Made by a program: the position numbers and the translations under genes. From a virus: 25,473 nt of DNA. The stretch lies in the IMG/VR virus record IMGVR_UViG_3300035119_000065, positions 1 through 25,473 of that record. One strand, 5' to 3'. Shown in pieces: positions 1 to 25,473 of the stretch. Every line of letters starts with the position of its first letter. Positions within the stretch are counted from its first letter, which is position 1. The notes beneath the pieces are model-generated. The model worked only from the letters and a program-made list of their open reading frames with translations. It did not search any database and had not been told where the DNA came from.

Positions 1-107
1 TTCAGAAAGCGTTTTTCGTAGGTCAGGTACAGCCGTTGCGTCGCGAGGCTGCGCCCCTCGCTGGCGAGTACTAACTGGTGGTACGACGCGGCATCGTGCA
101 AGTCCAC
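1..107 (-). CDS. int: Tyrosine-recombinase integrase, N-terminal fragment (cut by window edge)
   Basis: Reading leftward from a GTG at 107-105, an open frame of 35 codons continues to the window edge. It contains YHQLVLASEGRSLATQRLY followed by LTYEKRFL. This is the pattern of the SAM-like core-binding domain at the N-terminus of tyrosine integrases: a helix, then (E)xGxSxxTxxxYxxxxxxFL. The catalytic domain would lie outside the window, so no catalytic residue can be checked. A GGAGGGGG ribosome-binding site (minus strand, 122-115) lies 7 nt before the GTG and supports this start. The gene lies downstream of the repressor on the same strand, the usual place for a temperate phage integrase. 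The call rests on a short fragment and on the context. Confidence 0.6.
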   Translation of the reverse strand, partial: MDLHDAASYHQLVLASEGRSLATQRLYLTYEKRFL

Positions 108-144
108 AACAACACCCCCTCCGCGGCTCTGTCTGGGTCGCTGT

Positions 145-163
145 GGAATATACGTTCTATTCC
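145..163. promoter_or_regulatory. Inverted repeat GGAATA-N7-TATTCC upstream of integrase
   Basis: A perfect 6-bp inverted repeat with a 7-bp spacer lies 38 bp upstream of the integrase start, in the 132-bp gap between the repressor stop and integrase. It may bind a regulator of int or be an excisionase or arm-type site. The inner stretch GAATATACGTTC also resembles a Gram-positive LexA box (GAACATATGTTC) at 10 of 12 positions, but it is not a good palindrome. I see nothing else in 108-239. Confidence 0.3.
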
Positions 164-239
164 GCGAGTAGACCCGGCGGTTAAAGGGGTGCTGCCGGCG
201 CTGTCCAGTCACAATCACGTCTCTAGCCGTGTTAAAAGG

Positions 240-782
240 TCACGCCGCCCGATAGAGGTCATGCCGAGCCCACGCAGAAGAGCGAGTTAAGCGGCGGCTA
301 GACGTCTGTTTACCCGCAGTTGGTAACTGATCTGAGCTGCTAACAGTGGGTCCGCGCGGGCTGTTAATGGTGGGCTCGAGCGTCGCTTCTCCGAACGCCT
401 CTGCCAGACGGATGTTGGCGTCGATCACCGCGAGCTGCACGGCGCGCGGGTAGCGGCCAACGACCTCGCCGAACTGGCGAAAACGACGGCGGATCTTGCG
501 GTCGGTCGGGTCGTCAGGCTCGGGCTCTGGTTGGACGCCAGCCTGGAGCCGCCGGGCGGCCTCGACGAGTCGATCAGGATCGTGACCCGCCAGGCGCAGC
601 ACTTCGAGGGGTGAGTCACCGGTGATTTGAGCGAGTGCCAGGCAAGACTCGAAGTCGGGCGTGTAGCGGGCAATGCGCCAGTGGCCGACCACGCTGGGTG
701 ACCTGCGGATCGCGCGCGCTAGGTCGGCTTGATTGCCGCCGTACACCGCCACGGCGCGCTCAATGAGATCCGCGAGACTCAT
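240..782 (-). CDS. Helix-turn-helix repressor, CI-like
   Basis: This 180-residue protein has an N-terminal lambda-repressor/Cro-type helix-turn-helix at about residues 5-60: YGGNQADLARAIRRSPSVVG matches the Q-x-x-L-A-x-A-x-x-x-S pattern of the recognition helices. The C-terminal part is charged, then Ser/Thr-rich, and shows no LexA-type Ala-Gly cleavage site or Ser/Lys peptidase pair. If it is the immunity repressor, it probably is not inactivated by RecA-stimulated self-cleavage. It is transcribed away from the Cro-like gene, with integrase downstream on the same strand. The ATG at 782-780 lies just inside a sigma70-like promoter (798-826, minus). The role as lysogeny repressor is inferred from the fold and divergent arrangement. 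Confidence 0.7.
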   Translation of the reverse strand: MSLADLIERAVAVYGGNQADLARAIRRSPSVVGHWRIARYTPDFESCLALAQITGDSPLEVLRLAGHDPDRLVEAARRLQAGVQPEPEPDDPTDRKIRRRFRQFGEVVGRYPRAVQLAVIDANIRLAEAFGEATLEPTINSPRGPTVSSSDQLPTAGKQTSSRRLTRSSAWARHDLYRAA

Positions 783-797
783 ATCTGTTACCGCCCA

Positions 798-826
798 AGT
801 GTAGTGCAGCTACATCGCCGCTGCAA
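798..826 (-). promoter_or_regulatory. Leftward promoter of repressor (PRM-like)
   Basis: On the minus strand, TTGCAG (826-821) and TACACT (803-798) are separated by exactly 17 bp, and the repressor ATG begins at 782. The boxes match the sigma70 consensus only in part. The spacing and position are good. The -10 box overlaps the palindrome TGTAG-N5-CTACA at 800-814, so a protein bound there would block this promoter. Confidence 0.45.
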
Positions 827-840
827 TAGTGTTGCTACAT
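800..840. promoter_or_regulatory. Paired operator-like repeats in the immunity region
   Basis: TAGTGCAGCTACAT (802-815) and TAGTGTTGCTACAT (827-840) are direct repeats, 12 of 14 identical, spaced 25 bp apart. The first is the core of a palindrome, TGTAG-N5-CTACA (800-814). The second overlaps GCAA-N5-TTGC (823-835). A third related half-site, TAGTGCTCTGCAA, occurs on the minus strand at about 862-874, within a pair of CTATGCTA direct repeats (854-861 and 872-879). The sites overlap both promoter boxes, as expected for repressor and Cro operators. Confidence 0.5.
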
Positions 841-860
841 TCTTTGCCTTGTTCTATGCT
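832..860 (+). promoter_or_regulatory. Rightward early promoter (PR-like)
   Basis: TTGCTA (832-837) and TATGCT (855-860) are separated by 17 bp and lie 32 bp before the Cro-like ATG. Each box matches four of six sigma70 consensus bases. The -35 box lies inside the second operator-like repeat (827-840). This would drive the early operon that starts at 892. Confidence 0.5.
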
Positions 861-891
861 ATTGCAGAGCACTATGCTACGAGGAGGTCGG

Positions 892-1140
892 ATGTTGGGG
901 CTTGTTGAGCGCCTGTCTGCGATTCAGGTGGCGCATAAATGGTCGGATCAAGACTTCGCTCGCCAGCTGGGCATCACACGGGTGATGTGGCAGCAGGTGC
1001 AGCACAGCGATCGTCGTTTCGGGCAGAGGACCTTGCGAACGATCGTTCGCGCCTTCCCCGAGCTTGGCTCGGAGGTGCTCGGCTATCTCAGTGATGCGCC
1101 GGACGAGGTCGAGGATGCCGCCGAACCTCTATCAGCCTGA
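892..1140 (+). CDS. Cro-like helix-turn-helix regulator
   Basis: The protein has 82 residues counted from the ATG at 892, which has an excellent GAGGAGG ribosome-binding site at 881-887. The frame stays open upstream to a GTG at 829, but that start would lie within the promoter and has no ribosome-binding site. The sequence WSDQDFARQLGITRVMWQQV is a helix-turn-helix of the phage Cro/transcriptional-regulator kind, with the ARQLGIT turn between the two helices. A short acidic tail follows. It is the first gene of the rightward early operon and lies opposite the repressor, so it probably represses the repressor promoter during lytic growth. Confidence 0.7.
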   Translation: MLGLVERLSAIQVAHKWSDQDFARQLGITRVMWQQVQHSDRRFGQRTLRTIVRAFPELGSEVLGYLSDAPDEVEDAAEPLSA

Positions 1141-1155
1141 ATGGAGGTGCGGGGC

Positions 1156-2220
1156 ATGAGTCCGCGGAACGGGCGCGCACCAGCGTCCACCGAGGAGACC
1201 GCGATCGCGGTGCCCGGGAGTCTGAACGCGACTGGATTGGATCTGCGACCAGGGCTGTCGGTCCAGGAATGGACGTCGGTCGGGACGGCACTCGCACGCG
1301 TCGACCGCGCGTATCGCTGGTGGGTCGGTGACTGGCTGAACTACGGCAGTGCGGAGTACGGCGAAATGTACGCCGAAGCAGCGGCAAGCACAGGACTCGA
1401 ATACGGCAGCCTCAACCAGTGCAAGGTTGTGGCTAACTCAGTTGAATTTGTACGTCGACGTACAAATCTTTCCTGGTCACACCATTACGAAGTCGCGTCG
1501 CTCGAGCCAGACGAGCAGGATGTGTGGCTGGAGCGGGCCGAGACAAAGAGCTGGACCGTCAAGGAACTACGCGCATGGATCAAGGGAGGCAAACGCAAAC
1601 CGTTGCCGACACATACACCATTGCTGCGGTTCTGTCAGGACCTCGACACGTCAGTCATCGTCGCGCAAATCCTGCGGGTGTATTTCCCGGACGCGGAGAC
1701 TGCGTTCGACTCGACGGGTGGTGATGGTGGATTCTGGGACGGCTCTGAGCCTGTCCAGGTCACCGCGCTGTACGTCGATCCGCAACATGCGGCGGATAGC
1801 GACGTGGCTGATTTCCGCCAGTTGGAGTACGACGACGAGCGTTTCGACGTGGTGCTCTTCGATCCACCACACATTGCCGATGGCGGCACCGATTCCATCA
1901 TGGCGGCGAAATTCGGAACCTACGCCAACGAAGACCTGGCGGATGTGATTGGCGACGGCGTGCGAGAAGCGTGGCGCGTCGCGCGACTCGGAATCATCGT
2001 CAAAGTGACGGACCACGTGCACGGCCAGCGCTACGTGTTGGAAAGCGACTGGGTGCGTGAGGCTATCGACCAGGTCCCGTTCGATGAGGTCCACCAGGTC
2101 CGCTCCGGGGCAATGGTCGATCCGAAGTGGGAGGAGCAACTGTCGGCGTACAACAACGGCTCGACATTTCTCATTTTCCGAAAAGACTCGGCGATGCATG
2201 TGCGGCGGGAGCGCGCATGA
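1156..2220 (+). CDS. DNA-binding domain fused to DNA N-methyltransferase
   Basis: The protein has 354 residues from the ATG at 1156, chosen because GGAGGTG at 1143-1149 is well spaced; an ATG at 1141 directly follows the previous stop. Residues from about 25 to 145 form a helical domain (RWWVGDWLNYG, then LSWSHHYEVASL, then WTVKELRAWIK). I recall this from phage and plasmid proteins with ParB-like helix-turn-helix segments. The second half is a class I SAM-dependent DNA methyltransferase with the catalytic motif DPPH (residues 236-239, after FDVVLF). The D-P-P-H/Y/F type modifies N6 of adenine or N4 of cytosine. A clear FxGxG SAM-binding loop is not obvious; FDSTGGDGG may take that place. The fused domain may supply DNA targeting. 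Its product may protect phage DNA from host restriction. Confidence 0.72.
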   Translation: MSPRNGRAPASTEETAIAVPGSLNATGLDLRPGLSVQEWTSVGTALARVDRAYRWWVGDWLNYGSAEYGEMYAEAAASTGLEYGSLNQCKVVANSVEFVRRRTNLSWSHHYEVASLEPDEQDVWLERAETKSWTVKELRAWIKGGKRKPLPTHTPLLRFCQDLDTSVIVAQILRVYFPDAETAFDSTGGDGGFWDGSEPVQVTALYVDPQHAADSDVADFRQLEYDDERFDVVLFDPPHIADGGTDSIMAAKFGTYANEDLADVIGDGVREAWRVARLGIIVKVTDHVHGQRYVLESDWVREAIDQVPFDEVHQVRSGAMVDPKWEEQLSAYNNGSTFLIFRKDSAMHVRRERA

Positions 2221-2414
2221 GACTTGAACTGGCAGACCTGAATCAATTCGGTGTCTCGCGGTTGGAGGATGACTACGCCGCGGTGCAGCGACGCGACGGT
2301 GGGAAAACATCCCGGGCTGATTTCGCGCTGGGTTGGATGGCAATGGCGGTGCGTCATCGGCTGTGGTCGTACTTCACCGCGGCGGCGCGCCAGCGGCTTG
2401 AGGAGGCGGCATGA
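2217..2414 (+). CDS. Small helical protein of unknown function
   Basis: This 65-residue product starts at an ATGA overlap with the methyltransferase stop, so translation is probably coupled. It is rich in Arg, Ala and Leu and looks mostly helical (ADFALGWMAMAVRHRLWSY). I do not recognise a family. The strict overlaps on both sides (the next gene starts at 2411) are the best evidence that it is a real gene of the early operon. Confidence 0.6.
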   Translation: MRLELADLNQFGVSRLEDDYAAVQRRDGGKTSRADFALGWMAMAVRHRLWSYFTAAARQRLEEAA

Positions 2415-2518
2415 GCGTGCTGCTCCGCTCGCCGTGGGGCCACGTGCTGCTGGTGTTCGTTATCGTGGTGCTGACCTACGCCGTCGGCACGCTCATCGTC
2501 AGGTGGGTAGCCGTATGA
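2411..2518 (+). CDS. Tiny single-pass membrane protein (35 aa)
   Basis: An ATG at 2411 overlaps the preceding TGA, preceded by GAGGAGG at 2400-2406. It opens a 35-codon frame ending at 2518, where its TGA overlaps the next ATG. The product has a short N-terminus (MSVLLRSPWG), one hydrophobic segment (HVLLVFVIVVLTYAVGTLIV) and an Arg-Trp end. It is a small inner-membrane protein. Size and place suggest a role such as a holin-like or host-takeover peptide, but no specific function can be assigned. Confidence 0.6.
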   Translation: MSVLLRSPWGHVLLVFVIVVLTYAVGTLIVRWVAV

Positions 2519-2781
2519 CCAGCAACGCCCAGACCGACGTCCGACGCGCGCGCTACCGTGCCTGGAAACGCACGCATCTCACCGAGTCGGAGGTCGAAGT
2601 GTGGCTCGCGGCGTGGCAGGCTGGCGCATCCGAGACGCTGCACCTCGACGCCCAGCTGGCGCGCGACCTGGGCCAGATTCACCAACTCCTGGAACGGCTC
2701 GAGCACCACGTACGGGAGTACGCCGAACGCGAGGTCGAGGACGGCTCCGCCTACTGGTTCACCGAGGACGATCCCGCATGA
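2515..2781 (+). CDS. Hypothetical charged helical protein (88 aa)
   Basis: The start ATG at 2515 overlaps the stop of the tiny membrane protein, and the stop at 2781 overlaps the next ATG. The product is strongly charged, with long predicted helices, for example RDLGQIHQLLERLEHHVREY at about residues 50-69, which has heptad-like Leu/Ile spacing and could form a short coiled coil. There is no cysteine or recognisable catalytic motif. Function unknown. It lies between two tiny membrane proteins and is translated with them. Confidence 0.65.
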   Translation: MTSNAQTDVRRARYRAWKRTHLTESEVEVWLAAWQAGASETLHLDAQLARDLGQIHQLLERLEHHVREYAEREVEDGSAYWFTEDDPA

Positions 2782-2903
2782 CACACGTCGACCTGCCAGG
2801 CTGGGCGTGGCTGCTCATCGTCTGGTGTCTGCTCAGCGGATTGTTCGCCGCGGGCATGGCCAGGTGGTTCCGGTTCATGCGCGACGGAGATCGTGACTGG
2901 TGA
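2778..2903 (+). CDS. Tiny single-pass membrane protein (41 aa)
   Basis: This 41-codon gene starts at an ATGA overlap at 2778 and ends at 2903 in a GTGA overlap with the nuclease gene. The product has one hydrophobic segment (GWAWLLIVWCLLSGLFAAGM) followed by a basic, aromatic tail (ARWFRFMRDGDRDW). By the positive-inside rule, the C-terminus would face the cytoplasm. No family recognised. It is similar in size and plan to the product of 2411-2518 but not clearly related in sequence. Confidence 0.6.
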   Translation: MTHVDLPGWAWLLIVWCLLSGLFAAGMARWFRFMRDGDRDW

Positions 2904-3319
2904 CCGCGCACGTGCAGGCGTATCGCGTGTCGGCGCCGACGCTGACCAGGGCCCAGCTCGTGTTGCTCGAGGGCGCTGGTGAAGAAGAGCTCACCCGCTT
3001 CGTCAAGGCGCGGGCAAGAGTGCACGGCTGGTCTGGCTGGCACGTGCGCGACTCGGACGGCGTCATGGAGTCGGTGCACACGCTGCGGCTGGACGGCTTC
3101 TGCGACGGTCTCGGGGTACCCGACTGGTACTTCTGGCATGAAACGTTGAAGCAGTCGTTCTGGGCCGAGCTGAAGGGTGTGGGTGGTCGTCTGATGCCAC
3201 ACCAGAAGGAGCGGATCGCGTCCATGCGCAAGGCAGGAACCATCGTGATGGTCTGGTATCCGCGTGACGGTCAAGCCATCGAGCACACCTTTCGCTACGG
3301 CCTGGGAGAGACCGCATGA
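2900..3319 (+). CDS. VRR-NUC-type PD-(D/E)XK nuclease
   Basis: The 139-residue protein starts at a GTG in a GTGA overlap. It shows the nuclease core expected of phage VRR-NUC enzymes: an N-terminal Glu (residue 28-30, GEEELTRFV), GVPDW with Asp75, the E90-x-K92 pair in FWAELKGVGG, and Q102 in MPHQKERI, then a helix and AGTIVMVWYPRD. These are the E...PD...ExK...Q signatures of the superfamily, whose members cut branched or flap DNA and include standalone phage enzymes near recombination genes. A role as a Holliday-junction or structure-specific nuclease in phage replication or recombination is likely. No separate exonuclease partner for RecT is visible in the window, so this is a candidate partner, which is inference. 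Confidence 0.78.
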   Translation: MTAHVQAYRVSAPTLTRAQLVLLEGAGEEELTRFVKARARVHGWSGWHVRDSDGVMESVHTLRLDGFCDGLGVPDWYFWHETLKQSFWAELKGVGGRLMPHQKERIASMRKAGTIVMVWYPRDGQAIEHTFRYGLGETA

Positions 3320-3510
3320 ACGAGGAAATGGTGGAGGAGACCATCGCACGGCTGCTGATGGAGGTGCCCGAGCTGTGTCAGCAGTTCGGCTGCCGTGCGC
3401 CCGTGCAGACCTGGTGCCCTCTATGTCGTGCCTTTTTTTGCGACGAGCACGAGCAGCTGACGCCGATACGTCGACACGACTGCCTGCGCGGGCCCTCGGA
3501 GGTCGCATGA
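3316..3510 (+). CDS. Small zinc-binding protein (64 aa)
   Basis: The start ATG overlaps the nuclease stop (ATGA), and the gene ends in an ATGA overlap with the PP-loop gene. After an acidic helix, the sequence shows CRAP, WCPLCRAFFCDEHE and RHDC. The Cys/His spacing (C-x7-C-x2-C-x4-C-x2-H, then H-x-C) looks like a B-box or treble-clef zinc module. Such modules mediate protein or nucleic-acid contacts. It could be an accessory to the nuclease upstream or the PP-loop enzyme downstream. No closer family is recognised. Confidence 0.62.
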   Translation: MNEEMVEETIARLLMEVPELCQQFGCRAPVQTWCPLCRAFFCDEHEQLTPIRRHDCLRGPSEVA

Positions 3511-4283
3511 GGGTCCTGTCGCTGGGTGCGGGGGTCCAAAGCTCGACGCTGCTGCTGATGGCGTGCCACGGTGAGCTTGAGCTCGATGCGGCGATCTTCG
3601 CGGATACGCAGTGGGAGCCGGCCGCGGTGTACGAGTGGCTGGCGTTCCTGAAGCTTCAGGCTGACGCCGCGTCGATCCCGCTGCACCGCGTCACCGCCGG
3701 CAGCATCCGTGACATCACGCTGGGGGCGGCAGGGAGGCGAAGCGCCTCCCTGCCGCTGTACGTCCAGCAGTCGAGTGGTGCTGAGGGCATCGGCCGGCGC
3801 CAGTGCACCAAGGAGTACAAGCTGCGTCCGATCCAGCGACTGCTTCGGTCCTGGGGCGCGACCGCCGCGCGGCCAGTCGACATGCTCATCGGCATCAGTC
3901 TCGATGAGTACACGCGCATGGCCGACTCGCGCGTGCACTACGTCCGCAACGTCTTTCCGTTGGTCGAGCGCGGTATGACGCGCGGGGATTGCATCCAGTG
4001 GCTGGAGCGCCACGGCTACCCCGAGCCGGTCAAGTCGGCGTGCATCGGCTGTCCGTACCGGCGCAATAGCGAGTGGCGCAAGCTGACGACGGCGGAGTTT
4101 GCCGACGCGGTCGACTTCGATGAGCGCATCCGTCACCACAACCACAAGATGACGGGCCAGCAGTTCCTGCACCGCTCGTTCGTCCCGCTCGCGGAGGTCG
4201 ACCTGCGCTCGGAACAGGACCGCGGCCAGCTCGAGCTCGACTTCGACGGGTGTGGCGTGCTGTGCGCCGGAGACGTGGCCTGA
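3507..4283 (+). CDS. PAPS-reductase-like PP-loop (adenine nucleotide alpha hydrolase) enzyme
   Basis: The 258-residue protein begins with the PP-loop SLGAGVQSS (residues 5-13; SxGxxS type). This binds the pyrophosphate of ATP or an adenylated substrate in N-type ATP pyrophosphatases and PAPS reductases. Further family features are FADTQWEP (31-38), RRQCTKEYKLRPI with Cys100, GISLDEYTR, and CIGCPYR with Cys179 and Cys182. The three cysteines could hold an iron-sulphur cluster or do sulphur transfer. Phages often carry this family, and it is usually labelled phosphoadenosine phosphosulfate reductase, though its true substrate is unknown. With two DNA methyltransferases nearby, a role in nucleic-acid modification is possible. 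ATG 3507 is chosen because it overlaps the previous stop; an upstream extension in frame would cover the zinc-protein gene. Confidence 0.75.
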   Translation: MRVLSLGAGVQSSTLLLMACHGELELDAAIFADTQWEPAAVYEWLAFLKLQADAASIPLHRVTAGSIRDITLGAAGRRSASLPLYVQQSSGAEGIGRRQCTKEYKLRPIQRLLRSWGATAARPVDMLIGISLDEYTRMADSRVHYVRNVFPLVERGMTRGDCIQWLERHGYPEPVKSACIGCPYRRNSEWRKLTTAEFADAVDFDERIRHHNHKMTGQQFLHRSFVPLAEVDLRSEQDRGQLELDFDGCGVLCAGDVA

Positions 4284-4299
4284 TGGCGCGCGTACCGGC
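4281..4299 (+). repeat. 19-bp direct repeat at two gene starts (second copy 4718-4736)
   Basis: TGATGGCGCGCGTACCGGC occurs identically at 4281-4299 and 4718-4736. In both places it spans a TGATG stop/start overlap and codes for the same first residues, MARVPA. The genes that follow are unrelated. Confidence 0.85.
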
Positions 4300-4720
4300 T
4301 GGCGGATTGATCCTGCCGCCGGGCGTCAAGGGTGTCCGCGGTCGCGATCTGTGGCCGACGCCGGATGTGCTGAAGCTCGCCAGTGGTGCGCTGCTGAAGC
4401 ATCACGGCGAGTGGATGCCGATGCCCATCGGCGAGGCCAAGGTGTACCGCGGACCGCACGACCTGACGGTCCTCGTCAGCCTGGACGACCGCGGCGACGC
4501 GTGGGGTCCGCTGCTGCACATGAGCCTGAGCCTGCCGCGCGGGTATCCGGACTGGGACACGATCTACGCGGTCACCCGCGCCGTTTTCGGCGAGCAGGTC
4601 GACGCCATGATGCCGATCCCGCGCGAGGAGGCGTTCATACATCACGCCGTGAAGGGACAACGACACGTCTTTCACGTCACCGAAATGCCGGAAGCCTGGC
4701 CGGCTGAGGGCCACGTCTGA
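4283..4720 (+). CDS. Conserved phage hypothetical protein (145 aa), DUF7694-like
   Basis: The ATG at 4283 lies in a TGATG overlap with the PP-loop gene. The product contains PLLHMSLSLPRGYPDWDTIY, then AVTRAVFGEQVDAMMPIPRE, then EAFIHHAVKGQRHVFHV. This order (H-x-S-x-S with R/G-x-P-x-W-D, a helix ending FG, a D-x-x-M-x-x-P segment and a final H-x-F-H) resembles a phage domain of unknown function that I recall as DUF7694. I cannot verify the family number. There is no signal peptide or membrane segment. It lies between modification genes and the lytic enzyme in the same operon. Confidence 0.6.
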   Translation: MARVPAGGLILPPGVKGVRGRDLWPTPDVLKLASGALLKHHGEWMPMPIGEAKVYRGPHDLTVLVSLDDRGDAWGPLLHMSLSLPRGYPDWDTIYAVTRAVFGEQVDAMMPIPREEAFIHHAVKGQRHVFHVTEMPEAWPAEGHV

Positions 4721-5244
4721 TGGCGCGCGTACCGGCGTTCGTGGCTGGCCTGGTGTGCGGCCTGGTGCTCGGCACCGCGGTCATCATCGGCCACGCCGAC
4801 GACGTGCAGGCGGAGGTGCTCGCGGCGGCCAGTGCGGCACACGTGGACCCGCAGCAGCTCCAGGGCGCGGTCAACACGCTCGAGGCGCACGGCATGCCGG
4901 CCGACCCGTACGTGTACTTGCGCAGCACAGGTGAATTGCCTTCTGAGTCTGAGAAAACTCTGCCGCCGTCGGCGCCGAGCTCACCAGCGGCGTCGGCGAG
5001 CGGTGTTTTCTCCAGCAGAGTGGCGTGCATCATCACGCACGAGAGCCAGGGCAATCCGCGCGCCTACAACCGCAGCGGCGCCGCAGGCCTCGGCCAGTTC
5101 TTGCCCAGCACCTGGGCGAGCACACCCCAGGGTCGCGCCGGGTTGAGCGTGTGGGACCCCGCCGCCAACACGGCAGCTATCAACTACATGCTCGCGGCCG
5201 GGCGCGCTCGGGAATTTGACGCCGTGAGATTTTTCGGATGCTGA
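4720..5244 (+). CDS. Membrane-anchored lysozyme-like (transglycosylase/Rpf-type) wall hydrolase
   Basis: The 174-residue protein has an N-terminal hydrophobic segment (residues 5-26, FVAGLVCGLVLGTAVIIGHA) that would act as signal or anchor. A Pro/Ser-rich linker at about 70-95 follows. Then comes a lysozyme-like domain: ACIITHESQGNPRAYN with catalytic Glu108, SGAAGLGQFLPSTW, and WDPAANTAAINYMLAAG. These are the hallmarks of SLT transglycosylases and resuscitation-promoting-factor-like folds, which cleave the glycan strands of peptidoglycan. It ends in Cys and overlaps the C5 methyltransferase start by 7 bp. It may be the endolysin, with the N-terminal segment acting as a signal-arrest-release anchor. 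The early-operon position is odd for that. Confidence 0.7.
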   Translation: MARVPAFVAGLVCGLVLGTAVIIGHADDVQAEVLAAASAAHVDPQQLQGAVNTLEAHGMPADPYVYLRSTGELPSESEKTLPPSAPSSPAASASGVFSSRVACIITHESQGNPRAYNRSGAAGLGQFLPSTWASTPQGRAGLSVWDPAANTAAINYMLAAGRAREFDAVRFFGC

Positions 5245-6275
5245 AAGCGATCTCGTTGTTCTCTGGCGTGGGCGGTTTCGAGATTGGACTCGGGAGGGCT
5301 GGCATTGAAACCGTGCTGCAAGTTGAAAACGACCCATGGTGCCTGAGCGTCCTCGAGCGGCACTGGCCCGAGTGTGAGCGAGTCACAGACGTTCGCAAAG
5401 TGGACGCGACCGCACTTCAGGGACGACGCCGAGACATGGTCAGCGTCGGAGCCAACTCCGACGCTGAACGGTTTCGAGATGCGGGATGGGGGCGAGACAA
5501 CGCCACCGGTGTTGATCTCGTCTACGGCGGATTCCCGTGCCAGGACCTCAGCGTGGCCGGCAAACGGGCCGGTCTTCGGGGCGAACGAAGCGGTCTGTGG
5601 CATGAGTTCCACCGCGTGCTGCGCGAGCTGCGGCCACGATGGACAGTCATTGAGAATGTTCCCGGACTGCTTTCCTCCAACGGGGGTGCCGACTTCGGTG
5701 TCGTACTCCGGGGCATGGATGACCTCGGGTACGGTATCGCGTGGCGAGTTCTGGACGCGCGCTGGTTCGGAGTCCCCCAGAGGCGCCGTCGTGTCTTCAT
5801 TGTCGGCTGTCTTGGAGACGCGCCCCGTGCCGCGCAAGTACTGGCTGTCTGCGAGAGCTGCGGCGGGCATTCTCAGACGCGCAGCGAAGAGAGGCAAGAC
5901 GTTGCCTACGCGCTTAATGCAAGCGTTAGAGGCACTGGCGACGGGCATGGGAACGCCTGGAACTCCAACTACGTAGCCGACGACATTGCCCATACGCTTG
6001 ATGACGGCGCTCGAAGGGCTAGCGTCGAGTTGCCGATGATCGCCGCCAGCCTCAGCGCTGGCGGGAGCCAGGGTGTCAGACGCCTGACGCCGCTCGAGGC
6101 AGAGCGTTTGCAAGGCTGGCCTGATGATTGGACGCGCTACACCGCTGATGGCCGCGAGATCCCCGACTCTCACCGGTATAGAATGATTGGAAATGGTGTC
6201 GTCAGTACGGTTTCGGAATGGATAGGACACAGGCTTGTCTGGGTTGACACGCACATGTCAGGTGGCCGGCTGTGA
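5238..6275 (+). CDS. C5-cytosine DNA methyltransferase
   Basis: The 345-residue protein carries the full motif set. Motif I is FSGVGGFEIGL (8-18). Motif IV is GGFPCQDLS with catalytic Cys101. Motif VI is ENVPG (139-143). Motif VIII is QRRRRVF (181-187). The target-recognition end has RRLTPLEAERLQGWPDDW (281-298). Motif X is RYRMIGNGVV (313-322). It transfers a methyl group from SAM to C5 of cytosine in a DNA site that cannot be predicted, probably as protection against restriction. A spacer of about 40 residues between motifs III and IV is longer than usual and coincides with an overlapping +1 frame (5374-5976). Residues 315-333 are duplicated after the next gene (6764-6820), so the present C-terminus seems to have been replaced. 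The last residues (VWVDTHMSGGRL) overlap the HNH gene. The base composition looks less GC-rich than its neighbours, which fits recent acquisition. Confidence 0.9.
   Translation: MLKAISLFSGVGGFEIGLGRAGIETVLQVENDPWCLSVLERHWPECERVTDVRKVDATALQGRRRDMVSVGANSDAERFRDAGWGRDNATGVDLVYGGFPCQDLSVAGKRAGLRGERSGLWHEFHRVLRELRPRWTVIENVPGLLSSNGGADFGVVLRGMDDLGYGIAWRVLDARWFGVPQRRRRVFIVGCLGDAPRAAQVLAVCESCGGHSQTRSEERQDVAYALNASVRGTGDGHGNAWNSNYVADDIAHTLDDGARRASVELPMIAASLSAGGSQGVRRLTPLEAERLQGWPDDWTRYTADGREIPDSHRYRMIGNGVVSTVSEWIGHRLVWVDTHMSGGRL
5374..5976 (+). CDS. Possible overprinted gene inside the C5 methyltransferase (+1 frame, 200 aa)
   Basis: A 200-codon frame, +1 relative to the methyltransferase, runs from a GTG at 5374 to a TAG at 5976. 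Its translation includes TFAKWTRPHF, EPTPTLNGFE, STADSRARTSAWPANG, then GAWMTSGTVSRGEFW, SSLSAVLE, and KYWLSARAAAGILRRAAKRG followed by KTLP. I recall a set of phage hypothetical proteins with the same order of motifs (ADSxAxTSA, W-x-x-SG, SLSxVLE, then YxLSxxAxxGILRRAxKRGxxLP), often found beside C5 methyltransferases. The ADSRARTS segment is the shifted reading of the GGFPCQDLS codons, so the overlap may be a shared trait of the family. No good ribosome-binding site precedes the GTG. It may be expressed by frameshifting, or be a conserved shadow. Function unknown. Confidence 0.4.
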   Translation: MSESQTFAKWTRPHFRDDAETWSASEPTPTLNGFEMRDGGETTPPVLISSTADSRARTSAWPANGPVFGANEAVCGMSSTACCASCGHDGQSLRMFPDCFPPTGVPTSVSYSGAWMTSGTVSRGEFWTRAGSESPRGAVVSSLSAVLETRPVPRKYWLSARAAAGILRRAAKRGKTLPTRLMQALEALATGMGTPGTPTT

Positions 6276-6763
6276 GCGACCGCACTTCGCCGCTCACTTG
6301 TGCGGACCGCACTACAAGCGCAAGTGGCGATACGGCGACCCGCTCGCTGGTGGTCCGTTCGTGGGGGAAGATGCCGCGCGTCTGGCAGCGCTCTATGTGG
6401 TGCAGGCTGATGGCTGTTGGCTCTGGCAGGGAGCGATCGACTGGGTCGGTTACGGAGAGGTCTGGTGGCGTGGCAAGCGCCATCGCGCTCACAGAGCGGT
6501 CTATCAGGAGTTACGCCACACCCTGCAGGACGGCACCGAACTGGATCATGTCTGCCGCGTCAAGCGATGCGTCAACCCGGATCATCTGGAGATCGTCACC
6601 CACGCGGAGAACTTGCGTCGCCACTACGCCGCGAGCGTGGTTGCCTGCCCTAAGGGCCATCTCTATGACGAAGCAAACATCTATCGTGATCATGGCAAGC
6701 GTCGCTGTCGGGAGTGCATGCGCGAGCAGCAGCGTCGAAGGAGAACACGCAACCGCAACTGAC
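6180..6763 (+). mobile_element. Putative homing-endonuclease insertion in the methyltransferase 3' end
   Basis: This segment lies between two copies of the codons for R-M-I-G-N-G-V-V-x-T-V-x-E-W-I-G-H-R-L (6180-6236 and 6764-6820). It holds an alternative C-terminal coding end for the methyltransferase plus the HNH gene. I infer that it entered at the codon before Arg-Met-Ile-Gly and displaced the original end. The left boundary is set by homology alone, so it is approximate. No intron core structure was traced. Confidence 0.5.
6235..6762 (+). CDS. HNH homing endonuclease
   Basis: The 175-residue protein has an N-terminal zinc knuckle (TCQVAGCERP with a later CGPHY), a region of aromatic and basic residues (GYGEVWWRGKRHRAHRAVY), and the HNH_3 core. 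In the core, ELDHVC (DH at 104-105), CVNPDHLEIVTHAEN and N125 supply the metal and catalytic residues. A C-terminal zinc finger follows: ACPKGHLYDEANIY, then RRCRECMREQQRRRR. Such enzymes nick or cut a long DNA site and spread their own gene by homing. The first zinc cysteine requires a start at TTG 6235 or TTG 6244, overlapping the methyltransferase end by about 40 bp. The following 69 bp repeat the methyltransferase C-terminus, which shows where the gene was inserted. Confidence 0.85.
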   Translation: MSGLTRTCQVAGCERPHFAAHLCGPHYKRKWRYGDPLAGGPFVGEDAARLAALYVVQADGCWLWQGAIDWVGYGEVWWRGKRHRAHRAVYQELRHTLQDGTELDHVCRVKRCVNPDHLEIVTHAENLRRHYAASVVACPKGHLYDEANIYRDHGKRRCRECMREQQRRRRTRNRN

Positions 6764-6832
6764 CGCATGATCGGCAACGGCGTGGTCGCGACGGTTGCCG
6801 AGTGGATCGGGCATCGCTTGACGCATCAATGA
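6764..6832 (+). pseudogene. Stranded 3' end of a C5 methyltransferase gene
   Basis: The frame at 6764-6832 reads RMIGNGVVATVAEWIGHRL, then THQ and a TGA stop. It matches residues 315-333 of the upstream methyltransferase at 17 of 19 positions. Twelve of the 17 identical residues use different codons in the two copies; here the codons are mostly GC-ending (ATC, GGC, AAC, GTG, GAG), whereas the upstream copy often uses ATT, GGA, AAT or ATA. It has no start of its own in frame except the ATG at 6767. It is best read as the original end of the methyltransferase, cut off by the HNH insertion. Alternatively, it could be a second exon if the insertion is spliced out. Confidence 0.75.
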
Positions 6833-6854
6833 ATACCCTGATTGGAGCTGCTGT

Positions 6855-7742
6855 ATGACCCAATCGCTGGCGCGCGTCGAACCGAACGGAGTGCGCTATC
6901 AGCCGACGACCATCGGCACCGAGCAACTCGGCAGCATCATGGTCAAGTCCGGCTTCTTCAAGGACACGCGGGACGAAGCCCAGGCGATAGTCAAGATCTT
7001 ATATGGCAGCGAGCTCGGCTTCGGCCCGATCGCGTCCATGCTCGGCTGCTACATCGTCGACGGGCGGCCATCGCTGTCCGCGCAGCTCATCGCCTCGGCC
7101 ATTCAGAAGTCAGGTACCTATCGCTACCGTGTGCGGGAGTGGACAGACACGCGCTGTCGTATTGAGTTTTTCGAGCGCGGCGAATCTGTCGGTGAGTCCA
7201 CCTTCTCGCTGGACGACGCCAGCCGCGCCGGCCTGGCAAACAAGCAGACATGGAAGCAATACCCGAAGGCGATGCTGTGGGCGCGCGCCATGTCCCAGGG
7301 TGCGCGTGCGTATGCCCCGGACGTGTTCAACGGTGCCATCTACACGCCCGACGAGTTGCAGGAGGACTGGGAGGCAACGACGCGCGACGCCATCCCCGCA
7401 CCGCCGCCTGAGGCGTACGTGCCGACCGTCGAGCAGGAAGTTGACGATCGTGACCTGGTGCGCTCGGCGGACGAGAGAATCTGGCAGCGCTGGGAGAAGC
7501 TGCTGAGCGATGCGCGGAGCCTGGGGCTGAACCCGGAAACGGTCGCGCTGCCGGTCGAACGCGCGGACCTGAAGTTCCGCGGCACGGCACTGGTGGAGGC
7601 GATCAGCGAGCGCCAGGAGCAGTTGGACAGAGACGAGGCGGCGCACATCGCCGAGCAGGCGAATACCGCGGCGGGCGACCGCGACGAGGACCTGGACCGC
7701 ATCGAAGTGGCGCGTCAGAAGGCGAGCGGGGAGTTGCGGTAG
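6855..7742 (+). CDS. recT: RecT-family single-strand annealing protein
   Basis: The 295-residue protein matches the RecT family over about residues 25-175. Key stretches are SGFFKDTRDEAQAIVKILYG, ELGFGPIASMLGCYIVDGRP, LSAQLIASAIQKSGTYRYRV, SLDDASRAGLANKQTWKQYP, and AMLWARAMSQGARAYAPDVF followed by IYTPDEL. RecT proteins coat single-stranded DNA, anneal complementary strands and drive phage recombination and replication. The C-terminal third is acidic with alternating charge (about residues 195-295) and probably contacts partners. GGAG at 6843-6846 precedes the ATG at 6855 by 8 nt. No exonuclease of the RecE/YqaJ type is seen next to it; the VRR-NUC protein is a possible partner. Confidence 0.85.
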   Translation: MTQSLARVEPNGVRYQPTTIGTEQLGSIMVKSGFFKDTRDEAQAIVKILYGSELGFGPIASMLGCYIVDGRPSLSAQLIASAIQKSGTYRYRVREWTDTRCRIEFFERGESVGESTFSLDDASRAGLANKQTWKQYPKAMLWARAMSQGARAYAPDVFNGAIYTPDELQEDWEATTRDAIPAPPPEAYVPTVEQEVDDRDLVRSADERIWQRWEKLLSDARSLGLNPETVALPVERADLKFRGTALVEAISERQEQLDRDEAAHIAEQANTAAGDRDEDLDRIEVARQKASGELR

Positions 7743-7954
7743 TGGTGTCAAGATTCTGGCTGGTGGAACTGGAGCCGGACCTGGCGGCGCACTCCACGAC
7801 GCGTACCGGCGTGTGGTGCTCATTGAAGGGCGTCAATGGCATCAGGGCCATCACCGATATGGAAGTCGTCTCGCAGGCGACGCTGGACGAGCTGCTGCTC
7901 CCCGCCGTGCAGTCGCTCGTCAAACGACCAACCAGCACAAGGAAGCGGGAGTGA
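7742..7954 (+). CDS. Hypothetical protein (70 aa)
   Basis: A GTG at 7742 overlaps the recT TAG stop, and the gene ends in a TGATG overlap with the next one. The product starts VSRFWLVELEPDLAAHSTT and ends with a basic tail (VKRPTSTRKRE). I do not recognise it. The coupled position between recT and a replisome-organiser-like gene suggests a replication or recombination accessory role, by context only. Confidence 0.6.
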   Translation: MVSRFWLVELEPDLAAHSTTRTGVWCSLKGVNGIRAITDMEVVSQATLDELLLPAVQSLVKRPTSTRKRE

Positions 7955-8565
7955 TGGCACGGTTGGACACGCATTGGCACGCGAATCCGAAGGTGCTGGC
8001 ACTCGGGCTGGATGGGATGGGGCTGCATTCCTGGAGCATCAGCTACTGCGATGCGGAATTGACCGACGGCTTTATTCCGACAGGTGCGTTGCCGCAGTTG
8101 CCGAGGCTGAAACAGGCAGTCACCCGGTTGGTGGACCTGCATCGGTGGGAGGTGGTCGAAGGTGGGTATCAGTTGCACGATTATCTGCACTACAACCGCA
8201 GCCGCGAGCAGGTCGTGTCGGAGCGCGCGGCCGCCGCCGAACGCATGCAACGTGCCCGTGTTCGCCCGAACAACAGCCGAAGTTCTGACCGGAGTTCGGG
8301 CGAAGTTCAACCGCTACCCGTTCCCGTTCCCGTTCCCGTTCCCGTTCCCGAAGTTCCTACGGAACTTCTAGAGGGGCATCCCCCCACCCCCTTCGGGGAA
8401 AGTTCGGACGAAGTTCGGCCGAACAGCGTAGCGACCCCAAGAATGCGGCGTGGCAAGCCCAAGCGTGAGCCGCCAGCGGAACCAGCGTGTTGTCCAAACT
8501 TCGCTCGAACTGGCTCAGAGCACTGGCAGTTCTGCCCGAACGCCGCGGCGGAGGTCGAGGTGTGA
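7954..8565 (+). CDS. Phage replisome-organiser / helicase-loader-like protein
   Basis: The ATG at 7954 overlaps the previous stop. Residues 1-85 resemble the N-terminal winged-helix part of phage replication proteins: RLDTHWHANPKVLALG, then WSISYCDAELTDGFIPTGAL, LPRLKQAVTRLVDLHRWEVV, and GGYQLHDYLHYNRSREQV. Proteins of this type bind the phage origin and load the replicative helicase. The middle (about residues 110-150) is low-complexity: a hexamer repeat encodes PVPVPVPVPVP. The C-terminal part has C-x3 to C-x-type cysteines (ACCPNFARTG, FCPNAAAE). The DNA of the middle part has many GAAGTTC-type repeats, as is known for the origin inside lambda gene O. Assignment rests on the N-terminal pattern and position after recT. 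Confidence 0.6.
   Translation: MARLDTHWHANPKVLALGLDGMGLHSWSISYCDAELTDGFIPTGALPQLPRLKQAVTRLVDLHRWEVVEGGYQLHDYLHYNRSREQVVSERAAAAERMQRARVRPNNSRSSDRSSGEVQPLPVPVPVPVPVPEVPTELLEGHPPTPFGESSDEVRPNSVATPRMRRGKPKREPPAEPACCPNFARTGSEHWQFCPNAAAEVEV
8259..8424. repeat. GAAGTTC iteron-like cluster; candidate replication origin
   Basis: GAAGTTC occurs at 8279, 8302, 8350 and 8410, with variants GGAGTTC (8291) and GAAAGTTC (8398). There are three palindromes: TGTTCG-CC-CGAACA (8259-8272), GAAGTTCC-TAC-GGAACTTC (8350-8368, perfect 8-bp arms) and GTTCGGCCGAAC (8413-8424). Related half-sites continue at 8497-8503 and 8522-8541. Repeats of this density inside a replication-initiator gene suggest an origin of the lambda-O type. 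This is inference. Confidence 0.45.
8317..8350 (+). repeat. CCCGTT hexamer microsatellite
   Basis: CCCGTT is repeated five times without error (8317-8346), plus CCCG. It encodes alternating Pro-Val in the replication protein. The length may vary between phages by slippage in steps of two residues. It separates the two halves of the GAAGTTC repeat cluster. Confidence 0.9.
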
Positions 8566-8657
8566 ACTCAGGCGACCCGGGTGCAACCACAAGCGTCACG
8601 CCGCAGCCGTTCTTCGACTCGCTGATGGCACTCCCGAGTCCCGAGCGTGCCGACTAA
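8562..8657 (+). CDS. Possible short protein (31 aa)
   Basis: A GTG at 8562 overlaps the preceding TGA in a GTGTGA arrangement and opens 31 codons that end at a TAA at 8655-8657. The product, VNSGDPGATTSVTPQPFFDS followed by LMALPSPERAD, has no recognised motif. The overlap style matches the rest of the operon, which is the only support. A further ATG overlaps its stop but gives only 12 codons. Confidence 0.35.
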   Translation: MNSGDPGATTSVTPQPFFDSLMALPSPERAD

Positions 8658-8687
8658 TGCCACGACGACTACACTCGAGCCGACCCC

Positions 8688-8867
8688 GTGACTGACGCCG
8701 AGTACTGTGTGACGTGTGGCCGCTTGATCCCACCACCGACCTGGCCCGAGCCTACCGCCCGACCCGTCGTCAAACACCTGTACTGCTCACCACGCTGCGC
8801 CCGCCGCCAGCAGGCAACCCTCCGCCGTCTGCGCGAAACTTCCGTGCCTGAGGCGCTGAGTGACTGA
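8688..8867 (+). CDS. Small zinc-finger protein (59 aa)
   Basis: The frame starts at GTG 8688 and ends at 8867, overlapping the small terminase gene by 8 bp. It encodes EYCVTCGRLI near the N-terminus and HLYCSPRCARRQQATLRRLR later. The C-x2-C and C-x3-C pairs are spaced as in treble-clef zinc modules that many phages carry just before terminase, similar to HNH-like zinc cores without the nuclease residues. A basic helix follows. A DNA- or RNA-binding role is plausible. The start is the only one in frame that keeps the first cysteine pair and fits the coupled gene order. Confidence 0.6.
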   Translation: MTDAEYCVTCGRLIPPPTWPEPTARPVVKHLYCSPRCARRQQATLRRLRETSVPEALSD

Positions 8868-9267
8868 CCTCATGCCGAGTGCTGACCCCACGCCGACGGT
8901 TGACCTGCGAAAGTGCGGGCGGCGCACACGAACCGGTGGCAAGTGCACGCAGTGGAAGTTGCGCGGTCAGAGCGTGTGCAAGATGCACGGCGGCAAATCC
9001 CCCCAGGCGCTCGCCAAAGCGGAGGACCGCTTACGCGCATTGGTGCACCCGGCTATCACCGGACTCGCCGAATTGATTAAGCAAGCGGACTCCGACTCCG
9101 TCCGGTTATCCGCCATCAGGGACCTGCTCGACCGTACCGGCTTCCGGACTCCAGATGCTGCACCGGAGTCCACCGCGCAAACCATGCACGTGACTGTCGC
9201 TTTCGATCATGCCAACACCGCCGAAACACTCGAGAACATCACGTTCAGTCTCCCAGACGCCGAGTAA
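8860..9267 (+). CDS. terS: Terminase small subunit (probable)
   Basis: The 135-residue protein lies directly before the large terminase and overlaps it by 59 bp. It begins with a zinc-knuckle-like segment, KCGRRTRTGGKCTQWKLRGQ, then VCKMHGGKSPQAL, a Cys/His motif (C..C..C..H with HGG) that I recall from phage proteins beside terminases. It continues with helical segments containing VRLSAIRDLLDRTGF, similar to the helical middle of small terminases that recognise packaging sites. Small terminases are poorly conserved, so position is the main argument. GTG 8860 is used because it overlaps the previous stop. Confidence 0.65.
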   Translation: MTDLMPSADPTPTVDLRKCGRRTRTGGKCTQWKLRGQSVCKMHGGKSPQALAKAEDRLRALVHPAITGLAELIKQADSDSVRLSAIRDLLDRTGFRTPDAAPESTAQTMHVTVAFDHANTAETLENITFSLPDAE

Positions 9268-10576
9268 CGCGCTGTTCCACCGGCCGGCGCTGTACTCCAA
9301 GCAACTGGAGGCTATCTACGCTCCGCAGCGCTACAGCGTTATCGAAGCGTCCACGAAATCCGGAAAAACCGTCGGCTGCATGGTGTGGCTCGCCGAGCAG
9401 GCCTGGCTGGGCAAGCCGGGCTACGAGTTCTGGTGGGTCGCGCCCATCTACGAGCAGGCCCGCATCGTCTTCCGCCGCCTCAAGCGCGGCCTGACCGCCG
9501 GCACGTTTTCGACCAACGAATCGGAGTGCAGCATCAGCCTCGCCAATGGCGCCGTGCTGCGTTTCAAGGGCGCCGACAACCCCGACTCACTGTACGGCGA
9601 GGACGTGCGCGCCGCGGTCATCGACGAGGCCACCCGCGTCAAGGAAGAGGCCTGGTTCGCCATCCGCTCGACGCTCACGGCCACCCGCGGCAAGGTGCGC
9701 ATCATCGGCAACGTCAAGGGCCGCCGCAACTGGGCGTACCGCCTGGCGCGGCGCGCCGAATCGGGCGACCCCGACATGCACTACGCCCGGATCACGGCGT
9801 ACGATGCCATCCAGGCCGGCGTGCTCGAGCAGGACGAGATCGACGATGCCCGCTCGCAACTGCCTGAGCACGTGTTCCGCGAGTTGTACGAGGCCGAGCC
9901 GAGCGACGACGAGGGCAACCCGTTCGGCCTGGCCGCCATCCGCGCCTGTCTCGAGCCGATGCATGCTGAGTGCGTGCCGGCGTGCTGGGGCTGGGACCTG
10001 GCTCGAGCGAACGACTGGACGTGGGGCATCGCCCTGTGCGACCACGGCAACGTGTGCCGCTCGGAACGCTGGAACCAGACGCAATATCCGAGCCTCGACG
10101 ACGACGCGGACGAACAATCGTCGCACCCGCAGTTCTGGGAGGTCACCCTGCGCCGCATCCGCGACCTGGTTGGCCGCATGCCAGCTGCCGTCGACTCCAC
10201 CGGACCGGGCGGGCCCATCGACCAGGCGCTGAATGCCGAGCACCGCAATGTCGAGGGCTACGTGTTCAACCTGCGCTCCAAGCAACTGCTCATGGAGGGC
10301 CTCGCCGTGGCCATCCAGCAGCGGGAGATCGGCTTCCCGGAGGGCGCCCTGCAGCACGAGCTCGAGGCCTTCGAGTACGCCTACTCGCGGACCGGCGTCC
10401 ACTACTCGGCGCCGGAGGGCATGCACGACGACGGCGTGTGCGCGCTCGCCCTGGCCGTGTACAAGTTCGCTCAGTTGGGAAAACTGCGCATGCTGGACGT
10501 GCTGTTCTCTCAGGCGACGAACATCCGGCATACGGGCACGCTCGTCGGCGGCACTGGGAACCGCAGTTGGCGATGA
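9209..10576 (+). CDS. terL: Terminase large subunit
   Basis: This 455-residue protein is the DNA-packaging motor and headful or cos nuclease. The ATPase half has a Walker A variant EASTKSGKT (46-54), with the usual W-x-A-P in EFWWVAPIYEQ, and Walker B VRAAVIDEATR with Asp139-Glu140. A coupling-motif-like IIGNVKG follows. The C-terminal RNase-H-like nuclease half shows Asp263 (CWGWDLARANDW), Asp329 (AAVDSTGPGG) and Asp407/408 (GMHDDGVCALALA), the metal-binding acidic triad. Length is typical for the family. The ATG at 9209 lies inside the small subunit gene; no strong ribosome-binding site is visible, so coupling is likely. Confidence 0.93.
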   Translation: MPTPPKHSRTSRSVSQTPSNALFHRPALYSKQLEAIYAPQRYSVIEASTKSGKTVGCMVWLAEQAWLGKPGYEFWWVAPIYEQARIVFRRLKRGLTAGTFSTNESECSISLANGAVLRFKGADNPDSLYGEDVRAAVIDEATRVKEEAWFAIRSTLTATRGKVRIIGNVKGRRNWAYRLARRAESGDPDMHYARITAYDAIQAGVLEQDEIDDARSQLPEHVFRELYEAEPSDDEGNPFGLAAIRACLEPMHAECVPACWGWDLARANDWTWGIALCDHGNVCRSERWNQTQYPSLDDDADEQSSHPQFWEVTLRRIRDLVGRMPAAVDSTGPGGPIDQALNAEHRNVEGYVFNLRSKQLLMEGLAVAIQQREIGFPEGALQHELEAFEYAYSRTGVHYSAPEGMHDDGVCALALAVYKFAQLGKLRMLDVLFSQATNIRHTGTLVGGTGNRSWR

Positions 10577-10606
10577 GCACTAGACAACGAGCCGTAGACT
10601 TGTGGC

Positions 10607-10876
10607 ATGCCCACCGATCCACAGACCATCGCCGACCAGCTCGCCGACTCTGAGAGCGCGACGCTGTTCCTGGACGAGAAGCTCGACGCCGCCACGCGTA
10701 AGACGCTGATGGATGACTACCAGATTTTCAGCGAGCACGACCTGGTGCGCGACGTCGACGCGGTGCGCGAGGCGACCGACGAGGAGATCGCCGAGTCTCT
10801 TGCGGCCGCCGAGGCGGCATCCACGAAGCCCGCGAGCGCACCCAAGGCTGGCGCCGCGACCACCTCGAGCACGTGA
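10607..10876 (+). CDS. Hypothetical acidic protein between terminase and portal (89 aa)
   Basis: The ATG at 10607 starts 30 bp after the terminase stop. The 89-residue product is acidic and helical (PQTIADQLADSESATLFLDE, later LVRDVDAVREATDEEIAESL) with an Ala/Pro/Ser/Thr-rich tail. There is no recognised domain and no clear ribosome-binding site. It might be a head or portal accessory, by position only. Confidence 0.6.
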   Translation: MPTDPQTIADQLADSESATLFLDEKLDAATRKTLMDDYQIFSEHDLVRDVDAVREATDEEIAESLAAAEAASTKPASAPKAGAATTSST

Positions 10877-10989
10877 GTCCGCTGAGGCGCGACCGGCTGT
10901 ACACGCTGCGCACCGCGCTCGTGTGGGCCGGTCTGGGCTGGGGCGGCTGCCCCAGCTGGGGCCACCACTTGACCTGGCGCTACGCCTGA
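10873..10989 (+). CDS. Short Trp/Gly-rich protein (38 aa)
   Basis: A GTG at 10873 overlaps the previous TGA (GTGA) and opens 38 codons to 10989, 11 bp before the portal ATG. The product is basic at first (SPLRRDRLYTLRTALVWAG) and ends Trp/Gly/Cys-rich (LGWGGCPSWGHHLTWRYA). Function unknown. The overlap and the full filling of the gap support it weakly. Confidence 0.42.
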   Translation: MSPLRRDRLYTLRTALVWAGLGWGGCPSWGHHLTWRYA

Positions 10990-11000
10990 GCCTGACCTGA

Positions 11001-13049
11001 ATGCGCGAAGGCGACGTCCCCAGCAGCAGCCAGCTCGCCACGCTGTGGTGGAGCAAGTACCAGGAGTTCCAGACCACACGGCTGCGCGTGCGCGACTGTC
11101 GCGACTGGCTCAACGGGCGCTGGGACCCGGTGGTGCCCAAGGACTTCGCCCAGGTCGCCGGCAACCTCGCCGTCAAACTGCCGTACGCCGTTACCGTGCC
11201 GCTGCACGCGGTGCAGATGCTCTCTGGCAAACGGCCCAGACTGCGCCGCGACCCGATGGGCAAGAGCGTGGGTGCGCGCACCAGCGCCTCGGACCTCGAG
11301 ATCTGGGCCAACTCGGCCGTGCAGGCTATCGAGGAGCAGCACGGCAAGTTCTGGCGGCCGCTGATGGACATGCTGTTCAACCAGGGCTCCGGCGCCGTGT
11401 TGTGCTTTCCCGCGGCCGGCGGCTGGGAGAACATGCCCAGCTACGTCGACGACGACGGTGGCGTCTACCCGCAGTTCAAGAAGCCGACCGCCAAGCAGTC
11501 AGCCTCCGAGTACGAGGAGTTCCTGCTCGACTGGAAGGCGCGCCAGGTGCCCATGAGCATCCGCGTCGTGGGTGTCGACCAGTGCCTGCCGATCCTCGGT
11601 CCGGGCCATCGTCTGGACGGGCTGATCGTCCGCTCGCAGTACGCCCAAGAGGACCTCGAGGCCCGCGGCTACCGCTGGCGCTTCGGCGACGATGGCCACG
11701 TCGGCAGTGGCTACGACCCCGACTACATGAGCCAGTCGCGCGGCATGTACCCCAAGTTCACGTTGTACGAGCTGTGGCGGCCAGGCAGCGTCGTCTACTA
11801 CATCGGCAACGGCGTGACCGCGCCGGCCACCGACGGCAGCAACCTGACCATCGCGCACCGCGTCAACGCGGGTGGCGAGACGAACCTGGCCGCGGTCGAT
11901 CTTGCCCGCGATTTCGGCATCACGCGCTTGTGCGGGACGTGGGTGTGGGGCTGCAACTTTGCCAGTGAAACTGACCCGGATCGGCGCGGCGTGCCGTTCC
12001 TGTGGCCGTTCCTGAGCGTGCTGCAGGGCATGAACAACCTCGCCACCGCCAAGCTGGCCCACACCTGGCAGCATGCGTTCGGCGGCTGGTTCATCCCCGC
12101 CAATGCGGACGTGTCGCCGGACCTGGTGCTCGAGAACGGCCGGCCGCGCGAGATCGACATCCAGCCGATGAAGGCGCAGTACGTGGCCGGCAACCCCGTG
12201 CCGGCGACCCACCCTGGCACGAACAAGGACGTCGACGAGCTGATGGGGCTGATGCTCGGCGCGGTGCACGAGGAGGCACCCAGCGCCGCGGCGGGCGGCG
12301 GTCCGGGCGCGACGTCCGGCCACGATCGCGCCCTGATCCGCTCCATGCTGCAGGATGCCTACGACGACGTGCTCAATGGCGGGCTTGAGGCGATGACCTT
12401 TGTCGGCAGCATGGCCACCGAGATCGCCGATCGCATCGTCGAGTACTACGACGTGACCGTGCCGGTGTACTGCAGCGTGCAGCCCAAGGGCATGCGCCAG
12501 AGCATTCGCAAGGCCCAGGAGCTCACGCGCGACATGACCCAGGGCGTGTACGACTTCTGGTGCGAGTACCCGCCGGAAGAGGGCGAGAATCTGCCCTACG
12601 CCCAGATGCTGATGCAGTGGAGCATCGAGGGCCGCATCCCGTTGCGTCAGGCGCTCGAGAAGGGGCTCGGCGACGAGTCACCGGACGAGACGATGATCGA
12701 GATCCAGACCGAAAAACTGCTGTTCAACACGCCGCAGGGCCAGCAGTACCTGTTCCAGCTCGTCGCCAAGAAGCTCGACGACGACAAGATGGCCCAGTTG
12801 TTCCAGGCGGTGCAGACGGGCCAGGCGATGCCAGACGGCACGCCCACCGCGGCGCTACCGGGCGGTGGCCTGCCACCAGGTGCGACCGGCAGCCTGCCGG
12901 GAACGACGCCACCACAGCCGGTCAACTCCGCGATTGGTGGCATTATGGCCGGGGCCTCGGGTGCTGGGCCCATGCGCCAGGACGTGCTCGCTTCCCAGCA
13001 AGCGGGCGCCATAGTCGGACCGGGGGCCGCGGCACCTCCGGGTGGATGA
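11001..13049 (+). CDS. Portal protein
   Basis: The 682-residue product lies directly after the terminase and has the size of a podovirus-type portal. Features are an N-terminal helical segment with CRDWLNGRWDP, the region SGKRPRLRRDPMG, a stretch with SIRVVGVDQCLPILG, the WGCNFASETDPDRRGVPFLW segment, and a long C-terminal helical part with KAQELTRDMTQGVYDFW and LMQWSIEGRIPLRQALEKGL. It ends in a Pro/Gly-rich tail. Portals form the dodecameric ring through which DNA is packaged and released. Recognition rests on gene order, size and the general pattern of portal helices; I cannot name a closer subfamily. The ATG at 11001 is the first in frame. Confidence 0.78.
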   Translation: MREGDVPSSSQLATLWWSKYQEFQTTRLRVRDCRDWLNGRWDPVVPKDFAQVAGNLAVKLPYAVTVPLHAVQMLSGKRPRLRRDPMGKSVGARTSASDLEIWANSAVQAIEEQHGKFWRPLMDMLFNQGSGAVLCFPAAGGWENMPSYVDDDGGVYPQFKKPTAKQSASEYEEFLLDWKARQVPMSIRVVGVDQCLPILGPGHRLDGLIVRSQYAQEDLEARGYRWRFGDDGHVGSGYDPDYMSQSRGMYPKFTLYELWRPGSVVYYIGNGVTAPATDGSNLTIAHRVNAGGETNLAAVDLARDFGITRLCGTWVWGCNFASETDPDRRGVPFLWPFLSVLQGMNNLATAKLAHTWQHAFGGWFIPANADVSPDLVLENGRPREIDIQPMKAQYVAGNPVPATHPGTNKDVDELMGLMLGAVHEEAPSAAAGGGPGATSGHDRALIRSMLQDAYDDVLNGGLEAMTFVGSMATEIADRIVEYYDVTVPVYCSVQPKGMRQSIRKAQELTRDMTQGVYDFWCEYPPEEGENLPYAQMLMQWSIEGRIPLRQALEKGLGDESPDETMIEIQTEKLLFNTPQGQQYLFQLVAKKLDDDKMAQLFQAVQTGQAMPDGTPTAALPGGGLPPGATGSLPGTTPPQPVNSAIGGIMAGASGAGPMRQDVLASQQAGAIVGPGAAAPPGG

Positions 13050-13282
13050 GCAGCATGGCAAGCGGCAAGCGACAGCCGAACATCGGCAGGAGTACCCAGA
13101 GCACGAGCTACCCGGATCCATCCCTGGCGGGCAGCATCGGGTCGTCCAACAACTCACTGGGGTCAACCGCGCATAACCAGAACGCGGCCAACTTCGTGGA
13201 GGACCCCGACGTCTGCAACGACTCGCCCGCAGTGCACAAGTCGTATAGCTGGAACAAGGGCGAAACGGGGAACGCCACGTAG
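13046..13282 (+). CDS. Small Ser/Asn-rich protein (78 aa)
   Basis: An ATGA overlap with the portal stop gives the start at 13046. The product is rich in Ser, Asn and Gly (SMASGKRQPNIGRSTQSTSY, later SIGSSNNSLGSTAHNQNAAN) and looks disordered, ending SYSWNKGETGNAT. It has one Cys and no domain I recognise. It is the first of six very small genes between the portal and the large virion proteins and is probably a minor virion component. Confidence 0.6.
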   Translation: MSSMASGKRQPNIGRSTQSTSYPDPSLAGSIGSSNNSLGSTAHNQNAANFVEDPDVCNDSPAVHKSYSWNKGETGNAT

Positions 13283-13288
13283 GCGCGC

Positions 13289-13474
13289 ATGGCTCAGGCA
13301 AAGGGGCGCGTCAATCCGAAAACGGGCAAGCCGTGGACGGCGGCCCAGGACGACGCCGCGGACCGCAAGGCCGGCATCCGTGAGGGCAGCAAACGCGACA
13401 ATGCGCTGGATCGCAAGCGCGGCGTGCCCATCGTCGTGGTGGCCATCAAGGCCAAACCCAGGGGTAAGCGCTGA
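13289..13474 (+). CDS. Small basic protein (61 aa)
   Basis: The ATG at 13289 follows the previous stop by 6 bp; the gene ends in a TGATG overlap. The product is Lys/Arg-rich: AKGRVNPKTGKPWTAAQDDA, later ADRKAGIREGSKRDNALDRK, ending KAKPRGKR. It could bind DNA or RNA or neutralise packaged DNA. I do not recognise a family. Confidence 0.6.
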   Translation: MAQAKGRVNPKTGKPWTAAQDDAADRKAGIREGSKRDNALDRKRGVPIVVVAIKAKPRGKR

Positions 13475-13653
13475 TGGCTGGCAAGAACTGGATTGCCGGG
13501 GCCATATCCAAGCCAGGTGCCCTGCGGAAAAGCCTGGGTGCCAAGCCTGGTCAACCCATCCCCGCCGCCAAGCTCAACAAGGCAGCCAACTCGAGCAATC
13601 CGACGACCGCGCGGCGGGCGAATCTCGCCAAGACGCTCAAGAAAATGCACTGA
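13474..13653 (+). CDS. Small conserved phage protein, basic (59 aa)
   Basis: The ATG at 13474 overlaps the preceding TGA, and the 59-codon frame ends at 13653. The sequence NWIAGAISKPGALRKSLGAK, then PIPAAKL and RRANLAKTLKKMH, matches a small basic protein type that I recall from many phages and prophages (pattern W-I-x-x-A-I-x-x-P-G-A-L-R-x-x-L-G, then a basic helix ending in Leu-x-x-Leu-Lys-Lys). Its function is not established. Its occurrence near portal and capsid genes suggests a virion or DNA-binding role. Confidence 0.68.
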   Translation: MAGKNWIAGAISKPGALRKSLGAKPGQPIPAAKLNKAANSSNPTTARRANLAKTLKKMH

Positions 13654-13668
13654 GGAGGGTCGTATCCG

Positions 13669-13803
13669 ATGCCAGGTCGACCAACCGCACCCCGCGTGCC
13701 GAAAATCCCGAGCATGCCGAAGATGGCCGCCGGCGCACCGCGAATGCCGAAGATGGGCATGGGCGTGCGGGCCGCCCCGAAGATGCCGAAGATGCCGAAA
13801 TGA
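13669..13803 (+). CDS. Tiny Met-Pro-Lys repeat protein (44 aa)
   Basis: A GGAGGG ribosome-binding site (13654-13659) stands 9 nt before the ATG at 13669; the gene ends in an ATGA overlap at 13800-13803. The product is made of repeated MPKM-like units (IPSMPKMAAGAPRMPKMGMG, later APKMPKMPK). It is strongly basic and lacks acidic residues. The good ribosome-binding site and the overlap show that it is translated. It is possibly a nucleic-acid-binding or condensing peptide, but this is speculative. Confidence 0.6.
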   Translation: MPGRPTAPRVPKIPSMPKMAAGAPRMPKMGMGVRAAPKMPKMPK

Positions 13804-14039
13804 CCAAGAACAAGGCCCACAACGGCCCGAGCAACGCCGGCTCGCGCGCCGGGCCGAACAGCGAGCAGGAACTCGACAAACTGGCGCGCCTCAACGCCCA
13901 GATGTTGCCGCCCCAGCCGCTCATGCTCGAGGCCGATCGGCACGGCTACCCGACGCCACCCCAGCGCCTGCACAAGGGCAACGTGCCCACCGGTGGGCCT
14001 GGTGGTGGCCACCTGCACCAGCGCTCGCCCACGAGTTGA
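13800..14039 (+). CDS. Small protein of unknown function (79 aa)
   Basis: It starts at the ATGA overlap with the Met-Pro-Lys repeat gene. The N-terminus is polar and basic (MTKNKAHNGPSNAGSRAGPN). A short helix follows (ELDKLARLNAQML), then a Pro/Gly/His-rich tail (GNVPTGGPGGGHLHQRSPTS). No domain is recognised. The overlap supports the start. Confidence 0.58.
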   Translation: MTKNKAHNGPSNAGSRAGPNSEQELDKLARLNAQMLPPQPLMLEADRHGYPTPPQRLHKGNVPTGGPGGGHLHQRSPTS

Positions 14040-14049
14040 AGCAGTAGCC

Positions 14050-14187
14050 ATGCCGTTGATCAAGAGCGCTGGGAAGAAGGCCGTTAGCCAGAACATAAAA
14101 ACGGAAATGGCCGCTGGCAAACCCCAGAAGCAGGCGGTGGCGATCGCGCTCAACACCCAGCGGCAGGCTAGGAACAAAAAGCGCTGA
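14050..14187 (+). CDS. Small basic phage protein (45 aa), DUF6496-like
   Basis: From the ATG at 14050 the product reads MPLIKSAGKKAVSQNIKTEM, then AAGKPQKQAVAIALNTQRQA and RNKKR. The pattern (Met-Pro-Leu, Lys-rich, then S-x-N-I-x-x-E-M-x-A-G-K-P-x-K-Q-A-V-A-I-A-L) is a very common small phage protein that I recall under DUF6496. Function unknown. The frame stays open upstream, but the family start fits 14050. Confidence 0.72.
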   Translation: MPLIKSAGKKAVSQNIKTEMAAGKPQKQAVAIALNTQRQARNKKR

Positions 14188-14190
14188 ACG

Positions 14191-14784
14191 ATGGCAGGCC
14201 AGAGTAGCCAGGACGTCCTGCAGCAGACCGTGAACGGCTTCGCGTCGAAGGTCAGCGAGTACGCCGACGGCATCGCCGGACGTCTCGGGCAGCCGATGTC
14301 GGGCACCCAGTTGAGCAAGGACGACGCCGTGCAGCGCTGGAATTTCTCGCCGCTCGGCTCCACGCAGGCGGCCGACGCGATGTATCACCAGATGGTCGCG
14401 CAGGGCATGCCGCCGGGCAAGGCGCTCGACCAGGTGTATCCGATGCGCAGCATGCTGTACCGCGGTGCTGACGTGCAGGACGCCATCAGCAACGCGCGCC
14501 AGATCGCCGGCTGGGCTGCCGACGCGACGGGTCAGCCGGCACCCGAAGAGCCGAAGTCGTCGACGCTGGTGCACCAGATGCTGATGCAGCCGCCGGTGTC
14601 GCAACAGGGCCCGCCGCCGATGCCACCGCCTGTCATGCCACCCCCCATGGCGGGTCCTGGGCCGGGGCCAGCAGCTCCGGGTGCCATCGCTGGGCCGGTC
14701 ATGCCGCCACCTGCACCGATGCCCATGCCGATGCCTGGGCCAGCTCCGATGATGCCGCCGCCGCCGCCGCAGCAGGTCGCCTGA
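14191..14784 (+). CDS. Hypothetical virion-region protein with Pro/Met-rich tail (197 aa)
   Basis: It starts 4 bp after the previous stop. Residues 1-110 are helical (QDVLQQTVNGFASKVSEYAD, later AADAMYHQMVAQGMPPGKAL). Residues from about 125 to 197 are almost only Pro, Met, Gly, Ala and Gln, including runs such as PPPMPPPVMPPPMAG. The tail is disordered. It lies in the virion-protein block, so a structural or assembly role is likely. No family recognised. Confidence 0.6.
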   Translation: MAGQSSQDVLQQTVNGFASKVSEYADGIAGRLGQPMSGTQLSKDDAVQRWNFSPLGSTQAADAMYHQMVAQGMPPGKALDQVYPMRSMLYRGADVQDAISNARQIAGWAADATGQPAPEEPKSSTLVHQMLMQPPVSQQGPPPMPPPVMPPPMAGPGPGPAAPGAIAGPVMPPPAPMPMPMPGPAPMMPPPPPQQVA

Positions 14785-14785
14785 G

Positions 14786-16771
14786 ATGCCACTCAATCGA
14801 CCGAATCCCGCGGCTGGCCGACCCGTCCCGCCAGGCTTCCCCGCGGTGCCGCCGTACATCACGGCGAATGGCATTCCGACCAACGATCCTGGTACCGCGG
14901 ACGCGCCGACACAACCGCCCGTCACCAACGTCGACATCGCACCGGCGGGCAGCGGTGCCGCACCGACGCCCGCCCCAGCGCCCGCACCGGCACCCGCGGC
15001 GGCAACGCCGACGGGTCCAGCCGCGGGCCCGCCCTCACCCGGTGGGCTGAATGCCGGCGGCTACACCGTCGCGCAGATCACCGCGCAATCCGACCAGGAG
15101 CTGCTGCAGGCCAACGCCGACGTGGCCAAGCTCTGGGAGGGCATCAACGCCCAGCGACAGGCCGTCGCTGACCTGCAGGCGGGCGGTCTGGCCGCTGATC
15201 CGACCGGTAGCAAACTGCAGAACGCGACCAGTCAGCTCAACTCGCAGTACTCGACCCTCAGCGCGGCGATGCAGCGCGTTGAGACGGCCAACGCCTCACG
15301 CGCCACGACGCTGCAGAAGGCCATCGACGCGGCCACCCTCGATCCCTCGCAGGTCGATCTCGCCAAGGCGCAGGCCAGCAAGGCGACCTCCGATAGCGAC
15401 CTGAGCAAGACCCAGCGCGACGTCCTCGACAAGGGCTCCCAGGGGCAGCGCGATCTGGTCGCGGCGCAGGCCACCCAGGCGAGCGCCACGGCAGCTGCCA
15501 GTCTGGCCACCGCGGCCGCGACGACGGCGAAGACGCCCGCCGAGATCGATCAACTGAAGGCCCAGGCCAGGGCGCTCGGCGCGCAGGCCGACCAGACCGA
15601 GCAGTTGCTGCCGGGGCTGATCGAGAAGCAGAAGGCCGAGACGGGGCTGACGGTCGCGCAGACCGACCTGACGGGCTCGCAGTCCAGCCTGGCCAAGGCA
15701 CAAGCCGGACAGGCCGACGCGCAGTCGGGTCTGATCAAGGCCCAGACAAAGCAGACCGCCGCCACGACGGACACGCTGCTGCCGGCGCAGGCGGGCCTTG
15801 CGACCGCTCAGGCGGGGCTGGCGACTGCCCAGGCCGCCAGTACCACGGCCGACATTCAGAAAGGCTTGCAGGGGCCCACCTATGGCCTGCAGGACCAGCT
15901 CAAGGCAATCCTGCAGATCCACGACCAGATCTTCGGTCCCGGTGGGTCGGGCACGCCGGACCAGCGGAAGCAGCAAGCTAACGACTTGCTCGAGCAGTAC
16001 TTCAACGCGACCGTCGGCGGCACGACGCCCTACGCGGCGAGCGTGGCCGCGGCGAATGCCGGACTGACCGCGTACGGCACGCAGATGTCGGGCACCAACG
16101 CCCTGCAAGCGGCGCAGGCGTCGCGTGCGAACGCCTACGCCGGGCTGGCGGGCACCGAGCTCGGCACGCTGGCGGGGATGAACGCGTACGCGCCGAAGGG
16201 CAGCACGGCGATGGCCGGCGCGTACCGCTCGCTCATGGACGACATGGCCCAGCGGTTGGGAGCGCCCCAGTTCGCGGCGGCGCCGATTCCCAACGCACCA
16301 GCGCTGCCGGCGTACCTGCAGGGCTTCGCGAATCCCGCGGGTCCAGGTGGCGCAGCGCCGGCTGGCTTCATGGACACGCCCGCCGGGCGCGCGGCGATGG
16401 CCGCGGCGAATCCCTCGCTGTTGGCCACACCCGGTCGCCCTGCAACAGCACCGACGACCGCTGGTGCGCCGCCGCCTGCGACGCCTGTTGCGACGAACGG
16501 TGCCGGACCTGCGCCGGGCAGCAACTATCCCGGCGGGGTGGCCTACACCGGCGGTGTTCCGCCCTGGCTGGCGCAGCCAGGACCGTCCATGCCGGCGTCG
16601 ATCGCCAACTACGCCCAACCTGGCGGCGCGGTCTCGCCACAGCAAGCCTTCACCCAGGGCTTTCAGGCCAACACGCCCGCCCTGCCGAACGTGCTGTCGA
16701 TGTACGGCCTGAACATGCCGAGCCCGATGCAGATGCTCGGCGGCAACCCCTACATCGGGATGGGAGTTTGA
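14786..16771 (+). CDS. Long Ala/Gln-rich coiled-coil virion protein (661 aa)
   Basis: The ATG at 14786 directly follows the previous stop. Residues 1-85 are Pro/Ala-rich. Residues from about 95 to 370 form a very long Ala/Gln/Lys helical region with short internal repeats such as GLATAQAGLATAQA and SSLAKAQAGQADAQSGLIKA, as in elongated phage structural or ejection proteins. The last third is Pro/Gly/Ala-rich and ends PSPMQMLGGNPYIGMGV. There is no enzyme motif. With the two following large genes, it may form the internal virion (ejection) proteins of a short-tailed phage, or a tape-measure-like set. This is inferred from composition and position. Confidence 0.62.
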   Translation: MPLNRPNPAAGRPVPPGFPAVPPYITANGIPTNDPGTADAPTQPPVTNVDIAPAGSGAAPTPAPAPAPAPAAATPTGPAAGPPSPGGLNAGGYTVAQITAQSDQELLQANADVAKLWEGINAQRQAVADLQAGGLAADPTGSKLQNATSQLNSQYSTLSAAMQRVETANASRATTLQKAIDAATLDPSQVDLAKAQASKATSDSDLSKTQRDVLDKGSQGQRDLVAAQATQASATAAASLATAAATTAKTPAEIDQLKAQARALGAQADQTEQLLPGLIEKQKAETGLTVAQTDLTGSQSSLAKAQAGQADAQSGLIKAQTKQTAATTDTLLPAQAGLATAQAGLATAQAASTTADIQKGLQGPTYGLQDQLKAILQIHDQIFGPGGSGTPDQRKQQANDLLEQYFNATVGGTTPYAASVAAANAGLTAYGTQMSGTNALQAAQASRANAYAGLAGTELGTLAGMNAYAPKGSTAMAGAYRSLMDDMAQRLGAPQFAAAPIPNAPALPAYLQGFANPAGPGGAAPAGFMDTPAGRAAMAAANPSLLATPGRPATAPTTAGAPPPATPVATNGAGPAPGSNYPGGVAYTGGVPPWLAQPGPSMPASIANYAQPGGAVSPQQAFTQGFQANTPALPNVLSMYGLNMPSPMQMLGGNPYIGMGV

Positions 16772-16778
16772 GTCGTTG

Positions 16779-16850
16779 TGCGGGGTGGTGTAGCGGTTAG
16801 CATGGCACTGTTGTTAGGTGCAGACCCGGGTTCGATCCCTGGCTCCGCAT
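16779..16850 (+). tRNA. tRNA, anticodon TGT by position (Thr, tentative)
   Basis: A full 72-nt cloverleaf folds by hand. The acceptor TGCGGGG/CTCCGCA has 7 pairs with one G-T. T8 and G9 are followed by D-stem GTGT/GCAT with loop AGCGGTTA. The anticodon stem is GCACT/GGTGC. The variable loop is AGAC. The T-stem is CCGGG/CCTGG with loop TTCGATC. The invariant A14, G18G19, T33, T54T55C56 and A58 are present. The anticodon loop is GTTGTTA, so positions 34-36 read TGT, but G32 and T37 are unusual. The discriminator is T73, and CCA is not encoded. The gene lies between two large virion genes, in the same direction. Confidence 0.75.
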
Positions 16851-16914
16851 CCGTTGCTGAGGGAGGGACCAGCTAACAAATCCGCTCGACGTCTTCGCTG
16901 GTCAGACCGCTGGC

Positions 16915-18432
16915 GTGCAGTCTGGCCTGCAGCAACAGGCGCTGTCGCAGCAGATGTCGCAGTTCCTGCAAGCGCTGCAGTTCCAGCAGCAGCAGGCCGC
17001 GATGCAGAACTCCCAGTCGCTGTCGACGTTGTTCGGCAGCGCACCGGGTGGCAACTGGTCGCAGTGGCCGATCAGCCAGTCCATGCAGCCGCTGCCCGGT
17101 ACTCAGACGCAGCAGGCGCTCGCGCAGCAGATGCAGAACGCGCTGGGCGCCGCGAGCGTGACGGGTCAGTTCGCGAACCCATCGACGCAGATGTACGCGC
17201 CGGGCACGTTCATCAGGAACTCCGATACCGGGGCGATCGGCCAGGTGCAGCAGAACGGTGGCGTGCGCACCTTTGGCTCGATGCAGGAGTACCTGGGCGC
17301 GGGCGGCACGCAGGATGCCGTGCTGAAAATGCCGCAGTTGTCTCAAGCCGAGTACGGCAACCTGGGCACGACCGGTCAGCCCACCCAGCCGACGCTGCAG
17401 GCGTCGCAGCTGACTGGCATGTACCAGGGCGCGCCCACCGCGGCCTATCAGCAGCAGATCGCGAACATGCTCGGTCAGGGCGCGCAACTGACCGGCACGT
17501 ACTACGACCCTGCTCAGATGCGCTACCAGCCGGGCACGTTCGTCAAGGACGCCGGTACGGGTGGTATTGGTCAGGTGCAGCCGAACGGTCAGCTGCGCAT
17601 GTTCGGCTCGATGGACGAGTACACCGCGGCGGGCGGCACGCGCGAGCAACTCGCCGGGCTACCGAGCGTCCCGGATGCGCAGTACTACCAGATGGCCACC
17701 CAGGGCCAGACGCCGGGCCAGCAAACGCTGCAGTCGATCAACCAGGCCGCGCAGTTGTCGGGCATGTACAACGGTGCTCCGACCGAAGCCGCCAGCGAGT
17801 ACTCGAGGACGCTGGCCCAACAGATGCAGCAGTTTCAGCAGAGCTTTGGGCTGCAGCAGGGCCAGCTCACGGGCCAGTACAACGGTGCACCCACCGAGGC
17901 CGCGAGCGAGTTCGCGCGCAACCTGGCGCTCCAGCAGGGTCAGCTCGGGCAGCAGTACCTGTCGACCGCAGCGCAACTGCAGGGTCCGCAAAACACGTTC
18001 CAGTTGTCGAACTACCTGCGCGGCGCGGCGGCCAATCCGAATGTGCCGGTGTACCTGCAGAATCTCCAGAACAACATGGGCATGCCCAGTTTCCAGGGCA
18101 CCGGCCAGCAGGCGCCCACCGCGGCGAGCATGGGTGGACTGGCAGCCGGCATGGGCTACGGATCGCCCGCCAGCGGCACCGGTACGGATACCTCGGGTGG
18201 CGCGACCGCCGGCTGGAACTATGGCGACACGCTGAACAGCATCAAAGGCATCGCCTCGAGCGGGGCGCAGTCGCTCGGTCCGGGCTCGCTCGAGCGGCTG
18301 AGTCCGGACGAGCTCGGGGCCTTCGGCTCAGGCCTGGGTGCGGCGGGGTACAGCCTGCCAAGCTTCATGCAGCAGTACCAGAACTCGCGCGTCGGGCAGC
18401 AGGCGCCGACCGCCCAGACCGCGCTGGCGTAA
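16915..18432 (+). CDS. Gln-rich virion protein with internal repeats (505 aa or about 519 aa)
   Basis: The first standard start is GTG 16915, but it has no ribosome-binding site. The frame is open back to 16861, and a strong GGGAGGG (16861-16867) stands 5 nt before a CTA codon at 16873, from where it would read TNPLDVFAGQTAGVQSGLQQ. That looks like a natural N-terminus, so the true start may be non-standard. The protein is rich in Gln, Gly, Ala and Thr. Two copies of a domain of about 110 residues occur (GTFIRNSDTGAIGQVQQNGG, then VRTFGSMQEYLGAGG, and GTFVKDAGTGGIGQVQPNGQ, then LRMFGSMDEYTAAGG). Copies of GMYNGAPTEAASE follow. Probably a structural or ejection protein. Confidence 0.65.
   Translation: MQSGLQQQALSQQMSQFLQALQFQQQQAAMQNSQSLSTLFGSAPGGNWSQWPISQSMQPLPGTQTQQALAQQMQNALGAASVTGQFANPSTQMYAPGTFIRNSDTGAIGQVQQNGGVRTFGSMQEYLGAGGTQDAVLKMPQLSQAEYGNLGTTGQPTQPTLQASQLTGMYQGAPTAAYQQQIANMLGQGAQLTGTYYDPAQMRYQPGTFVKDAGTGGIGQVQPNGQLRMFGSMDEYTAAGGTREQLAGLPSVPDAQYYQMATQGQTPGQQTLQSINQAAQLSGMYNGAPTEAASEYSRTLAQQMQQFQQSFGLQQGQLTGQYNGAPTEAASEFARNLALQQGQLGQQYLSTAAQLQGPQNTFQLSNYLRGAAANPNVPVYLQNLQNNMGMPSFQGTGQQAPTAASMGGLAAGMGYGSPASGTGTDTSGGATAGWNYGDTLNSIKGIASSGAQSLGPGSLERLSPDELGAFGSGLGAAGYSLPSFMQQYQNSRVGQQAPTAQTALA
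17194..17760 (+). repeat. Tandem 330-bp coding repeat (110 aa period)
   Basis: The segment starting at 17194 (YAPGTFIRN) is repeated from 17524 (YQPGTFVKD). Corresponding parts are GAIGQVQQNG/GGIGQVQPNG, RTFGSMQEY/RMFGSMDEY, and GQPTQPTLQ/GQTPGQQTLQ. The unit ends with (L)TG/SGMYxGAPT. The last part alone repeats a third time as TGQYNGAPTEAASE (about 17870-17910). Each unit has the G-T-F-I/V ... V-Q-x-N-G-x-x-R-x-F-x-S-M-x-E-Y pattern of a small beta repeat. Confidence 0.75.
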
Positions 18433-18435
18433 GAC

Positions 18436-21400
18436 ATGCCAGGCATCTGGCTGAGCGACGACGAGCTGCGCAGCAGCGAGGGCGCGATCTGGCTGCAGCA
18501 GCAACAGCAGCGCGTCCAGGCTGGCCAGTCCTGGGCGGGCGAGCAGCTCGCGCGTCTGCAACAGCAGGCCGCGCAACAGGTCGCCGCGCTCGCCCCCTCG
18601 CCAGTCGCCGCACCACCGCCGGTGCCGGCGCCCGCACCACCTCCCGCTCCACCCCCAGTGCCTGCACCCGTTGCCCCACCACCGGTCGTGCCGATTGGCG
18701 GTGCGCCGACGGGCGCGGTGGGCGCGCCCGTACCGGGTGACCTGACCACGGCGGGCATCGCGCCACCCGCGCCGGCTCAAACGCCGCCGACGCCCACGGT
18801 GCCGACGCCGGCGCCCGCTCAAACGCCATCCGTCGCGGACGTCGGCCAGTCCTGGGCGCAAGAGCAGATCCAGAACCTGCTGAACCCATCGGCTCAAACG
18901 CCTTCGAGCACGCCGGCACCACAGCCCATTCCAGGGATGGCCGCGCCGCCCTTGCCTGGTGCGGCGCCCTCCCCGCCACCCGCGACCCAACCTGTGGCGC
19001 CTCCTCCCTCCCAGTCGAGCACGCCGCAGGCTGGGACCGCGTCGAGTGCGCCGCCCGATCGGTCGATGTCCTATCAGGACTATGCGAAGGCCGCGGCCGC
19101 GCGTGCCGGCATTGATCCCAACGTCTTCACCGCGCAGATCCAGCAAGAGTCAGGCTTCAATCCCACGGCCAAGAGTCCGGCAGGCGCCATCGGGATCGCC
19201 CAGTTCATGCCAGCTACTGCTGCCGGCGTCAACCTGGACCCGACCGATCCCTACGCCAGCCTCGACGCTGCGGCGAAAGAGGACGCCGCGCGGTTGAAGC
19301 AGTACGGCGGCGATTGGGGCAAGACGCTGGCGTCCTACAACGCTGGCGCTGGCGCGGTCGAGCAGTACGGTGGCATCCCGCCGTACGCCGAGACGCAGAG
19401 CTACGTCAAGACGATCATGGGCAATGCCCAGAAGGCGGCCGACGCCGCGGGCACGACCATCAGCGGTCTGGTGCAGCAGGGCGTTGACGTGGCTCAGGGC
19501 GCGATCAGCAAGGGCCAGACCGCGGTCAATACGGCCGTGCAGGGCGCGCAGTCGGCCGTCGCGCGCACCTCGCAGTTCGCGATGGGTCTCAGTTCAGGCG
19601 ACGCGTATTCCTTTTGCGGGCCCGCGGCCGCGATCGCGTTCGCAGACACGTATGGCCGCAACCCGACGGTCGCTGAGGCCAAGCAGCTCGCCCAACAGGT
19701 GGGCTGGAACTCTGACCAGGGCATGGCCGGCGTGCAGTCCGAGGTCAAACTGTTGGGTGCCATGGGTGTCGACGCGCACATGACCAGTGGCGTCGACTGG
19801 GCCAGCGTCGGTCGCGATGCTTCGGGCGGTAACCCGGTCATCATCGACACGCCAGGCCATTACTACTACGTCGACGGCTACAACGCGCAGACGGGCCAGT
19901 TGCACGTCGGCACGAGCGGCACCGATCTCAAGGGCGGCTCCGACTGGATGACGCCGGATCAGATCAACAAGATGCCCCAGTCTGGGGGTGGGGCGCGCGC
20001 GGCCATCTTCGCCGACCACCCGCTCGCCCAATCGGACGGCCTTGCCCAGTCAACCGCCGCGTCTACGAAGGCCACGAGCCCGCAAGGTGGTCAGACGTTC
20101 ATGGGCGGTCTGCAGGACGCGGCCGGCAACGTGCTCGCGAACGCGCCCGTGCCGTTCGTCGGCGGCAGGTTCGGCCAGCTCGGTGATCTCCTCGGGCAGA
20201 ACCAGCAAAGCTTGCAGCAGGGCCGCGACCTGGTTGGCAGCATCCTCAGCCCCGACCTGAACGCGCCCGCGCCGCTGCGCGCCAAGGCGGACAGCATCCT
20301 CCAGAGCGTGCAGGATGTGGGCGGCCAGGCGGGGCAAGCCAGCCAGAATTTACTCCAGCAGGGGCAAAACCTGCTCCAGGGCGTGCAGCAGGCGCCGCAG
20401 ACGGTGAACGACCTGCTCAACCAGAACGCGTTGTTCTCCCAGGGCATCCCCAACATCGGCGGCAACCTGCTCGAGGGCGCGGGCAACCTAGCCGGACAGG
20501 GGCAACAGGCGCTCGGCAATCTGAATGACGTCCTCAGCAACCCGCAGCAGATGTACGCCAATAGTCCGACAGCAGCCTTCAATCGGAACCTGCAAGGTCT
20601 GGGCCAGGATGTGCTGGCACCCGTACTCAACTCCGCGGCTGACGCGCTCAACCCGTCGGTCACCCCAGAGGCGCCGCTCGGGCGTGGCGCTGACTGGCTG
20701 TCGCAGCAGAACGTGCCGCTCCTGAGCGGCGCGGCCGATGTGCTCGGGCCGACACTCAAGCAGGGCGGCGCTCTCGACGCCACCTACGTCACCGACGCGC
20801 TCGCGCAGAAGTACGGCACGTCCGACTCGAGTCAGTACTCTTCCGAGGACCAGCAGCGTCTCAGCCAGGCCCGCATGGCCGTCGGTGGTATCAGCACCGC
20901 CGACTGGGGCAAGGGGTTTTACCGCGGCGGCATCATCTCATCGCCCGCGACGATGGCCGATATTGCCATGAATTCCGGTGCTGGGCCGATCGTCTCCACT
21001 GTGACCGGCGCCCTAGGCGACGTCCTGCACGGAACCGCTGCACCAGGTCGGCTCACCGGTCGCGCGCTCGGGACCGCATCTGGCATCGGCCAGTGGGCGG
21101 GGCAGTTCCTCGACGCGCTCAGACCCTCGGCAGCCTCGCCGAGCTCGCTCGTTGGCAGGGCTACGCCGGGTATCGAGCGTGGCGCCGCGTACGCCGCCGA
21201 GGGTTGGGGCATGACGCACGGCGCGTTTCAGCAGGCGACGCAGAACCTGATCCAGCAGCAGGAGCTCGGTGCCGCCGCTGGACAGGCTGCCTCGAAAGTC
21301 GGAAGCATCGGCACCGCGGCGTGGCGCGCGGCCTATGACGCCTTTATGACCAGCCCACCGGCGGATGCCGTCGCCGCTGCACAGGCTGAAGGCGCGCGCG

Positions 21401-22845
21401 TGGCGGCCCGCGCAGCTCCTGGCTGGCTGACGGGCAAACTCGGCCAGCTGGCCGGCGGTGGCGCCGGTGGCCAGAACTGGCTACAGACCGCGCTGTTCCC
21501 GGTCTACCGCATGGGCATGAACCTGGCGACGCGCGCGGTTGAGGCGTCGCCGGCTGGTCTGGTTGGGACGGCCATCGACGTCGCCAGGGGGATGCTCGGT
21601 CAGGGTCCGTATGCCGCAGGACTGCTCAGCCAGCCCGCCACCAACACGGTCGCTCCGCTCGCGCGGCGCCTGATGACGAATGCGCTCGGCACTGCGCTCA
21701 CGGCATTTCTGGTCAAAGAGGGCATGGAGGGCAACATCAACGGCTCCTGGGCCGGACGGACGCCTGCGGAACAGGACGACCTGCGCGCCCAGGGCATGGC
21801 CCCGGATACCTTCCGAGGGCCGGACGGCAAATGGTACGGCTGGGACAAGGCGCCGCCACAACTGCGCGGTGCGTTGATCGCGGCCGGTGCCTACGTCGAC
21901 GCGGCCCACGCCTACCAGAATGCGCAGAACACGCGGGAATCGTCGGGATCCCAGGCCTATGGTCTGGAAGATCCGCGCACCGCGGCGGCGCGGACGTTGT
22001 TCAACGAGGTCGGCACCCAACTCGCCAACACGACGCCGCTACGGACGTTCGCCAGTACCTACGACATGTTCACCGGAGGAGGCCAGCAGGACCTGCGCAG
22101 TCTGACGGACATTCCCTCGAGCATCCTTGGCGGCGTGGTGCCCGAATCAGGCCTGTTGCGCGGCGTCAGCCAGATGACCGACCCGTACCAGCGCCAGGTG
22201 CTGCAGCCAAAGACGACGGATCAGGTCGTGCCAGCCATCCTGCAGAACGTGCAGCAGAACCTGCCGGGTCTGCGCGAGCAGTTGCCATCGCGTCTTGACG
22301 TGCTCGGTCGCGACGTTGTCAATCCGGTCCAGGGTCTGAGCGCGATCCTGCCCCTGCGCGCTGCCGCCGGCGAGCCGAACCCCATCCTGGGCGCGCTGGC
22401 GAACACGGGCGTGGCGCCCTCGAGCGCACCCACGAGCATCCCCTATGGACCGTCAACCATCAACCTGAGGCCGGACGAACAGCAGACGTATATCCGGGAG
22501 CGTGGTCAACTCATCCAACAGATGGCGTCGGAGCTGGTCAACTCGCCCAGCTTTGCCCAGATGCCTGACTACGCGCAGAAGATCGCCCTGCAGCGCGTCA
22601 CTCAGGTCGCCGGCGAGGTCGCAGGCAAGATGCTGTTGGCCAGCATGGGCAACCCGAACCAGCGCATGTCGGCGCAAGGCGTGCTCGGGCCGGTGCAGTC
22701 GTACGCGTTGCCCAACTCGCTCGACCAGGCGACGCAGCAGCATAACCAGGCGATGCACCAGGCGCTGATGCAGTCGCTGCTGGGCGGCCAGTCCGGTACT
22801 CAGTCGATCATGGCGGCCAACCAGGCCGCTCTGGGTGCGGTCTAG
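18436..22845 (+). CDS. Giant virion protein with transglycosylase and C39-like peptidase domains (1469 aa)
   Basis: Residues 1-205 are Gln- then Pro/Ala-rich linker. Residues from about 211 to 315 are an SLT (goose-type/Slt70-like) lysozyme domain: QIQQESGFNPTAKS with catalytic Glu238, GAIGIAQFMPATA, and LASYNAGAGAVEQYGG. Residues from about 385 to 515 resemble a C39-like papain-fold peptidase: SFCGPAAAIAFAD with Cys394, and IDTPGHYYYVDGYN with His475. The rest is Gln/Ala/Gly-rich, with long helical repeats (LLQQGQNLLQGVQQAPQTVN) and a few hydrophobic segments near residues 1090-1110. The layout suggests a virion-carried wall-digesting protein that opens a path for DNA entry, as known for T7 gp16 or tape-measure-linked hydrolases. 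Its TAG stop shares CTAG with the opposite gene's stop. Confidence 0.78.
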   Translation: MPGIWLSDDELRSSEGAIWLQQQQQRVQAGQSWAGEQLARLQQQAAQQVAALAPSPVAAPPPVPAPAPPPAPPPVPAPVAPPPVVPIGGAPTGAVGAPVPGDLTTAGIAPPAPAQTPPTPTVPTPAPAQTPSVADVGQSWAQEQIQNLLNPSAQTPSSTPAPQPIPGMAAPPLPGAAPSPPPATQPVAPPPSQSSTPQAGTASSAPPDRSMSYQDYAKAAAARAGIDPNVFTAQIQQESGFNPTAKSPAGAIGIAQFMPATAAGVNLDPTDPYASLDAAAKEDAARLKQYGGDWGKTLASYNAGAGAVEQYGGIPPYAETQSYVKTIMGNAQKAADAAGTTISGLVQQGVDVAQGAISKGQTAVNTAVQGAQSAVARTSQFAMGLSSGDAYSFCGPAAAIAFADTYGRNPTVAEAKQLAQQVGWNSDQGMAGVQSEVKLLGAMGVDAHMTSGVDWASVGRDASGGNPVIIDTPGHYYYVDGYNAQTGQLHVGTSGTDLKGGSDWMTPDQINKMPQSGGGARAAIFADHPLAQSDGLAQSTAASTKATSPQGGQTFMGGLQDAAGNVLANAPVPFVGGRFGQLGDLLGQNQQSLQQGRDLVGSILSPDLNAPAPLRAKADSILQSVQDVGGQAGQASQNLLQQGQNLLQGVQQAPQTVNDLLNQNALFSQGIPNIGGNLLEGAGNLAGQGQQALGNLNDVLSNPQQMYANSPTAAFNRNLQGLGQDVLAPVLNSAADALNPSVTPEAPLGRGADWLSQQNVPLLSGAADVLGPTLKQGGALDATYVTDALAQKYGTSDSSQYSSEDQQRLSQARMAVGGISTADWGKGFYRGGIISSPATMADIAMNSGAGPIVSTVTGALGDVLHGTAAPGRLTGRALGTASGIGQWAGQFLDALRPSAASPSSLVGRATPGIERGAAYAAEGWGMTHGAFQQATQNLIQQQELGAAAGQAASKVGSIGTAAWRAAYDAFMTSPPADAVAAAQAEGARVAARAAPGWLTGKLGQLAGGGAGGQNWLQTALFPVYRMGMNLATRAVEASPAGLVGTAIDVARGMLGQGPYAAGLLSQPATNTVAPLARRLMTNALGTALTAFLVKEGMEGNINGSWAGRTPAEQDDLRAQGMAPDTFRGPDGKWYGWDKAPPQLRGALIAAGAYVDAAHAYQNAQNTRESSGSQAYGLEDPRTAAARTLFNEVGTQLANTTPLRTFASTYDMFTGGGQQDLRSLTDIPSSILGGVVPESGLLRGVSQMTDPYQRQVLQPKTTDQVVPAILQNVQQNLPGLREQLPSRLDVLGRDVVNPVQGLSAILPLRAAAGEPNPILGALANTGVAPSSAPTSIPYGPSTINLRPDEQQTYIRERGQLIQQMASELVNSPSFAQMPDYAQKIALQRVTQVAGEVAGKMLLASMGNPNQRMSAQGVLGPVQSYALPNSLDQATQQHNQAMHQALMQSLLGGQSGTQSIMAANQAALGAV

Positions 22846-23075
22846 TTCGGCAACTGCACCCAGACCGGGCAATGCGCCACCGGGATAAACCCTGGCGCGG
22901 TGCCACCCGACTTGGTTTGCATGGTGCAACCGCTGGGCAACGGCCTGGTGACGTCGACCAGGACATGATCGGTCCACAACATCGGACTCAGTGCGATGAC
23001 CAACGCGGCGAGGAGGATGAGCGCCCCGCCAATGATGATTGCTGCCGGAAGAAAACCGCTAGTCTTGGAGTGCAT
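22842..23075 (-). CDS. Leftward single-pass membrane protein (77 aa), moron-like
   Basis: The ATG at 23075-23073 is preceded on the minus strand by GAAAGG about 9 nt upstream. A TATAGT -10-like box (23158-23153) is available further up. The product has a short polar start (MHSKTSGFLP), one strong membrane segment (AAIIIGGALILLAALVIALS), and an outside domain of about 45 residues with two Cys (SGCTMQTKSGG and AHCPVWVQLPN) that could form a disulphide. It is the only leftward gene between the large virion genes and the scaffold, with its own control signals. This is typical of a moron, for example for superinfection exclusion or host surface change. Function is unproven. Confidence 0.6.
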   Translation of the reverse strand: MHSKTSGFLPAAIIIGGALILLAALVIALSPMLWTDHVLVDVTRPLPSGCTMQTKSGGTAPGFIPVAHCPVWVQLPN

Positions 23076-23098
23076 CGGAACTTACCTTTCGATGTCGT

Positions 23099-23142
23099 GC
23101 TCCCGGTCGCTCGAGCCAACTTGCGACGCGGGAGCGTTTTTT
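23099..23142 (+). terminator. Rho-independent terminator of the virion-protein operon
   Basis: The stem GCTCCCG-GTCGC (23099-23110) pairs with GCGAC-g-CGGGAGC (23123-23135), with one bulged G and a 12-nt loop, followed by G and six T (23137-23142). It would end rightward transcription after the 1469-aa protein gene. On the other strand, the same hairpin lies in the leader of the small membrane-protein gene. Confidence 0.8.
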
Positions 23143-23169
23143 GGTGGCTCGGACTATAGCCCGCCGGTG

Positions 23170-23195
23170 TTGACTTTCTGCTAACGGAGTACAGT
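23170..23195 (+). promoter_or_regulatory. Possible promoter for scaffold and capsid genes
   Basis: TTGACT (23170-23175) matches five of six -35 bases, and TACAGT (23190-23195) could be a -10 box. The 14-bp spacer is short, so this is tentative. A promoter is needed here because a strong terminator lies just upstream. A similar AGTACAGT box occurs before the leftward HNH gene (minus strand, 24803-24810). Confidence 0.35.
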
Positions 23196-23208
23196 AGCAA
23201 CGTCTGAA

Positions 23209-24081
23209 ATGCCAGACGCTGAGCCAGGCGCACCTGCTCCGACGAGCCCGGAAGGCCCGATAGAACCCCAGGTTGAGATTGCTCTCGGTCCAGATCAGTC
23301 GATCTACCCCGAGAACCTCCGACCCGAGGCTGTGTCGACGCCCGCACCGCCCGCCGACGACGCACCGGAACCTGACGAAGCAACCATCTCTGAGCCACCG
23401 CCCGAGAGCGCTGGAACCGTCGTATCACCCGATTCGGGTGAGACGCGGGGGACCCGCCGACGAGCAGCTGAGGATGCGTACCAACGTGGTCTCCGCGAAG
23501 GGGTCGAGCGCTACGAACGCGACCAGTCGCAACGCGCGCAGCAGCAACAGCATGATCAGATCCAGCGTGAAGCGAGCCAGCGCGTCGAGCAGCTCTTCAA
23601 CGACCTGGCCTCACCCGACTATGCCACGCAGGACCGTGCCCGGCAGGGCATCCTGCAGATGTACGGCGGCAACCGTCAGGCGCAGGCCCTGATGCAGACC
23701 ACACGGCAGCAGATCCTGGCCGAGATGGCCCAGGATTTCGGCACGCTGCGCGACCTGGACGGTGTCGGCGACGACGGCTACCAGGCCCTGCACACCGCGC
23801 CGTCCGCAGCCGACCTGGCCAAACGGGCGTTCGAGCTGGGCAAGAAGGCGCGCGACGACCAGGTGGCTCGGCTGGAGGCCGAACTGCAGGGCGTCCGCGG
23901 CCGGCTGGTCGGCTCACGCGCAACGCCCGAACGGGCCAATGGTGGCGGCAGTTCAGACGGAAGCCTATCTATCGAACAATACGCGGCCCTGTCCGCCAAG
24001 GACGCGCGCAAGCTGACGCCGGCTCAGGTGGATGCCATGACCCGTCAACTCGCCGCCGACTCGACGAACGGCCGCAGCTAA
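23209..24081 (+). CDS. Scaffolding protein (probable)
   Basis: The 290-residue protein precedes the capsid gene. The first 75 residues are acidic and Pro/Ala-rich (PPADDAPEPDEATISEPPPE). Then comes a long charged helical region with coiled-coil features (EDAYQRGLREGVERYERDQS, then QRAQQQQHDQIQREASQRVE) and a second helix (FELGKKARDDQVARLEAELQ). The C-terminus is SIEQYAALSAKDARKLTPAQ with a polar end. This order (acidic head, helical middle, mixed tail) fits podovirus scaffolds that guide capsid assembly. ATG 23209 has no ribosome-binding site. GGAG at 23186-23189 lies 10 nt before an in-frame ACG (23200), which could be a non-standard start. Confidence 0.68.
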   Translation: MPDAEPGAPAPTSPEGPIEPQVEIALGPDQSIYPENLRPEAVSTPAPPADDAPEPDEATISEPPPESAGTVVSPDSGETRGTRRRAAEDAYQRGLREGVERYERDQSQRAQQQQHDQIQREASQRVEQLFNDLASPDYATQDRARQGILQMYGGNRQAQALMQTTRQQILAEMAQDFGTLRDLDGVGDDGYQALHTAPSAADLAKRAFELGKKARDDQVARLEAELQGVRGRLVGSRATPERANGGGSSDGSLSIEQYAALSAKDARKLTPAQVDAMTRQLAADSTNGRS

Positions 24082-24096
24082 CACTGGGCTGAACTG

Positions 24097-24118
24097 AAAA
24101 CCAGCCCTCCGCGGAGGG
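24097..24118 (-). terminator. Hairpin after the leftward HNH gene
   Basis: CCCTCC-GC-GGAGGG (24105-24118) is followed on the minus strand by CTGG and four T (24100-24097). It stands 13 bp past the HNH stop and could end leftward transcription. On the plus strand, the alternative pair GGGCT/AGCCC (24086-24090, 24103-24107) gives a weaker hairpin after the scaffold gene. Confidence 0.45.
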
Positions 24119-24119
24119 T
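24111..24119. repeat. 9-bp direct repeat flanking the HNH cassette (second copy 24846-24854)
   Basis: GCGGAGGGT occurs at 24111-24119 and again at 24846-24854, on either side of the leftward HNH gene. The bases before the two copies are also alike (CCTCC and CCTGCG). The right copy contains the GGAGGG that serves as the capsid ribosome-binding site. It may be a target-site duplication or a recombination footprint. Nine bases could also match by chance. Confidence 0.6.
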
Positions 24120-24130
24120 CTCATACCTTG

Positions 24131-24793
24131 CTACACCGGCTGCCAGGCGACTGGGCACGTGCGTTTATCGCGATGCACCAGTTCGTGACAGGTGGCGCAC
24201 AGCGCAACCATATTTCCGAGGGTGTACGGCCCTTGCGCAACGATGCGGTGCACGTGCGAGTGAATCTCGTCGAAGCCGCACAGTTGGCAGGGTGTTTCGC
24301 CGACGCGCGCGCGGAACCTGTCGGTCTGGGTGCCCTGTGTCTGTCGTCGCTCATAGGCATAGTGTTGGCGGCACAGGCCCTTCGCTTGGTGCGCGTTCGT
24401 GCAGCCAGGCCGCGAGCACATAGCCGGCTGTCGCTCGCGCCGGCGGGCCATGTGGCACTTCTGGCACCGCACGGCGCGGCTGGATCTCGGCAGCAACTCC
24501 CCGCAGTCGCTGCAAGTCCTGCCCGCGTTCTTGCTGTGGCAGGCCCAGCAGCGTTTCGTAGCCGCCCTCGTGCCGAGCGGCAGGAGCGTGCCACAGTCGG
24601 AGCACTTCGGCCGTCCTGTTCGCTGGGCCATCCAACAGGTTCGGCATTGCTTCGAGCGCCGGTTTGCGAGCGGTTTGCCGCAGGTCGGACACGGCGGATG
24701 CATGTTGTTGCCCAGATAGCAGGGCCGGCAGACGACCGACCCTGTTCGCGCCTTGTTGCCGCACTCACGGCAGACGCCATCCCATCTTCCCAT
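24131..24793 (-). CDS. HNH endonuclease with zinc-ribbon array
   Basis: This 220-residue protein lies antisense between scaffold and capsid genes. Residues 1-140 hold a chain of Cys-x2-Cys modules: VCRECGNKAR, VCRPCY, PCPTCGKPL, QCRTCW, KCSDCGTLLP, RCWACH, TCSDCGELLP, RCQKCH and CSRPGCTNA with a final LCRQHY. They form several zinc fingers that probably bind DNA. The C-terminal part is a short HNH core: PCQLCGFDEIHSHVHRIVAQ, then GNMVALCATCHELVHRD, with the His pairs and Asn in place. Free-standing HNH genes of this plan are known mobile (homing) genes in phages. A promoter-like pair lies upstream (24803-24832, minus) and a hairpin downstream. The start at 24793 is the first in frame with the cysteine array. 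Confidence 0.85.
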   Translation of the reverse strand: MGRWDGVCRECGNKARTGSVVCRPCYLGNNMHPPCPTCGKPLANRRSKQCRTCWMAQRTGRPKCSDCGTLLPLGTRAATKRCWACHSKNAGRTCSDCGELLPRSSRAVRCQKCHMARRRERQPAMCSRPGCTNAHQAKGLCRQHYAYERRQTQGTQTDRFRARVGETPCQLCGFDEIHSHVHRIVAQGPYTLGNMVALCATCHELVHRDKRTCPVAWQPV

Positions 24794-24802
24794 CGTTCAT
24801 TG

Positions 24803-24832
24803 ACTGTACTAAGCCGACATGCGACAGTCCAA
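24803..24832 (-). promoter_or_regulatory. Possible promoter of the leftward HNH gene
   Basis: On the minus strand, TTGGAC (24832-24827) and TACAGT (24808-24803) are 18 bp apart and end 9 bp before the HNH ATG. The matches are moderate. If TACAGT is the -10 box, the leader is nearly absent. Confidence 0.35.
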
Positions 24833-24869
24833 TTAGTCGCCTGCGGCGGAGGGTAGAATTATCGCAGAT

Positions 24870-25473
24870 GTGACCATCACGACCGCCGCCGTATTTATCG
24901 ATCAGGTGTGGAGTCCCGAACTGAATCGGGCTATCCAGTTCGACGTCGTGATCGCGGCGCTGTTCGACGACAAAAGCGCGCTGGTCGACCAGCACGCCAA
25001 CACCATCAACCTACCCAGCCGGCACAACCTGACCGCCAGCGCCAAGGCAGCCGGCACCGCGCTCACGCCGCAGGCGATCACCGAGACGAACCAGCAGTTC
25101 ATCCTGCCGATGACCAACGGCCACCGCGCCATCGCCCAGGAAATCGAGGACATCGCCGAGATCCAGTCGCGCTACGACATCCGTTCCGAGACGACCATCG
25201 CCGGCGCCTACGCCCTGGCGCGTCAGATGGACGTCGACGCGGCGAGCCTGTTCTCAGCCGCGACCAACTCGAGCGGCACCTCGAGCTCGGAGCTCACCGA
25301 CGACAACCTGATCCAGGGCCGCACCCTGCTGCGCAACCAGGCCGCGCCACGGCCGTGGTATATCGCCGTGCCGCCCGCCACGTACTCGGGCTTTCTCAAG
25401 CTCGAGAAGTTCACGAACATGCTGTACATCGGCGAGCAGGACACCGGCGGCACCGCGGTCGAAGAGGCCAGGG
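24870..25473 (+). CDS. Major capsid protein, HK97 fold (3' end outside window)
   Basis: From GTG 24870 the frame is open to the window edge (201 codons). It reads TITTAAVFIDQVWSPELNRA, FDVVIAALFDDKSALV, INLPSRHNLTASAKAAGTAL, TETNQQFILPMTNGHRAIAQ, IEDIAEIQSRYDIRSETTIA, GAYALARQMDVDAASLFSAA, and RTLLRNQAAPRPWYIAVPPA. This follows the order of HK97-fold coat proteins of the P22/T7-like kind: N-arm, A/E-loop region, spine helix and P-domain with the D-A-A-x-L motif. GTG 24870 is 16 nt from GGAGGG (24848-24853), too far. ATC at 24861 is 7 nt away and would give the typical start (M)ADVTITTAA. It follows the scaffold, as usual, but an HNH cassette now separates them. Confidence 0.85.
   Translation, partial: MTITTAAVFIDQVWSPELNRAIQFDVVIAALFDDKSALVDQHANTINLPSRHNLTASAKAAGTALTPQAITETNQQFILPMTNGHRAIAQEIEDIAEIQSRYDIRSETTIAGAYALARQMDVDAASLFSAATNSSGTSSSELTDDNLIQGRTLLRNQAAPRPWYIAVPPATYSGFLKLEKFTNMLYIGEQDTGGTAVEEAR

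Follow-up and report, generated by a model that had tools for sequence, protein, structure and literature searches.

An HNH endonuclease gene at motif X of a phage C5-cytosine methyltransferase probably carries a respelled replacement for the gene end that it displaced

Analysis of the methyltransferase locus in the IMG/VR virus record IMGVR_UViG_3300035119_000065, a stretch of 25,473 bases that is referred to here as the window, indicated that an HNH homing element without splicing machinery very probably entered the gene at motif X and carries a replacement for the methyltransferase end that it severed. At the level of sequence comparison, the anatomy of the locus, the polarity of its native and carried gene ends, the recurrence of the arrangement and true empty-site relatives in other phages were all established. 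The original prediction that an HNH gene had entered at the Arg-Met-Ile-Gly codons together with its own end for the host gene was supported, with the downstream copy native and the upstream copy carried.

The features of the locus are listed in Table 1, where the borders of the element were drawn from the duplication described below and from relatives in which the gene has one unbroken end. The methyltransferase translation contains motif I, PCQ, ENV, QRRRR and the target-recognition region, followed by motif X, and its PF00145 domain with PCQ, ENV and motif X identifies it as a C5-cytosine methyltransferase. The HNH gene, which likely starts at TTG 6244 (alternatively TTG 6235) and stops at TGA 6760-6762, is read in a different frame and overlaps the methyltransferase 3' end by 32 nt. 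Its product has an N-terminal Cys motif, an HNH core whose residues are conserved in the alignment and a C-terminal Cys motif, and was assigned to the HNH_3 homing endonuclease domain by a PF13392 match above the cut-off, the catalytic His/Asn/His and the Cys clusters. The right border of the element (TGAC) consists of the HNH stop plus C, and the native copy starts one base past this stop, which is out of its frame. An intein was rejected, as the host frame stops at 6275 and the element length of 584 is not divisible by 3. Elsewhere, at window positions 24131-24793 (-), another HNH gene that encodes zinc-ribbon domains directly precedes a capsid-like ORF.

Table 1. Coordinates of features at the methyltransferase locus of the window.
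Feature	Positions	Strand	Remarks
Transglycosylase-like (SLT) gene	4720-5244		5' neighbour of methyltransferase
C5-cytosine methyltransferase gene	5238-6275	+	PF00145, E=7e-58 (residues 3-333); TIGR00675 (dcm); phrog_116
Native methyltransferase body	5238-6179	+	Last codon directly precedes motif X; aligned with relatives L001-L023
Carried, recoded methyltransferase 3' end	6180-6275	+	Motif X copy 6180-6236, VWVDTHMSGGRL, stop 6273-6275
HNH_3 endonuclease gene	6244-6762	+	PF13392, E=4e-8; phrog_826, E=2e-41
Putative inserted element	6180-6763	+	584 bp: carried end, HNH gene and one base
Displaced native methyltransferase 3' end	6764-6832	+	RMIGNGVVATVAEWIGHRLTHQ, then stop; intact, without a start
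RecT-like gene	6855-7742		3' of displaced copy

The sequence at 6180-6236 (RMIGNGVVSTVSEWIGHRL) recurs at 6764-6820 (RMIGNGVVATVAEWIGHRL) with 17 of 19 residues, 5 of 19 codons and 37 of 57 bases identical, and the coordinates, frames and residue and codon counts first reported for this duplication were confirmed, as was the statement that the downstream copy runs to a stop (TGA 6830-6832) with no gene in front of it. A flank-copy test compares the protein read just past the HNH stop with that read just ahead of the HNH start; here the window pair scored 94, and random upstream/downstream pairs gave a 99.9% null of 58. The codon count alone was ordinary, since end pairs of relatives with 17 of 19 equal residues share 3-13 codons. 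The exceptional feature is that the upstream copy, whose spelling begins AGAATGATTGGAAAT, fits neither the gene that contains it nor the family of that gene, not the codon difference itself. Ordinary codon divergence was rejected as a full explanation, as the count is ordinary but the position-specific comparison with relatives is not.

That comparison used 21 methyltransferases of the same subfamily from other phages, each with one uninterrupted end. At conserved residues, codon identity to these relatives was 0.47 for the 35 codons preceding the junction and about 0.47 for the downstream copy, equal to the left flank, in comparison to 0.17 for the upstream copy, which was the lowest of all ends (the next-lowest was 0.36). 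In DNA alignments, the left flank scored higher with the downstream copy attached than with the upstream copy attached for 20 of the 21 relatives, with one tie, and in L006, L010, L017 and L020 (L numbers denote the loci compared) attaching the upstream copy did not raise the score above that of the flank by itself. The 19-codon window of the methyltransferase gene with the lowest codon adaptation (CAI) has its first base precisely at 6180, and all 5339 windows taken from core genes of the phage had higher values. GC3 was 0.42 in the carried end and 0.89 in the displaced end; a GC3 change-point test within the methyltransferase was not significant (P = 0.78), so composition alone was not taken as proof. 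As the downstream copy fits the relatives and the upstream copy stands apart from them, the downstream copy is the original end and the upstream copy the one brought in. The displaced copy has no reading frame ahead of it, yet it shows no decay, which implies that the insertion was recent and that the 20 differences in 57 bases predate it. The downstream copy matches these HNH-free relatives, but an empty methyltransferase site was not found in any close relative of the window phage, the nearest syntenic phage (L083) carrying a different, internally deleted methyltransferase there.

The same comparisons bear on an alternative in which a whole methyltransferase-HNH pair replaced an older methyltransferase, leaving 6764-6832 as the leftover end of the latter with neither insertion nor patch. 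The methyltransferase has a GC3 of 0.67, in comparison to 0.83-0.90 for its neighbours, that is near the 0.70 of the HNH gene, and L002 has a natural C-terminus similar to the carried VWVDTHM. Additionally, the slot between the SLT and RecT genes is occupied by differing methyltransferases in relatives, and methyltransferase end fragments stand beside whole genes without an HNH gene (L171, L203) or with another neighbour (L167). The low GC3, the L002 C-terminus and the HNH-free fragments keep such a replacement under consideration; however, we regard it as unlikely, as codon identity falls sharply exactly at 6180 (0.47 to 0.17) with the flank matching the downstream copy, the remnant starts no further than 1 nt from the HNH stop, as at other loci, and in SkinnyPete, L083 and Malisha (see below) the combined flank and native copy agree with relatives that lack an interruption. 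The tail fragments of L171, L203 and L167 themselves arose without an HNH gene and were excluded as a different phenomenon.

Alternatively, the stretch 6180-6260 may have been respelled by selection for HNH translation initiation after a simple duplication of the target, involving neither cleavage evasion nor import. AT-rich starts aid translation initiation, and the recoded stretch is directly upstream of the HNH start. This explanation is nevertheless very improbable, as the undecayed displaced copy leaves only a short span in which 57 nt could have gathered 20 changes, and the patches of mirror-image 5' cases stand after the HNH gene and are still recoded (the carried start of L524 matches at 55/84).

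A self-splicing group I or II intron spanning 6180-6763, with a 5' end that mimics the downstream exon, was also weighed against insertion of a patched element. Excision of 6180-6763 would yield a perfect methyltransferase with its native end, and a 5' end similar to the 3' exon is known among group I introns (an argument discussed in PMC11855218). However, positions 5000-7200 gave no Rfam match up to E=1, no intron family was detected in eight similar loci, and the upstream copy by itself gives the gene a complete end and a stop, the similarity being at the protein and not the nucleotide level. The element ends in C and not in the terminal G of group I introns, and without that G or an Rfam-recognisable core it was not classed among them; an intron of either group is accordingly a most doubtful explanation.

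Several further observations concern the methyltransferase genes of this region. A +1-frame ORF of 200 aa at window positions 5374-5976 (+), within the methyltransferase gene, is conserved in many relatives with stretches ..RTSAWPANGPVFG..SLRMFPD..KYWLSARAAAGILRRAAKRGKTLP.. in common. Methyltransferase codon identity with relatives was 0.74 inside the overlap with this ORF versus 0.45 and 0.48 outside, and stops averaged 0.85 in the +1 frame versus 8.9 in the other frame, a pattern with the look of a real overprinted gene. Profile searches with the ORF were uninformative in Pfam and NCBIfam and gave a weak methyltransferase-labelled hit in PHROG. The target-recognition region expands by repeated in-frame modules such as TLSGGGHPGSNLPGRHKEDDENLVVADP in L003, L010, L017 and L021, and methyltransferase length therefore varies by ~130-280 residues; an aligned gap near residue 275 in many relatives was likewise attributed to in-frame expansion of the recognition region and rejected as an insertion element. 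In L083, the transglycosylase-RecT interval holds a mini-ORF (4281-4504) composed of the first ~28 and last ~45 residues of another C5-methyltransferase family, an arrangement that identifies it as an internal deletion, and L203 has a similar internally deleted methyltransferase (2080-2378) next to a longer one. The region 4100-6154 of L167 contains a tandem duplication of a glycosyltransferase gene along with the last ~23 codons of the preceding methyltransferase.

The flank-copy test, with a criterion designed once the first cases were known, gave 9 passes among 186 non-redundant HNH genes in comparison to 11 among 1433 other ORFs (P = 1.6e-4) and 11 among 6000 random pairings. The hits at L322, L103 and L311 were rejected as arginine/proline-rich chance matches and left out of the cleaned figures, in which, free of low-complexity matches, 6 HNH genes passed versus 3 other ORFs (P = 1.3e-4). 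An independent sample of 70 HNH genes, for which the criterion was fixed beforehand, gave one pass versus 0.13 expected. The first run, on the 23 nearest HNH relatives, returned the window and a low-complexity match with no new real case among them.

Besides L083, several other IMG/VR phages showed the same arrangement. The clear 3' cases were the window, L083, L332, L319, L107 and L321, in which the two copies share 61-73% of bases and, in all except L107, the native copy begins -5 to +1 nt from the end of the HNH stop codon. The host gene of L332 is a D12-class adenine methyltransferase. In L083, the phage nearest to the window in synteny (RecT 77% identical), the insertion lies at the His-Asp-Asp of the terminase, where codon identity to 58 relatives was 0.58 for the flank, 0.50 for the native end and 0.27 for the carried end, and flank plus native end aligned without interruption to the 89%-identical terminase of L364. 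Further candidates of the 5' type were found at L289/L291 and at L488, the latter with a frame error at the join. Constella (L119), with an HNH insertion in a methylase, has no flank copy and was rejected.

Odd spelling after the terminase His-Asp-Asp was also observed in L371, L364, L412/L415/L423 and L388, where the gene is not interrupted, and two of these oddly spelled terminases have HNH genes within ~300 nt downstream. The strongest recoding at the L083 site occurred mostly where an HNH gene is near (L371, L364, L083), while the terminases of L412/L415/L423 and L388 are recoded at the same site with no HNH gene detected. This association was noticed afterwards and is suggestive only; the oddly spelled alleles are possibly homing-resistant or previously homed.

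Isolated phages, which as compared here are not a random sample, provided the clearest evidence, with empty-site relatives. Mycobacterium phage SkinnyPete has an HNH gene, encoding gp53, at motif X of a C5-methyltransferase, as does the window. Its displaced end (NAVTPPAARDLVGVVAESLGVTS) is identical at 62-66 of 72 bases to the HNH-less phages Mao1, Sparky, Piper2020 and Xavia, in comparison to 44-46 of 72 for its carried end (NAVTPCAARDLVGVVAQSLGVSA); where their residues are equal, the copies have 3 of 19 codons in common. The upstream end and HNH region of SkinnyPete are also present at 98% identity in Awesomesauce, DocMcStuffins, Misha28 and TootsiePop. Gordonia phage Malisha is the mirror case, where the native start of lysin B was severed and stands before the HNH gene with its first 28 codons identical at 83 of 84 bases to HNH-less Spooky, and a recoded start (55/84) follows the HNH gene joined to the lysin B body. 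These genomes also address the concern that the window, being an IMG/VR contig, is a chimeric metagenome assembly: isolated phages with finished genomes, SkinnyPete among them, show this layout with junctions exact to the nucleotide, which makes such an artefact extremely unlikely.

Insertion of a patched element at motif X can be interpreted by the following mechanism. The element would sit at conserved motif X (R-M-I-G-N-G) near the methyltransferase 3' end and consist of a short in-frame, respelled copy of all sequence to the right of the insertion point that completes the host gene, followed by an HNH gene in another frame that overlaps the carried copy, with a right border at the HNH stop beyond which the original gene end would continue as an untranslated remnant. 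The HNH enzyme is predicted to nick or cut empty alleles around motif X, and repair templated by the element-bearing allele would copy the entire element in. Insertion would split the original site, and the recoded copy would prevent the left half from meeting a cleavable right half; as the cleavable halves stay apart, the donor is proposed to be immune while full-length methyltransferase is still made. On this reading the junction motif would be where the HNH enzyme cuts and recoding would prevent self-cutting of the carrier, and the intact motifs suggest that the patched methyltransferase probably still works.

Synonymous sites between the copies at eight loci were saturated and not significantly avoided: 28 of 84 codons were identical versus 34.4 expected from host-gene usage (P = 0.07), and divergent donors alone could account for the codon differences. 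Whether these phage HNH elements form a widespread, unnamed 'end-patching' homing class, with recoding selected for uncuttability, is in our estimate evenly balanced. Such a class would target conserved codons near either end of C5/D12 methyltransferases, terminase and lysin B, with a 3' patch placed before the HNH gene and a 5' patch after it.

Homing endonucleases favour conserved targets, yet these targets lie in genes that must stay unbroken. Introns and inteins escape this conflict by splicing, and the HNH elements appear to escape it via a spare, differently spelled gene end, a logic shared with engineered 'home-and-rescue' gene drives. If the end-patching class is real, non-splicing selfish genes gain access to conserved genes, and cleavage sites would be predicted at the junction, for example at motif X or the terminase His-Asp-Asp. 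The class would also account for puzzling methyltransferase and terminase fragments past HNH genes in phage annotations and suggests a reading of the ShiLan domain (see below); the idea is testable in phages of Mycobacterium smegmatis and Gordonia terrae.

Among known systems, the nearest kinds are the phage ShiLan domain (see below) and elements of fungal mitochondria, where Beaudet and colleagues, following the case of Allomyces atp6, described endonuclease ORFs with carried C-termini near the 3' ends of Glomus atp6, atp9, cox2 and nad3 (PMC3630166). There, the carried C-terminus is divergent in nucleotides (63.5% in atp6) yet conserved in protein (91%), the displaced native C-terminus of atp6 and cox2 is not transcribed, and hybrid gene expression was demonstrated by RT-PCR (PMC3630166). 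The window shares the order of an in-frame carried end, divergent in DNA and conserved in protein, then an endonuclease gene, then a displaced native end. It differs in possessing an HNH_3 gene in a dsDNA phage in place of LAGLIDADG or GIY-YIG genes in mitochondria, and the phage HNH cases, unlike the fungal elements, also include 5'-end versions (lysin B, terminase). The original view that carrying a recoded 3' end of a DNA methyltransferase is unusual needs correction, as divergent carried C-termini are documented in fungal mitochondria (PMC3630166) and a partial phage-methylase version exists in the ShiLan domain (PMC11855218).

The ShiLan domain is an out-of-frame HNH gene within a mycobacteriophage methylase gene (ShiLan gp65, L282; PMC11855218), and its first in-frame residues copy the right flank (SYEPVCVAVKP / AFEPIVVARKP, 18/33 nt). 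Like the window, it combines an out-of-frame HNH gene, a 5' copy of the right flank and a border of HNH stop plus C (TAAC in ShiLan, TGAC in the window). However, ShiLan has a mid-gene site in an amino-methyltransferase, 11 copied residues and an entire frame kept open, whereas the host frame of the window stops at 6275, and the two HNH proteins showed no detectable relationship (best match E=0.12). The ShiLan authors discussed the right-flank copy as a possible intron signature and not as a carried patch (PMC11855218); read alongside the present cases, the domain looks like a mid-gene relative in design.

Free-standing phage homing endonucleases such as T4 seg/mob and Aeh1 mobE in nrdA (PMC2988022) resemble the window in that the HNH gene overlaps the upstream gene, has no splicing element and lies in or beside conserved genes. 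In contrast, Aeh1 mobE splits nrdA into two functional pieces, the T4 genes sit between genes, and no carried host-gene end is described for either (PMC2988022). Omega lysin A acquired a new 3' end after HNH insertion with no displaced copy (PMC3706429). Among the papers open to searching, which came mostly from outside subscription journals, none was found to describe a gene-end version in phages. In summary, the principle of the carried end is already known from fungal mitochondria, and its gene-end version in phages appears to be new.
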